From: an uncultured cyanobacterium
Lineage (GTDB): Bacteria; Cyanobacteriota; Cyanobacteriia; PCC-6307; Cyanobiaceae
Length of the DNA: 64,000 bases
Assembly: GCA_903858015.1 (NCBI GenBank)
Contig: CAIOGZ010000077.1
Location: forward strand, 1-64,000
Direction: 5' to 3'
Part shown: positions 1-64,000 of the stretch, piece by piece
How the letters are laid out: each line of letters opens with the position of its first letter
Numbering within the stretch: position 1 is the stretch's first letter
The notes under the pieces: generated by a model
Seen by the model: only the letters and a program-made list of their open reading frames with translations
What the model was told of the DNA's origin: nothing
Databases searched by the model: none
Position numbers and translations under genes: made by a program

Positions 1-159
1 AGGTACTGCCATGTAAGGCCGCACAGCTCCCTGGGAGGCAGAACTCCCTATGAGGTCTACACTGAGACCGAACCATGTTCCTCCCGCCCGGGGTTAACGA
101 TGTCAGGGGCCAGAACTGTCCAATAAAAGGCACCCACCTCATGGTTGCCTTGGCGCAGC

Positions 160-394
160 CAAAGGATTCGGCCCAAGCGAGCAATGTAATCCCTGACGCT
201 CTGGATCAGGCTCTGGCCAAAGCCGATCACCTTTCTAAAACCGAGCGACTGCTAGGCCATACAGATTCGGTGAACTCCGTGGTCTGCTGCGCAGAGGGGC
301 GCCGCATCGTTCAGGCTCTATGGACAGAACGCTGCGGTTGTGGAATGCCATCGCCGCCCGAGCCGTCCGCGCCCATCACCCGGCTCTGCTGTGA
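160..394 (+). pseudogene. Decayed WD40-repeat protein remnant (paralogue of the 2975-6673 gene)
   Basis: Frame 0 reads DALDQALAKADHLSKTERLLGHTDSVNSVVCCAEGRRIV, resembling DDSLAQALSQSSPWGEVDRLLGHQGGLRAIALSPDGRRMV of the intact gene. One nt is missing at ~309-311, and the shifted frame continues SGSMDRTLRLWNAIAARA to a TGA at 392-394. Confidence 0.72.
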
Positions 395-569
395 TCGGCC
401 ACCGAGAGCAGCACCAGGTGCCGCTCGCTGGTTGATCAACTGGCTGTTTTGACGAATGCGAGCCTTCAGTTCAGCATGGACATGGGTGTGGGGAACCTCG
501 CCAAAGCTTCTCGAGCTTGTGCCTGCCAGCCAGGGGACTCATCATCAACCTTTCAAAAACAGGAGAAAT

Positions 570-590
570 GCGTTGCAAAAATTGCAACGC
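570..590. repeat. Perfect inverted repeat GCGTTGCAA-AAA-TTGCAACGC
   Basis: 9-bp arms with a 3-nt spacer, read directly from the sequence. Confidence 0.85.
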
Positions 591-606
591 GATCTACCTT
601 GCTAAT

Positions 607-864
607 TTAAAAGTATGGGAATACCCATACTTTCCCGTCTGGTAGAACAGAGAAGATAACTTCACCAGCTCCTTGTGCAGGAGTTTGATTGGCGTAGTTG
701 GCTGCGGCTTGTGGAGTATTGAAAAGGTAAGCGCGCCAGGTTTTTCCACGAGCAGCATCAGTTGTAGCAGTCGCCTTGGAGGCAATTAGGGCCGCGTCGT
801 GATCTGAGCCGTGATCTTTGGTTGTTGTAGCCACTTGTCCAGGTGCCATTGAATGGGACCTCAC
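607..864 (-). CDS. Small hypothetical protein (85 aa)
   Basis: ORF with a coherent C-terminus (TWRAYLFNTPQAAANYANQTPAQGAGEVIFSVLPDGKVWVFPYF); family not recognised. Confidence 0.4.
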   Translation of the reverse strand: MRSHSMAPGQVATTTKDHGSDHDAALIASKATATTDAARGKTWRAYLFNTPQAAANYANQTPAQGAGEVIFSVLPDGKVWVFPYF

Positions 865-1362
865 AAGCGTATGGAATCAATCCAACCACGCGGCGGGGCG
901 AAGCAGTGGCGGATCTGCGGCTTACGCTCGCCTGAGTAGAAGCACCTGCCACTCGCTAAAAGTCATCCCTGCTCGGCCTGGCCAACCTGGCGATGCCTAG
1001 TCCCTGTAAAATCAGATCCACGTCGCTGTCCGATGGCGCTTCCCCTATGCGTGGCATCTGTAAGCGCCACGAGTAGGAGCCGACCGCCTCAATCTTCGCT
1101 AGAGAAAACAATCGAATAACGCCCACTCAAGCACCACCGTGCTTCTGAAGCTCAATTGGAAGAAAGCTGCGCAGATCTGAGCAGTTCTAACACCCCGCGT
1201 CGTAGGCTTTCCCGATCGGTCCCCCTGGAATGCGTTTCGGCTCGATACCGAAAATGCCAGCAGCGCCGTAGATGGGGCCCCATCCCTATGATCACAGTTG
1301 ATAGAACTGATACGTGCCGTCAGCGGACAGTAGCTCAAAATGGATCGATCCTGACCACCCAG

Positions 1363-2970
1363 ATGTCCAAAGGCTCCCCCATCCGTCTATTCATCTCCTA
1401 TTCCCACAAGGATGAGGCATTGCGCAATAGGCTGGGCGACCACCTGGCCGGCCTGCAGCGCGAAGGGGTAATTGACCTTTGGCACGACCGCAAAATCAGT
1501 GCCGGCCAGGAATGGGTTGGGGCAATTGACGCCAACCTTGAAGGGGCTGACATCATTCTCTGCCTGGTGAGCGCAGGCTTTATGGCGTCGCCGTACTGCA
1601 ATGATAAGGAACTCAGCCGTGCCCTGGAGCGTCATAACGCCGGTGAGGCCCGGGTGATCCCGGTGATTCTGAGGCCGGTGGATTGGGATAACACCGATCT
1701 GGCCAGGCTCCAGGCTCTGCCGGACAATGCCAAGCCGGTGACGAATTGGAGCAACAGGGATGAGGCCTTCCTTTCGATCGCCCGTGGTATCCGGGAGGTG
1801 GCCAAGCAGCTGGCGGAGCGGCCCAAAAGCACCACCGTCCTTGTGGGCGCGGCGCCTGCCGGAGCCCCCTCCGCCGGCGACCAGGCCCCGTCAAGCGGCG
1901 CCGCCATTGGTGCCGCTGCCCACGGCCCGGTTTCGGCGCCCACTCCAATCCCTGCGGCCAGCCTGGAGATTCCGGAGGGTCCTGTGCGGCACGATTCCCC
2001 CTTTTATATCCACCTGGCAGATGGCGCCCGCTGCTGCGTTGAGCTCGATAAACCGGGCGCCCTGATCCGCATTAAGAGCCCCAAGGGGTTCGGCAAATCC
2101 AGCCTCACCGCCCGCCTACTGGCCTATGCCAATGGCCAGGGGTACCGCACAGTTTCTCTCAACCTGGAGGGCACGGATCAGAAGTTCTTCGCTGATCCGG
2201 AGCTGTTTATGCAGTGGTTTTGTGCATCTGTGGGCAAGGAGCTGGGTCTGCGGGTGCGCAAGGAGGACTACTGGGACGACATCTTTGGCGCCAACGACAA
2301 CAGCAGCGATTACTTCGAGACGTACCTGCTCAAGCCGGATGCCACGCCGCTGGTGCTGGCAATCGACAACTTTGATCGCATCTTCGCCCACGCGGCGATC
2401 GAAACCGATTTCTGCGGGCTGCTGCGCAGCTGGCATGAACGGGCCCGCAGCAGTCCCCTTTGGGAGCGTTTCCGGCTGCTGCTCTCCCACTCCCAGGAGT
2501 CGTATGCCACCAAGGACATCAACCAGTCGCCCTTCAATGTGGGCCTGCCGGTGGAGCTGGGGGAGCTGCAGCCGGACCAGGTGCGCCAACTGGTGGGCCT
2601 CCATGGCCTGCCCCTGGGCGAGGTGGAGGTCGCCCAGCTGTTGGAACTGGTGGGAGGCCACCCCTACCTGGTGCGCAAGGCGCTCTACGAGCTGGCCAAC
2701 GGCCTGCCCTTCGCCACCTTCTTGCTGGATGCCCCCACCGAGGCGGGGGTGTTTGGCGACCATCTGCGCGGCCTGCTCAAGGCGGTGGAAGACCAGCCGA
2801 AGCTGGCGGAGGCCCTGCGCCAGGTGGTGAACAGCAGCGGGCCAGTGAAGCTGCGCTCGGAGCAGGCCTTCAAGCTGGAAAGCCTGGGCCTGCTGGTGCC
2901 CGAGGGCAACCTGGAGCGTCCCCGCTGCCGGCTCTACGCCGAGTACATGGTCGACCGTCTGATCGCCTGA
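1363..2970 (+). CDS. TIR domain + AAA_35-like STAND ATPase (gene A)
   Basis: TIR signature IRLFISYSHKDEALRNRLGDHL...SAGFMASPYCNDKELSRALERH. A/P-rich linker, then Walker A SPKGFGKSS, Walker B-like LVLAIDNFDRIF and AAA_35-type C-terminal helices (SEQAFKLESLGLLV...RCRLYAEYMVDRL). Start set at ATG 1363 (MSKGSPIRLF) instead of the ORF-track start 1156. Confidence 0.88.
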   Translation: MSKGSPIRLFISYSHKDEALRNRLGDHLAGLQREGVIDLWHDRKISAGQEWVGAIDANLEGADIILCLVSAGFMASPYCNDKELSRALERHNAGEARVIPVILRPVDWDNTDLARLQALPDNAKPVTNWSNRDEAFLSIARGIREVAKQLAERPKSTTVLVGAAPAGAPSAGDQAPSSGAAIGAAAHGPVSAPTPIPAASLEIPEGPVRHDSPFYIHLADGARCCVELDKPGALIRIKSPKGFGKSSLTARLLAYANGQGYRTVSLNLEGTDQKFFADPELFMQWFCASVGKELGLRVRKEDYWDDIFGANDNSSDYFETYLLKPDATPLVLAIDNFDRIFAHAAIETDFCGLLRSWHERARSSPLWERFRLLLSHSQESYATKDINQSPFNVGLPVELGELQPDQVRQLVGLHGLPLGEVEVAQLLELVGGHPYLVRKALYELANGLPFATFLLDAPTEAGVFGDHLRGLLKAVEDQPKLAEALRQVVNSSGPVKLRSEQAFKLESLGLLVPEGNLERPRCRLYAEYMVDRLIA

Positions 2971-2974
2971 AGCC

Positions 2975-5900
2975 ATGGCCCCTCAGCAGTCCTACAAGGT
3001 TGGCGGCAGCCTTGATGGCGAGAACGCCTTCTATGTGGTTCGCGCCGCCGATCAGGATCTCTATACGCATCTGAAGGACGGCGACACCTGCTTCGTGTTC
3101 AACAGCCGCCAGATGGGCAAATCCAGCCTGCGGGTGCGCACGATGCAGCGCCTGCGGCGGGAGGGGGTGGTGTGCGCCGTGATCGATCCCCAGTCCCGCG
3201 GTACCACCCCCACCGAGGAGCAGTGGTATGCCGGCACGCTCAAGCGGCTGATTGAGGATCTGGACCTGGCGGAGGCGGTGCCTTTTAGCGCTTGGTGGAA
3301 AGAGGGCAGCGTGCAGGCGCTGAGCGCGGTGAACCGCTTTGAAGAGTTCATCGACAAGATCGTGCTGGCGCAGATCACGGCGCCGATCGTGCTCTTTGTG
3401 GAGGAGGTGGACAACCTGCTCAGCCTGAAGTTCGACACCGATGGCTTCTTCGCCATGATCCGCTCGTTGCATGAACGCCGCAGCGAACAGCCGGCCTACA
3501 ATCGGCTGGGTTTCTGCTTCCTTGGGGTGGCCACCCCCTACGACCTGATCCGCAGCAGCGACCGCTCCGCGTTCAACATCGGCCATGCGGTGGAGCTCAG
3601 CGGCCTGGAACGGCGGGAGGCCAAGCCCCTGCTGGCCGGCCTGGCGGGCAAGGTTGACGATCCAGCCGCCGTGCTCGATGCAGTCCTGCAATGGAGTGGT
3701 GGCCAGCCGTTCCTCACCCAGAAGCTGCTGGCGCTGTTGAGCGCCGCTGGCGATCAAGGAGTGGCGGAGGGAGAGCTGCCCGCGGCCGAGCTGCCCGCAG
3801 CCGAGCTGGTGGCAGCCGTAACTCAAGGCCAGATCATCCGTAACTGGGAGGCCCAGGATTCACCGGTGCACCTGCGCACCATCCGCGACCGCCTGCTGCA
3901 AGGGGATGAACACCATCGCGGCCGGCTGCTGGGGATGGTGCAACGGATCCAGGAGCAGGGCGCCATCCCGGCCGACTCGAGCCGCGAGCAGATGCAGCTC
4001 CGCCTCACGGGGCTGGTGGTGCCCAGGGAAGGCCAGCTGCATTTCTACAACCCGATCTACGCGGCGGTGTTCACTCCCGATTGGGTGCGCGCCCAGCTGC
4101 AGGAGCTGCGCCCGACGATCTACTCCCAGGCGATCAACGATTGGGAAAAGGCCCCGCCGGCAGAGCGGGCCAGCCACCTGATCGGCGCAGCCGCTCTGGG
4201 GGAGGCCCTGGAATGGGCGAAGGACAAGAGCCTCAGCCCGGCGGACGAGGAATTCCTGGAGGCCAGCCAGGCGGCGGTGGCAACCGCTACCAGGGCGGCC
4301 GAGGCCATGCGGCTGGCTGAGGAGCGGGCGCGGGTTGCGGAACGGGAAGCCCGCATGCGCCGCAAGGTGATCCTTGCCATGGCTGGCGCTCTTGTCGCTT
4401 TCGGGGGTCTCGGTGCATACGCTTGGCACCAGCTGCGGGTGGCTCAGCTGCGGGAACAATCAGGTCTGGTGATCAATGAAGCAAGAACGAAACCTGTCGA
4501 AGCGCTGATCCGGGCCATTGCTCTTCACTCCCTGGCTCCAGAAACAGAGGTGGGGTCGATCGAACGCTCCGGTGACGATTCCTTGGCCCAGGCACTGTCC
4601 CAAAGCAGCCCCTGGGGTGAGGTCGATCGCTTGCTCGGTCATCAGGGCGGCCTCAGGGCTATCGCCCTCAGCCCGGATGGTCGCCGCATGGTCTCCGCTT
4701 CCATCGACAGGACCCTGCGCCTCTGGGATCTCGCCAGCGGCCAGCCGATCGGGCCGCCGCTGGTGGGTCACACAGGCACGGTGAGGGCTGTGGCCTTCAG
4801 CCCGGATGGCCGTCGCATCGTTTCAGGCTCGTTTGACTCCACGCTCCGGATCTGGGATGGCTTCACGGGCAGCCCCATCAGCGCCCCGATCCGGGGCCAT
4901 GAAGTTCCGGTTCTCTCCGTTGCTTTCAGCCCGGATGGCCGCCACATCGTCTCCGGAGCGATGGATAAGACGGTAAGGCTCTGGGATGGCGCCAGCGGAA
5001 GGTCCCTGGGTCCCCCCTGGCTTGGGCATCTTGGGGTGGTCAGAGCCGTGGCCTTCAGCCCGGATGGCCGCAGGATCCTTTCCGCCTCTTCGGATAACAC
5101 CCTGCGTCTGTGGGATGCCACGAGCGGCAGGCCCGTCGGCAGACCGCTGTCGGGCCACACCGACACCGTCAGCTCTGCGGCCTTCAGCCCGGATGGTCGC
5201 CGGATCGTCTCCGGATCCTTTGACAAAAGCTTGCGGCTCTGGGATGCAGCCACCGGCAGGCCGCTTGGCTCACCCCACTATGGCCATCGGGATTGGGTGC
5301 GATCCGTGGCGTTCAGTCCCAGTGGGAAGCTGATCGTGACTGGTTCAGCCGACGGCACGCTGCTTCTCTGGGATGGGCTGACGGGTAATCGCGTCGGCGA
5401 GCCCCTCAAGGGCCACACGGGATCGGTGGATTCGGTGGCCTTCCTTCGCGATGGTCGCAGCATCGTTTCAGGATCCATTGATCGCAGCGTGAGGCTCTGG
5501 GATGCGACCACGGGACAGCCCAGCGACACCATGCTCAAGGGACCCAGGGGTATGACGGCTGCCGTGGCCTTCAGTCCCGATGGCAGGCGAATCGTCACGG
5601 GTCTTGTGGACAACTCCCTGCAGTTCTGGGATGCCGCCAGCGCTGCGCCCATCGGCAAGCCCCTGAGGGGTCACACGTTCCCAGCCACCAGCGTCGCCTT
5701 CAGCCCCAATGGCCGGCACCTGGTCTCCGGATCCCAGGACAACTCACTGCGCCTTTGGGATGTCAGCACGGGCAAGCAGATCGCCGCCCTGGGGTCATTG
5801 CACAGGGATTCGATTGTCTCAGTCGCCTTCAGCGCCGATGGCAGACGCATAGCGTCTGGCTCCCTGGATTACACCGTGCGCCTCTGGGATGGCCGCTCCG

Positions 5901-6673
5901 GCCAACCGATCGGGAGGCCGTTGCAGGGGCATGGCAGCCATGTGCGGAGCGTGGCCTTCAGCGCCGATGGCCGCCTGGTGGTCTCCGGGGCCACGGACAG
6001 CACCCTGCGGCTCTGGGACGTCGCCACGGGCAGGCCGATTGGCCCCCCTCTGCAGGGCCACGACGGGGACGTGTTGAGCGTGGCCTTCAGCCCAGACGGT
6101 CGGCAGATGGTCTCCGGGTCATCCGACCGCAGCCTGCGGCTGTGGGACGTCGCCACGGGAAAGCCAATCGGCCTACCACTCCACGGTCACCGTACCTCGG
6201 TGAAGGCGGTGGCCTTCAGCCCTGATGGTCGCCGCATCCTCTCCCTATCAAGAGACAGCCAGGTGCTGCTCTGGGATAGCAGCAGCCACAAGCCCATCAC
6301 TACGGCAATGGAGGGGCTTGACGATTCTGTGGAGGCTGCGGCCTTTAGCCCCAATGGCAGCAGGGTTGTTGCCATTTTTTCCGATTCGTCTGCCCACCTT
6401 CTGAATGTGACCCCCATGGGCCACGTCACCCTGGCTTGCCAGCGCCTAGGCCGCCACCAGCTGTTGAGAAATCACAAAGCATCGGGCGTGGGCCCTGAAT
6501 TTGAAGCCATCGCCGCCCGCGCCCGCAAAGTCTGCGCCAATCAAGCGCCTCCATCACCGCCCACCCATGTGCTCCCCCCAGCCCGGTCCAGCTCGGCCCA
6601 GGCCCGCGCCTTTCCTTTGCTCCAGCTCGCCCGCCCGCTCCACTGGCTGCGCCACAGCATGGGCCTCGGCTGA
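2975..6673 (+). CDS. AAA_35-like ATPase + TM + 14 x WD40 repeat protein (gene B)
   Basis: AAA_35-type N-terminus (YKVGGSLDGENAFYVVRAADQDLYTHLKDGDTCFVFNSRQMGKSSLRVRTMQRL), acidic Walker B FVEEVDNLL, TM segment VILAMAGALVAFGGLGAYAW, then 14 WD40 units. Begins 4 nt after the gene A stop. Confidence 0.92.
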   Translation: MAPQQSYKVGGSLDGENAFYVVRAADQDLYTHLKDGDTCFVFNSRQMGKSSLRVRTMQRLRREGVVCAVIDPQSRGTTPTEEQWYAGTLKRLIEDLDLAEAVPFSAWWKEGSVQALSAVNRFEEFIDKIVLAQITAPIVLFVEEVDNLLSLKFDTDGFFAMIRSLHERRSEQPAYNRLGFCFLGVATPYDLIRSSDRSAFNIGHAVELSGLERREAKPLLAGLAGKVDDPAAVLDAVLQWSGGQPFLTQKLLALLSAAGDQGVAEGELPAAELPAAELVAAVTQGQIIRNWEAQDSPVHLRTIRDRLLQGDEHHRGRLLGMVQRIQEQGAIPADSSREQMQLRLTGLVVPREGQLHFYNPIYAAVFTPDWVRAQLQELRPTIYSQAINDWEKAPPAERASHLIGAAALGEALEWAKDKSLSPADEEFLEASQAAVATATRAAEAMRLAEERARVAEREARMRRKVILAMAGALVAFGGLGAYAWHQLRVAQLREQSGLVINEARTKPVEALIRAIALHSLAPETEVGSIERSGDDSLAQALSQSSPWGEVDRLLGHQGGLRAIALSPDGRRMVSASIDRTLRLWDLASGQPIGPPLVGHTGTVRAVAFSPDGRRIVSGSFDSTLRIWDGFTGSPISAPIRGHEVPVLSVAFSPDGRHIVSGAMDKTVRLWDGASGRSLGPPWLGHLGVVRAVAFSPDGRRILSASSDNTLRLWDATSGRPVGRPLSGHTDTVSSAAFSPDGRRIVSGSFDKSLRLWDAATGRPLGSPHYGHRDWVRSVAFSPSGKLIVTGSADGTLLLWDGLTGNRVGEPLKGHTGSVDSVAFLRDGRSIVSGSIDRSVRLWDATTGQPSDTMLKGPRGMTAAVAFSPDGRRIVTGLVDNSLQFWDAASAAPIGKPLRGHTFPATSVAFSPNGRHLVSGSQDNSLRLWDVSTGKQIAALGSLHRDSIVSVAFSADGRRIASGSLDYTVRLWDGRSGQPIGRPLQGHGSHVRSVAFSADGRLVVSGATDSTLRLWDVATGRPIGPPLQGHDGDVLSVAFSPDGRQMVSGSSDRSLRLWDVATGKPIGLPLHGHRTSVKAVAFSPDGRRILSLSRDSQVLLWDSSSHKPITTAMEGLDDSVEAAAFSPNGSRVVAIFSDSSAHLLNVTPMGHVTLACQRLGRHQLLRNHKASGVGPEFEAIAARARKVCANQAPPSPPTHVLPPARSSSAQARAFPLLQLARPLHWLRHSMGLG
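4634..6439 (+). repeat. 14 tandem WD40 units, each 129 nt (43 aa), without indels
   Basis: Unit starts at the GH motif: 4634, 4763, 4892, 5021, 5150, 5279, 5408, 5537, 5666, 5795, 5924, 6053, 6182, 6311. Consensus GHxxxVxSVAFSPDGRRIVSGSxDxTLRLWDxATGxPIGxPL. Confidence 0.93.
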
Positions 6674-6750
6674 TGGATCCGGCCTCCGCCAGCCTTCGCC
6701 ACCAGCTAGGCGAAGGATGAGTTAAACCGAATCCTCGCTGGCGCTGAGCC

Positions 6751-9070
<2,320 letters not shown>

Positions 9071-9279
9071 CGACAGGATCGGGTGGGGAGGGGAGAGGTC
9101 CAGCCGCCCAGGCATGGTCGGGCGGGATCGGGAAGCTGGGATCGGTAGGCCTGGTTCGCCAGTCTCGGGTCCGGATTGCCGGGCCCACTTCGGCAGGCCT
9201 AGCAGCGCCGGCGCTCCCTGGCGCCGGGCGAGGATGCCTACGGTCAAGCCATTGTGTCGGTGACGGCGCACCCCATCGC

Positions 9280-10314
9280 ATGGAAGCGGAGTCGCTGCCC
9301 TCTTTAACCACCCTCCTCCAGGGCGTCGACCAGTGGAGGGAGGTGCTGGTGGTCCTGCCCCTGTTGGCGGCCCTCGAGGTGGTGCTCTCCGCCGACAACG
9401 CCATTGCCTTGGCGGCGATTTCCCGTCGCCTGCATGATCCGCAGCGCCAACGGCAGGCCCTCAACCTGGGCCTGCTGTTGGCCCTGTTGTTCCGAATCCT
9501 GCTGGTGGTTGCGGCCCGCTGGGTGCTCCATTTTTGGCCATTGCAACTGCTCGCCGCCGCCTACCTGCTCTGGCTTTGCGGCTCCCATCTGCTGGGCAAG
9601 GCCGCTGGTGCCGATGCCGCTGGTTCCGATGCGGCTGGTGCCGATGCCGCTGAGCCCGCTGCCAGCGCCGACGGCACGGAGCCAGCGCCCCCTGATTCCG
9701 GCCAGCTCAAGGGGTTGGCCTCGGTGGTGTTGACCTTGGGGCTCACCGATTTGGCCTTTTCGCTCGACAGTGTGGCGGCGGCGGTGGCCGTCACCGACAA
9801 GTTGCTACTGGTGATGGCCGGTGGCGTGATCGGCGTGGTGGCCCTAAGGCTGACCGCCGAACTTTTTATTCGCTGGCTGGAGGAGTTTCGCCACCTCGAA
9901 ACCTCCGGCTACCTCGCCGTTGGTTTGGTGGGGATTCGGCTGCTGGTTCGGCTCGGCTTTCCTGAGCTGGTGGTGCCGGAATGGGCGGTGCTGCTGTCCG
10001 TTGGGCTGCTGTTTGCCTGGGGGTTTTCGGATCGCTTACCGCCCCCCGGCCCAAAGCAGCCCTTCACGCAGCCAGCCGATCCCCGCCCGGGCTTAGGGCC
10101 CTTGGAAGCTGTAGAGCCCCTGGCCACGGAGCTGGCAGCTGCCAGTCTGACTGCCCCGCTGCCGCTGCCAATCCCACCGACCGCCTCTTGTCTGCCGGTC
10201 GCTTCGGAGCCGATCCCGCCCAGGCTGAAGGCGGATCGATCGATTGCCAGCATGGCCGACCCCCAAGTCACCCCATCTCTGAGCCAAGGTCCTTCCGATC
10301 CAGCCAAGGGTTGA
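9280..10314 (+). CDS. TerC family membrane protein
   Basis: ALEVVLSADNAIALAAISRRL and LGLTDLAFSLDSVAAAVAVT are TerC signatures; multiple TM helices. Confidence 0.88.
   Translation: MEAESLPSLTTLLQGVDQWREVLVVLPLLAALEVVLSADNAIALAAISRRLHDPQRQRQALNLGLLLALLFRILLVVAARWVLHFWPLQLLAAAYLLWLCGSHLLGKAAGADAAGSDAAGADAAEPAASADGTEPAPPDSGQLKGLASVVLTLGLTDLAFSLDSVAAAVAVTDKLLLVMAGGVIGVVALRLTAELFIRWLEEFRHLETSGYLAVGLVGIRLLVRLGFPELVVPEWAVLLSVGLLFAWGFSDRLPPPGPKQPFTQPADPRPGLGPLEAVEPLATELAAASLTAPLPLPIPPTASCLPVASEPIPPRLKADRSIASMADPQVTPSLSQGPSDPAKG
9601..9645 (+). repeat. 15-nt tandem repeat x3 encoding AAGAD/AAGSD/AAGAD in the TerC-family protein loop
   Basis: gccgctggtgccgat / gccgctggttccgat / gcggctggtgccgat. Confidence 0.85.
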
Positions 10315-10322
10315 TTCGCCCG

Positions 10323-10670
10323 ATGCGCATCCAACTCCGCGATCCGGCCAGCCGCCAAACCCTGGAGGAACTGGAGGTCGACAACCTGTCTGAACTGCCC
10401 CAGCCGGGTCGCTGGTTTGAGCTTGGCGGGCGCAGTTTCCTGGTGCTGCAACGCTCCCACCGTTACCACCTCCGCAATGGCCGCTATCAGCTCGCCGCGG
10501 TGGCCCTCGATGTGAAGCTCGAGCAACGGCCCGCCGATGCCAGGGCCTGGCAGGGCGGCTGGGTGATCGGTGATCCCAGTTGCCGCTTTAACGCCCTGTC
10601 GCCCCTGTTGCGCTGCGCGGTGCTACCCGAGGGTCCCTGTGCTTCCTGTGGCGCCTACCAACCCCGTTGA
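10323..10670 (+). CDS. Conserved cyanobacterial hypothetical (DUF6464-like)
   Basis: MRIQLRDPASRQTLEELEV...GRWFELGGRSFLVLQRSHRYHLRNGRYQLAAVALDV...CASCGAYQPR. Start moved to ATG 10323. Confidence 0.65.
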   Translation: MRIQLRDPASRQTLEELEVDNLSELPQPGRWFELGGRSFLVLQRSHRYHLRNGRYQLAAVALDVKLEQRPADARAWQGGWVIGDPSCRFNALSPLLRCAVLPEGPCASCGAYQPR

Positions 10671-10915
10671 ATCGGGCCGGCCCGGGCCAGGGCCCTGCTT
10701 AGGGTGGGTACCAACCACGCCCCATCCCGATCGCTACCCCCTCCCCCGAACCGATTCGCCGCCAGCGAGCTGCGTCGACCCGCACCAGCACCCTTGCAGC
10801 TGGGGCCAAGGATGCATCCAACCCATCCACGCCAGCAAGGAGCGATCGGGTCGTTGGCGCCTCTGTCGGGCAATCGGCTGGGCCCGGCGAGGCCAAGCTC
10901 GGCCTCACCGCACCA

Positions 10916-12175
10916 GTGGCGGGCCTGGCCGTGGAATTCGAACGCCTCGGACTTTCCGAGCCCCTGCTCAAGGCGGTGGCGGCCAAGGGCTATCGCAGCC
11001 CCTCGCCGATCCAGTGCACCTGCATTCCGGCGGTGTTAGAGGGCCACGATGTGATGGCAGCGGCCCAAACCGGCACGGGCAAGACCGCCGGTTTCACCCT
11101 GCCGATGCTGGAGCGGTTGCGGCATGGCCCCCATGCCCGGGCCGGCCAGGTGCGTGCCCTGGTGCTCACCCCCACCCGCGAACTCGCCGCCCAGGTGGCA
11201 GAAAGCGTTACGGCCTATGGCCGCTACCTCGACCTGCGCTCCGATGTGATCTTTGGTGGCGTCAGCCCCAACCCCCAGATCAACCGCCTACGCCAGGGCA
11301 CCGATGTGCTGGTCGCAACTCCCGGGCGGCTGATGGATCTCCATCAACAGCGGGCCCTGCGCCTCGACCAGGTGGAGATCCTGGTGCTCGATGAGGCCGA
11401 TCGCATGCTCGACATGGGCTTCATCCGCGACATCCGTCGGATCCTGAGCCTGTTACCGGCCAAACGCCAAAATCTTTTGTTCTCGGCTACTTTTTCTCCC
11501 GAGATTCGGCGCCTGGCCAGCGGCCTCTTGCACCAGCCCGTGCAACTCCAGGCCAGCCCGGAAAATCAAGCGGCTCCCTTGGTGGAGCAGCTGCTCCATC
11601 CCTGTGACATGGCCCGCAAGGCCGACCTGCTCAGCCATCTGATCCGCAGCAATGACTGGCAGCAGGTGCTGGTGTTTTCCCGCACCAAGCATGGGGCGAA
11701 CAAGGTTGCCGAACGGCTGGAAAAAGAAGGACTCTCCGCCGCCGCGATCCACGGTAATAAGAGTCAGGGCGCCCGTACCCGTGCCCTCGCTGGTTTCAAG
11801 AGTGGTGAGGTGCGGGTGCTGGTGGCCACCGATATCGCCGCCCGGGGGATCGATATCCACCAGTTACCCCATGTGGTGAACCTTGACCTGCCCAACGTGG
11901 CCGAGGACTATGTGCATCGCATTGGCCGCACAGGCCGGGCTGGTCAGAATGGCCATGCCATTTCCTTGGTTGCGGCCGAGGAACACGAACTGCTGCGCGC
12001 CATCGAGCGGTTGGTGGGCTCTCCCCTGCCTCGCCAAGCGGTGCCCGGCTTCGAGCCCACCGTGCTGTCTGCCCCACCGCTCGATCTCAGTGGCGGCCGT
12101 GGGCGCCGCCGCGACGGCAGTGCTGTTGGTGGTCTACCCCAGCGGGCTCCTGCCCGTCGCGCCCGCGGCCGCTGA
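10916..12175 (+). CDS. DEAD-box RNA helicase (RhlE-like), GTG start
   Basis: [51 protein letters not shown] motifs. Confidence 0.93.
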
Positions 12176-12336
12176 GCAGGGCCCACCAGCCGCTCAGCAG
12201 GGCCCCCTAAGCGAAGTTGGCTGGTAGACAGTTGGAGCACTGCTGCCGCAAGCCGCCCCATCTCTGCAGAAACGCAGTGAAAGTGACAGTTTCCTGGTTC
12301 AAGCTGGTTTGAAGTGACAAAGTTCTGATTCCCACC

Positions 12337-12561
12337 ATGCCCTACGAACCCGGCTCACCCGAGTGCCGCGTGCTGATCGACTGCAAAGCCCAGATCGAAG
12401 CCATGCTCCTCTCCCTGCAGCGGATTGACAACAGCTCTGAGATTCGCGACCAACTTGTCTCTGTTTATCAACAGCTGGAAGGATTACACGAGCGCCATCG
12501 CCGCCAACCCCAGGATCAGGAGGTGCCTACCTCACTTTTGCAACCCGTAACCGCTGCTTGA
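12337..12561 (+). CDS. Conserved small hypothetical protein (74 aa)
   Basis: Compact ORF MPYEPGSPECRVLIDCKAQIEAMLLSLQRIDNSSEIRDQLVSVYQQLEGLHERH, in a gap between genes, with plausible composition. Confidence 0.65.
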   Translation: MPYEPGSPECRVLIDCKAQIEAMLLSLQRIDNSSEIRDQLVSVYQQLEGLHERHRRQPQDQEVPTSLLQPVTAA

Positions 12562-12632
12562 TGGACGATCAAAAGTCTGGTCGATTAAATTATTGAGATG
12601 ATTGGTTGCGAACTATAGAATTAGCTTGTTGC

Positions 12633-13652
12633 TCAGCTGCCAAGCTGCTCACCCACCTTGAGGTTCAGTTGTTGCAGCAAGGCCGTGCCGCCAGCCGCCC
12701 GTTTACCTTCCAGTTGGCCCTGCCGCAGCAGCAACGGGCAACCGCCGGTTGAGATCACTGCCCCAACCCCCTCCACGACGGCAAGCACGGTGCCGGGAGA
12801 CCCGGTCTGGAGGCCCCCCCAATGGTCCACCAGGCTGCGGGCTTCGGGGCTGAGGTTATCCCGCAAGCGATGCACCAGGGGCTCGGTGGCTAGGAGTTTG
12901 AACCGCTGGCCCTGTCTCTGGGTCAGGGCCTGGGGAAACAGCCCCATCACCCGCCGGTGCACGTCTAGGGCGGCTGCGCTCCAGTCGATCTGGGCATCGT
13001 GCTTGGCCAGCAGACGGGCATAGGTCATCCCTTCGCTGGGCTGCTGCCGCACTCCCAACCGCGCCAACCGGTCGACCGCTGGCCCTTCCCCCACCGCAGC
13101 GATGCGATCGATGGCTTCCACCAGCAGCGAAGCGCTGAGCTGGGCCAGTCTTTCGGCTAGCTGCGCAGCATTGTCAAGCAGCCCCACCCCAAGCCGTTGC
13201 TCGATCAGCACCGGGCCGGTGTCGAGCCCCTCATCCATCGCCATGATCCCCACCCCGGTTTCGGCGTCGCCCTCGAGCAAACACCACTGGATCGGGGCCG
13301 CCCCACGCCAGCGGGGTAGCAACGAACCATGGGCATTCCAACAACCCAGGGGCGGCTGGTTCAGCACCTCAGGTGGCAGGATCTGACCGAAGGCCACCAC
13401 TACCGAGAGATCGGCTCCCAGGGCGGCCAGATTGGCTTGGCTGTCGAGTTCCCGTCGAATCCGCTCCGGGGTGAACACCGGTAGTCCCAGTTCCAGGGCC
13501 CGCGCCTTGATCGGTGCGGCGATCAGGTCGTTGCCCCTGCCGCGGCGACGATCGGGTTGGCTCACCACCCCCACCATTTCATGGCCCGCTTGCAGCAGCG
13601 CCTCCAGGCTTGGCAGGGCGTAGGCCGGCGTACCCCAGAACAGAACCTTCAT
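12633..13652 (-). CDS. fmt: Methionyl-tRNA formyltransferase
   Basis: MKVLFWGTPAYALPSLEALL; NAHGSLLPRWRGAAPIQWCLLEGDAETGVGIMAMDEGLDTGPVL. Confidence 0.95.
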   Translation of the reverse strand: MKVLFWGTPAYALPSLEALLQAGHEMVGVVSQPDRRRGRGNDLIAAPIKARALELGLPVFTPERIRRELDSQANLAALGADLSVVVAFGQILPPEVLNQPPLGCWNAHGSLLPRWRGAAPIQWCLLEGDAETGVGIMAMDEGLDTGPVLIEQRLGVGLLDNAAQLAERLAQLSASLLVEAIDRIAAVGEGPAVDRLARLGVRQQPSEGMTYARLLAKHDAQIDWSAAALDVHRRVMGLFPQALTQRQGQRFKLLATEPLVHRLRDNLSPEARSLVDHWGGLQTGSPGTVLAVVEGVGAVISTGGCPLLLRQGQLEGKRAAGGTALLQQLNLKVGEQLGS

Positions 13653-13735
13653 GGCCGGCTTCGATCAGGCATGGAGCAGGATCAGCTGAGGCATGGGGCT
13701 GTTTAGGGGCATGGCGCTGGATGGGGGCTGCTGGA

Positions 13736-15127
13736 TCAGGCCTCGCCTGTTACTGCCAAACCCTCTACCCATACCCAGGGGCAAAGGCCATCTGGGGTTA
13801 CCTTGGCCTGCCCCTCAAAGCCCAGCAGCGTTTGCAGCACCGTGCGGATATCCCCCGCCACCGTGGCGGCCTCAATCGAGCGCTGTTCACCGTGGCGAAT
13901 CCACCAGCCATCAAAGGGCAGGGAGAAGGATCCCTGGCTGGCTTTCACACCGGCATGGAGGGCGGAGAGGGAGTCGATCAGCACCAGCCCTTGGTCGCCG
14001 TTGTGGCTGGCGGCAAGGCGGTCGAGACCCGAGGCACCACCATCGCTGCCAGGGGTTGGGCCCACTTCAAACCAATTAGCTCCCACCGATACCTTCGCCC
14101 CCATGCCCGCATGGCCGGTGGGTTCTACCCCGAAGGCCCGGGCGGTGGCCTCCGAATGGAGGAAATGGCTCAGCATGCCACCCTCCACCAGGCTGAGCCT
14201 GCGGGTAGGTGTTCCTTCACCATCAAAGCTGGAGGCACCGATATTGGCCGGGTGGAGTCCGTTGTCGTAGATCGATAGAAAGGGCACAGCGAGCTGTTGG
14301 CCCAGGGATTCACGGCTGCTGAGGCTGACCCCATCCAACACAGCTCGGGCGTTGAACAAACTGCTAAAGGCACCGATCAGATCGAGAAAGGCCTCGGGGC
14401 TGAAGACGCAGGTGTACCTGCCGGTGGGGATCGGCCCGTAGTCGAGGTGGGCGATGGTGCGCTCTGCTGCTTCGTTGATGCAGCCAGCCAGATCCAGATC
14501 GGCGGCACCATAGGCCAGCCGCACAGCTCCGCTGCTGCGGGGTTTGCGACCTGGTTGCTCAGCTAAGGCATAGAGATAAACACTGGCTGTGGTCAGTTGC
14601 TGCTGGCGGCAGGCCCCCTCGCTGTTGAGGTAAATCCTTTTGCTGCGGCGTTCCGCCAGCCCGTTGTAGGGGACGCTACTAAGGGCGCTGTGGCGAGCCA
14701 AGAGCTCAGCTTCGGCCTGCTTCAAGGTGGACAACAGGTTCAAGATGCCCAGCGATGGGCACAAGGGCTGCTCAAGGATCGGCAGCGGCGCCGTGGCCAG
14801 CGGCGAGAAGTTGGGCGTTTCCTGCGGATTGCCAAAGGCGCTGGCGGCCTTGGCTCCCTCCAGGGCGCGGGCCAGGCCGGCCTCAGATAGGTCTGTGGTG
14901 CTCGTGATCCCGATCAAATTGGCGTCGTTCCAGACGCGCACCGTGCTCGAACTGCGCTGGGCTCCCTTGAGTTGCTTGGCCTCTCCCCGATCCACTTGCA
15001 CCGAACTGTCGGTGCTGCAGCCAACCCCGATGTCCCACTGGCGAATGCCGGCTTGGTTGGCTAACTGGGCCAACTTGTCGCCCAGGCGGGCCGCATCAAG
15101 GCTGGATTGGTCGCTGCCGGAATCCAT
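13736..15127 (-). CDS. pmbA: TldD/PmbA family metallopeptidase, PmbA-like
   Basis: PmbA/TldD features (GRYTCVFSPEAFLDLIGAFSSLFNARAVLDG; HAGMGAKVSVGANWFEV); adjacent to the tldD paralogue. Confidence 0.87.
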   Translation of the reverse strand: MDSGSDQSSLDAARLGDKLAQLANQAGIRQWDIGVGCSTDSSVQVDRGEAKQLKGAQRSSSTVRVWNDANLIGITSTTDLSEAGLARALEGAKAASAFGNPQETPNFSPLATAPLPILEQPLCPSLGILNLLSTLKQAEAELLARHSALSSVPYNGLAERRSKRIYLNSEGACRQQQLTTASVYLYALAEQPGRKPRSSGAVRLAYGAADLDLAGCINEAAERTIAHLDYGPIPTGRYTCVFSPEAFLDLIGAFSSLFNARAVLDGVSLSSRESLGQQLAVPFLSIYDNGLHPANIGASSFDGEGTPTRRLSLVEGGMLSHFLHSEATARAFGVEPTGHAGMGAKVSVGANWFEVGPTPGSDGGASGLDRLAASHNGDQGLVLIDSLSALHAGVKASQGSFSLPFDGWWIRHGEQRSIEAATVAGDIRTVLQTLLGFEGQAKVTPDGLCPWVWVEGLAVTGEA

Positions 15128-15128
15128 C

Positions 15129-16562
15129 TCAGCGTCCCCCCACGGTGATCGTATCGACCTTGATATGGGGCTGGCCTACGGTGACATTGACACTGCCGCT
15201 GACCGAGCCGCAGAAACCGGCGGCCAGTTCGAGATCATTCGCGCACATCGAAATGCGGGGCATGACTTCCTTGGCCTCACCGATTAGGGTGGCACCCTTG
15301 ACTGGCTTTGTGATTTGGCCAGCTTCGATCAGGTAGGCCTCCTCAACCGCGAAGTTGAACTGGCCGGTGGGACCCACACTGCCCCCACCCATCGATTTGC
15401 AATACAGGCCTTGATCCACGGAGGCGATCAGTTCGGCTGGCGTGTGGGGCCCAGCGGCGATAAAGGTGTTGCGCATGCGGCTGGCGGCGGCGAAGGCATG
15501 GCTCTGACGACGGCCGCTGCCGGTGCGGGGATGGCCGGTGCGTAGCTCGCCGGCTCGATCACTGAGAAATCGTTGCAACACACCATTTTCGATCAGCACG
15601 CTGCGTTGGGGTTCCATACCCTCATCGTCCATGGCTAGGGAACCGAAGGCACCACTGCTGAGGCCCTCATCCAGGGCGGTCACGGCGGGATGGGCGATCA
15701 ATTCACCCACCTTTTTGGCAAACGGGGTGGTTCCCCGTTCCACCTGGGTGGTTTCCAATAGGTGGCCGCAGGCTTCATGGAAAATCACACCGCCAAAGCG
15801 ATTGGCCAACACAACCGGAAATTGGCCGGCTTGGACGTAATCGGCGTAGAGCATGGTGGCCGCACTGGAGCAGAGGTCGGTGGCGGAGGCTTCCCCATCC
15901 CAGTGGCGTAAATCATCCGGATTGTCAGTGCTGCCATAACGGCGGCTGAGGCTGGCCCGGTGATCGGCGTCGGAAGCCAACACACTGAGCCCTACGGTCT
16001 GATGCAACCGGATATCGCGGGCATGGGTGCCGTCGCTCGCCACCACCAGCACTTCCTGCCAGTTGCGCGCGTAGCTGCCGCGGCGGGATTGCAAATGGGA
16101 GCCATGGCGCTGGAGTTGGTTGGTGGCCGCCAACAGGTGGCCGCTGGCTTCGGTGAGGTTGGGACAGCTCTGCAGCCACTGCTGTTTGGTTGCCCCGTAA
16201 TCCCGTAGGCGCTGCAGGCCGCCGAATTGAGCGGAGCCAGCCGAGCTGGGCCGCTGCAACCCGAGCATGGCCAGGGCCTGGTCCAGCGCTGCGGCCAATC
16301 CGGCTTCACTGAGGTCGTTGGTCGAGACAAAGCCATCGCGGTTCCCCCGGAACACCCGCAGCCCGGCGCCCATGCCGAAGGCCGGGCTGACGCTGGTGAT
16401 GATGTCTTGTTCGGCGAGGATGGAAAGATGATCGACGTGCTCAAGAAACACTTCGACCAAGTCAGCGCCAGCGGCCCGACCGGCCGCCAATAGCGGTTCA
16501 AGGAGCTTGGACCAGGCTTCCGATTCGAAAGCCACCGCCGGAGAGAGATTGGATGGGGCCAA
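15129..16562 (-). CDS. tldD: TldD metallopeptidase
   Basis: [18 protein letters not shown] (HExxxH) and C-terminal [28 protein letters not shown]. Confidence 0.92.
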
Positions 16563-16565
16563 GGA

Positions 16566-17681
16566 TCAACGCACCGCCGGCTGGTACTGCTCGCTACGGA
16601 TCGGGGCCATCAGGAAGAGTTTGGCCATCTCCAACGCATTGGCGCCCCAGTAGGGCAGTTTCTTCAAGGCCTTGATCGGAGCAGGGGCACCAGAGGCGTC
16701 AGCGGCACTGAGGGCTTCGTTGTTGTGGACCAGGCGTTCGAGCCGCACCCAGAATCTGGGATTCTCCACATCGAGGACCACCGGGAAGACGCGGGCTGAT
16801 GTTTCGTTGGTTTTGGCAATCACGTACTTGTCGTACTCTCGGGCGTCGAGGCCTAGGGATTCATAGAACTCCTTGCGAGCAACATCACGGACGTACATGG
16901 TGGCGAATACCGCAAGCAAGAAGAAACGACACCAAAGCCTTGAGGTAAAGCCGCGAACTGTATCGGGCTGCGCCTTCATCAAGGCATCAAAGAAGTCACC
17001 ATGACGATTTTCATCCTGGCACCAATTTTCAAAGAAGTTAAAGATTGGATAGATTTTGCTTTCCGGATGCTTCTGGAGGTGACGGTAGATAGCGATATAA
17101 CGCCAGTAGCCAATTTTTTCGGATAGATAGGTTGCGTAAAAAATAAACTTTGGCTTGAAGTAGGTATAAGCTTTATTGGCGGTGAGGAAGCCAAGGTCCA
17201 ACTGCACTCCAAAGTCGGCCATGGACTTATTCAGAAAGCCTGCATGACGGGCTTCATCGCGAGCCATATGGGCGAAGCACTCAGCCAAAAGGGGATTCTT
17301 TTCTTTAATACGGCGGCTTAATTCTTTGTAAAGCAAAAATCCCGAGAATTCCGATGTGCAACTTTGCTCCAGAAACTCTACGAATACCTTGCGAGTTTCG
17401 GGATCAAGCTTATCGGCTGCACCAATAAACTCATCGGCCCGCACAAAATGGTGGCGATTGTAATCCTTGCGAAACTCCTCACAGATCGCCTCCAGCTCAG
17501 CTTCGTTGGGGCGCAGATCCATCGCCGCCATGGCGTCGAAATCTGTGGTGTAGAAGCGGGGGGTGAGGATCGTGTCCCGGGCGGGATCCTTAACAGCCGG
17601 TGCAGCGGGGCTGCCGATCGATGTTGGGGCTTGGCTTGACCCCCGGAGGCTGGGGGAGGCTGTGGCGGCGGGAGGCACCAT
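16566..17681 (-). CDS. acsF: Magnesium-protoporphyrin IX monomethyl ester (oxidative) cyclase
   Basis: [63 protein letters not shown] diiron motif. Confidence 0.96.
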
Positions 17682-17758
17682 CGCGCGACGCGGCAGGGGT
17701 CAGGTGATTCCATGGTAAGGGTCGCAGCCCCGATACCGCTGGGACGTGAAGCCCTGGT

Positions 17759-18205
17759 TCAGTTTGGCCCCAGCCATTTTTGGCCATTCAACCGCTGGAC
17801 CAGCCGCGACACCAGCAGGGCCAGACTCATTTTGCGCTCGTCAATCAAAAAGGATTCCAGCAGGCTGGGTTCGGCGCCCGCCTCCGCCAAGGCCACGGTC
17901 TTGGACGACTGGATGTCGGCGGCGGTGAAGCAAAGCCAAAAGCGCCTGGCTCCGGGCAGCTCCCCCTTCACCATCCAGCAATTCGAGCCCACCACGGGCA
18001 TCGGCCCCTGCAGAAAACTGAGCTCCGGGGCGGGACCGCCATAGTTGCAGCATTCGCGGGCGATCGCCGGCAGCAGCAAATCGGGCACGAAACGCTCAAA
18101 GGGCTGTTCCTCCACGGCCGCAGGCTTGGGCTTGGCCGAGGCAGCGCCGGCTTTATCGGCTGGGGCGTCAGGCACGGGGCTGGAGGAACTAGGGCTCTCG
18201 GTCAC
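17759..18205 (-). CDS. DUF2996-type cyanobacterial protein
   Basis: PFERFVPDLLLPAIARECCNYGGPAPELSFLQG...IDERKMSLALLVSRLVQRLNGQKWLG. Confidence 0.75.
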   Translation of the reverse strand: MTESPSSSSPVPDAPADKAGAASAKPKPAAVEEQPFERFVPDLLLPAIARECCNYGGPAPELSFLQGPMPVVGSNCWMVKGELPGARRFWLCFTAADIQSSKTVALAEAGAEPSLLESFLIDERKMSLALLVSRLVQRLNGQKWLGPN

Positions 18206-18276
18206 CGGATCGCTGGGCGGTGGATGCTGCCGCCAACTCTAGGGATACCAGCGCTGCTTACTGCTCCCGCCGGGCT

Positions 18277-18885
18277 CTACCAGCTCTCCAAGCTGGGATC
18301 GCCCCAGTCATCACTGGGCGACATCGACTCAGCCATCGGCTGCGCCGCCCTTCCAGCCTGGTCAAGGTCCCTGGCCCAGGCCTGCCGTCCCACCCCCGAG
18401 CTGCCGCTACTGCGGCTGGCGCTCGATCCCGGTGGGGCAGCTGTGGAACCGCGTCGAACCACCCGGTAGGGCACCGACAGGGTGGGGGCAGGTTCGCCAG
18501 GCACCCGGCTGGGACCGGCACTGCTGGGTTGCTGCCAGGCGGCATCGTCGTGGTCAAAAGCTGGAGCAGCGCTGGCTCGAGCAGCGCGGTTGGCGGGCCT
18601 GGCCGCCCAATCCCGGGGCTCGCCCCGCCGCTCCGAGGCCTGAGCTTGGCTGCCATCGCCAGGCTCCTCGGGACGGAGACGCCGCCGTTGGGCCGGCCCC
18701 GGTTGCCGCAGCGCCAAGGCGGCGCCGCCGCCGCTGAGGATGGCGCCCGCCGCCGCCGCCGCCGCCATCCAGGCACCCAGCGGGAGCTGGGGAGAGTTCC
18801 AGGTGAGCAGCCGCAGCGCCAGCTTCGGGCCGGGATTCAGCCCGGCGATGATCAGCACGGCCAGCAACGGGGCCAGCAGGGGCAA
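18277..18885 (-). CDS. Conserved picocyanobacterial membrane-anchored hypothetical protein
   Basis: N-terminal hydrophobic segment PLLAPLLAVLIIAGLNPGPKLALRLLTWNSPQLPLGAW, disordered middle, terminal DDWGDPSLESW. Start codon uncertain (TTG at the ORF-track start). Confidence 0.6.
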   Translation of the reverse strand: MPLLAPLLAVLIIAGLNPGPKLALRLLTWNSPQLPLGAWMAAAAAAGAILSGGGAALALRQPGPAQRRRLRPEEPGDGSQAQASERRGEPRDWAARPANRAARASAAPAFDHDDAAWQQPSSAGPSRVPGEPAPTLSVPYRVVRRGSTAAPPGSSASRSSGSSGVGRQAWARDLDQAGRAAQPMAESMSPSDDWGDPSLESW

Positions 18886-18908
18886 CAGCAGCAGGCGACG
18901 GATCAGGT

Positions 18909-19586
18909 TCAGGGCTCTGCGGGGGTGGTTTCGATGGCGGCACCTTGCCAGCGTTTCAGTGATCCGAGCTCCAATCCAAGGCTATCGAACACACGGATGA
19001 CCAAAAAGTCCACCATGTCTTCGATCGTTTTGGGCTGGTGGTACCAGGCCGGCACGGGTGGAGCGATGCGGGCGCCGGCCTCGGCCAGGCGGGTGAGGTT
19101 GCGCAGATGGACCAAATTCCATGGCAACTCCCGCGGCGCGATCACCAGGGGACGCCCCTCCTTGAGGTGGACGTCCGCAGCGCGCTCGATCAGATCGAGG
19201 GCCACCCCGGATGCGATCCGCCCCACGGTGCCCATGCTGGCCGGCAAGATGGCCATTCCCCGGGTGCGATAGCTGCCGCTGGCGATCGCGGCTGACTGGT
19301 CATTCCACCGGTGGCAGCGCATCGTCCCGATCCGGCAGCCGGTGCGGTCGCGCCAGAAGCGCTCCTGGGCCTCGGGATCGGAGGGAACCCGGATCCCCAG
19401 TTCCGCCTGCCAAACCCCGATCGCGCCGCGGCTGGTGACCATCTCGACCGCGATGCCCTCCTCAAGCAGCAGCTGCAGGGCCCGTTGGGCCAGGGGTTGG
19501 GCCGAGGCTCCGGATACGGCCAGCACCACCGGCGGATCTGCAGGGTTGGTGGGCAGCATGGGGGTGGTGGGGACGGATGGGCTCAA
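18909..19586 (-). CDS. ubiX: Flavin prenyltransferase UbiX
   Basis: [76 protein letters not shown]. Confidence 0.92.
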
Positions 19587-19619
19587 GAAGGAGCCTTTGC
19601 GGCAGTGGCTAGGGCTTGA

Positions 19620-21962
19620 TCAGGGGGCATCAGGCTCCAGATCCCCGAACGGGTCGGCAGTTGTCAGGGGCGGGGTCACTCCGCCCCCCTCGCCAGCCAC
19701 GATCGGGCCATGGGCTGCCCCACTCAGGCTGCCATCCTCAGCCAGCACCACGGCAAGGTCGATCTGATGGCGCAGCGCGTCGACCTTCTGGATCTCCACG
19801 TCCACCTTGTCTCCAACCATGAAGGTGCGGCGGTTTTTTCTGCCCACCAGCCTGTTCTGCCGGGAGCGGTATTCGTACCAGTCGTCCTTGAGGGAGCTGA
19901 CATGCACCAACCCCTCAACCTGGGAGGGGGGCACTTCCACGAAGAAGCCATAGCTCTGCACGCCACTGATCACGCCGGTCAGGGTCTGGGCCACCAGGGG
20001 TTCGGCATAGCGGGCCTGGGCCATGGCCAGCACATCGGCCTGGAACTCATGCAACAACCGTTGGCGTGCATTGAGGCGCTTGGCCAGCCCATGGGCCAGG
20101 GCCTGCTCAAACGGATTGAGCTGCGATGGGGTGAGGATTGCCCAGTCCGTGCCGCCGTGGCAGCTGTCGCTGGCCAGGTCTACGCCGGTTTTGTGGCGCA
20201 CACTGGGGCGATCCTTCCCCTGGCTGAGCAGCGTGACTAGCAACTGCTGATTCCAGAGGTCGGCGTAATGGAGGCTGGGGCAACACCAGGGGGCGTAGGC
20301 CTCAGCTTCCCCGGCCAGGGCATGGAGCCCGCTTTGGCTGTCGAGTTCCACTGGCCTGAGGCTGTCGCGGAGGATTTGCTGCAGGGCTCGGCTGCGGTCC
20401 GTGGCCGCAAAGGCTGCGGCTAATTCGGCCGCATCGGCGTTTCCTTCAGCCCCTAGCTCCAGGGGGATCTCCAGGGCAAGGGCTGCCTTGGCGACTTCGT
20501 TCAGGTCGTCCGCTTCGGGGGGGGCATTGCGGGCGAACAGGCCTGGCAGCTGCAGCGCCGCTAGATGGCGGCCGAGGGCCCGGTGGGCTACCAGCACGGC
20601 CTCCCGCAGGAGGGCCATCGGCTGCTGGTTGTCGAGCTGCACCAGCCAGCCTTCCCCTGCCGCATCGGGGCAGGGGATGCGCAGGTCGCCGAGGCTGTCG
20701 ATCGGCGGCATGGCGAGATCCAGGTCGAGCGAACCGGCCTCAAGGCGCCGGCTCCTCAGCAGGCCAGCCACGGTGAGGAGGTTGTCGACCAGCGGCAGGT
20801 GCTCCTTGAGGGGCTTGAGGCCTGCCGGGGTGGTGCGCGCCTTCGGCTTCCGCTCCGCCAGCGCCAGCAGGGCTGCGGCGTCAAGCCGGGCGGTGGGAAG
20901 GATCGTGCTGAGCTGGAAGCGGAAGTGTTGCAAACTTCCGTCTGCCGCTAAATCCAGGGCAACAGATACGGCATCCCGACGTTCGCCGGCCACGAAAGCT
21001 GAGGCTTTGCCTAGGGCGGCAGGCAACAGCGGCAGCCACTGGGTACCTGCACAGATGGCCTCCGCCTGCTGGCTGAGCCAGGTATCGAGTTGGCCCGCGG
21101 TGATGATTCGCTCCGCTACCGCAGGGGCATGCACCCAGAGTCGCCAACCCCCACCCTCCTGGGGCTCGAGCGATAGACCCGGCAAGGCGGGGGCGTCCCC
21201 ACCCTCCCAACTCACCGGTAGCAACACCGCTAACCCCGTTAGGTCCTTTCGCCCCTTCTCATCGGGGCTGCGGAGCGTGGTTCGGGGCGGCGGCGATTGG
21301 GAGTGGAGGCGATGCTTGGTGAGCAGCAAATCGCGGTCTGCGGCTTCCCCTCCCTTGACCGGAAGACTGCGGGCCACATGGCCGCGGGCGCCAAATTGAC
21401 CGACGGGAAAGCGGTCGATGGCCACCTCCACCACCGCTTCGCCGGCTTGATCGGCATAGCTGATGGCGTCGGCAGGCAGTTCGATCGTGGTTAGGAGCCG
21501 GTCGTCCAGGGGCACCGCCACCAAGCTGGCATCGTCCTTCTGCTCCACTTGGGCGAGCAGGCTGGTGGTGGCACGGGACAATATGCACTGCACACCACCT
21601 TCCGGTGAGCGCCGCCGCCCGCCTTCCCGGGTGATCTTGACCAGCACCCGATCGCCGTTCCAGGCATGGTTGAGCTGGTGGTCGCGGATAAACACATCTT
21701 CACCACCATCGTCCCGCAGGGCGAAACAGAATCCCTTGCTTGAACAGCGAAGCCGTGCCGGAATTAGCTCAGAGTTCTCCAGCCGCAGCAGCCCACCCTC
21801 GGCTTCCGCCAGTACAGACAAGCGCGTCAGTCCATCGAGGCCGATGCGTAACTGGTCCTTGTCCTCCTGGCTGCTGAGGCCGAGGCTCTTTTCCAAGGCT
21901 GGAACAGGAAGGGGCTCCGTGTTCGACAACTGGTCGAGTAGGTCGGCGACCGTGAACTTCAT
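19620..21962 (-). CDS. Ribonuclease II/R family exoribonuclease with C-terminal S1 domain
   Basis: N-terminal winged-helix and cold-shock-like region; divergent RNB core; C-terminal S1 GVISGVQSYGFFVEVPPSQVEGLVHVSSLKDDWYEY. Confidence 0.88.
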   Translation of the reverse strand: MKFTVADLLDQLSNTEPLPVPALEKSLGLSSQEDKDQLRIGLDGLTRLSVLAEAEGGLLRLENSELIPARLRCSSKGFCFALRDDGGEDVFIRDHQLNHAWNGDRVLVKITREGGRRRSPEGGVQCILSRATTSLLAQVEQKDDASLVAVPLDDRLLTTIELPADAISYADQAGEAVVEVAIDRFPVGQFGARGHVARSLPVKGGEAADRDLLLTKHRLHSQSPPPRTTLRSPDEKGRKDLTGLAVLLPVSWEGGDAPALPGLSLEPQEGGGWRLWVHAPAVAERIITAGQLDTWLSQQAEAICAGTQWLPLLPAALGKASAFVAGERRDAVSVALDLAADGSLQHFRFQLSTILPTARLDAAALLALAERKPKARTTPAGLKPLKEHLPLVDNLLTVAGLLRSRRLEAGSLDLDLAMPPIDSLGDLRIPCPDAAGEGWLVQLDNQQPMALLREAVLVAHRALGRHLAALQLPGLFARNAPPEADDLNEVAKAALALEIPLELGAEGNADAAELAAAFAATDRSRALQQILRDSLRPVELDSQSGLHALAGEAEAYAPWCCPSLHYADLWNQQLLVTLLSQGKDRPSVRHKTGVDLASDSCHGGTDWAILTPSQLNPFEQALAHGLAKRLNARQRLLHEFQADVLAMAQARYAEPLVAQTLTGVISGVQSYGFFVEVPPSQVEGLVHVSSLKDDWYEYRSRQNRLVGRKNRRTFMVGDKVDVEIQKVDALRHQIDLAVVLAEDGSLSGAAHGPIVAGEGGGVTPPLTTADPFGDLEPDAP

Positions 21963-22317
21963 CGTGGGTTTGGTGTGCGGTGATAGGGCGCCCGTGCCTG
22001 CCGGGTGCGGAAGGGGGGGGTGGGGCGAACGCCTGTTGACGGCAAGGGGCTCGAGGAGGGGAACAGGGCTTGGTATCTGCGGCCCGATCGCTCCCTCCTG
22101 GTGGTACGGGAGCTGGCTTTGGTGCCCACGGACCCCTGGGGTGCTCCGCTGGCGCCGGCTGGTGCAGCGGGCAGCCGTTGGCTTCTGGGAACGATGGTGC
22201 GGTGAGCTGCTGCCTGAAGGCGGGTCCGGATTCCTGAAGCGGAAATCCCGGACCCTGGATTGGGCGTGGCAGCGGCCAAGGTCCGGATGGGTCCCCTTCG
22301 CTGAAGCGGTTTCAACT

Positions 22318-22617
22318 TTAGGGAGTCGGGGTTTCCTCGCCCTGGGATCGGCTTGAGCGCAGAATCAATCGGGCACCCAGGATCAAGAATCCCACGGAGG
22401 CTCCCAGCTGCAACACGTCGGGCCCGATCAGGCTGGCAAGGGAGCCGCCAGCCGCCGCTCCCACCAGGCTGGCCAATACTAGGGCTGCGGCACTTCCAGC
22501 GAACACTGCTCCGGGGCGGTTGGTGGTGCCGCTAATGCTGACGATCGCCAGTTGGGTCTTGTCCCCCAGTTCGGCCAGGAAGACGGTGATGAACGTGGAG
22601 CCGAGCAGGGCAAGCAT
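22318..22617 (-). CDS. UPF0016/GDT1-type hemi-exchanger (single domain)
   Basis: TFITVFLAELGDKTQLAIVSISGTTNRPGAVFAGSAAALVL, the ELGDKTQ signature. Confidence 0.9.
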   Translation of the reverse strand: MLALLGSTFITVFLAELGDKTQLAIVSISGTTNRPGAVFAGSAAALVLASLVGAAAGGSLASLIGPDVLQLGASVGFLILGARLILRSSRSQGEETPTP

Positions 22618-22725
22618 GGCGTGGGGGAGGGCAGGGAACCGTAGGGGGAGCGGGGGGTGGGCAAGCCCACCACCCCTCGGCAGAGAAAACCTCTTTCGAG
22701 AGAAAAGCCTTCGCCGAAGGCGGCT

Positions 22726-23193
22726 TCAGCCGATGGCGGCCCTCAACAGCCCTGGAGGCAGCAGGGGTAGGGGCGCTAGGTGCAGCATCGCCTGACGTCC
22801 GAGCCATAGTCCTAGGGCCACCATCAGCAGGCCGGCGGCCCGTTCAAGCTGGTTTGGAGCCATCACCGTCGAGAGCCACCGGCCTAGCAACACCCCCACC
22901 AAACTGGAGCAGATCAGGGCCAGGGAAGCCCCCACGAAGACCACCACCGGTCGCCCCGACTCGGCCGCCAGCAGCAAGGCAGCCAACTGGGTCTTGTCGC
23001 CCAGTTCGGCGAGAAACACCGTGGTGGCGGTGGTGAGGAAGACCGCCAGCCAGCTACTGGCTGGCGGAATCTGGCCGGGGCCAGGAGGTTCAACCTGGTT
23101 GGTTGCGTCGTTGGCGGATGGGGGGGCGGATTGCGATGGCAGTGGTGATTCTGATGCCGATGGGATCGGCTCGGGATCGAAGGGACTCGTCAT
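22726..23193 (-). CDS. UPF0016/GDT1-type hemi-exchanger (single domain, second copy)
   Basis: TATTVFLAELGDKTQLAALLLAAESGRPVVVFVGASLALICSSLVGVLLG. Confidence 0.9.
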   Translation of the reverse strand: MTSPFDPEPIPSASESPLPSQSAPPSANDATNQVEPPGPGQIPPASSWLAVFLTTATTVFLAELGDKTQLAALLLAAESGRPVVVFVGASLALICSSLVGVLLGRWLSTVMAPNQLERAAGLLMVALGLWLGRQAMLHLAPLPLLPPGLLRAAIG

Positions 23194-23600
23194 CGTGGCC
23201 TACGGATCGCCCGCAAGAAGCGTCGCATTACCTTGCCACGGCCTCCGTACTCACTGCGGATCTGTTGCTTGCAGCAGTTAATCGCCAGAGCATTGCCATC
23301 TTCTCCCTGCTGGCCGAAAAGGTCGATCAGGCTGCCAACACGGCAGAAATCGGGCCGATTGTCGTAGATGCTGCAACGACGCCCGCCGGTATCGAAGTGG
23401 ATGCACCAGCCATCGGGGCCCACCATGGCCAGATAGGTGGCCCGTTGCCCAGGCCCTAGAGCGTCGAGCGCCTCGGTGCGCAGGCTTGGATCGAGCCGGC
23501 AACAGGCGCCACAGCCGCTAATGCACTGCCACTCCTGCTCAGCCAGCCTGGAACCCTGCTCACGATGGCCCGAGCTGCCCATGCGCTTGTCCCATGACAA
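23190..23600 (-). CDS. YkgJ-like Cys-cluster (UPF0153) protein
   Basis: WQCISGCGACCRLDPS...CIHFDTGGRRCSIYDNRPDFCRV. Confidence 0.87.
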   Translation of the reverse strand: MSWDKRMGSSGHREQGSRLAEQEWQCISGCGACCRLDPSLRTEALDALGPGQRATYLAMVGPDGWCIHFDTGGRRCSIYDNRPDFCRVGSLIDLFGQQGEDGNALAINCCKQQIRSEYGGRGKVMRRFLRAIRRPR

Positions 23601-23687
23601 GCCATCACAGTGGCATCCCGAGCGGGTCTGGGATCCTCACGTCTCGAACTAGGCTGACGAAGTGCAACACCCTTCTGTGAGCCGTCC

Positions 23688-23795
23688 ATGGGCATCGACT
23701 TCCATCTCATCTCTAACTTCGCAGCCCTGGCCCTGATCACCCTGGCGGGCCCTGCCGTGATTTTCATCCTCTTCTTTCGGCGCGGGGCCCTCTGA
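23688..23795 (+). CDS. psb30: Photosystem II protein Psb30 (Ycf12), missing from the ORF track
   Basis: ATG 23688 to TGA 23793-23795 encodes [35 protein letters not shown] (35 aa), a strong match to known Psb30/Ycf12. Confidence 0.93.
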
Positions 23796-23883
23796 GCCCA
23801 GGCTGGCCGAGGGCAAGGCAGTTCGCTACGGAGGCCCTCAAGTCCCCCTGGCGGCCATCCCTTGGGCCGATCCCTGATCCAAA

Positions 23884-23916
23884 CCCCCATCGCGTTAGCT
23901 AACGCAACGGGGCTTT
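23884..23916 (+). terminator. Hairpin with 14-nt palindromic core GCGTTAGCTAACGC, probable psb30 terminator
   Basis: CCCC-(ATC)-GCGTTAGCTAACGC-(AAC)-GGGG followed by CTTT; core at 23892-23905. Confidence 0.6.
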
Positions 23917-24031
23917 GCCATCGGCCCTCGCCATGATTCCTTGCCAGGGAAGCCGAGCATCACTTTGCTTTTCTTCGATTTGATCTTGGTGGTTCTGCCC
24001 AGGTCGTCCGCGGATGGATGCGGTGGTCGGG

Positions 24032-24060
24032 CTGCTGGCCGGCGTTCCTAAGGCCAGCAG
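24032..24060. terminator. 9-bp inverted repeat CTGCTGGCC...GGCCAGCAG next to the ClC stop
   Basis: Perfect arms 24032-24040 and 24052-24060, immediately 3' of the minus-strand gene; no strong U tract. Confidence 0.45.
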
Positions 24061-25410
24061 TCAATCTTTATACTGATCCGATCCCGCGATCGCATTAGCC
24101 AAAGGGGGCACACTGCCAGTCTGATCATTCTGGGCTTGCTCCCCTAGGGCCCGATAGATCGGCACAGCCATCAGCCACCGCCCCGCCAGGGCTCCCGCCA
24201 AGGCGGCAAGCATCAGCCCAGGCAGCAGTTGCTGAGCACCAGCCATGCGCAGGGTAAAGGCGAGGCTCATCACCGGCAGCTGGGTGGCCCCGGCTAGGCC
24301 CCCAGCCATTCCCAAGACAACCCCCAGCCAGACCTGGCCACCCATCAACTCCACGATCCCCGCCCCGAAGGCGCCGCCAAGCGCAAAGGCCGGGTCAATT
24401 AATCCGCCCGGGATGCCAGCCGCTAAGCCGAGCACTGGCCCTAGCAACCTCACCACCAGTAACGCCAGCCAGCCCCCCCATGGCTGCGGTTGGGTCGTTG
24501 CCAGCAGCAACTGCCGCAGCACCGCCTCACCATCGCCACAGCTTCGGCCGCCACTGAGCAGGGCCAATAGGGCGAGGCCAATCCCCAGGAGCAGCCCCGT
24601 CCTGAGTGGATGCTGCCAGACCCATGGCTGCAGCAGACGCCTCGCCAGCAGCAGCAGCCTGGCCATCAGGGCCCCCATCAGGCCGGCACCAAGGCCGATC
24701 GGCCCAGCCCAGAGAGCTTGGTCGAGTTCCGGCACCGCCAGGGCGTGGATGCCCAGGCCAAACAGCGGTTGTCCCGCCAGCCCACTGACCAAGGCGGCGA
24801 TAGCGGCCATTAGCAACGCCGGCCAGATCAGGGCCGCCTGAAAACTGCGGGTCAGCTCTTCGGCCACAAACACCACCCCCATCAAGGGAGTGTTAAAGGC
24901 CCCGGCAAGCCCCGCTCCGGCTGCAGCGGCCAGAAGCTCCGACGACAGGCGGCCCCTGCCAAGCCCATGGGCCAGGGCCGCTCCAAGTTGGGCGGCGGGT
25001 CCTTCCCGTCCGAGCGGTAGGAGGCCCAGGCTAGCGATCGCCCACAGGGCCAGCCGACCAAGGGTTGGTTTGGCGGCCAAGAGGGAAGCGCTGCGCTGCG
25101 GATGCTCCAGGGCCTCCATGAGTTGGGGCAAGCCGGAGCCAGAAGCCTGCCGCAGCGGCCCGGCCTGGAGCAGCAGCAACAGCGGCACCAGGGGGATCGG
25201 GGCCAAGGCGAGGGCCAGGGAAAGGCGATGCCAGGGGCTGGAACTAAAGCCCGGCAATTGGTTGATCAGTTGGTCTTGCCAGCGGTCGATACCATTGAGG
25301 GGCCAGCAGGCCAGCCCCACGCCCACCCCAAGCAGGGCGATCGCGGCCAAACTGCGGAGTACCTCGACTGGGGGCTGATGGCGGGAGCGCAGCTTGTCGG
25401 GGCTGCCCAT
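24061..25410 (-). CDS. ClC-family chloride channel/transporter
   Basis: GREGPAAQLGAALAHGLG; GIPGGLIDPAFALGGAFGAGIVELMG. Start ATG at 25408-25410 overlaps the recJ stop. Confidence 0.9.
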   Translation of the reverse strand: MGSPDKLRSRHQPPVEVLRSLAAIALLGVGVGLACWPLNGIDRWQDQLINQLPGFSSSPWHRLSLALALAPIPLVPLLLLLQAGPLRQASGSGLPQLMEALEHPQRSASLLAAKPTLGRLALWAIASLGLLPLGREGPAAQLGAALAHGLGRGRLSSELLAAAAGAGLAGAFNTPLMGVVFVAEELTRSFQAALIWPALLMAAIAALVSGLAGQPLFGLGIHALAVPELDQALWAGPIGLGAGLMGALMARLLLLARRLLQPWVWQHPLRTGLLLGIGLALLALLSGGRSCGDGEAVLRQLLLATTQPQPWGGWLALLVVRLLGPVLGLAAGIPGGLIDPAFALGGAFGAGIVELMGGQVWLGVVLGMAGGLAGATQLPVMSLAFTLRMAGAQQLLPGLMLAALAGALAGRWLMAVPIYRALGEQAQNDQTGSVPPLANAIAGSDQYKD

Positions 25411-27389
25411 CAGGCTGCAAGACCAAGGGCCAGGGCCGCATCCCGCACCAATGCCTGCAGGTACGGATGGAGCTGGTCGTTGTCGATGCCACTGCGCACC
25501 TCCTCGCCGGCGGCATTGCGAATCAACACGCCACCCTGCTCCCTGCGGCACCAGTAGGTCCGTTCGCGGCGTCGTAACAGCACTTCGCCGGCGCCGGTGG
25601 ATCGCACAGCCACCAGCTCAAGTTGCAGCCGATCCTCCCCCTGCCAGTGATCGAGGCGCAGCCGGTAAGCCACATCCACCAGGGCTGGCAGGACCTCGTC
25701 GCCATGCCAGCGCCAGCCAATGGCGCGGCGGCGCTCGCCGTTTTGCTCCAACAGCAGTTGCAGGTGTCCTCCCCTTAGCAACCGCTGCTCCACCACCTGG
25801 CAGCCACTGCTCCAGAACAGCGGTGCCGGATGACCGATTCCGAAGGGTTCGAGCCGGCGAAGCTGCTGCCAAAAATCGAGGTCGATGCGTTCCAGTCGCA
25901 ACAGCGCTTCTGGCTCCACCGGAATTCCTGCGCCGGCCTGGCTCAGCCAGTCCTGGGCCAGAGTGTCGAGTCGTGCTTCGAGTTCAGCCAGGCTTTCCGC
26001 CCGCACCGTGAAACCGCCCGCCGCAGGATGGCCCCCATAGCGTTCCAGCAGGTCGCTGCAGGCCTGCAGGGCCTGGTCAACGGCAAAGCCGCGGGGCGCC
26101 CGCACCGAAGCCCGCAGGCGACCATTCCCCTCGTCCGCTAGCAGGGCCACCGGCCGGCCGTAGCGCTCCATCAAGCGGGCGGCCACGATGCCGATGACAC
26201 CATGGTGCCAGTGGGTCTGGGCGAGCAGAAGAAAGGGTGGTATTCGCTGGCCATCGGCATCCAGCAGCGCCAGGGCCTCCGCTTCGATGGCACTGCAAAG
26301 TTCCCGGCGCTGGCGGTTCAGGGCGTCGCATTGGCGAGCCAGTTCAACGGCCCGCTCCGGGTCTGTGGTGGTGAGCAACTCCACCACGACGAGCGGATCG
26401 CCGAGCCGGCCCACGGCGTTGATGCGGGGAGCCAGCTGGAAGCCCACGGCTTCGGCATCGAGCTTGCCCGGTTCCAATCCGGCCAGTCGATGCAAGGCCT
26501 GCAGACCCGCCAGCTGGGTTTGGCCCAGCTGGGGTAGGCCATCGAGGAGCCAGCGGCGATTGACCCCCAGCAGGGGAGCCATGTCGGCAATCGTGCCGAT
26601 GCAAAACAGATCGAGGGCGATCGCTTGCCCATCCCGGCTCCGGAGCTGGCTGCAAAGGGCACTGGCCAGCACATGGGCCAGTCCGACGCCGGCCAACCCA
26701 CGAAAGGGGGAATCGACGGGGGTAACGGCTGGATGCACCAGGGCCAGATGGGGGGGAAGTTCCGTGGGCAGGCTGTGGTGATCGGTGAGGATCACATCCA
26801 CCCCCAGGGCGGCGGCTTGATCTAGGGCCTGCCGTGCTGAAACACCGTTGTCTACGGTGATAATCAAGCCAACGCCATCGACCGCCAGCCTCTGGACCAT
26901 GGCTGGGTTGAGCCCGTAGCCATCGTCCTGGCGGCTGGGGATGGCAGCTTCGGGCTGGGCCCCCAGCCGTTGCAGTACCCCCATCAGTAGCGCCGTACTT
27001 GTCATGCCATCGGCGTCGTAGTCCCCACAGATCGCCAAGCGCTCGCCGCTCTGGCAGGCCCGAACCAATCGGGCCACTGCAGGCTTCAAATCTGGGAAGT
27101 GGGCGTAGGGATCGGGGGCTGGCGGCGGATCCAGCAGGGCATGTAAAATGCCTCCTTCGTTGAAGCCCCTTCGCCGTAGAACTGCGAGCAGCTCGGCGGG
27201 AAGCTCGTGGGCCGGGTCCGCGGCGCTGGAGACGGGGGCTGGACCCACGGGCTGCTGGCGCTGGGCCGCTTCTGGCCCTTGCCCAGATTGCCGTGGTGCC
27301 GCTGCTGTCATCGCCTGCCCATCCGAGGGCATGACTGGGGCGACGAGCGGTGCAGGCAGAACCCAGGGTCGCGGGGTTTCAGGGGGCAA
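25410..27389 (-). CDS. recJ: Single-stranded-DNA exonuclease RecJ
   Basis: AICGDYDADGMTSTALLMGVL; DVILTDHHSLP; RINAVGRLGDP; GGHPAAGGFTV. Confidence 0.93.
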   Translation of the reverse strand: MPPETPRPWVLPAPLVAPVMPSDGQAMTAAAPRQSGQGPEAAQRQQPVGPAPVSSAADPAHELPAELLAVLRRRGFNEGGILHALLDPPPAPDPYAHFPDLKPAVARLVRACQSGERLAICGDYDADGMTSTALLMGVLQRLGAQPEAAIPSRQDDGYGLNPAMVQRLAVDGVGLIITVDNGVSARQALDQAAALGVDVILTDHHSLPTELPPHLALVHPAVTPVDSPFRGLAGVGLAHVLASALCSQLRSRDGQAIALDLFCIGTIADMAPLLGVNRRWLLDGLPQLGQTQLAGLQALHRLAGLEPGKLDAEAVGFQLAPRINAVGRLGDPLVVVELLTTTDPERAVELARQCDALNRQRRELCSAIEAEALALLDADGQRIPPFLLLAQTHWHHGVIGIVAARLMERYGRPVALLADEGNGRLRASVRAPRGFAVDQALQACSDLLERYGGHPAAGGFTVRAESLAELEARLDTLAQDWLSQAGAGIPVEPEALLRLERIDLDFWQQLRRLEPFGIGHPAPLFWSSGCQVVEQRLLRGGHLQLLLEQNGERRRAIGWRWHGDEVLPALVDVAYRLRLDHWQGEDRLQLELVAVRSTGAGEVLLRRRERTYWCRREQGGVLIRNAAGEEVRSGIDNDQLHPYLQALVRDAALALGLAA

Positions 27390-27474
27390 GGGCAGGGCTC
27401 AGGCAACCATTCATTCTGGCGTCCTCTCAAGACGATCAGCCTTCTAGGCTACGGCGGCAAGGGCTGAAAGTGCG

Positions 27475-28236
27475 GTGGCTACTGGGCTGCAAGCAATCTT
27501 CTGGGATGTTGACGGCACCCTCGCCGAAACGGAGCTCGAGGGCCACCGCCCCGCTTTCAATGCCGCCTTCGCTGAGGCCGGCCTTCCCTGGCGCTGGGAT
27601 CGATCCACCTATCTCCAGTTGCTGGCGGTGGGCGGCGGCCGCGAACGAATCGCCAGCTACCTGAGCGCCGTGGAGGGAGAACCGCCCTCCCCAGCGCGGC
27701 TCGACAGCCTGGTCGCGGCGAAGCAACGCCATTACAAAGGCCTGGTGGGGGGCGGGGCCATCCCCTTGCGTGACGGAGTGGAGCGCTTGCTCAGGGCCGC
27801 CAACGCCGCAGGGCTGACCCAACTGATCGTGACCACCAGCTCCCGATCCGCGGTGCAGGCGCTGATGGCCGGCAGCATGGCCGCCGATGCCAACGTTTTC
27901 AGCGGCTGGATCTGCGGTGATGACGTGGCCCGTAAAAAGCCCGATTCGGAGGCTTACCGGCGAGCCCTGGAGCAAACCGCTCTGGCTCCGCAGCGGGTGC
28001 TGGTGGTGGAGGATTCGGTCCAGGGGTTGGCGGCGGCCCGGGGAGCCCAGCTCACCACTCTGGTGACCCTCAGTGCCCTCTCACGTCATCAGGCCAGCGA
28101 CTCCCTGGCCACGGCGGCAGCGGTTGTCGATGGACTCGGAACGGCAGAACGACCCGCCACGTTGGTGCGGGGGCCGGCTTGCCCAGGCGGGATCGTCACG
28201 TTGTCGTGGCTGGAGCGGCTGCTTTCGATGCCATGA
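27475..28236 (+). CDS. HAD-family hydrolase (CbbY-like), GTG start
   Basis: AIFWDVDGTLAETELEGHRPAFNAAFAEAGL; KPDSEAYRRALEQTALAPQRVLVVEDSVQGLAAA. Confidence 0.88.
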   Translation: MATGLQAIFWDVDGTLAETELEGHRPAFNAAFAEAGLPWRWDRSTYLQLLAVGGGRERIASYLSAVEGEPPSPARLDSLVAAKQRHYKGLVGGGAIPLRDGVERLLRAANAAGLTQLIVTTSSRSAVQALMAGSMAADANVFSGWICGDDVARKKPDSEAYRRALEQTALAPQRVLVVEDSVQGLAAARGAQLTTLVTLSALSRHQASDSLATAAAVVDGLGTAERPATLVRGPACPGGIVTLSWLERLLSMP

Positions 28237-28583
28237 GCCGTAGCCCCCTGCAGCGAACCCGATTTTCCGCGCTAGAGCGGCGCCTTGGTCAGCTTTTTCT
28301 TGGCCAGCTCCGCAACAGCTGGCGTCACGCCAGTCTGGCCTTGCTTTCGCTGTTGGTGGGCTATTTCCTCAGCCAGAACCTGATCGCCGTGGTGATCTAC
28401 CAGCTACCGGGCGGCAGGCCGGCGATGGTGTTGAGCATGGTGCTTGCGGTGGAAGTGCTGGTCCGTCTGCGGAGCCGCCTGCTGCGGACTGAGACAGTTC
28501 CGCTGGCTTGGCTGATGCTGGACAACCTCAGGATTGGCGCTACCTATGCGGCGGTGCTCGAGGCGTTCAAGCTTGGAACCTGA
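28233..28583 (+). CDS. Ycf20-like DUF565 protein
   Basis: TRFSALERRLGQLFLGQLRNSWRHASLALLSLLVGYFLSQNL...LAWLMLDNLRIGATYAAVLEAFKLG. ATG 28233 overlaps the upstream stop. Confidence 0.85.
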   Translation: MSRSPLQRTRFSALERRLGQLFLGQLRNSWRHASLALLSLLVGYFLSQNLIAVVIYQLPGGRPAMVLSMVLAVEVLVRLRSRLLRTETVPLAWLMLDNLRIGATYAAVLEAFKLGT

Positions 28584-29598
28584 GCTGGGCCCAGCCCCTA
28601 ACCGAGGGGGCCATGCCATTGGGGCTGCCGCAGCAGCTTTGACAGAGCTTGAGGCCAGGGCGGTTGAGGCCGGTCTAAACGGAGAGCAGTTTGTCCATCT
28701 GGTGCTTCCGCTGCTGAAGCGGTTGGTGCTCCTGCAACGGGGCAGTGCTCAAGCGGACCAGGACTTAAGCAGCGCCATGCAGGCACCTTGTAGGTCCAAC
28801 CATCACGGGATCCACAAGCCCATCGTTCTCCTCAACGGGCCGGTGGGAGTCGGCAAGACAACCTTGGGACGGACCTTGCAGCTGCTCGCCCCTTGCCTCG
28901 GGCTGCACTTAGCCGTGGCTTCGATCGACGACGTCTACTTCCCCCTAGCCGAGCGGCGGCGCCGCCTGGCAGGGAATCCTTTTGGGGTGATGCGGGTGCC
29001 GCCAGGCAGCCACGACATTGGGCTGCTCATGGAGCGGCTTCAAGTCTGGCGCGCCGGATCCCGGCTGCGACTGCCTCGATTCGACAAAACCCTTGTCGAT
29101 GGTCAGGGGGATCGGGCTGGTGAGACCGAGCAAAGCGCCGATGCCCTGGTCTTGGAAGGGTGGTTGGTGGGTTGCCGTGCCCTGGGCAGCGATCGCCTGG
29201 CAGGGGCCATGGCCCGACTGGAGGGTTGGAACCTCTCGGAGCCGGAGTTGGAATGGTTACCCCACTGGGATCGGGAACTAGAGGCCTACGAAGGCCTATG
29301 GCAGAGCTGTGACGGACTCTGGTTGCTGAGACCAAACCACTGGAGCCTGCCAAGGCGGTGGCGGTTCCAAGCGGAAGCTCGCCAGCGCAGGGCAGGCGGC
29401 GCCTGGCTGTCGCCCGGGGCCCTGGATCAGTTGGTTCGGGCCAGCCTCCACTCCCTGCCGCCTCCCCTCTACCAGGACCCTCTCGTCGCGGGGCCAGCAG
29501 CGGATGCGAACGGGCAGCTGCCCCTGCTGGGCTTCACCCTGCTGGATCGGCGGCGGCGATGCCTATCAAGCCAGCTAGGAGAGCTAGGTTTGGGGTGA
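28534..29598 (+). CDS. D-glycerate 3-kinase (cyanobacterial/plant GLYK type)
   Basis: LLNGPVGVGKTTLGRTLQ P-loop; SIDDVYFPLAERRRRLAGNPFGVMRVPPGSHDIGLL; FDKTLVDGQGDR. Exact start uncertain (ORF start overlaps ycf20). Confidence 0.85.
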   Translation: MALPMRRCSRRSSLEPELGPAPNRGGHAIGAAAAALTELEARAVEAGLNGEQFVHLVLPLLKRLVLLQRGSAQADQDLSSAMQAPCRSNHHGIHKPIVLLNGPVGVGKTTLGRTLQLLAPCLGLHLAVASIDDVYFPLAERRRRLAGNPFGVMRVPPGSHDIGLLMERLQVWRAGSRLRLPRFDKTLVDGQGDRAGETEQSADALVLEGWLVGCRALGSDRLAGAMARLEGWNLSEPELEWLPHWDRELEAYEGLWQSCDGLWLLRPNHWSLPRRWRFQAEARQRRAGGAWLSPGALDQLVRASLHSLPPPLYQDPLVAGPAADANGQLPLLGFTLLDRRRRCLSSQLGELGLG

Positions 29599-29653
29599 TC
29601 TGCTCCGGGGTTGCCCCCTCTGATGTTCCCCGCCTCTGGGCAGGAAGGGAAGA

Positions 29654-29833
29654 TCAGGCTTCGGACTCGTCGGCCTCCTCGGCGATCGGATAAACAAAGC
29701 CTTGGGCCTTGCCGCTCAGCACGGCCTTGCCGATGGAAAGAGCCTTGGCGGCAGCAACACCAGCCTTGGCCTTCCAGTGGGCGTGGCGCTGGTTGCGCTT
29801 GCCTTTGGAGGTTTTCTTCTTGGGAACAGCCAT
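29654..29833 (-). CDS. rpmF: 50S ribosomal protein L32, missing from the ORF track
   Basis: Minus strand translates to [59 protein letters not shown] (59 aa). Confidence 0.96.
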
Positions 29834-30107
29834 CCCTTAACTCTTGCAGCCAAACCAAGATCATCCGTTGCGGACCTTCCCTTCGTCAAATCGCTCCTGC
29901 CTCGAATCGCTAAAGTGGATGCCACGGAGGAGCCTTGCTGGGAAGCCCTTGGCTGTCTCGGCCTGGCTCGCCCCCCACCAGCCCCACCCCTAGGCCGGCG
30001 ATCCCTCGCCCCCCAATCGCTGAGCTTTCGGGAGCCGTGAAGCTCCCTAGGGTTCAATCCCTGCAAGCCCCCCTCCCATTTACGCGCCCCAATCCACAGC
30101 TCCTCAG

Positions 30108-32222
30108 TTGTCCCTTCCTGTGTTACCCCAAGCCGGGCCGCCCATTGTCTCGCCGTGGGTTGCCACCGAAGCAGGTCAGTCCACCGCCCCTGGTCCTGGG
30201 GTCAACCCGGCCGGGATGACGAGCCAAGCAATCGATGGGGCCGCGCCCTCAACCGCTGCACCCGCAACCCCTGCACCCGCACCCCCCGCTGCGGTAACCC
30301 CAGCGGCAACAAAGCTTCTGGGGGTCACCCCCTCGAAACTGGAGCCTTCAACCCGATCGCCCCGTGCCGCTGCGCCATTCACGATTGGAGGGGAAGGCAG
30401 CGGAGCCCCCTCCTACAGCCAGCTGCTGCAGGATCTGAGCAGAGGCCGGGTTAAGGATCTGCTCCTTTCTCCCCGCCGGGGAGTTGTGGAGGCAACCTAT
30501 AAAGACGGGCACAGCGCCCAGGTGGCTGTTCTCAACGACAACCAATTGCTGATCCGCACGGCTAGCAAGGCCGATGTCCCCCTGACCGTAAGGGATGAGC
30601 AAAGGGATGAAGCCTTGGCAGGCCTGGTGGGAAATCTGTTGCTGGTGCTGCTGCTGCTCACCGGCCTCACCCTGTTGATTCGCCGTTCTGCCCAGGTAGC
30701 CAACAAGACCCTGGGCTTTGGCCGCAGCCAGCCCCGCCTGTTGGCGGAAGGCGGGGCGGTGGTGCGTTTCGAGGATGTGGCCGGCATCGGCGAAGCCAAG
30801 GAGGAGTTGCAGGAGGTGGTTACTTTTCTGCGGGCTCCCGAACGTTTCACCTCGGTGGGAGCCAAGATCCCTAAGGGTGTCTTGCTGATTGGCCCTCCCG
30901 GTACCGGTAAAACCCTCTTAGCCCGGGCGATTGCCGGTGAGGCAGGGGTGCCATTCTTCTCAATGGCCGCCTCCGAATTCGTGGAGATGTTCGTTGGGGT
31001 TGGTGCCAGCCGGGTACGGGATTTATTCCGTCAAGCCAAGGCAAAAGCACCCTGCATCATCTTTATCGATGAGATTGATGCGGTCGGTCGGCAGCGGGGA
31101 GCCGGCATCGGTGGCGGCAACGATGAACGGGAGCAGACCCTCAACCAGTTGCTTACCGAGATGGACGGCTTTGAAGAGAACTCCGGCGTCATCCTGCTCG
31201 CGGCTACCAACCGACCCGATGTGCTTGATTCAGCCCTCATGCGTCCCGGCCGCTTCGATCGGAGGATCACGGTGGATCTTCCCGATCGCAAGGGCCGCGA
31301 AGACATCCTTTCGGTGCATGCCCGTAGCCGACCCCTAGCCGAGTCGGTCTCCTTGGCCGATTGGGCGGCCCGCACACCTGGCTTCTCAGGGGCTGACCTC
31401 TCCAACCTGCTCAACGAAGCAGCCATCCTCACTGCTCGTCGCCACCAAGATCGCATCGACGATGCCGCCATCGGCGACGCCCTCGAGCGCATCACCATGG
31501 GGCTAACGGCTGCTCCACTCCAAGATAGTGCCAAAAAACGCCTGATTGCTTACCACGAGGTAGGCCACGCCTTGCTGACGACCCTGCTGCCCAACGCCGA
31601 TAAACTCGATAAAGTAACTCTCCTACCCAGGGCTGGAGGTGTGGGTGGCTTTGCCCGTACCATGCCGGATGAGGATATACTCGATTCTGGCTTGATTAGT
31701 AAGGCCTACTTGCGCTCCCGATTGGTGGTGGTGCTCGGGGGGCGGGCGGCCGAGATCGTGGTGTTTGGTCCCAGTGAAGTCACCCAGGGGGCCGCCGGCG
31801 ACCTGCAGATGGTGAGCCGCATCTGCCGGGAAATGGTGACGCGCTACGGCTTCTCCAGCCTAGGACCGGTGGCCCTGGAGGCCGACTCAGGCCAGGTATT
31901 TTTGGGGCGTGATTTGATTCGCTCTGAGTCCCCCTATTCCAGCCGCACTGGCAGTCAGATCGATAGCAAGGTTCGAGATCTGGCGGTGCAGGCCCTGGAT
32001 CAGGCCCTGGTAGTGCTGCGTCCGCGTCGCCAATTGATGGACCTGCTGGTGGAACGACTGATCGCCGAAGAAACCATCAATGGCGAGAGTTTCCGGGCTG
32101 CGGTGGCTGCCTGGGAGGCAGAGCAGCCGCAGTTGCCAGCCGTGCCCGCCCAGCTCGATTCACTCCTGGCTGCCGGAACCTCCGGTGAAGCGGATATCAA
32201 GGCTGCGAAGGTAGGTGTGTAG
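30108..32222 (+). CDS. ftsH: FtsH-family ATP-dependent zinc metalloprotease
   Basis: [51 protein letters not shown] zinc site; SRH region [20 protein letters not shown]-rich N-terminal extension. Confidence 0.94.
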
Positions 32223-33194
32223 TCCGGCATCCTGAATCGGTAGCAGTCTGGCCCTACGACCACTGGTGTTGACATGGGCATGCCAAAGGCCGGGTGGTGT
32301 GATGAAAGCTCCACCGCTCTGCCAGTCTATCCGCTGCGGATTATGGATCTCGCCGCTGCTGTCCAGTTCACTTCCCACCAAGGTGTAACAGCCAGGGTCA
32401 CAGTCGAGAATCAGATCGAGGGCCACTGATTGATGCCGATGGGGGGCTTGTACCGCGCCGGCGGGAACGATCCCTTGCATCGCCCAGAGGGTGTGGGTCA
32501 CCGTTCGACTCGCCGGTAGATCGGCGTTAGCCAACAACAGACTCAGTCTGTTCGCCTTCGCAGCGCTCGGGTCGGCGAGTAGGGCTAGGAGCCTGCGCTC
32601 CAGGTCGGCGGCTCGGTATAGGCAGGGCCGAAAACGGGGCAGGCTCGGCTCCACCCCGAGATAGCGCAGCAGGGGGCCATCGTGTACCCAATACAACACA
32701 GAATCGGCCGAGGCCTGCAGCAATGGTGCGTCCCCGGCGGGCAGGGCGAACACGTCGCCGGCTCCCCAGGTCAACGCCAACGGCTGGCTATCGCCGTGCC
32801 CAGCCCGCTCCAGTTTCCCCCGGCCGGCCAGCACGGCAAAGAGGGAACTGCTGGCGCAGGCTGGGGCTTCGAGGCAGTCCCCGGCCAGAATGCGTAAAAA
32901 ATGGGCTGCAAGACCGGGACTGGTGGCAGGCCCCGGGCAGCCCAGCTTGTCGCTCAGGTCGAGGGGCAAGATGGCCGTCGGACCACTTGCATGCAGTTCT
33001 GGCCCCCATTGCCGCAGCGCAATTGGCTCGGTGAGGCCATGCCGAATGGGATTGGCAGCCTCGCGATAGTCAAACCAGAGGGCCGGCCCCTGCCAGTCCG
33101 TGTCGGAATCTCCAAGCGTGGGGCCGGGCCCCACCAGGGGCTCGTGCAATCGCGAGCTAGGGCTGGTTGGACTCGGGCTAGTTGGGGTGGTCAT
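32160..33194 (-). CDS. Cupin-like protein (gentisate-dioxygenase-like double-cupin region)
   Basis: Two cupin-like halves, including GIVPAGAVQAPHRHQSVALDLILDCDPGCYTLVG and GGAFITPPGLWHAHVNTS. Confidence 0.75.
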   Translation of the reverse strand: MTTPTSPSPTSPSSRLHEPLVGPGPTLGDSDTDWQGPALWFDYREAANPIRHGLTEPIALRQWGPELHASGPTAILPLDLSDKLGCPGPATSPGLAAHFLRILAGDCLEAPACASSSLFAVLAGRGKLERAGHGDSQPLALTWGAGDVFALPAGDAPLLQASADSVLYWVHDGPLLRYLGVEPSLPRFRPCLYRAADLERRLLALLADPSAAKANRLSLLLANADLPASRTVTHTLWAMQGIVPAGAVQAPHRHQSVALDLILDCDPGCYTLVGSELDSSGEIHNPQRIDWQSGGAFITPPGLWHAHVNTSGRRARLLPIQDAGLHTYLRSLDIRFTGGSGSQE

Positions 33195-33342
33195 GCCTGG
33201 GCGCTCCGGTTTTCCAGCTGGCTATTAACCCTATGGGCAAGGGCCTGGGAAATGGGGGGAGTTGGGCTTTTCAATCGCTGATCATGGTGATCAGATCAAT
33301 GGTTTGAGGTGATTGCGGCCATTCCGGAGCGCTCTAAGTGGA

Positions 33343-33618
33343 TCAGCCACCGGCCACGGCTGGCACGATGCTCACCTCATCACCATCAGCCAAGGCGGTA
33401 CTCTGGTGATCTAGAAAGCGGATGTCTTCGCTGTTCACGTATATATTGAGAAAGCGGCGCAACTTGCCATTTTCATCGCAGAGGCGAGCTTTAATGCCGG
33501 GGAAAAGCTCCTCCAGGCCCTGCAGCAGTTGATCCACGCTGGCTGCCTCAAGGCTGACGGTGGCCTCGTCGTTGGTGAATTTCTGCAGAGGGGTGGGGAT
33601 CAGAACCTGGACGGGCAT
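33343..33618 (-). CDS. MoaD/ThiS family sulfur-carrier-like protein
   Basis: [15 protein letters not shown]...[16 protein letters not shown], a ubiquitin-like C-terminal GG. Confidence 0.9.
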
Positions 33619-33713
33619 GGTGGGAAATTAAGGCAGAGGGGAAAGGGAAGCTGGTAGCTGCTGTTGCGGAGAATCGGCGATTTCTGGGCATGGGCGGCCC
33701 AGCCAAGGGGCGT

Positions 33714-34982
33714 TCAGTTGGTTCGATGCAACGCTTGGGAGCGTTCCCAGGCGGCATTGAAGCTGGCCAGTTGGGGCTCGATCGTCAGCGGTTCGCCGAT
33801 GCAGCCGGCCACCGCCTCCGTGGTCTTGAGGCCATTGCCTGTGATGTAAGCCACCGTCGTCTCATCTGGGTTGATCTTGCCCTGCTCGGCGAGCTTTTTG
33901 AGCACGGCAACGGTGGTACCGCCGGCCGTTTCAGTGAACACACCCTCGGTTTCAGCCAGGAGCTTGATGCCTTCGATAATCTCAGCATCGCTGACTGCGG
34001 CAATGGTGCCGCCGGTGCGGTTGGCGATGTCGATGGCGTACGGGCCATCGGCCGGGTTGCCGATCGCGATCGATTTGGCGATGGTGTTGGGCTTGACCGG
34101 GGTGATGAAATCCCGTCCTGCGGCAAAGGCCTGGGCAATCGGTGAACATCCTTCAGCCTGGGCACCGCTAAAACGAACAGGTTTTTCATCAACAAGACCA
34201 ACTTTGATGAATTCGTCGAAGCCCTTGCGGATCTTGGTAAATAGGGAGCCCGAAGCCAGTGGGGCAACAATGTGATCGGGTAATTGCCAGCCTAGTTGTT
34301 CGATAACCTCATAGCCAAGGGTTTTTGATCCCTCCGAGTAGTAGGGACGCAGATTGATATTTACGAATCCCCAGCCATAGGTGTTAGCTACTTCACAGCA
34401 GAGGCGATTAACCTGGTCATAGTTGCCCTTGACAGCCATCAAGGTGGGATTATAAATAAGTGTTCCCAGCACCTTGCCAAGCTCCAGGTCACTGGGGATA
34501 AAGACGCAGCATTCGAGCCCGGCATGGGCGGCGATGGCGGCTGTTGAGTTTGCCAGGTTGCCTGTGGAAGCACAGCTCACGGTGGTGAAGCCCAGTTCGC
34601 GGGCCCGGGTTAAAGCCACCGATACCACCCGATCCTTGAAGGAGAGTGTGGGCATATTGACACCGTCGTTTTTGATGTAAAGGGAGCGCAGCCCTAGGCG
34701 TCGGGCCAATCTGTTGGCTTTTAGTAGGGGGGTGAAGCCCGTGCCCACATCGATCGGATCGCCGGCAATCGGTAGAAATTCGCGGTAGCGCCAGATCGAA
34801 GCGGGTCCGGCTTCGATGGTGGCGCGGCTGACGCGGCTGCGAATCACGTCATAGTCGTAAACCACCTCAAGCGGCCCGAAGCAAACGTCTTCGCAGACGT
34901 GGCGGGCTCCGGCTTCATAGGGGTGACCGCACTCCTTGCAGCGCAGCCCGATGAAGGTGGAACGGGACAGGGTGGCCGTCAC
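33714..34982 (-). CDS. thrC: Threonine synthase
   Basis: GLRCKECGHPYEAGARHVCEDVCFGPLEVVYDYD; LYIKNDGVNMPTLSFKDRVVSVA; CASTGNLANSTAAIAAHAG. Confidence 0.95.
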   Translation of the reverse strand: MTATLSRSTFIGLRCKECGHPYEAGARHVCEDVCFGPLEVVYDYDVIRSRVSRATIEAGPASIWRYREFLPIAGDPIDVGTGFTPLLKANRLARRLGLRSLYIKNDGVNMPTLSFKDRVVSVALTRARELGFTTVSCASTGNLANSTAAIAAHAGLECCVFIPSDLELGKVLGTLIYNPTLMAVKGNYDQVNRLCCEVANTYGWGFVNINLRPYYSEGSKTLGYEVIEQLGWQLPDHIVAPLASGSLFTKIRKGFDEFIKVGLVDEKPVRFSGAQAEGCSPIAQAFAAGRDFITPVKPNTIAKSIAIGNPADGPYAIDIANRTGGTIAAVSDAEIIEGIKLLAETEGVFTETAGGTTVAVLKKLAEQGKINPDETTVAYITGNGLKTTEAVAGCIGEPLTIEPQLASFNAAWERSQALHRTN

Positions 34983-35128
34983 GGCAATCGCCCAGCAATG
35001 GCAAAACGCTAGCAGCTGTGCCCAGCAAGACTGGGAAAGCCCGATTCCAAGGGTCGGGATTTGTTTTGCAACGGTTGGGCTGAAGAAATGGGGCTTGACC
35101 CCCCCGGGCCCTTTCCTAGCCTTTTGGG

Positions 35129-38038
35129 GTGAGTATCCCCGCTGGTAACTCTTTGCGGCGCCTCCTGCTGCGTCTACTTGTCCCCGCTGGGGGGCTGCTG
35201 TTGGGCCTTCTGGTGCTGCTGCCCCGCCTGGGCATCGAATGGCAGTGGTTTGCCCAATTTGGTTTTCAGGGGGTGTTGCTCCGCCGTTGGCTCCTCCAGA
35301 TCACGGCTTTCGCCGTGGTGATGGGGCTTGGTGTTCCCCTGCAGATGCAGCAATTGCAGCGCTGCTGGCGATTGCGCCAAGCCGCCGCTGCCAAGACCCT
35401 GCCCAACTCTCCATTGGTGGCCCTGGCGCCTCTGCCACTGCTCCTGGTGTTGGCCGGCCTGGTGTTGCTGCTGGCCGGGGGTCTGACCTACCTGCTGGTG
35501 CAAGCCCGCGACCTCATTGCCTCGCCCTTCAGTGGTCGCGTGATCACAGGCATTCCCGTGCTTGCTGACCTCCCCCCCTGGCTGTTTCTCAGCCTGGCGG
35601 CAGGCCTGCTGCTTCCCCTGCTGCTCTGGCCCCATACCAGCTTGCGCATTGCCCTGGCCGCCGCCCTGACGGCTTCTGCCACCGCGATCGCCCGGGGCTG
35701 GAGCTTTTGGTTACCGGCTCTGCTGGCTACCCCTTTTGGCGAGCGGGATCCCATCACCGGCGTTGATCTGGCCTTCACCGTGCTCCAACTTCCGGCGCTG
35801 CACCTTCTGGTGAGCGTGATCGTGGCCCAGACCGCGGTCGGTTTGGCGGGGTGTCTTTGGCTCAGCTTGACGGAAGGCAACTCCCTTTCCGATCTGCGTT
35901 TTCCTGGCCTGAGCCGACCCCAACAGGGGGTACTCCAGCCCCAGTTGGCTGTGTTGGCAGCCATGGCAGCCCTCAGCAATGCCCTGGCCCCTTTCGATTT
36001 GATGGTGCAGGGCAGTGGGGTGGCCTCTGGCGCCGGATTTGTGGATTTGCATGTGCGCCTGCCGTTGCGACTGCTGCTCGCAGCCCTGCTTCTCCTAACG
36101 GCCAGCGGGTTGATGGTGCCGCTGCCGCCCACCTGGCTGCGGCGCGGTGCCCTGATTCCCTTGGCCAGCATCGCCCTGCTGGTGCCCTTCGCCGAATGGG
36201 TGGTGGCCCCCCTGGTGCAGCGGCTGCTGGTGCAACCCAAGGAGTTGAAGCTGGAAACCCCATACCTTGAACGTTCAATTCAAGCCACCCGGCGCGCCTT
36301 TGGACTGGCTTCGATGCGGCAAGTGACCCTCGAGCCGCGTCAGGGACTGGAGCTGGAGGACCTGCTCAAGGCCCCCGGCACCCTCGCCAATATCCGTCTC
36401 TGGGATAGCAAACCCCTGCTGGCCACCAACCGCCAACTGCAACAGCTTCGCCTCTATTACCGATTCAACTCAGCAGCTGTTGACCGCTATCCTCTGGCAC
36501 AAGACCCAATTCGCCAGGGTTCTCAACAGGTGTTGATAGCAGCTCGCGAAATTGATACCGGCGCCCTCAGCAAAGATTCCCGAACCTGGTTGAATCGCCA
36601 CATGGTGTTCACCCATGGCTACGGTTTCACCGTATCGACGGTCAATGCCTTCGGACCCGATGGTTTGCCCCTCTATTTCGTCAAGGACCTAGGGCTCAGT
36701 GGCAAGGTTCAGGGGATCGCCGAGCTAGGCCTCTCTGATCAAGCCGTCAGAAGGGCCCTGCCGGTAGGGCGGCCGCGCCTCTATTTCGGTTCCGCTCCAA
36801 CTCCCTATGCGATCGCCCCCACCGAGGTGCGGGAGTTCGACTACCCCGAAGGCGATTTGAATGTCTATTCCCATTACGGCGGTAGTGCTGGTTTGCCGAT
36901 TCACGCTCCCTTGCAGCGGCTGATGGCAGCGGCCTATTTGGGCGAACCGCGTCTTTTATTTACTGGCTCCCTAACCCGTTCTTCACGCCTACTTCTGCGC
37001 CGGCGCGTCAGCGAGCGTTTGACGGCTCTTGCCCCATTCCTGCGTTTCGAAAGTCAGCCCTATCTGGTCACCGTCCAGGTGGAGGCCAGCAACGGCTATG
37101 ACACCAGGCAACATCAATATTGGCTGCTGGATGGTTTCACCACCAGCAATAGCTACCCCTATTCCGAGGCAAACCCAACCGGCATTCGCTATTTCCGTAA
37201 CCCGGTGAAGGCGGTGGTGGATGCCTACAACGGCAAGGTATGGCTTTACGTCAGTGATCCAGGTGACCCCGTACTGGCCACCTGGAGGCGAGCGTTTCCA
37301 GAGTTGTTTCAGCCGCTTTCAGCCATGCCTCTAGCTTTGCAGAAACATATTCAGGTTCCCCGCAGCCAGTTCTCGATCCAGGCGGAGCGATTGCTGCGCT
37401 ACCACGTCACTGATGTGCGCACTTTCTACAACGGCGATGATGTGTGGTCGATCCCGCTTGAAATCTATGGCTCTAGCAACATCCCGGTGGAGCCCTACCA
37501 TCTTACCCTCCAGTTGCCAGGCCAGCAACGGCCTGAGTTCGTGTTGCTGCTCCCGTTCTCGCCGGTGAAGCGCCCGAACCTAGTCGCTTGGCTGGCGGCC
37601 CGCAATGATCCTCCCAATTATGGCGAGCAGCTGTTGGCCCGTTTCCCGCAACAGCGCCTGCTACTCGGACCCCAACAGATATCCTCGTTGATTGAACAGG
37701 ACCCGGCCATCAGCTATCAGTTTGGCCTTTGGAATCGGGCAGGATCCCGCCTGATTCATGGCAACCTGCTGGTGCTGCCAGTGGGGCGAGGCCTGCTCTA
37801 CGTGGAGCCGATTTACCTGCAGTCGCGTAATAATGATCTCCCCACTCTGGTGCGAGTTGTGGTAACTGATGGTCGCACCATCGTCATGGAGCGCAATCTT
37901 CAGCAGGCCCTCAGTGAGTTGGTCAACCGTAAGGCCCGTGCCACGACCACGGCCCCGATGACCCCAGCCTCAGCGGCGGCACCGGCCGCCTCCCCACCAC
38001 CAGCGGCAGCAAAGCCGACGCCCCCTGCCCAGCGCTGA
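35129..38038 (+). CDS. UPF0182 family large membrane protein, GTG start
   Basis: N-terminal multi-TM region followed by NIRLWDSKPLLATNRQLQQLRLYYRF...GEPRLLFTGSLTRSSRLLLRR...NAYNGKVWLYVSDPGDPVLATWRRAFP-type UPF0182 motifs. Confidence 0.88.
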   Translation: MSIPAGNSLRRLLLRLLVPAGGLLLGLLVLLPRLGIEWQWFAQFGFQGVLLRRWLLQITAFAVVMGLGVPLQMQQLQRCWRLRQAAAAKTLPNSPLVALAPLPLLLVLAGLVLLLAGGLTYLLVQARDLIASPFSGRVITGIPVLADLPPWLFLSLAAGLLLPLLLWPHTSLRIALAAALTASATAIARGWSFWLPALLATPFGERDPITGVDLAFTVLQLPALHLLVSVIVAQTAVGLAGCLWLSLTEGNSLSDLRFPGLSRPQQGVLQPQLAVLAAMAALSNALAPFDLMVQGSGVASGAGFVDLHVRLPLRLLLAALLLLTASGLMVPLPPTWLRRGALIPLASIALLVPFAEWVVAPLVQRLLVQPKELKLETPYLERSIQATRRAFGLASMRQVTLEPRQGLELEDLLKAPGTLANIRLWDSKPLLATNRQLQQLRLYYRFNSAAVDRYPLAQDPIRQGSQQVLIAAREIDTGALSKDSRTWLNRHMVFTHGYGFTVSTVNAFGPDGLPLYFVKDLGLSGKVQGIAELGLSDQAVRRALPVGRPRLYFGSAPTPYAIAPTEVREFDYPEGDLNVYSHYGGSAGLPIHAPLQRLMAAAYLGEPRLLFTGSLTRSSRLLLRRRVSERLTALAPFLRFESQPYLVTVQVEASNGYDTRQHQYWLLDGFTTSNSYPYSEANPTGIRYFRNPVKAVVDAYNGKVWLYVSDPGDPVLATWRRAFPELFQPLSAMPLALQKHIQVPRSQFSIQAERLLRYHVTDVRTFYNGDDVWSIPLEIYGSSNIPVEPYHLTLQLPGQQRPEFVLLLPFSPVKRPNLVAWLAARNDPPNYGEQLLARFPQQRLLLGPQQISSLIEQDPAISYQFGLWNRAGSRLIHGNLLVLPVGRGLLYVEPIYLQSRNNDLPTLVRVVVTDGRTIVMERNLQQALSELVNRKARATTTAPMTPASAAAPAASPPPAAAKPTPPAQR

Positions 38039-38098
38039 GTCCACTGCTGGAGAGGGGGCTGGCTCAGCGCAATCGCAAAATCGGCGATGGCAAGCCAT

Positions 38099-38122
38099 AA
38101 AAAAAGCCCCCGTGGGGGGGCT
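38099..38122 (-). terminator. Rho-independent terminator of fba
   Basis: On the minus strand AGCCCCC-CCAC-GGGGGCT followed by TTTTTT, about 20 nt after the fba stop. Confidence 0.88.
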
Positions 38123-38143
38123 CCGGATTGCAGCCTTGAATAA

Positions 38144-39217
38144 TCAGACGGCCACAGCAGTCTTAGCGTCGAGCACACCCTTAGCATAGAGATTAGCGTA
38201 GTAGTTGATATCATGTTGCTTGATCTTACTGGCGTTGCCGGCTGCCCAAAACTGCTGGTAACGGTCGAGGCAGACCTGCTTCATGTACTGGCGGGCGGGT
38301 TTGTTGAAGTGGCGCGGGTCAAAGTTGGCCGGATCCTTGGCGGCGGCTTCCCTCACAGCGGCGGTGAAGGCCAGACGGTTGTCGGTGTCGATGTTGACCT
38401 TGCGGACGCCATTGCGGATGCCTTCTTGAATCTCTTCGACAGGCACCCCGTAGGTCTCGGGAATGGCGCCGCCGTATTTGTTGATCATATCGAGCCACTC
38501 CTGGGGCACCGAGGAGGAGCCATGCATCACCAAGTGGGTGTTGGGGATGGCCTTGTGGATCTCGGCGATACGGCTGATGGCCAGCACTTCACCGGTGGGT
38601 TTACGGGTGAACTTGTAGGCGCCGTGGCTAGTACCAATCGCAATCGCCAGCGCATCGACGTTGGTTTTGGCAACGAAGTCGGCGGCCTCAGCCGGATCGG
38701 TGAGCAGTTGGGAGTGGTCGAGGGCACCTTCAAAGCCATGGCCGTCTTCGGCTTCTCCCTTGCCGGTTTCGAGCGAACCGAGGCAGCCAAGCTCGCCTTC
38801 AACGCTGACGCCGATGGCGTGGGCTACATCCACCACTTCCTTGGTGACGCGAACGTTGTACTCGTAGGAGGCTGGTGTTTTGGCGTCCGCCTCCAGGGAG
38901 CCATCCATCATCACGGAGGTGAACCCGTTGGCGGCGGCACCGAAGCAGGTAGCAGGGCTGTTGCCGTGGTCCTGGTGCATCACCACCGGGATGTCGGGGT
39001 AGGTTTCCACCGCAGCCAAGATCAGGTGGCGCAGGAAACTTTCACCGGCATATTGTCTGGCACCCCGGGAAGCCTGCAGGATCACTGGGCTGTCGGTTTC
39101 ATGGGCCGCCTCCATGATCGACTGCACCTGCTCCAGATTGTTGACATTGAAAGCAGGGATGCCGTAGCCGTTTTCGGCGGCGTGGTCGAGCAGCAGCCGA
39201 AGCGGGACGAGCGCCAT
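38144..39217 (-). CDS. fba: Class II fructose-1,6-bisphosphate aldolase
   Basis: [64 protein letters not shown]. Confidence 0.96.
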
Positions 39218-39283
39218 GGGAAACCTCGAGAATGGGGGAGAGTCGACGGCTGGCGGGATCCGCCGCCATGTCTAGCGGCGAGT

Positions 39284-40450
39284 CTAGGGGATGCCCCCCA
39301 GCTTCCAGCCGGCCACCGCTGCAGGTTGGCTGGCGTGGCGACGGGCCGCATCACAGAGCTCCTGACTGGCGACCGCTTCGGCCAGCCCTGGCAGCATCGG
39401 TCGGCCTGCTTGGATTGCCTCAGCCCACCAACCGATCAGGCGACGCACCGGAGCGATTCGCCCGTCTTCCCAGCTGCGCTCAAAGGCCAGGTCTGGATCA
39501 GCAGCCACTGGCCGCAGCGGTTCACCGGGCCTGGCCATCCACAGTTGGAAGCCATGGACATAATCGGCTTGGTTGGAGGAACCCAGCACCAAGCTGGCTT
39601 CACTGCCGTAAAGCTCCAGCCAGCAGCCCCGCCCAGCGCGGGTCACGGACGCCAGATTCAGTTGGGCCGGCACCGGGCGGCCATGGCTGTCATGCAGATC
39701 CAATTGGATTAAGGCGATGTCCTCGGCATCCACGGCGGCGGTGGGCTTGCCGCCAGCGGCGGCGGCCAACGGCCGCTCGCTGATCGCGGTGCTGAGCCGG
39801 GCCGCCTGCAACTGGCCAGGTCCCACAAGCCAGTGGAGAAGATCAAAGGCATGGCTGCCGAGGGCACCGAGCACGCCCCCACCTGCAGCCGCCTGGGAAT
39901 ACCAGCTCCAGGGACGGTTGGCGTCGGCGCGGCTGCTCATCAGCCAATCCAGTTTCACCAGCCAGGGTTCCCCTAGGACCCCCTGGGCCAGCAGGTTGGC
40001 TAGCTGCTGAAACAGGGGTACGGCCCGGTACTCAAAATCCACTGCCACGCAGCGATTGTTAGCGAGGGCGAGGCGCTGCAGATGTTCCACCTCGGAGGCG
40101 TTCAGGGCCACGGGCTTCTCCAGCAGCAGGTGCTTGCCCGCCTCCAGGGCTTGGCAGGCCAATGCAAAGCGCGGGGCAGGGGGGGTGGCAATGACCAGGG
40201 CCTCGACCCGGGGATCGGCCAGTAGGGCAGTGAAATCGGTGCTGCCGCGAAGCTCGGTGCTGCGGCAAGCCGCCTCAAGGCGCTCCTTGCGTGGATGCCA
40301 GAGGGCCACCGGTTCGGTGAGGGGACAGTCCCGCAGGGCTGGCCAATGGACCTTCTCGCCGAAGCCAAGGCCGGCAATCGCCACACCCAATGGCCGACTG
40401 GCAGGGTCAACCACGGTTAGATCCAGGCGAAGATCCATTGTTGGATCCAA
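39284..40450 (-). CDS. Gfo/Idh/MocA family oxidoreductase
   Basis: VAIAGLGFGEKVHWPALRDC; LVIATPPAPRFALACQALEAGKHLLLEKPVALN. Confidence 0.9.
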   Translation of the reverse strand: MDPTMDLRLDLTVVDPASRPLGVAIAGLGFGEKVHWPALRDCPLTEPVALWHPRKERLEAACRSTELRGSTDFTALLADPRVEALVIATPPAPRFALACQALEAGKHLLLEKPVALNASEVEHLQRLALANNRCVAVDFEYRAVPLFQQLANLLAQGVLGEPWLVKLDWLMSSRADANRPWSWYSQAAAGGGVLGALGSHAFDLLHWLVGPGQLQAARLSTAISERPLAAAAGGKPTAAVDAEDIALIQLDLHDSHGRPVPAQLNLASVTRAGRGCWLELYGSEASLVLGSSNQADYVHGFQLWMARPGEPLRPVAADPDLAFERSWEDGRIAPVRRLIGWWAEAIQAGRPMLPGLAEAVASQELCDAARRHASQPAAVAGWKLGGIP

Positions 40451-41012
40451 GGCTAATTCGTGGTTCTGATCCTCCTTGAGAAGGAGGGCTCACGTCCAGG
40501 CTGCCGGTTGCGGCGGGTTCGGCCGCCAGGCAGGCTTGCTGCAAGGTGGTGCTAGTTAGCGGATCGTGCTGGCTGTCCTGCCAGGCGGGTTTCCATTGGG
40601 GCAGGCCATTGATAGAGAGATCGCGATAGCGCGCCTGGGCGCAGTCGAGCTCCATCACATAGAGGGTTGCCAACGGTTGGTAGGTCTTGCTGGTGGTTTG
40701 CTGCTGCGATTGTGCCGATGGCGCTCCACTCGAATCGTCCTTGTTGCCTGGCCTGGCCGCAGGTTGAAACCGACTCAGCACCGTCAGCTTGCCGTGGCGA
40801 TCGCGCCGCAGGCTACCGGCATCCCACCATTGGCGGCCAGCCGCACTAGCGGGCACCTCCCGCCATTGCACCGGTGCGGCCGAGGCGGAGGCAAGCCCCA
40901 GCCGCTCCGCATGGGGCAGCGGCATTGGCGCAAGGTTAACCAGGAGGATCAGCAGGAGACCTAGGAGTGCCAGTGGAAGGGGCAGTGGCGCCCGGAGCGG
41001 AACCCTGCTCAT
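40407..41012 (-). CDS. Hypothetical secreted protein (possible surface-adhesin-E-like fold)
   Basis: Signal-like N-terminus, then [35 protein letters not shown]...[27 protein letters not shown]. Its 3' end overlaps the start of the oxidoreductase gene. Confidence 0.6.
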
Positions 41013-41899
41013 GGGGCTACCGGCTGGCTTTGCCGCTGGGGGGCGTGCAGGCGCAGCAGGCTGGCAAGGGTGGAGCGCAGCTGGGGGCGGGGCACGATGG
41101 CATCGACAAATCCATGATCTTGGAGATATTCGGCTGTCTGGAAGTCGTCAGGGAGTTTCTCTCGCAGGGTCTGCTCGATCACGCGGCGACCAGCGAAGCC
41201 AATCAAGGCCTTGGGTTCAGCCAGGATTAGGTCGCCGAGCATGGCAAAGCTGGCGGTCACGCCGCCGGTGGTGGGATGGGTGAGCAGGGGGATGTACAGC
41301 AGTTCGGCATGGCGATGGCGTTCCAGGGCTCCGGAAATTTTGGCCATCTGCATCAGGCTCAGCAGCCCTTCCTGCATCCGGGCGCCGCCGGAGGCGCACA
41401 CGATCAGCACAGGCTGACGGCGGGCGGTGGCCTCCTCGATCAAGCGGGTGAGCTTTTCACCCACCACCGAGCCCATCGAGCCCCCCATGAAGCGGAAATC
41501 CATCACACCAAGCGCCAGCGGCAGGCCCTCAAGCCGGCATAACCCCGTGACGACCGCATCGCGGAGCCCAGTGCTCTGCTGACTATCGCGCAGGCGGTCG
41601 GCGTAGGAGCGGCGATCCTTGAAGGCGAGGGGATCGGTGGGGGAAAGGTCGCTGTCGATCCCCTCGAAGCTGCCCTCATCGGCAAGGAGGCGGATCCTTT
41701 CAGCACTATCAATTCGATGGTGGTAACCGCAGCCTTTGCAGACGTGGGCATTGGCCGTCAGGTCTTTTCGATAGACCACCAGGCCGCATTGGGGACACTT
41801 GCTCCAGAGGCCGTCCCCCTCATCGGGGTCGGGGCCCTGGCTGGAGCGCACCACCGGTGCGTTCTTGCGGCGATCGGCGAACCAGTCGAACAGGGACAT
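41009..41899 (-). CDS. accD: Acetyl-CoA carboxylase carboxyltransferase subunit beta
   Basis: [33 protein letters not shown] zinc ribbon; [42 protein letters not shown]. Start moved to ATG 41899. Confidence 0.95.
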
Positions 41900-42026
41900 G
41901 GGCAAGAGGGTGGGCGACGCTGGGGCGCATGGGGTCCACGACACTCCCCATTAAAGTCTGCCGGCTTAAGCGCCAGGGCCGGATCTGCTCGGGCTGATTC
42001 GGTTGGTCTGATCTGGTCGGGCTGGC

Positions 42027-42878
42027 TCAGGGCTGGCCCAGAGCTGGAATCAGCAGTTGGATCCAGACTGCTGGTCCCGCTAGCCAGACCGCCAGGGTTC
42101 CTGACGCCAGGAACGGCCCGAAGGGAAAGGGCTGCTGGGGACCAAGTTTGCCCAGCAGACGGGCCAGCCCACCCACCAAGGCACCAGCCAGCACGGCGAG
42201 GGCCACCGCTACGGCAAGTCCGGTGGGTCCGAGCCAGGCTCCCATCAAGGCGGCCAACTTGGCATCCCCCAGCCCCAGGGCCGGCCTGCCAAAGGCCGAT
42301 TGGGCCAGGGCACTGACAGCCTCGAAACCGAGCAGGCCCAGGCCCGCCGCCAGCAGATGCTCCAGCAGCAGGCTTCGACCGGTGTTGGGATCCTGGAGAA
42401 AGCCCAGGATTGCCGTGGCAGCGATACCCACCACCACGCCCCAGCGGAGCATCGCTTCGGGCAGCCAGAGGTTGTCGAGATCGATCAGCACCATCGGCAG
42501 CAACCAGCTGGCCAGGATCCAGCCCGCCGCCACCAGGAGCAGGGGATTGGGGTGCATCCCCATCAGCTGCGGCCGGGCTAGGAATACCGCCACCCAGAGG
42601 CCAGCACAGAGGGATTCCACCAAGGGATAACGTGCTGAGATCGGCTGGTGGCAATGGCGGCAGCGCCCCCGCAGCACCAACCAGCCCAGCACCGGCAGAT
42701 TCTCGAACCAGGCCAGGGGTGTGCCGCAGCGGGGGCAGTGGCTGCCGGGCCATAACAGCGATTCCTGCCGGGGTAGGCGCCAGGCCACCACATTCAGGAA
42801 GCTGCCCACGCAGGCTCCGACCAGGGCCACGCTGGTGGCGAGCAGGGGCAGCAAGGCTGAAAGGGTTGGGGAAGCCAT
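42027..42878 (-). CDS. pilD: Prepilin peptidase (A24 family)
   Basis: GSFLNVVAWRLPRQESLLWPGSHCPRCGTPLAWFENLPVLGWLVLRGRCRHCHQPISARYPLVE; LGLGDAKLAALMGAWLG. Confidence 0.93.
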   Translation of the reverse strand: MASPTLSALLPLLATSVALVGACVGSFLNVVAWRLPRQESLLWPGSHCPRCGTPLAWFENLPVLGWLVLRGRCRHCHQPISARYPLVESLCAGLWVAVFLARPQLMGMHPNPLLLVAAGWILASWLLPMVLIDLDNLWLPEAMLRWGVVVGIAATAILGFLQDPNTGRSLLLEHLLAAGLGLLGFEAVSALAQSAFGRPALGLGDAKLAALMGAWLGPTGLAVAVALAVLAGALVGGLARLLGKLGPQQPFPFGPFLASGTLAVWLAGPAVWIQLLIPALGQP

Positions 42879-42907
42879 GGAACGGGAAGGGGCCGCTCGG
42901 AGGTCGC

Positions 42908-43384
42908 TCAGAGCGAAGAGCGGGATGGACCTGGACGGCTGGGCCTAGCGCGGCCGCTGCCCCGGTTGCGCAACCAGTCAATCGGCACGAATTGCTCTTC
43001 GGGCAACAGCACCGGCGGCTCGAACACCACCCGCCCTCCAGCCCCTGCTGCGTCCAACACGATGCCAGCCGGTTCGATCGCGCCTGGACAGGAGGAAAGA
43101 AACTGAAAGTAGATCTGGCGGGCCAGGCGCAACACCTCGGAGCTGTTGATCCGGTCCAGGCGCAGGCTTGGTCCGGCCCAGGCCAAACTTGCGCCTGCGG
43201 CCGCAGGGCCACCGCCCGATCGGATCAGAAAGGATGGACTGATCCGAGTAGGTTGGTTGGCCGGATCGCCGATCTGATCGGTGGCCGGATCGGGGGAGAT
43301 GTCGGCGCTGATGGCTCGGATGCAGCGGAACGACGCGGGCGGGCTAAACCGGTTCCGCTGGTCCGAGTGTAGGCCGGCGTTCAC
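42908..43384 (-). CDS. Conserved cyanobacterial hypothetical protein
   Basis: LDRINSSEVLRLARQIYFQFLSSCPGAIEPAGIVLDAAGAGGRVVFEPPVLLPEEQFVPIDWLR; N-terminal extent uncertain. Confidence 0.6.
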   Translation of the reverse strand: MNAGLHSDQRNRFSPPASFRCIRAISADISPDPATDQIGDPANQPTRISPSFLIRSGGGPAAAGASLAWAGPSLRLDRINSSEVLRLARQIYFQFLSSCPGAIEPAGIVLDAAGAGGRVVFEPPVLLPEEQFVPIDWLRNRGSGRARPSRPGPSRSSL

Positions 43385-43429
43385 GATTCAGGGCTAGCGC
43401 GCAGTTGCCAGGCGGGGCAGATCCAAAAA

Positions 43430-44332
43430 TCAGGCCAGCCTCTTCTTCTCCTCGATCATGCGGTGGATGATCGGGGTGAGAATCAGCTCCATAGCGAAGC
43501 CCATCTTGCCGCCATTGACAACGATGCTGGTGGGGCTGGACATGAAGGAGTCGGGGATCATCGTGAGTAGGTAGGGGAAGTCGATGCCCCACTTTTCCCT
43601 GGCCCCTTTGCGGAAGTGGATGATCACGAACGACTCATCCGGACTGGGGATGGGGCGAATCATGAACGGGTTGGAGGTGTCTACGGTCGACACCCTTTGG
43701 AAGTTGATGTCGGTGCGGCTGAACTGTGGGCAGATGTGATTGATGTAGTCCGGCATCCGACGCAGGATCGTATCCACCGTGGCTTCTGCCGAATAGCCCC
43801 GTTCAGCGTTATCGCGGGCGATCTTCTGAATCCATTCCAGGTTCGTGATCGGCACGACACCGATCAGCAGATCCACCAGGGAGGCGACGTCTTGCTCCTG
43901 GGTGACGACGCCACCGTGGAGACCCTCGTAGAAGAGCAGATCTGTGCCGGTGGGAATCGGCTCCCAAGGGGTGAACTGGCCGGGTTCCAGGGTGGTAGCT
44001 AGCCGCTGGTTGTGGAAAGCGGCCTCCTCGAGGGAGTGGAGGTAGTAGCGCTTCTCGCCACCACCGGTTTCGCCGTAGGTCCTGAACAGCTCCTCGAGCT
44101 TGTCAAAGAGGTTGGCGCAGGGGCCAAAGTGGGAAAACTTTTTACCTTCGGCCACTGCCTGGGCCATGGCCTCCTTCATCGGGCCGCGCTCGTAGCGGTG
44201 ATAGCTATCCCCTTCGATCACCGCAGGCGTGATGCCTTCTCGATTGAAGATGTACTCGAAGGCCCGCTTGACGGTGCTGGTTCCTGCGCCGGAGGAACCG
44301 GTGACAGCCACGACCGGATAACGCTTCGACAT
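43430..44332 (-). CDS. prk: Phosphoribulokinase
   Basis: YPVVAVTGSSGAGTSTVKRAFEYIFNREGITPAVIEGDSYHRYER. Confidence 0.96.
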   Translation of the reverse strand: MSKRYPVVAVTGSSGAGTSTVKRAFEYIFNREGITPAVIEGDSYHRYERGPMKEAMAQAVAEGKKFSHFGPCANLFDKLEELFRTYGETGGGEKRYYLHSLEEAAFHNQRLATTLEPGQFTPWEPIPTGTDLLFYEGLHGGVVTQEQDVASLVDLLIGVVPITNLEWIQKIARDNAERGYSAEATVDTILRRMPDYINHICPQFSRTDINFQRVSTVDTSNPFMIRPIPSPDESFVIIHFRKGAREKWGIDFPYLLTMIPDSFMSSPTSIVVNGGKMGFAMELILTPIIHRMIEEKKRLA

Positions 44333-44459
44333 CGAGCAGAGGGCGGGGATTGGTCTGAGAGTTTCGCAGATCGCCGGTCACGCCCTGTCCCGCCGGAGAC
44401 CCGCCGTCGCTTCGCTGGTGGCCCGCCGTCGCTTCGCCAAGCGCCCAACCGAGGCCGAT

Positions 44460-45539
44460 TCAGCCCTCCAGCGCGGCTAGGAGCTGGTCTCCCATGGCGC
44501 CGCAGCCGAGCCTGGTGCAGCCCTCGGCCATCAGGTCTCCGGTGCGATAGCCGGCGGCCAGGGTGCGCTCCACGGCGGCCTCGAGCTCCGCAGCAGCGGC
44601 TTCCTGGCCCAGGCCCACCCGCAGCAGCATGGCGGCACTGAGCACCATGGCCATCGGATTGGCCCTGTCTTGGCCGGCAATGTCGGGGGCGGATCCGTGA
44701 ATGGGCTCGAACAGGCCTGGGCCCTTGGAGCCCAGGGAAGCGGAGGGGAGCATGCCAATCGAGCCGGTGAGCATGGCGGCCTCGTCGCTGAGGATGTCGC
44801 CGAACAGGTTGCTGGTGAGGATCACATCGAACTGGCGAGGTGCCCGCACCAGCTGCATGGCGGCGTTATCGACGTACATGTGGCTGAGCTCCACCGTCGG
44901 ATAGGCGGCGCCGATCGCTTCGACCCGCTCCCGCCAAAGCTGGCTCACATCGAGCACGTTGGCCTTGTCGACCGAGCAGAGCCGCCCACGGCGCTGCAGG
45001 GCCTGCTCAAAAGCGACCTGGGCGATGCGGTCGATTTCATAATCTGAATAAGCCATGGTGTTGAAGGCGCGCACCTGGCCATTGGCCTCCACCCGACCCT
45101 TGGGGTTGCCGAAATAAACGCCGCCGGTGAGTTCCCGCACCACCAGCAGATCCACCCCTTCGATCACTTCAGGCTTGAGGCTGCTGGCGTTGGCCAGGGC
45201 AGGCATGATTTTGACCGGCCGCAGGTTGGCGAAGAGTTCCAGGCCTGAGCGCAGCGCCAGCAATCCCGATTCAGGCCGTTGCGCCCTGGGCAGGCTGTCG
45301 TACTGAGGACTGCCGATCGCGGCCAACAGCACCGCCTCAGAATCGCGGCACGATTGGAGGGTGCTGCTGGGCAGGGGTTCGCCGCAGCTGTCGATGGCGG
45401 CCCCCCCCATCGGCTGCTCGTCATAGACAAGGCCAAACCCATGGCGGCGGCTCACCGCATCCAGCAGCTGCCTGGCCACCGCCATGATCTCCGGACCGAT
45501 GCCGTCGCCGGCGAGCAAGGTGATCCGGTGGCTGGTCAT
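44460..45539 (-). CDS. leuB: 3-isopropylmalate dehydrogenase
   Basis: [53 protein letters not shown]. Confidence 0.96.
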
Positions 45540-45654
45540 GGCAGGGGCGCTCCGGCGGCGATGGCAGGTGAGCTGGGGAGGCTAAGGCGACGCCAAGGCA
45601 AAAGCTGCGCTTCGGGATCGATCGGCTTGTCAACCCCGCCCCCTTGTTCAGCCG

Positions 45655-46701
45655 TCATTCATCGTTGCTGGCTTGGAGCTTGCGCAGGGTGCGCGCCATC
45701 TCGGGCAACTTGTTGAAGGCTGCCGAACAGCGCAGCCAGAGCCGATTGGGGATGGCTGGATAGCCGCTCACCACCTCACCTGCCGCCACTTCGCCGTGGA
45801 TGCCCGACTTAGAAGATGCAATCGCCCGATCGCCGATTTTAGCTCGGTTGGCCACTCCCACCTGACCCGCTAAAATCACTCCGTTGCCCAGCCTGGCTCC
45901 ACCAGCAATGCCCACTTGGGCTGCCAGCGCACAACCTTGACCGGTGACAACACCGTGGCCAACGTGAACGAGGTTGTCGATCTTGGTACCGGCACCGATA
46001 CGGGTTTCACCCACCGAGGGTCGATCAATCGTGGAGCCACAACCCACTTCGACCCCGTCTTCGAGCACCACCCGGCCGGTTTGGGGCATCTTTCGCCAGC
46101 CGCTGGCGGTGGGCACGAACCCAAAGCCCTCCGAGCCGATCACGGCGCCGGAATGGACAACGCAGCCCCGGCCGAACTGGCTGCCGGGGTGCAGCACGGC
46201 GTGGGCATGCACCTCACAGCCCTTGGCTAGCACAACATCGTGGTAGAGCACAGCGGCGGCGTGGAGAATCGAGCCCTCGCCGATCCGGCAGCCGGCACCG
46301 ACCACGGCATGGGGACCAATCGAAACCCCTGGGCCGATCTCGGCCGTGGCGTCGACCACAGCGCTGGGATGAATCCCGGGGGGAGGCAGTTGGCGCGGGT
46401 GCAGGATCTCCAAGGCTTCCGCGAACCCCAGACGTGGATCCAGCAGGGCGGCCCAGGCGATCCCGCGGTCCGTGGCCTGTTGTTGCAGTTGGGGATCCAG
46501 GGGGAGCAACACTGCGGCGGCGCGGGTGTCGCCTAGGGCTGTGGCTAAGTTGCTGTTGCCATCTAGGAAAGCGAGTTGACCAGCCACGGCCTGCTCGATC
46601 GACTGGGCACCCACCAGCTCAGGGTCTGAGCTCAGATCACGGGGGCTTGCCGCATCCAGCCCACTGAGCAGGTTGAGCAAGCTGCTGAAGCGCATGCGCA
46701 C
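45655..46701 (-). CDS. lpxD: UDP-3-O-(3-hydroxymyristoyl)glucosamine N-acyltransferase
   Basis: Left-handed beta-helix hexapeptides; [39 protein letters not shown]. Confidence 0.94.
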
Positions 46702-46760
46702 GGGGCTGGTGGCCGGATCGTAGGCCCCTGGATGAGCCTCGCCTCCGCGGGCGCGGTGGG

Positions 46761-47948
46761 TTAGGGGTTTCGCTCTACCGCAGGCGTCAGCACGAACTGA
46801 TCGCGGTGGATCACCGCCTCCCCCACCGCCCCGAGGCGAAGGCGGCGTTCCTCGCTGCCTTGAGCCAGGATCTGTTGAAGTTCTTCGCTCCCCAGGGCGC
46901 TAAGACCACGGCCCAGTTCGCGGCCATCGAGCGCCAGCACCCGCACCGGCTGCTGGCGCTCGAAGTTGCCTTCAATGGCACAGATCCCCACCGCCAGAAG
47001 CGAGGCGCCACGGTGCACGAGGGCCTGCTCGGCCCCGGCATCAACCGTGACGCTGCCCATGGGCAAGACCGCGTGGGCCAGCCATCCTTTGCGGCCAGGC
47101 AAGGGAGAAGGGCTTGGTTCAAACAAGGTGCCCACCGGTTGGCCGCAGAGCAGGGCCTCGACGATCGCTGGATCGCGGCCATCGGCAAGCCTGACGCGAA
47201 CACCGCTGGTGGTGGCGATGCGGGCTGCGGTGATTTTGGTGCCCATGCCGCCGGTACCCCAGCGGCCGCCGCCGCCGGCGCCGCGGCCATAGCGTTCGAG
47301 CTCGGCTAGATCCCGTACCAGGTCGATCGGGCGGGCGTGGGGATCGGTGCGGGGATCGCCGGAGTAGAGGCGATCAATGTCGGTGAGTAGTACAAGTTCC
47401 TGGGCCTTGATCGCTACGGCCACCAGGGCGGAGAGGGTGTCGTTATCGCCGAAGCGAAGTTCGTCGGTGGCGAGGGTGTCGTTTTCATTCACGATCGGCA
47501 CCACCCCCCAGGCCAGCAGCTGCTCCAGGGTGCGGCAGGCGTTGTGGTACCGACGTCGGGAGGCCAGGTCACCGCGGGTGAGCAGCACCTGGGCCACCTG
47601 CAGGCCGCGGATTGCAAAAGCATCTTGGTAGAGCCCCATCAGCCGTCCCTGGCCGACTGCGGCGGCAGCCTGAAGGGCCACGACCTCGCTGGGGCGTCGC
47701 TCGATCGCCAGGGAAGTGCAGCCCAGGCCTACGGCACCGCTGGTAACCAGGGCGATCGCTTCGCCCCGCTGGCGGCAGCGGGCCAGGCTGGCGACCAGGT
47801 CGGTGATCACCGCAGCGGTGCTGCGGTCGGCCTGACCTCGAAGCAGGCTGGTGCCCACCTTGATCACCCGCCGAAGGGGGCCCGTGGCCGCCGACGGGCC
47901 TGCAGCGGCACCGGGGGAGGTCATCCTTCCACCATCGCTCCCAACCAT
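46761..47948 (-). CDS. proB: Glutamate 5-kinase
   Basis: [59 protein letters not shown]-terminal PUA-like domain. Confidence 0.95.
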
Positions 47949-48442
47949 CGCGAGATCCGTATTTCGAGGCTCTGCACTTGGTCATGGGAGCAGGGCGCAC
48001 CGTTAGGGTCAATCGGCCTAACCAGCACGGTGTAGAGCCCCAGGCGGTTGCCTGCCAGCACATCGGTGAATAAGCGGTCGCCTACCAGGGCAATCTGCTG
48101 GGGCGGAAGGCCGAGGTCGGCCACCACCCGCCGCAGGGCGCCCCGCCGCGGCTTGCCGGCCGCCGTGGTGAAAGGCACCCCTAATTGGGCTGCCACCCTG
48201 CCGATTCGACGTTGGGAGGGGTTATTGCTCAGAAGATGGAGCGGCATCAGGCTGGACGCCTGGCGCAGCCACTGCTCCGCGCTCGGAGGCAGCATGATGC
48301 TGCGCCTTGGCAGCAGGGTCCGGTCCACGTCTAAGACCAAGGCCCGGATCGGTCCTAGGGGCAGCTCCAGGAGATGCTGGAGCGGCAGATGGGCCAGGGT
48401 GGTTCCGGCTGTCCAATTCGGCGTGAGCAGGGCAGCCAGCAT
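47921..48442 (-). CDS. YqeG family HAD IIIA-type phosphatase
   Basis: RALVLDVDRTLLPRRSIMLPPSAEQWLRQ; LLSNNPSQRRIGRVAAQLGVPF; VGDRLFTDVLAGNRLGLYTVLVRPI. Confidence 0.9.
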   Translation of the reverse strand: MLAALLTPNWTAGTTLAHLPLQHLLELPLGPIRALVLDVDRTLLPRRSIMLPPSAEQWLRQASSLMPLHLLSNNPSQRRIGRVAAQLGVPFTTAAGKPRRGALRRVVADLGLPPQQIALVGDRLFTDVLAGNRLGLYTVLVRPIDPNGAPCSHDQVQSLEIRISRWLGAMVEG

Positions 48443-48990
48443 CAGTCTTCAGACTCCTGGTCCTCGAGTTCGGCCTCAATACGGGGCTGAATCCGCTCAA
48501 ACTCCTCACCTTCAACAAGCAAGGCCTCCGCTCCTTGGATGCGGGCGACGACAAAAAATGGATCCAGGGGAATGTAAAGGCCGTACTCACTATCTTCGAC
48601 GCGGAAGCTCACTAGTAGTTCATAGGTCTCGCTTTCATCATCGGACTCGTCGTCGTCGAGTTCATCAGGATCGGGCTCCTCAAGCTCGCCGTTCACCGTG
48701 AGGGTCACCGCAGAACGAATCAAGGTCAGGTCGTGCTCCTGAAGAACCACATCCGCCACCGACAGAATCGGTTCACTGGCCTCGAGGGTTTCGATCAGCT
48801 CAGGATCCTCATCGTCGTGGAGACGGAACAGGCAAACCGGGGTGTCGACGGGCGTCAGCAGGGCGTAATCATGGCCATCAAGCGGGATGAGCTGTTCGAG
48901 GAAGCAGAGCAGCTGCCGGCCGCGACCGTCATTGACGAGCATGGTGGGCACGTCTCCTGAACCCGTCATCGAAGGGGACTCGGGGGGCAT
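48442..48990 (-). CDS. DUF3727 domain protein
   Basis: LLCFLEQLIPLDGHDYALLTPVDTPVCLFRLHDDEDPELIETLEASEPILSVADVVLQEHDLTLIRSAVTLTVNGELEEP. Confidence 0.8.
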   Translation of the reverse strand: MPPESPSMTGSGDVPTMLVNDGRGRQLLCFLEQLIPLDGHDYALLTPVDTPVCLFRLHDDEDPELIETLEASEPILSVADVVLQEHDLTLIRSAVTLTVNGELEEPDPDELDDDESDDESETYELLVSFRVEDSEYGLYIPLDPFFVVARIQGAEALLVEGEEFERIQPRIEAELEDQESED

Positions 48991-49469
48991 GGCGGGGAGG
49001 GGAAGGCGTCGGGATAACGGGATGGCCTGGCTTCGGGCTCAGGACCATCCCTTAGCCATTGTTCCAGTAAGAGGGCGGCTGCGGCACTATCGAGGCGGCC
49101 ACTGCGGTCGCCATGGAGTCCGCCTTGTTCCGCCGCCGCCCAGCTGCTGGCATGTTCATCCACCCAGGCAATCGGCAAGTCATGCCCCACTGCGGCGAGC
49201 GCAGCCTGCAGGCGCAGGCCATAGCGGCGGCAGTGCACAGACTGGGAGGTGGCTTGCTGGGCCGCATCAAGCGGTAGACCCACCACCAAGAGTTCCACCC
49301 GGCGCTGCAGCACCAGGGGCAACAAACTGGCCAAATCCTGCTGAAGATCAGTTCGGGCCAGCGCTGGCAAGGGCGTGACCGTAAGACCAAGCGGATCACA
49401 GCCCGCCAGGCCGATACGACGTCGACCAACGTCGAGGCCCAGGGCTGATCGGGGACGGGGAGCGCTCAC
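48966..49469 (-). CDS. ruvX: Holliday junction resolvase-like RuvX/YqgF
   Basis: ALGLDVGRRRIGLAGCDPLGLTVTPLPAL; VVGLPLDAAQQATSQSVHCRRYGLRL; IAWVDEHASSWAA. Confidence 0.9.
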   Translation of the reverse strand: MSAPRPRSALGLDVGRRRIGLAGCDPLGLTVTPLPALARTDLQQDLASLLPLVLQRRVELLVVGLPLDAAQQATSQSVHCRRYGLRLQAALAAVGHDLPIAWVDEHASSWAAAEQGGLHGDRSGRLDSAAAALLLEQWLRDGPEPEARPSRYPDAFPSPPCPPSPLR

Positions 49470-50561
49470 TCAGCGGTGGCGTAGCGGGGTGGGCACGCTG
49501 CGGCGGCGGGGCTGCAGCTGCTCCAGGACGGCGCTGAGACGGCTGGCGGCGCCAAGCGAAGTCTGCCCCTCCTGGCGCCGCCAAAGGCTGCGGGCCATCA
49601 ACACCCGATCACCATGCTCCTCAGCACCCAGCTGGTTCAACCAACTCTGGCGGGCTGGGTCATCGAGGTCGCTGGCGAGCCAGAGCTGGCCAGCAGCGGG
49701 CATCAAGCGTCGCAGCAACAGTTCGGTGGGGGCGCCAAGCAGATGGCTCCAGCCGGGATGGACGCTGAGTTCCACCTGGTGACCACCGGCGGGATGGTCG
49801 GCCAGCCAGCGGGCCCCCGCCACGGCTTCGTTGCGTTCGGCATCGATCAGGAGCCAGCCGTGGCCGGCGCTGCGATCGAGAAGATCTTCGATGCGCCGAT
49901 CGAGTACTTGGCGCAGCGGCGCCGGGCAGGTGGCCTGCTCCAAATGCCAAAGCAAGGAGGCATTGCGCTGCTGCAGGGGGCGGAGCAACAGATTGGCGGC
50001 AAGGGCCGGCACAGGGGGCTTGGCTTGGGGCTGCCAGCGCCAGATCCGCTCGGTGCGCTGCGGCTGGAAGCCCTGCTCCCGCAGCGTGGCGAGCCGGTCT
50101 TCATCCAAGCTCGAGGCGGTGGCGATCCAACTGGCGGCGCCTCGACCCGCCTGGATGGCTTCGCGGAGTAGGCCACTGGCGGTAGCAATCCGGCCGGGAC
50201 TGAGCGGAGCATCACCTGCGGCAAGGGCAAGGCGTAGATGCTGCACTTCCCAGCAACTGCCGCGGCGGTTGTGGGGGCGCGCGATGATCAAACCCAAAAT
50301 TCGTGCCCTGCCCCGGCGTTCCCGCGCCAGGGCGACGAGCACGAGCGAACCCATCGATTGCCGCCGGGCCAGGGAACTCGCCAACTTGCGGGGCACTGAC
50401 AACAACAGCGTGCGCTGAAGGAGGGGATGCAGGGGCAGAAAGGCCGGATCGTCAAGCAAGGGCAGATGCCAGCCGCTGAGGGGCTCAATCCAGCAGGAAG
50501 GTAGCGGGCTGGATTCCTCCAGGCTTCGAAGGGGGAAGTCGGTCCTGACGGGTAGCGGCAC
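49470..50561 (-). CDS. Hypothetical protein, possible GNAT-like fold
   Basis: VQHLRLALAAGDAPLSPGRIATASGLLREAIQAGRGAASWIATASSLDEDRLATLREQGFQPQRTERIWRW. Family assignment is tentative. Confidence 0.65.
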   Translation of the reverse strand: MPLPVRTDFPLRSLEESSPLPSCWIEPLSGWHLPLLDDPAFLPLHPLLQRTLLLSVPRKLASSLARRQSMGSLVLVALARERRGRARILGLIIARPHNRRGSCWEVQHLRLALAAGDAPLSPGRIATASGLLREAIQAGRGAASWIATASSLDEDRLATLREQGFQPQRTERIWRWQPQAKPPVPALAANLLLRPLQQRNASLLWHLEQATCPAPLRQVLDRRIEDLLDRSAGHGWLLIDAERNEAVAGARWLADHPAGGHQVELSVHPGWSHLLGAPTELLLRRLMPAAGQLWLASDLDDPARQSWLNQLGAEEHGDRVLMARSLWRRQEGQTSLGAASRLSAVLEQLQPRRRSVPTPLRHR

Positions 50562-50636
50562 GGCAGGTTCCGGACAGGGATCGGGGACGGGGCGCTGTGG
50601 CGCTAGTCCGATCTAGTTTAAAGGGGTGGCTAGGGT

Positions 50637-51836
50637 TCAGGCCGGCCGCACCAACACCAAAGGCGTGCGCTCATTGGCATTGCCTGCCGGATTGGGGCGT
50701 AGGGCGCGGTGCAGGAGCGCTTCATCGCAGCCGCTGTTGGAGGCCAGCACCTTCACCCGCCCGAGGTCGTTGACATCGACCACAGCCACCCCAACCCCGA
50801 GCTTGCGGGCCAGGCGCTCACAAAACAGGCCAGGCTCTGCTGGGCCGAGCACGATGGTTTGGTCGTAGGGGGGTGTGGTGCCGGTGACATCATCGATCAG
50901 GCGGGCTTGGTCACCGGCTAACCGGTAAAACCAGCCCTTGGAGCCCACGGCCTTGAGGGCCGTACCCGCCAGCCAGGCACAGAGCACGCGGGCCGGGCCC
51001 ACCAGGTCGATCAACGACTGCAAACCGCAAGCTGTTGCCAAGCTGCTGGTGGGATGGAAGCCGCGGCAGAGTTGGCGGGCAAGCAACGAGGGTTCGACGC
51101 TGGAAGGGTGGTGGTAGCGGCCCTGCATCACCGCCAGGGGAGTTTCGCCGATGGTGAGCACATCGCCGGGCTGGATCAGGGAGCCTGCGTAGCGCTCGAG
51201 CACCTGTTCAGGGTCGTCGAGAACCCCAAGTAGATGGGTGCGCAGGGGAAGCACTTTGCAACTCTCGCCCTGCCGCCACTCGGCCAGCTCCGGCTGGAGT
51301 GGTTCGGGGCGCTGGAGAGGAACGAGGATGCCATCGCGGCGTTCGATCCGGCCAAAGGGGCCATAGTTGACCCAACGCAGATCCAACCAGAGGGTATCCA
51401 CCAACTCCGCTGCAGTCACCCCGGCCGGGCCAGTTAAGCGGACGCGGATGCGGGCGGCGGTGCTTTTGCGTGATTTGACGATGTAGGCAAACCAGTAGCC
51501 GTCTGGGCGCGACTCCTCATCGGGGTGAAGCGGGGTGATCTCAACCTGGCGGCTCAGTTCAGCCAGGTTGGCCTTGCCAAGCAGGACAGGGTTGGCGCTG
51601 ATTTCCGGCAGGAAGACCTCCATGCGGGCATGGGGGTTGCGGATGGTGATCTCGCCGCTCACCTCGACAGCCCCAGGGCTGCGATGCACCTCGAAAGCTC
51701 CAGGAAGGAGCTGAAGCGGTGACCTCGGCCTGAGCCGATGGCGCAACTCCAGCCAGAGCAGGCTGAGGCCGAAGAGCAGAAGCAGAACCAGGAGGATCGA
51801 AGGAAGCGGCAAGCCGATCACCCAAAGGGGCATCAA
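50637..51836 (-). CDS. CofE-like (F420-0:gamma-glutamyl ligase family) cyanobacterial membrane protein
   Basis: N-terminal TM; LIQPGDVLTIGETPLAVMQGRY; LLARQLCRGFHPTSSLATACGLQSLIDLVG; LIDDVTGTTPPYDQTIVLGPAEP. Confidence 0.8.
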   Translation of the reverse strand: MMPLWVIGLPLPSILLVLLLLFGLSLLWLELRHRLRPRSPLQLLPGAFEVHRSPGAVEVSGEITIRNPHARMEVFLPEISANPVLLGKANLAELSRQVEITPLHPDEESRPDGYWFAYIVKSRKSTAARIRVRLTGPAGVTAAELVDTLWLDLRWVNYGPFGRIERRDGILVPLQRPEPLQPELAEWRQGESCKVLPLRTHLLGVLDDPEQVLERYAGSLIQPGDVLTIGETPLAVMQGRYHHPSSVEPSLLARQLCRGFHPTSSLATACGLQSLIDLVGPARVLCAWLAGTALKAVGSKGWFYRLAGDQARLIDDVTGTTPPYDQTIVLGPAEPGLFCERLARKLGVGVAVVDVNDLGRVKVLASNSGCDEALLHRALRPNPAGNANERTPLVLVRPA

Positions 51837-51901
51837 TCGCCGGAGCGTAGATGGGGGGATGGCCTTAGGTTCGGGGGCGGCGATCCGGCCCGCCTACTGG
51901 C

Positions 51902-53290
51902 ATGCGCAAAATTTTTGTTCTCGACACCAACGTTCTGCTGCATGACCCCTCGGCCCTGACCCGCTTCGAAGACAACCATGTGGTGGTGCCGATTGAGGTG
52001 GTCGAAGAGATCGATCGCTTCAAGCGCGATCCCTCCGAGAAGGGCCGCAATGCCCGCCAGGTCTCACGCTTGCTGGATCAGCTCCGGGAGCAGGGCAATC
52101 TCGCCGATGGGGTGACCATCGATGCGGCCAGCGGTGGCACCCTCAAGGTGGTGTTCTGCCGCACCGAAACCCTCGCCCAGCTGCCGCCGGAACTGCGGGC
52201 CGGCAATGGCGACAACAACATCCTGGCGGTGGCGCTGGAGCAGCGTCTTGAGCAGGTGATGGGCAGCCGCCCACCGGTGGTGCTGGTCACCAAGGACACC
52301 AACCTACGGATCAAGGCGGATGCCGTTGGCCTGATTGCCCAGGATTACACCACCGACAAGGTGGACATCGCTGATCTCTATCCCGGCGTCTGTGAGCTGT
52401 GGGTCAGTGCCGACCAGATCGACCGGGTCCGGGCCCAGGGCGGCCTGCCGCTGGCCGACCTTGACCTAACGGCAGCCATGCGTTCGCTGCAGGCCAACGA
52501 GGGAGTGACCCTGGTGGATCAGGCCCAACCCAACCACACGCTGCTGGCCCGCTACAGCGGCCCCCAGGCGGCGCTGCTGCCCCTGCAGCGGGCTTCGAAG
52601 GTGCGCTTGGGCCGTATCCAGGCCCGCAACCGGGAGCAAACCTTCGCCCTCGATCTGCTGCTCGACCCGGCGGTGCCGCTGGTCACCCTGGTGGGCAAGG
52701 CGGGCACCGGCAAAACCTTGCTTGCTCTGGCGGCAGGCCTGCACCAGGTGGCCGATGAGCGTGTTTATGAGCGCTTACTGGTGACGCGGCCCGTGATCTC
52801 CCTCGGCAAGGAGATGGGCTTCCTACCTGGCGATCTGGAAGAGAAGATGGCCCCCTGGATGCAACCGATCATCGACAATCTTGATTTTCTGCTCGGGGGT
52901 GGGGAGGAAACAACCGGCCATCAAGGAGGCCGCGGTAGCCCGCGGGGACCGCGCAACAGCTGGGCTGATCTCAAGGGCATGGGGCTGCTGGAGGTCGAGG
53001 CTATCAGCTATATCCGTGGCCGCTCGATTCCGAGGCAATTTATGGTGGTCGATGAATCCCAGAACCTCACGCCCCATGAAGTGAAAACGATCGTGACGCG
53101 GGTGGGTGAGGGTACCAAAATTGTGTTCACGGGCGATCCTTATCAAATTGACAACCCCTATGTGGATGCTGAGAGCAATGGCCTCACCTGGTTGGTGGAG
53201 CGCTTCAAGGGCCAACCCCTGGCCGGCCACGTCAGCCTGTTGCGGGGTGAGCGCTCCGAACTGGCTGAACTGGCGGCCAATTTGCTCTGA
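51902..53290 (+). CDS. PIN-PhoH fusion ATPase
   Basis: RKIFVLDTNVLLHDPSALTRFEDNHVVVPIEVVEEIDRFK (PIN); [57 protein letters not shown]. Confidence 0.95.
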   Translation: MRKIFVLDTNVLLHDPSALTRFEDNHVVVPIEVVEEIDRFKRDPSEKGRNARQVSRLLDQLREQGNLADGVTIDAASGGTLKVVFCRTETLAQLPPELRAGNGDNNILAVALEQRLEQVMGSRPPVVLVTKDTNLRIKADAVGLIAQDYTTDKVDIADLYPGVCELWVSADQIDRVRAQGGLPLADLDLTAAMRSLQANEGVTLVDQAQPNHTLLARYSGPQAALLPLQRASKVRLGRIQARNREQTFALDLLLDPAVPLVTLVGKAGTGKTLLALAAGLHQVADERVYERLLVTRPVISLGKEMGFLPGDLEEKMAPWMQPIIDNLDFLLGGGEETTGHQGGRGSPRGPRNSWADLKGMGLLEVEAISYIRGRSIPRQFMVVDESQNLTPHEVKTIVTRVGEGTKIVFTGDPYQIDNPYVDAESNGLTWLVERFKGQPLAGHVSLLRGERSELAELAANLL

Positions 53291-53387
53291 GCCCGTTACG
53301 CGCTCCAGGGCCCTTGGCCTTGGAACGAGAAGTGGGCGACGCCTGGAGGCCGTGGCAAGCTGCGCTCCAGTGCGGTGGGAGCCCGCG

Positions 53388-54380
53388 ATGCTGCAGCAGA
53401 AAGCGCTAGGCGCCGTTGGCGGGTGGCGCCGAAAGGGCCGCGCCGGCCATGGTCTTGGCTTGGCCACTGCTTGTGTTGTGGGGATAGGTCCCTGGTGCTT
53501 CTACCTGGCCCCAAGCCACTCCCAGAGCCTCTCGCCGGCTGTCGCCCCGCCATCAGCTGCCTCTTACAGCAATCCACAGGTTCAGGAGGTGGTGGGGCTG
53601 GTACAGGCTGCCGCCGCCGCCGTGCGCAGTCGGGGGGAGGGGGCCTTCGCCGATTTTCGCCGCCGCGGTGCCCCCTGGTTCCAAGGGGAGCGTTACGTGT
53701 TCGTGCTCAGCCCCGAAGGCAAGAGCCTGGTCTATCCGCCGGCACCGAGCCGCGAAGGTACCAACTATCTCGGTTTCGAAGATCTGGGGGGCAAGCGCTT
53801 TGGCCGCCAGTTCGTGGCGGTGGCCCAGGCGCCCCCTGGGCGGGGCTGGGTGCATTACCAGTGGCGTCGCCCCAATCCGGCTGACCGGCGCCCGGTCTGG
53901 AAGGCCACCTACCTCGAAACGGTGACTGCTCCATCCGGCCAGACCTATCTGGTGCTCTCCGGCCTCTATGACCCGCCGATGGAGCGGGCGTTCGTGCTCC
54001 AGGAGGTGGATGCCGCCGCGGAATTGCTGCAGACGCAGGGGCGTGCAGGCTTCGAGCAGTTGCGCGACCAGCGCAGTCGCTTCTTTTATCAAGATGCTTA
54101 TGTTTTCGTGCTCTCCGCCCAAGGGCAACTGCTGGTCAATCCTGCCTTTCCGGCCCTAGAGGGCCGCAACTTGCTCGAGCTTGCCGAGCCCAGCGAAAGG
54201 AAGAACGCCCAGGCCTCCCTGGGCAGCGTCCTCGCTAGGGGCTCGGCCTGGACTCTCTACAACTGGCCCCGGCCTGACCAAACAACCTTGCGGGAACGCA
54301 AAACAACCTACCTACGCCGGGTCGTGCTGCCCGGCGGCGAGACCCTGATCGTGGGTTCCGGGCTCTACGCCGATTCCTGA
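53388..54380 (+). CDS. Secreted/anchored protein with two tandem single-Cache-like domains
   Basis: N-terminal hydrophobic segment, then two copies of F(Y)xxxYVFVLSxxGxxLVxPxxPxxEGxNxLxFxD...TYLxxVxxPxGxTxxVxSGLYxx. Start ATG 53388. Confidence 0.75.
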   Translation: MLQQKALGAVGGWRRKGRAGHGLGLATACVVGIGPWCFYLAPSHSQSLSPAVAPPSAASYSNPQVQEVVGLVQAAAAAVRSRGEGAFADFRRRGAPWFQGERYVFVLSPEGKSLVYPPAPSREGTNYLGFEDLGGKRFGRQFVAVAQAPPGRGWVHYQWRRPNPADRRPVWKATYLETVTAPSGQTYLVLSGLYDPPMERAFVLQEVDAAAELLQTQGRAGFEQLRDQRSRFFYQDAYVFVLSAQGQLLVNPAFPALEGRNLLELAEPSERKNAQASLGSVLARGSAWTLYNWPRPDQTTLRERKTTYLRRVVLPGGETLIVGSGLYADS

Positions 54381-54439
54381 AGCCCCGCTCACTGTTTGGA
54401 GCAAGCTCAGCAGGCAGCTCCTGGGCTGCGCCCGCTGCC

Positions 54440-55837
54440 TCACACCATCTGCTCCGGCCGCACCAGCTGGTCGAATTGCTCAGCGCTGAGCTGGCCCAGC
54501 CCCAGCGCCGCTTCCCTCAGGCTGAGGTCGTGTTGGTGGGCGTGTTCGGCGATGGCAGCGGCCCGGTCGTAACCGATCGCCGGGGTGAGGGCGGTGACCA
54601 GCATCAAGCTGCTCTGCAGTAGCGCTTCGATCCGCTCGCCATTGAGTTCCAGCCCTTCGATGCAGAACAGCCGGAAGCCCTCGCTGGCACCGCGCAGCAG
54701 CTCGATGCTTTCGAGCAGGTTGTGGGCGATCAGGGGCTTGAATACATTGAGCTCAAAATTACCCTGGCTGGCGGCCATTTGGACACTGGTGTTATTGCCC
54801 ATCACCTGCAGGGCCACCATGGTGAGGCTCTCGCACTGGGTGGGATTCACCTTGCCCGGCATGATCGAGGAACCGGGTTCATTGTGCGGCAAGATAAGCT
54901 CCCCCAAGCCGCAGCGGGGGCCGCTGCCGAGCCAGCGAATATCGTTGGCAATCTTGAACAAGCTGCCCGCCAGCACCGTCAGGGCCCCATGGGCAGCCGC
55001 CAGCGGTTCCTGCCCGGCCAGGGCCTGGAACTTATCGGGGGCGCTGCAAAAAGGTAGGCCGATCCGTTCGGTCAATCGGGCCGCCACCGCCTCGCCGAAG
55101 CCGGCGGGCGCATTCAATCCCGTGCCGACGGCGGTGCCCCCAATCGCGAGCTGATGGACCTGGGGCAGGCTGGCGCGGAGGGTGGAGAGGCCAAGGCCGA
55201 GCTGGGCGGCGTAGGCGCCGAATTCCTGGCCAAGTCGCAGCGGTACCGCATCCTGGAGATGGGTGCGACCAATCTTGATCACGCCAGCCCATTGCTGGGC
55301 CCGCTCGTTCAGGGCGATTTGTAGCGCTTCTATGGCGGGAATCAGCCGCCGTTCCAACTCAATCGCCACCGCCACATGCAAAGCAGTCGGGAAGGTGTCG
55401 TTGCTCGACTGGCTGAGATTGACATGGTCATTGGGATGCACCGGGATCTTGCTGCCCAGCACGCCGCCGAGACGCTCGATCGCCCGGTTGGCAATCACCT
55501 CGTTGGCGTTCATGTTGGTTTGGGTGCCGGACCCCGTTTGCCACACTTTGAGGGGGAACTCATGGTCGAGCTGGCCGCTGGCCACCTCCTCGGCGGCCGT
55601 CACGATCGCCTCGCAGAGGTTGGTATCCAGGTGGCCTAGATCACGGTTGACCTCGGCGCAGGCGGCCTTCAAATGGCCGAAGGCATGGACCAGCACCAGC
55701 GGCATCAACTGGCCGAAGGGAAAGTGGTGGATCGATCGTTCCGTCTGGGCGCCCCAATAGCGCTCGGCCGGTACCTCCACACTGCCGAAGCTGTCGGTTT
55801 CCCGTCGGCTGGGGCTGCCGCTGAGCTGGTTGTTCAT
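54440..55837 (-). CDS. fumC: Class II fumarate hydratase
   Basis: SGTQTNMNANEVIANRA; GRTHLQDAVPLRLGQEF; GSSIMPGKVNPTQCE. Confidence 0.96.
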   Translation of the reverse strand: MNNQLSGSPSRRETDSFGSVEVPAERYWGAQTERSIHHFPFGQLMPLVLVHAFGHLKAACAEVNRDLGHLDTNLCEAIVTAAEEVASGQLDHEFPLKVWQTGSGTQTNMNANEVIANRAIERLGGVLGSKIPVHPNDHVNLSQSSNDTFPTALHVAVAIELERRLIPAIEALQIALNERAQQWAGVIKIGRTHLQDAVPLRLGQEFGAYAAQLGLGLSTLRASLPQVHQLAIGGTAVGTGLNAPAGFGEAVAARLTERIGLPFCSAPDKFQALAGQEPLAAAHGALTVLAGSLFKIANDIRWLGSGPRCGLGELILPHNEPGSSIMPGKVNPTQCESLTMVALQVMGNNTSVQMAASQGNFELNVFKPLIAHNLLESIELLRGASEGFRLFCIEGLELNGERIEALLQSSLMLVTALTPAIGYDRAAAIAEHAHQHDLSLREAALGLGQLSAEQFDQLVRPEQMV

Positions 55838-56562
55838 TGGCCGGAGCTCACCACTTCACTATTGAGCTCATTGAAACTGCGGGTGCTACCAAGGCCCGAG
55901 AGGGCTGGCAGGGGCAGTCCGGTGGCTGCGCTCAAAGCGGCATTGATTGCATCGATCTCCACCTGGCCACTGGCATCGAAGACCGGCTGCCCTTCGCTGT
56001 TCAACACCACCACTTGGGGAACCAGGCCACTCCAGTAGCGGGAAGGATCGCCAACGGCAAGGCTGCTGCTTGCCTGCCCGCCCGCCTTGCCTCCCCCAGG
56101 CAGAAGGGGATCGGTGACGAGGGGAATCAACTCGATGCTGTTGCCCCAGATCCGCTGCAGTTCCGAAACCACCGGCGCAAAACGTTTACTTACGCTGCTG
56201 TCGTCGAGGTAGTAGATCACCACCGCCACCCGGTGGGCCGCGATCGCCTCGGCCAGGGTGGTTCGCGGTGGCACCAGGGAGCCATTGCCGGCGTAGAGGG
56301 CAAAGATGTTGCCGTCGTAGTGGTCGTTGTCCAGGCTGGCGAAGGCAGGCCTGGCTGGGCCGGCCAACCAGCTCAACAGCAGGAGCAGCAGGGCAGTCGC
56401 CAGCAGCAGGATTCGCTTCCCCCTAGCCAGCAACCGAACCAGCAAGCTGCCTTGGCGATCGCTGCTGGCGGGCCCAGCCGCAGGGCTAGGACCGTTGCCG
56501 GCTGCCTTGGGCAGCATCGGCCCGCGCTGAGGAGTTGGGGGATGGGCGATCGAGACCGGCAA
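55834..56562 (-). CDS. Thylakoid thioredoxin-like membrane protein (PSI-accumulation-factor-like)
   Basis: TM segment then YDGNIFALYAGNGSLVPPRTTLAEAIAAHRVAVVIYYLDDSSVSKRFAPVVSELQRIWGNSIELIPLVTDPL...YWSGLVPQVVVLNSEGQPVFDASGQV. Confidence 0.65.
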   Translation of the reverse strand: MPVSIAHPPTPQRGPMLPKAAGNGPSPAAGPASSDRQGSLLVRLLARGKRILLLATALLLLLLSWLAGPARPAFASLDNDHYDGNIFALYAGNGSLVPPRTTLAEAIAAHRVAVVIYYLDDSSVSKRFAPVVSELQRIWGNSIELIPLVTDPLLPGGGKAGGQASSSLAVGDPSRYWSGLVPQVVVLNSEGQPVFDASGQVEIDAINAALSAATGLPLPALSGLGSTRSFNELNSEVVSSGQ

Positions 56563-56612
56563 GGCAAGCCAACAGCTCGGGCCATTCTGCCCGGCACCAC
56601 TCCTGCTCCGGT

Positions 56613-58364
56613 TCAGCTGCGTTCACCGCGGCCAAGGCTGCGGCCCATGCCCTGGGCAATGCCGCGGCCGACCAGCCCGATCGCCCGGCCCACCACCTGG
56701 GTCAAGACCACCACCACCAGGTCGCCAAAAGCCCGCAGCAATCCCTGAACCTGGGGGGCGAGGGCGTCGCGGGCCTCAAGGGCGAGGGTCACCATTTGTT
56801 GCAGCCACGGCAACTGACGCAGCTCTCGATCCCGCGGTTCGGTGAGATCGACGCTCTCAATCGCACCGGCCTCAAGCCGATAGAGGGGGCGCCGGCTTTC
56901 GTAGAGCTGCACCGGCCGCGTGAACCAGCTGGTCCAGCGCTGCTGGGCGTTGAGTTGGTTGCGCAGCCGTTCCAAGTTGCGGGTGGGGAGAAGTTCAGTT
57001 CGGAGCAGGTAGCGGCGTAGCTCAGGCCACTGGGCACAGGCCGCGAGCAACTCGGCGCTAATCAGTTCAGCGCTGCGCACCAACCAGTTAGCGAGCAGGA
57101 GCTCCAGATAAAGAATGGCTTGAGGTTCGTCGGCACCGAGCAGGCGGCCCTCCACCAGCAGGGGCCGCGCCTGCAGCAGGGTTGCCAGCATGGCGATGGG
57201 ATCGGGGAGTTCCGTATCAATCAGGCTCAACTCCGCGTTCTGAACCAGGGTGTCGGCCACCGGCCGCAGCGTGCCCTGGTTGGGCAGCTGCACGTAGGAC
57301 CCCGCCATGCGCCGCAGGGCTTGGCGGCGAAGTTCGGGCTGGAGTTCGTTCCAAGCCACAAGCAGACCGTCAGCTCGCAACTCCTGCTGCTGCAGCCGCC
57401 CGCGCAACTGTTCGAACTGCTCCAATAGGGCCAGCAATAGGTCGCGGCGGCGCTCCGGGTGCAAACCATCAAGGGCAAGCAACGCTCCACTGCGATTGCA
57501 AGGGACCGCAGCAGCGGCCGCCGTGAGGCGATCCCGCAGGGCCTGCCAGAGGCCATCGGCGCTGCGTTGACGCAAGGTGAGGCTGACGCCGCCCTGGGGG
57601 CGGGGAGCCAGGGCCGCACCGATCCCAGCAGGGGGTGGTCCGGATCCGACCGCCGCCCCGGCCCCGCTGGGCAGCGAAGCGCCGGGCGATCCAGCGACCA
57701 CTCCTTGCCCATCGCCCCAGGCCAGATGCAGGGGACCCCAGAGCCAAAGCAGAAGCTGCCGGGCAACGGCCAATTCCCGCCGCCGGCCCTCCAACAGCAG
57801 CAGGGCCAGGGGGTTGGCGGGCGGTGGATCCAGCAGCAGGCTGCAGCTGCGCAATTCTGCATCGATTTGCTGCAGGCCACTGATCAGCAGCCATTCCCCT
57901 AAACCCAGCGGCGGGCGTGGTTCTGCCCCCGGGCTGGAGGGGAGCTGGGGGGCGATCTCAACGACGCGGCCTCCGGCCAGCAGCGTGGCCACGGTGTCGC
58001 GGAGCTGGGCCGATTCCGGTTGCTCCAGTAAGCCCTGGACGGGCAGGCCCAGCAGGAAGTGGTTGCTGTAGTGATGGCCAAGCGGCAACAACAGCAGCAA
58101 GGGGGCCGGTTGCCAACGGTCGAGCAGCTGGCGGGCTTCGGCCTCGAGTTGGGCCGGCGGCAGAGGTATGCCCAGGGCCCAGATCAACAGGCGCGGAGAC
58201 AGGCCCGCTGCCTGGGGATCGCTGCTCACCTGGTAGCCGGCTGGGTCATCGCCAAGCCAGCGCTGCAGACCTTCGCGTTGCAGCGGCTCGGCAAACAGAA
58301 GCAACGTAGGACCGGGCTCAGCCTGGCGGCGGCTCACACTGGAGAAAAGATGGGGCTCGCACAA
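56613..58364 (-). CDS. DUF3685 domain protein
   Basis: LLLFAEPLQREGLQRWLGDDPAGYQV N-terminus with C-terminal LLANWLVRSAELISAELLAACAQWPELRRYLLRTELLPTRNLERLRNQLNAQQRW. Confidence 0.8.
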   Translation of the reverse strand: MCEPHLFSSVSRRQAEPGPTLLLFAEPLQREGLQRWLGDDPAGYQVSSDPQAAGLSPRLLIWALGIPLPPAQLEAEARQLLDRWQPAPLLLLLPLGHHYSNHFLLGLPVQGLLEQPESAQLRDTVATLLAGGRVVEIAPQLPSSPGAEPRPPLGLGEWLLISGLQQIDAELRSCSLLLDPPPANPLALLLLEGRRRELAVARQLLLWLWGPLHLAWGDGQGVVAGSPGASLPSGAGAAVGSGPPPAGIGAALAPRPQGGVSLTLRQRSADGLWQALRDRLTAAAAAVPCNRSGALLALDGLHPERRRDLLLALLEQFEQLRGRLQQQELRADGLLVAWNELQPELRRQALRRMAGSYVQLPNQGTLRPVADTLVQNAELSLIDTELPDPIAMLATLLQARPLLVEGRLLGADEPQAILYLELLLANWLVRSAELISAELLAACAQWPELRRYLLRTELLPTRNLERLRNQLNAQQRWTSWFTRPVQLYESRRPLYRLEAGAIESVDLTEPRDRELRQLPWLQQMVTLALEARDALAPQVQGLLRAFGDLVVVVLTQVVGRAIGLVGRGIAQGMGRSLGRGERS

Positions 58365-58405
58365 GGGTAGCTAGCTGGGCGGAGTTCTTCCAGGCCTGGG
58401 GGCCG

Positions 58406-58996
58406 TTAGGAATGGCGCCTGCCCGTGAGATGCAAGGTGTAGGTTTCGATCACGTAGCCGGTGCAAGCCTCGATCTGGCCGAGTAACTCGGGTGGCAACA
58501 CAACATCCAGATCGGTGATGCTGCCGGAATCCATGCAAGTGAGATGGCTATGGGGATCAGCCCGGTAGCCGTAGAGGCGACCACTGGCCCGATCGAGGCA
58601 TTCGATCACACCAGCCGACTGGAGAGCTTCGAGGTTTTGGTAAACGGAAGTATGGCCGATGTTGCGGCCAAGATTGTTGAGCTTTTCGAAGATATCGCGG
58701 GCGCTGAGATGGCTGCGTTCAGCCCAAAGAAGATCGAGCACCATGCGGCGCTGGCGGCTTAGCCGCATGCCGAGATCGCGGCAGAGTTTGTAAACCTCCT
58801 CGAGGTTGGTGGGGTGGTTTGCCCTGCCGCAGCCTGGGTGCTCCGCTCGATCGCCTCGGCGCCCCGCCGGGATCGCCGGCGCTGCCCCAGGGGTCAGGGA
58901 GCCGGACGCCGGGGCCGCGCTGGCTAGGCCCGGGGGTGCCATCGCTGGTGGTCGTGGGGCCGGGGAAGCCGCGGCTTGGGGGGTGGCTCGGGCCAC
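58406..58996 (-). CDS. Fur-family transcriptional regulator
   Basis: GMRLSRQRRMVLDLLWAERSHLSARDIFEKLNNLGRNIGHTSVYQNLEALQSAGVIECLDRASGRLYGYRADPHSHLTC. Confidence 0.9.
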   Translation of the reverse strand: MARATPQAAASPAPRPPAMAPPGLASAAPASGSLTPGAAPAIPAGRRGDRAEHPGCGRANHPTNLEEVYKLCRDLGMRLSRQRRMVLDLLWAERSHLSARDIFEKLNNLGRNIGHTSVYQNLEALQSAGVIECLDRASGRLYGYRADPHSHLTCMDSGSITDLDVVLPPELLGQIEACTGYVIETYTLHLTGRRHS

Positions 58997-59111
58997 GGTG
59001 CCTGCCGTCTATGGGGCGCAATCCCTTTATAGGGCAATCAAACCTGGGTCTGCCTGCCGCAGCGTTGTCAAGTCAGGGGATGCCGCCCGGGGGGAGCCGG
59101 CACGGCATTGA

Positions 59112-59873
59112 TCAGCAGATCGGCAGGCTGTCCGGATCCTGTAGCCGTTGGGGACCGACCGCCTGGAGGGCCTCGCCGAGATCCACCCGGCCGTCATAAA
59201 GGGCCCGACCCACGATCACCCCCTCCACCCCCAGGGGGACGAGCGACAGCAGGCTGAGCAGATCGGTGAGATCACCGATGCCGCCGGAGGCAATCACAGG
59301 AATCGAAGTCGCCTCGGCCATGCGCCGCAGGAAAGGGAGATTGGGACCGGCCAGGGTGCCATCGGTGGCGATATCGGTGGTAATCAGGGCGGCAACGCCG
59401 CTGTTGTCAAAGCTCGCAGCCAGCTGCTCAGCCTGCACGGCACTGGCTTCGATCCAACCACGGGTCGCCACTTTGCCGTCGCGGGCGTCGATCCCCACCA
59501 CGATGCGGCCGGGATGGCGGGCCGCCAGATCGCGCACCAGATCCGGCTGTTCGACCGCCACGGTGCCAAGGATCACCCGGTCGAGACCGAAGGCAAGCAG
59601 GGCTTCAGCCCGGGCGGCCGTCCGCACACCGCCCCCGAGCTGCACCGGAATCGCGAGCGCTTGGGTAATGGCACGCACCACCTGGTCGTTCACGGCTTCG
59701 CCGCTGCGGGCCCCATCAAGGTCGACCAGATGGAGCCGCGTCGCCCCCTGCCGCTGCCAGGCCAGGGCCTGGGCGACGGGGTCATCGCTGAACTGGGTCA
59801 CCTTGCCGTAATCGCCCTGGTGAAGCCGCACGCAGTGGCCGTCGAGGAGGTCGATGGCGGGGATGATCTGCAT
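59112..59873 (-). CDS. hisA: Phosphoribosylformimino-5-aminoimidazole carboxamide ribotide isomerase
   Basis: MQIIPAIDLLDGHCVRLHQGDYGKVTQFSDDP; PVIASGGIGDLTDLL. Start moved to ATG 59873. Confidence 0.95.
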   Translation of the reverse strand: MQIIPAIDLLDGHCVRLHQGDYGKVTQFSDDPVAQALAWQRQGATRLHLVDLDGARSGEAVNDQVVRAITQALAIPVQLGGGVRTAARAEALLAFGLDRVILGTVAVEQPDLVRDLAARHPGRIVVGIDARDGKVATRGWIEASAVQAEQLAASFDNSGVAALITTDIATDGTLAGPNLPFLRRMAEATSIPVIASGGIGDLTDLLSLLSLVPLGVEGVIVGRALYDGRVDLGEALQAVGPQRLQDPDSLPIC

Positions 59874-60023
59874 GGGCCTGGGTTGCCTGGCGGGCATGGG
59901 GATTAGCCCATCATCGGCAAGCGTTGGGTCGCCGCGGCTGGGGCAAGCCTCAGGCGCCCTGGTGCTCGGCTGAGGGCAGCCGGCTTGAATAGCCCCCGTG
60001 CCTACGGAATTGAGGGAAGGGTC

Positions 60024-60944
60024 ATGCGAATCCTGGTGATGGGCGGCACCCGTTTTGTGGGAAAACCGCTGGTGCAGCAGCTGTTGGCCGCCGGCCACAC
60101 GCTCACCCTGTTCACCCGTGGCCGCCTCAGCGCGCCCGCCGCAGTCACCCACTTGCTCGGTGATCGCACTGACGATGCCGCTTTGGGCCAGCTGGAGGGC
60201 CAGCGGTTCGATGTGATTGTGGACAGCTCGGGCCGCAACCGGGACGACAGCGCCCGGGTGGTGGAGCGCACCGGCCCCCCCTCGCACCGGTTCGTGTATG
60301 TGAGTTCGGCGGGGGTCTATGCCGACAGCCAGCTCTGGCCGCTCGATGAGAACTCCCCCACCGATCCGGCCAGCCGCCATGCCGGCAAGGCCGAAACGGA
60401 GCAATGGTTACGGCAACAGGGCATCCCGTTCACCAGCTTCCGTCCCACCTACATCGTGGGTCCGGGCAACTACAACCCGGTGGAGAGCTGGTTCTTCGAT
60501 CGAATCCTGCAGGGCCGGCCGGTGCCCCTGCCAGGCGATGGCAGCACGATCACCCAGCTGGGCCACGTGCTCGATCTCGCCACGGCCATGGCCCGCTCGA
60601 TCGAGGTGGAGGCCGCCGCGAACCGCATCTACAACTGCACCGGCAGCCAGGGGGTGACCTTCCGCGGTCTGGTGGAGGCCGCCGCCAGGGCCGCCGGGGT
60701 GGAGCCGGCCACGGTGACGATCCGCAGCTTCGACCCAGCAGGCCTGGATCCCAAGGCCCGCAAGGCCTTCCCGCTGCGGATGGCCCATTTCCTCACCGAC
60801 ACCCAGCGGGTGCGGCGCGAGCTGGCCTGGGAGCCGGCCTACGACTTGGAGGCAACCCTGGCCGATAGCTTCACGGCCGATTACGGGCTGCGCCCGGCCA
60901 GCCAACCCGATTTCAGCGCCGACGACGCCCTACTGGCGGGCTGA
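60024..60944 (+). CDS. NAD-dependent epimerase/dehydratase (extended SDR)
   Basis: MRILVMGGTRFVGKPLVQQLLAAGHTLTLFTRGR; YVSSAGVYADS; FRPTYIVGPGNYNPVESWFFDRI. Start ATG 60024. Confidence 0.88.
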   Translation: MRILVMGGTRFVGKPLVQQLLAAGHTLTLFTRGRLSAPAAVTHLLGDRTDDAALGQLEGQRFDVIVDSSGRNRDDSARVVERTGPPSHRFVYVSSAGVYADSQLWPLDENSPTDPASRHAGKAETEQWLRQQGIPFTSFRPTYIVGPGNYNPVESWFFDRILQGRPVPLPGDGSTITQLGHVLDLATAMARSIEVEAAANRIYNCTGSQGVTFRGLVEAAARAAGVEPATVTIRSFDPAGLDPKARKAFPLRMAHFLTDTQRVRRELAWEPAYDLEATLADSFTADYGLRPASQPDFSADDALLAG

Positions 60945-60984
60945 GCCCTGGGCTGCTGGGCCTAGCTGCCGCGGCGGCGCTCGC

Positions 60985-61662
60985 TCAAGAGTGACTGCGG
61001 CCAGGCCGCAGATAGCCCACTGCAGAGCTCAAGGCCAGCAGCAACGACGGCCAAAACAGCCACCACCCCACCACCTGCAGCAGTAGCGGCAGTCCATAGC
61101 CGCCAGCACCTCCTGGTTGGATCCCCAGGGTCCAATCGGCGGGCCAGAGCAGCAGCAGCAGGGCCAGAAATTGGAGGATCGTTTTGGCCTTACCGCCCCA
61201 GGAGGCAGGCCCACCGCTGAGCTGGCCGGCACGCCAGCTCGAAATCAGCAGCTCGCGGGCCAAAAGCAGCCACACCGCCCAGATCGGCAGCAGGCCGCGG
61301 GCGGCTAACCAGATCAGGGGGGCACTGATCAGAATCTTGTCGGTGAGCGGATCAAGCCGTGCCCCCCACACCGATCCCCCGCCGGCGCGGCGGGCCAGGA
61401 AGCCATCGGCGGCATCACTGAGCCCTCCGAGCAGGAGCAGGATCCAGGCCAAGCCTTCCTGGCCGGCGGCTAGGGCCAGCAGTAGCGGCAAGCCGAGCAG
61501 GGCCCGCAGGATGGTCAGCAGGTCGGCGAGGCGGCGGAGCACGGCGGTTTGCGGCGGATTCGGCTGGTGCTGCCAGCAGCGCTCAGAGTTGTGACCATCC
61601 TGCCGCCCGGGCGTCCAGGCAAGAGCTGGGTCTCCAGAATGCGGCAGAAGTTCTGGCGGCAA
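60985..61662 (-). CDS. pgsA: CDP-alcohol phosphatidyltransferase (PgsA-like)
   Basis: LTILRALLGLPLLLALAAGQEGLAWILLLLGGLSDAADGFLARRAGGGSVWGARLDPLTDKIL. True start probably downstream of the ORF-track start. Confidence 0.82.
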   Translation of the reverse strand: MPPELLPHSGDPALAWTPGRQDGHNSERCWQHQPNPPQTAVLRRLADLLTILRALLGLPLLLALAAGQEGLAWILLLLGGLSDAADGFLARRAGGGSVWGARLDPLTDKILISAPLIWLAARGLLPIWAVWLLLARELLISSWRAGQLSGGPASWGGKAKTILQFLALLLLLWPADWTLGIQPGGAGGYGLPLLLQVVGWWLFWPSLLLALSSAVGYLRPGRSHS

Positions 61663-61667
61663 AGGCG

Positions 61668-62135
61668 ATGGTGGTCGACCGGTCGGTGGCTGACGTGATG
61701 ACCAGCCCGGTGCTGAGCGTGCGGCCCGACACGCCGCTGCAGGATGCCGTGAAGCTGCTCAGCGAGCACCACATCAGTGGCCTGGCGGTGGTGGGCGAGG
61801 CGGGCGAGCTGCTGGGTGAACTCAGTGAGAACGAACTCATGGTGCGCGAAAGCGGCTTCGAGGCCGGCCCCTACGTGATGCTGTTGGATGCGGTGATCTA
61901 CCTGCGCAACCCGCTTCAATGGGACCGACAGGTCCACCAGGTGCTGGGCACCAGCGTGGCCGATGTGATGGCCAAGCACCCCCACAGCTGCGACGCCAGC
62001 ACCCGCTTACCCCTGGCGGCCCGCCAACTGCACGAACGCTCGATCCAGCGCCTGTTCGTTCTCGATGGCGAACGGCGGCCGGTGGGGGTGCTCACCCGGG
62101 GCGATGTGGTGCGGGCCCTGGCGGCGGAGGCTTAG
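61668..62135 (+). CDS. CBS-domain-pair protein
   Basis: VADVMTSPVLSVRPDTPLQDAVKLLSEHHISGLAVVGEAGELLGELSENEL...VADVMAKHPHSCDASTRLPLAARQLHERSIQRLFVLDGERRPVGVLTRGDVVRAL. Confidence 0.92.
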   Translation: MVVDRSVADVMTSPVLSVRPDTPLQDAVKLLSEHHISGLAVVGEAGELLGELSENELMVRESGFEAGPYVMLLDAVIYLRNPLQWDRQVHQVLGTSVADVMAKHPHSCDASTRLPLAARQLHERSIQRLFVLDGERRPVGVLTRGDVVRALAAEA

Positions 62136-62143
62136 GGGCGGGT

Positions 62144-62640
62144 TCAGGGCAGCGGCGCTGGCGGTGTTTCGGGCGGCGGGGCTGTCACCGCCAGGCTGGG
62201 ACGGGCTGCTGGATCAGGAGCTGGTGCAGCGGCTAGCTGCGCTGATGTCCCGACCAGGGCAGGAGCAGGGGCTGCCGCTGCGGAGGGTGCCACGGCTGCG
62301 GAGGGTTGGGGTGTCTGCCGATTAGGGCTGGTATCGGGAACGGAGCTTGCGCCGTTGCTCGGCTCCGTTGCGGTGCCATTGCGGGAGGGCAAGCACTCGA
62401 CGGCGGTTCGGACACGGCCGCTGGAGCGCTGTTCGGAGCCGGCGGCTCCTGCTGCGGCTCCGGCTGGGGCTCCGGAGCTTGGGATGGCGGGAGGTCTTCG
62501 CGGGTGTCGGATCTGCGGATCGCCAGGTCGCGTTGCTGGCGTTCCTGCACCGGCGGGGGATCGGCTGTGATCACCGGTTCCCACAAGGGGGGCGCGCTGG
62601 GGGCTGCGGCCGGGTTCTTGGCGGAGCTGGGGTGCCCAAA
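62144..62640 (-). pseudogene. P/A-rich low-complexity coding remnant split over frames
   Basis: Two overlapping minus frames both give proline-rich peptides (e.g. EPVITADPPPVQERQQRDLAIRRSDTREDLPPSQAPEPQPEPQQEPPAP). The more protein-like frame has a stop just upstream and no good start. Confidence 0.3.
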
Positions 62641-62657
62641 TCAACCGCGCCAAGGGT

Positions 62658-62993
62658 TCAAACCCCCTGTTCCATCGAGCGGTTGAAACCGGCCAGCACC
62701 CGATCGGCCAGCCCCCCGACCAAGCTGCCGCTCAAGGGGAGGCGGCGGTGGCTGATCCGCAGCCTATAGGGCACGTGAACGAAGCTTGTGGCGCCACCGC
62801 TGATCCAGTTGGCGTCTTCACTGCTGAAACCTTTGAGGCCGGGGATGATGAAGCGGCTCTTGGAGGCGTGGTCGGGCATGTAGGCGGCCACGAACCCCCT
62901 TTGACGTGACATCGCCCGAGTTTGCTCCAGGGTGAGCCCATCACGGCTGATCAAGATTGTTAGCCTTCCGTTCCTACGCAGTCCGCAAATCAT
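62658..62993 (-). CDS. Hypothetical protein (111 aa), possibly truncated
   Basis: SRQRGFVAAYMPDHASKSRFIIPGLKGFSSEDANWISGGATSFVHVPYRLRISHRRLPL looks protein-like; family not recognised. Confidence 0.45.
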   Translation of the reverse strand: MICGLRRNGRLTILISRDGLTLEQTRAMSRQRGFVAAYMPDHASKSRFIIPGLKGFSSEDANWISGGATSFVHVPYRLRISHRRLPLSGSLVGGLADRVLAGFNRSMEQGV

Positions 62994-63020
62994 GCGGGTA
63001 CGCGGTAGAAAATAGCGGAT

Positions 63021-63179
63021 TTATTGCCCCTTGCTGATGCTGTAGGCCCCTGTGTCATCAGCCGGTGGCTCCTCCAAGTCGTTGTAGATGCTGTGCAGGC
63101 CGCCGATGAAGGTGTCCTAGCGATTGGCCCGCTCAGGGGTGAGTTCGCCGCAGCCGAGGGCTGCGCCTGCGCTTAGGGG
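63021..63179 (-). pseudogene. Coding remnant interrupted by an in-frame amber codon
   Basis: Minus strand reads LSAGAALGCGELTPERANR-[TAG at 63117-63119]-DTFIGGLHSIYNDLEEPPADDTGAYSISKGQ-TAA (63021-63023), all in one frame. Confidence 0.55.
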
Positions 63180-63363
63180 TCTTCGGCGGAAGTAAGGTTA
63201 CCCCAAGGAGATTGCCGGCACCGGCCGGGGAGCCCCGCCGTCAAGGGGCCGAAGGCCGGTAAGCGAACCTGGATAGGCCTTGGGCGGTAGAAAAACCAGG
63301 CCAGGCGGCCTCAGAAGCTGTTTGCGGCGGCCTCGCCCCAGGCAGGCTTGGCCGGCGGGCCCG

Positions 63364-63990
63364 TCAACCAGCCGCCATCGCTTTCTGGTACGCGGGTCTG
63401 GCGTGGGTGGCATTGATCATGGCATGCACAGCGGGGTAAGGACTGAGGTCCACCTGGGGGCAGAAAAGGGGCATGTAGGCGAGGTAGGAGCGCAGCACGC
63501 AGTCCGCCGCGCCCCAGCCTGGATCCCCCCACGTACCGGCCAGCAGATGGCCCCCTTTGGCCAGCAGCCCATCAAGGGTGGAGAGCTGGTGGGCGAGCTC
63601 CTCGGGCCGTGTTTCAAGCAGGAACATCGCCGGTCCAAAGCTGGCGTTGGCATACAACAGCCACTGGGCGGTGAGCGATCGCCGCGCCGCAGCGCCCTGC
63701 GCACCACCGGGCCCATCAGGCTCGAACTCGTTGCCGTAGCACTCGGCCAGGTGATAGAGGATCGCGCCACTTTCAAACAACTTCAGGCCATCCCCATCGG
63801 GTCCGCCCACCGCGTCATCCACCAGGGCCGGCACCTTGCCGAAGGGGTTGACGGCCAGGAATGGTTCTTGGCGGTGCTCGCCCGCCTTGAAATCCAGTTG
63901 CACCATGGTGTAGGGGATGCCCTTCTCCTCCAGGTACCAGCGCACCATCGAAGCCCGACTGCGGGCTGCTCCGTAGAGGGTCAAGGTCAT
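63364..63990 (-). CDS. Glutathione S-transferase family protein
   Basis: LTLYGAARSRASMVRWYLEEKGIPYTMVQLDFKAGEHRQEPFLAVNPFGKVPALVDD; FESGAILYHLAECYG. Confidence 0.92.
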   Translation of the reverse strand: MTLTLYGAARSRASMVRWYLEEKGIPYTMVQLDFKAGEHRQEPFLAVNPFGKVPALVDDAVGGPDGDGLKLFESGAILYHLAECYGNEFEPDGPGGAQGAAARRSLTAQWLLYANASFGPAMFLLETRPEELAHQLSTLDGLLAKGGHLLAGTWGDPGWGAADCVLRSYLAYMPLFCPQVDLSPYPAVHAMINATHARPAYQKAMAAG

Positions 63991-64000
63991 GGCAAACTGC

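Follow-up and report, generated by a model that had tools for sequence, protein, structure and literature searches.

NLR-like defence in bacteria is known mostly from single proteins that hold the effector, the ATPase and the sensor. Plants and animals also have paired NLRs (RPS4/RRS1 and NAIP/NLRC4, respectively), in which the sensor and the executor are separate, related ATPases. The closest published idea to the pair described here is the nSTAND2 system, which is encoded by two genes and has been predicted to act as a hetero-multimer with a counter-invader role (Kaur et al. 2021, PMC8195603, section 15). Its two adjacent genes share a STAND NTPase core that stays constant while the attached effector modules vary; both STANDs are of a Dap3/RNA12-like family, one of them is eroded, and the effectors are of the GT4 or HEPN type (PMC8195603). 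Cyanobacteria also encode caspase-NACHT/WD40(14) proteins, in which a suicide-type enzyme is coupled to about 14 WD40 repeats on a single polypeptide without a paired AAA_35 partner (Jiang et al. 2010, PMC2853523).

We analyzed a window comprising the first 64 kb of one contig of a 3.84-Mb cyanobacterial genome, in which two forward-strand genes, A and B, are the only AAA_35 genes of that genome. The genome also contained 22 TIR_2 matches, only one of which was coupled to AAA_35. Gene A (1363..2970, 535 aa), the putative output (effector) half, starts at ATG 1363 and stops at 2968-2970; an in-frame ATG is also present at 1288, and the start of a close homologue (locus L017) matches position 1363. 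The architecture proposed for A in an earlier note on this DNA, a TIR domain, an A/P-rich linker and a STAND-type ATPase, was confirmed. A TIR_2 domain covered residues 10-118 (1390..1716, E = 2e-17) and was followed by the end of the TIR region and the A/P-rich linker (1717..1971), the linker being mostly disordered with pLDDT < 50 at residues 156-195. The STAND-type AAA_35 ATPase occupied residues 204-529 (1972..2949, E = 5e-111), and the protein ended 6 aa beyond it. Its Walker A motif, SPKGFGKSS (2077..2103), contained a GK that was invariant among A homologues (97/97), the Walker B motif LAIDN (2353..2373) had Asn in place of the catalytic Glu, and GGHP (2653..2664) corresponded to the GxP motif of the STAND lid. 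Glu83, which had been placed in the usual NADase position, is encoded by a GAA codon at 1609..1611 and is the predicted catalytic glutamate. It was conserved at >=90% in 36 TIR-bearing A homologues and shared an alignment column with the DEL/YEL glutamate of Cat1 and of one bacterial TIR structure. By conservation and by alignment with known TIR structures, A thus has the catalytic glutamate of TIR NADases, and its TIR domain would act as an NADase.

Gene B (2975..6673, forward strand, 1232 aa), the putative sensor half, starts at ATG 2975, 4 nt past the stop of A as had been read before, and stops at 6671-6673. Pfam matched AAA_35 at residues 11-256 (3005..3742, E = 1e-22), and the conserved B-type ATPase module extended beyond this match to about residue 377 (position 4105). 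Walker A NSRQMGKSS was located at 3101..3127, with GK[S/T] invariant in 89/89 B homologues, and Walker B FVEEVD at 3395..3412. A single TM helix with a positively charged N-side was predicted at about residues 465-483 (4367..4423), and the WD40 units followed at a 43-residue pitch (4622..6412). Pfam returned 13 WD40 stretches and the 43-residue register gave 14 units, which presumably form two seven-bladed propellers. The AAA_35 domains of A and B were paralogous (23% identity, E = 3e-12). The earlier description of B as a paralogous AAA_35 joined to a TM helix and 14 WD40 units held in each part. Just upstream of gene A, at the contig end, positions 195-367 contained what is left of a WD40 gene resembling B, broken by a frameshift, with DALDQALAKADHLSKTERLLGHTDSVNSV in one frame and SGSMDRTLRLWNA in another; it is possibly an older sensor that has decayed.

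AlphaFold models of A and of residues 1-557 of B were of good quality in the domains, with mean pLDDT values of 82 and 84, respectively. The best solved structural relatives of the A model were the plant TIR-NLR RPP1 and CED-4, and the matches of the B model included ORC/Cdc6-type AAA+ proteins, Sso1545, Avs3, Avs4 and Avs5. Both models thus resembled the NLR/apoptotic-ATPase fold, with modest TM-scores of 0.3-0.4 by query length. PDB sequence searches with A and B as single proteins returned no match, and a search with an A profile returned TIR relatives and weak RecA P-loop matches only.

Like nSTAND2, A and B are two adjacent STAND genes. However, both belong to AAA_35 and neither is eroded, the GK of Walker A being intact throughout the A and B sets; the outputs are TIR, caspase, trypsin, CHAT, kinase or HTH modules, and the effector end and the sensor end are divided between the two genes. 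Pfam assigned AAA_35 to A and B, nSTAND3 reached only E = 0.2, and no nSTAND2 match was listed, although Pfam may lack an nSTAND2 model. As in other STAND/NLR-like proteins, the P-loop and the GxP lid were intact in both sets, with GK[S/T] of Walker A and GG[HQ]P retained. The logic of effector, STAND ATPase and C-terminal sensor is shared with the single-chain Avs/bNACHT NLRs, and the B model matched Avs3/4/5, but in nearly all A/B homologues the three parts are distributed over two polypeptides, with an ATPase in each, and B of the window has a TM helix. Compared with RPS4/RRS1 and NAIP/NLRC4, A/B is bacterial and uses another ATPase family, sensor repeats are entirely absent from A, and the assembly is putative. 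The TIR of A matched the ThsB model of PADLOC (E = 3e-55), a likeness to Thoeris; it is, however, fused to AAA_35 and its partner gene is B, and PADLOC detected no ThsA in A or B. Within A, PADLOC recognised only the TIR part, and within B only repeat-like parts. The searchable open-access literature yielded no description of the AAA_35 pair, and the Pfam name and accession of AAA_35 were nearly absent from the open-access papers searched.

AAA_35 was present in four of 151 genomes of the window's family. All four carried exactly two such genes, adjacent and on the same strand, one of A-type and one of B-type. The C-termini of B differed among them, and the identities of the relatives to the proteins of the window were 66, 33 and 36% for A and 52, 36 and 34% for B. 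Using A alone as the query, we retrieved 80 loci with 81 A genes from across cyanobacteria, and the A-type and B-type ATPase models separated the two classes cleanly (e.g., 447 vs 70 bits). A same-strand B-type AAA_35 was found downstream of 66 of the 81 A genes in these loci, which were fetched with A only; 40 of the 66 lay within 200 bp of A, and some overlapped it by 1-4 nt. Several A genes without a downstream B were at contig ends. No A-B fusion protein was found in the fetched loci. The ORFs between A and B differed between loci and no constant third gene was present, so that no third component is obligatory. The only recurrent one was a PD-(D/E)xK-like gene of about 208 aa in five loci (L065, about 8129-8755; L030, L066, L077 and L095), for which PADLOC gave a match of E = 1e-7 in L065; we regard it as an optional cassette of A/B loci.

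A set of 27 genomes with few AAA_35 genes was chosen and fully rescored; a phylum survey that scored five candidates per genome did not enter the counts. Both types were detected in 23 of them and B alone in none, while at least two (G172 and G315) had an A without a clear B, G346 was ambiguous, and G486 was decayed. A single A and a single B were far apart on the chromosome in several genomes (e.g., G164, G239, G292 and G395), indicating that co-occurrence is not merely a matter of linkage. On nine single-contig, multi-copy chromosomes, likewise rescored in full, an A gene lay no more than 5 kb from 26 of the 31 B genes, where random placement gave a mean of 0.2; three of the other five B genes were extra tandem copies in the same cluster. 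Pairing across genomes had been set beforehand as a test of the earlier note; conserved pairing was found, and the genes are not usually alone (66/81; 26/31). The earlier idea survived this test and is supported, with corrections: adjacency is not constant, and the tie to TIR and WD40 is not exclusive, other modules being swapped in.

A tree of ATPase domains (97 from A, 89 from B) resolved the two types as separate subfamilies, divided by one branch with a support of 1.0 and a length of 2.6. The mirror-tree correlation of 71 linked pairs was r = 0.85, compared to a maximum of 0.25 in 2000 shuffles, and partly reflects shared species history. The Walker B Glu was replaced by Asn in 17 of the 97 A proteins, including that of the window, and was present in 89/89 B proteins. 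In the Asn-bearing subgroup, the better hydrolase of the two may thus be B.

The A proteins hardly extended past the ATPase (median tail, 2 aa), and the B proteins opened with it (median lead, 8 aa). The remainder of A would be the output, and that of B the sensor or an additional signalling domain. The outputs among the 97 A proteins were TIR, Ser/Thr kinase, CHAT, HTH-like only and cyclase. TIR was present in 55 of them, a figure biased by the TIR-bearing query, and occurred either on its own or combined with HTH, trypsin, caspase, CHAT, kinase or cyclase-like parts. In A proteins of Pseudanabaena, an ATPase about 60% identical to that of the window's A carried a kinase in place of the TIR. 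Among the ends of the B proteins were WD40, TPR, GAF, histidine kinase, CHAT, a TRADD-like N domain, peptidoglycan-binding repeats and a VgrG3-like domain. Complementary truncation (2 aa vs 8 aa) and independent swapping of the A output and the B end fit a division of effector and sensor over two ATPases, as had been proposed.

Some loci departed from the common layout. Judged by eye, A-type AAA_35 proteins with the output at the C-terminus were present in L118 (4874-6508, GGDEF-like) and L054 (6992-8551, class III cyclase-like). The B-type AAA_35 lay at the extreme C-terminus of very long proteins in L038 (8774-14404), L078 (8040-13682) and L121 (7080-12767), an alternative B architecture; the long protein of L038 starts with a kinase domain. 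In L017 (genome G048), a T6SS VgrG3-like domain took the place of WD40 at the C-terminus of B (6399-7484), and B of L034 had four peptidoglycan-binding repeats at its C-terminal end. These two ends suggest envelope sensing.

The charges flanking the TM helix after the ATPase were compared in 41 B homologues. The N-side was more positive in 32 and less positive in two, and by this positive-inside bias the ATPase is predicted to lie in the cytoplasm and the C-terminus outside it. Judged from these sequences, the sensor end of B is probably beyond the membrane in about half of the homologues. The TM helix was absent from B proteins with GAF or histidine-kinase ends and present in one with peptidoglycan-binding repeats. 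As an exception, it was also present in CHAT-ended B proteins, which sits badly with a periplasmic C-terminus.

We consider it likely, as the most economical reading, that A and B make up one STAND/NLR-like receptor split into a pair, with B as the sensor, probably acting across the membrane, and A as the executor. The domains and motifs, the operon, the conservation of A/B across the phylum, the complementary truncation, the module swapping and the plasmid or defence contexts of some relatives support this reading. B would be the sensor, its AAA_35 in the cytoplasm, anchored by one TM helix, and its WD40 double propeller of 14 units most likely facing the periplasm. A, a soluble AAA_35 carrying the TIR with no sensor of its own, would be the executor. 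A cue at the propeller, whether a phage protein, a breached envelope or a change in the host, would lead B to bind and activate the AAA_35 of A, by analogy with the action of NAIP on NLRC4 or of plant sensors on helper NLRs. Clustering of the TIRs by the A-type domains would follow, NAD+ would be consumed or converted, and the cell would be stopped. Direct contact of A and B, the direction of signalling, the role of WD40 as the sensor, its side of the membrane and an anti-phage role are putative features of the pair. Against a split receptor, the C-termini of some B proteins are enzymes (CHAT, histidine kinase) and not plain sensors, and at least two genomes have A without B.

The main alternative, which we judge rather unlikely, is a general split signalling chassis with which cyanobacteria regulate stress responses or development; the TIR version would be a side branch, and phage defence not the main role. 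Many A outputs without TIR are HTH, kinase or cyclase domains, which suit regulation as well as suicide, and A proteins with a small HTH-like output or a kinase or cyclase output only are common, including those of the unlinked, single chromosomal A/B of compact genomes. Given unlinked partners in some genomes and regulatory outputs in many A proteins, an immune role need not apply to every pair. The downstream neighbours of the pair in the window are housekeeping genes (GAPDH and others), and the window copy is in no obvious defence island. A main role in regulation is opposed by the TIR in 55 of the 97 sampled A proteins, although the query itself had TIR, by caspase, trypsin or CHAT in other A proteins, by the sporadic distribution in the window's family, and by the plasmid copies beside restriction genes. 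On a Nostoc plasmid, a TIR-A/TPR-B pair had a type II restriction gene on one side and a type III restriction subunit gene on the other, and on another Nostoc plasmid, pTCL26-01_A (L122), two A/B pairs were in tandem beside a NACHT gene and IS elements. A-type matches were found in 36 plasmid records, almost all from cyanobacterial genera among the matches listed, and none was found in phage genomes. Near the L017 pair were a patatin phospholipase gene (737-1984) and a DUF4062 gene (11904-12920). DUF4062 is a TIR-like NADase family named Swarozyc (2026 preprint, PMC13174449). With regard to the defence-island setting suggested for checking, some relatives had a defence-gene context, beside restriction and NACHT genes.

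It is improbable that B is a keeper (antitoxin or guardee) that holds the TIR of A inactive until its loss or modification frees A. Obligate pairing, the tight operon order and the rarity of A without B would also fit a toxin and its inhibitor; B is, however, large, its ATPase is intact and its sensor-like C-terminus is swapped, and non-toxic outputs such as HTH and kinase would need no neutraliser. That A and B are independent ATPases, side by side since an old tandem duplication, agrees with their paralogy at 23% identity and is very improbable given that they co-occur at a distance, that none of the 27 genomes had B without A, that their evolutionary distances co-vary and that their truncations are complementary.

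The chassis is modular, and TIR-A with WD40-B is one of its combinations. More tentatively than for the split receptor itself, and with slightly less than even confidence, we extend that reading to a phylum-wide 'paired NLR' chassis, in which A-type ATPases with many outputs would always be hetero-assembled with B-type ATPases bearing many, often transmembrane, sensors. TIR-A/WD40-B would be its immune version, connecting an extracytoplasmic cue to a cytoplasmic NADase. The togetherness of A and B across the phylum suggests an unstudied bacterial 'paired receptor' design. If this is true, a conserved split between sensor ATPase and executor ATPase, with modules exchanged on both sides, would give bacteria a counterpart of paired NLRs. 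The evolution and assembly rules of paired NLRs would then become testable within one phylum. If B reports from outside the cytoplasm, it would also be a transmembrane NLR-like receptor.
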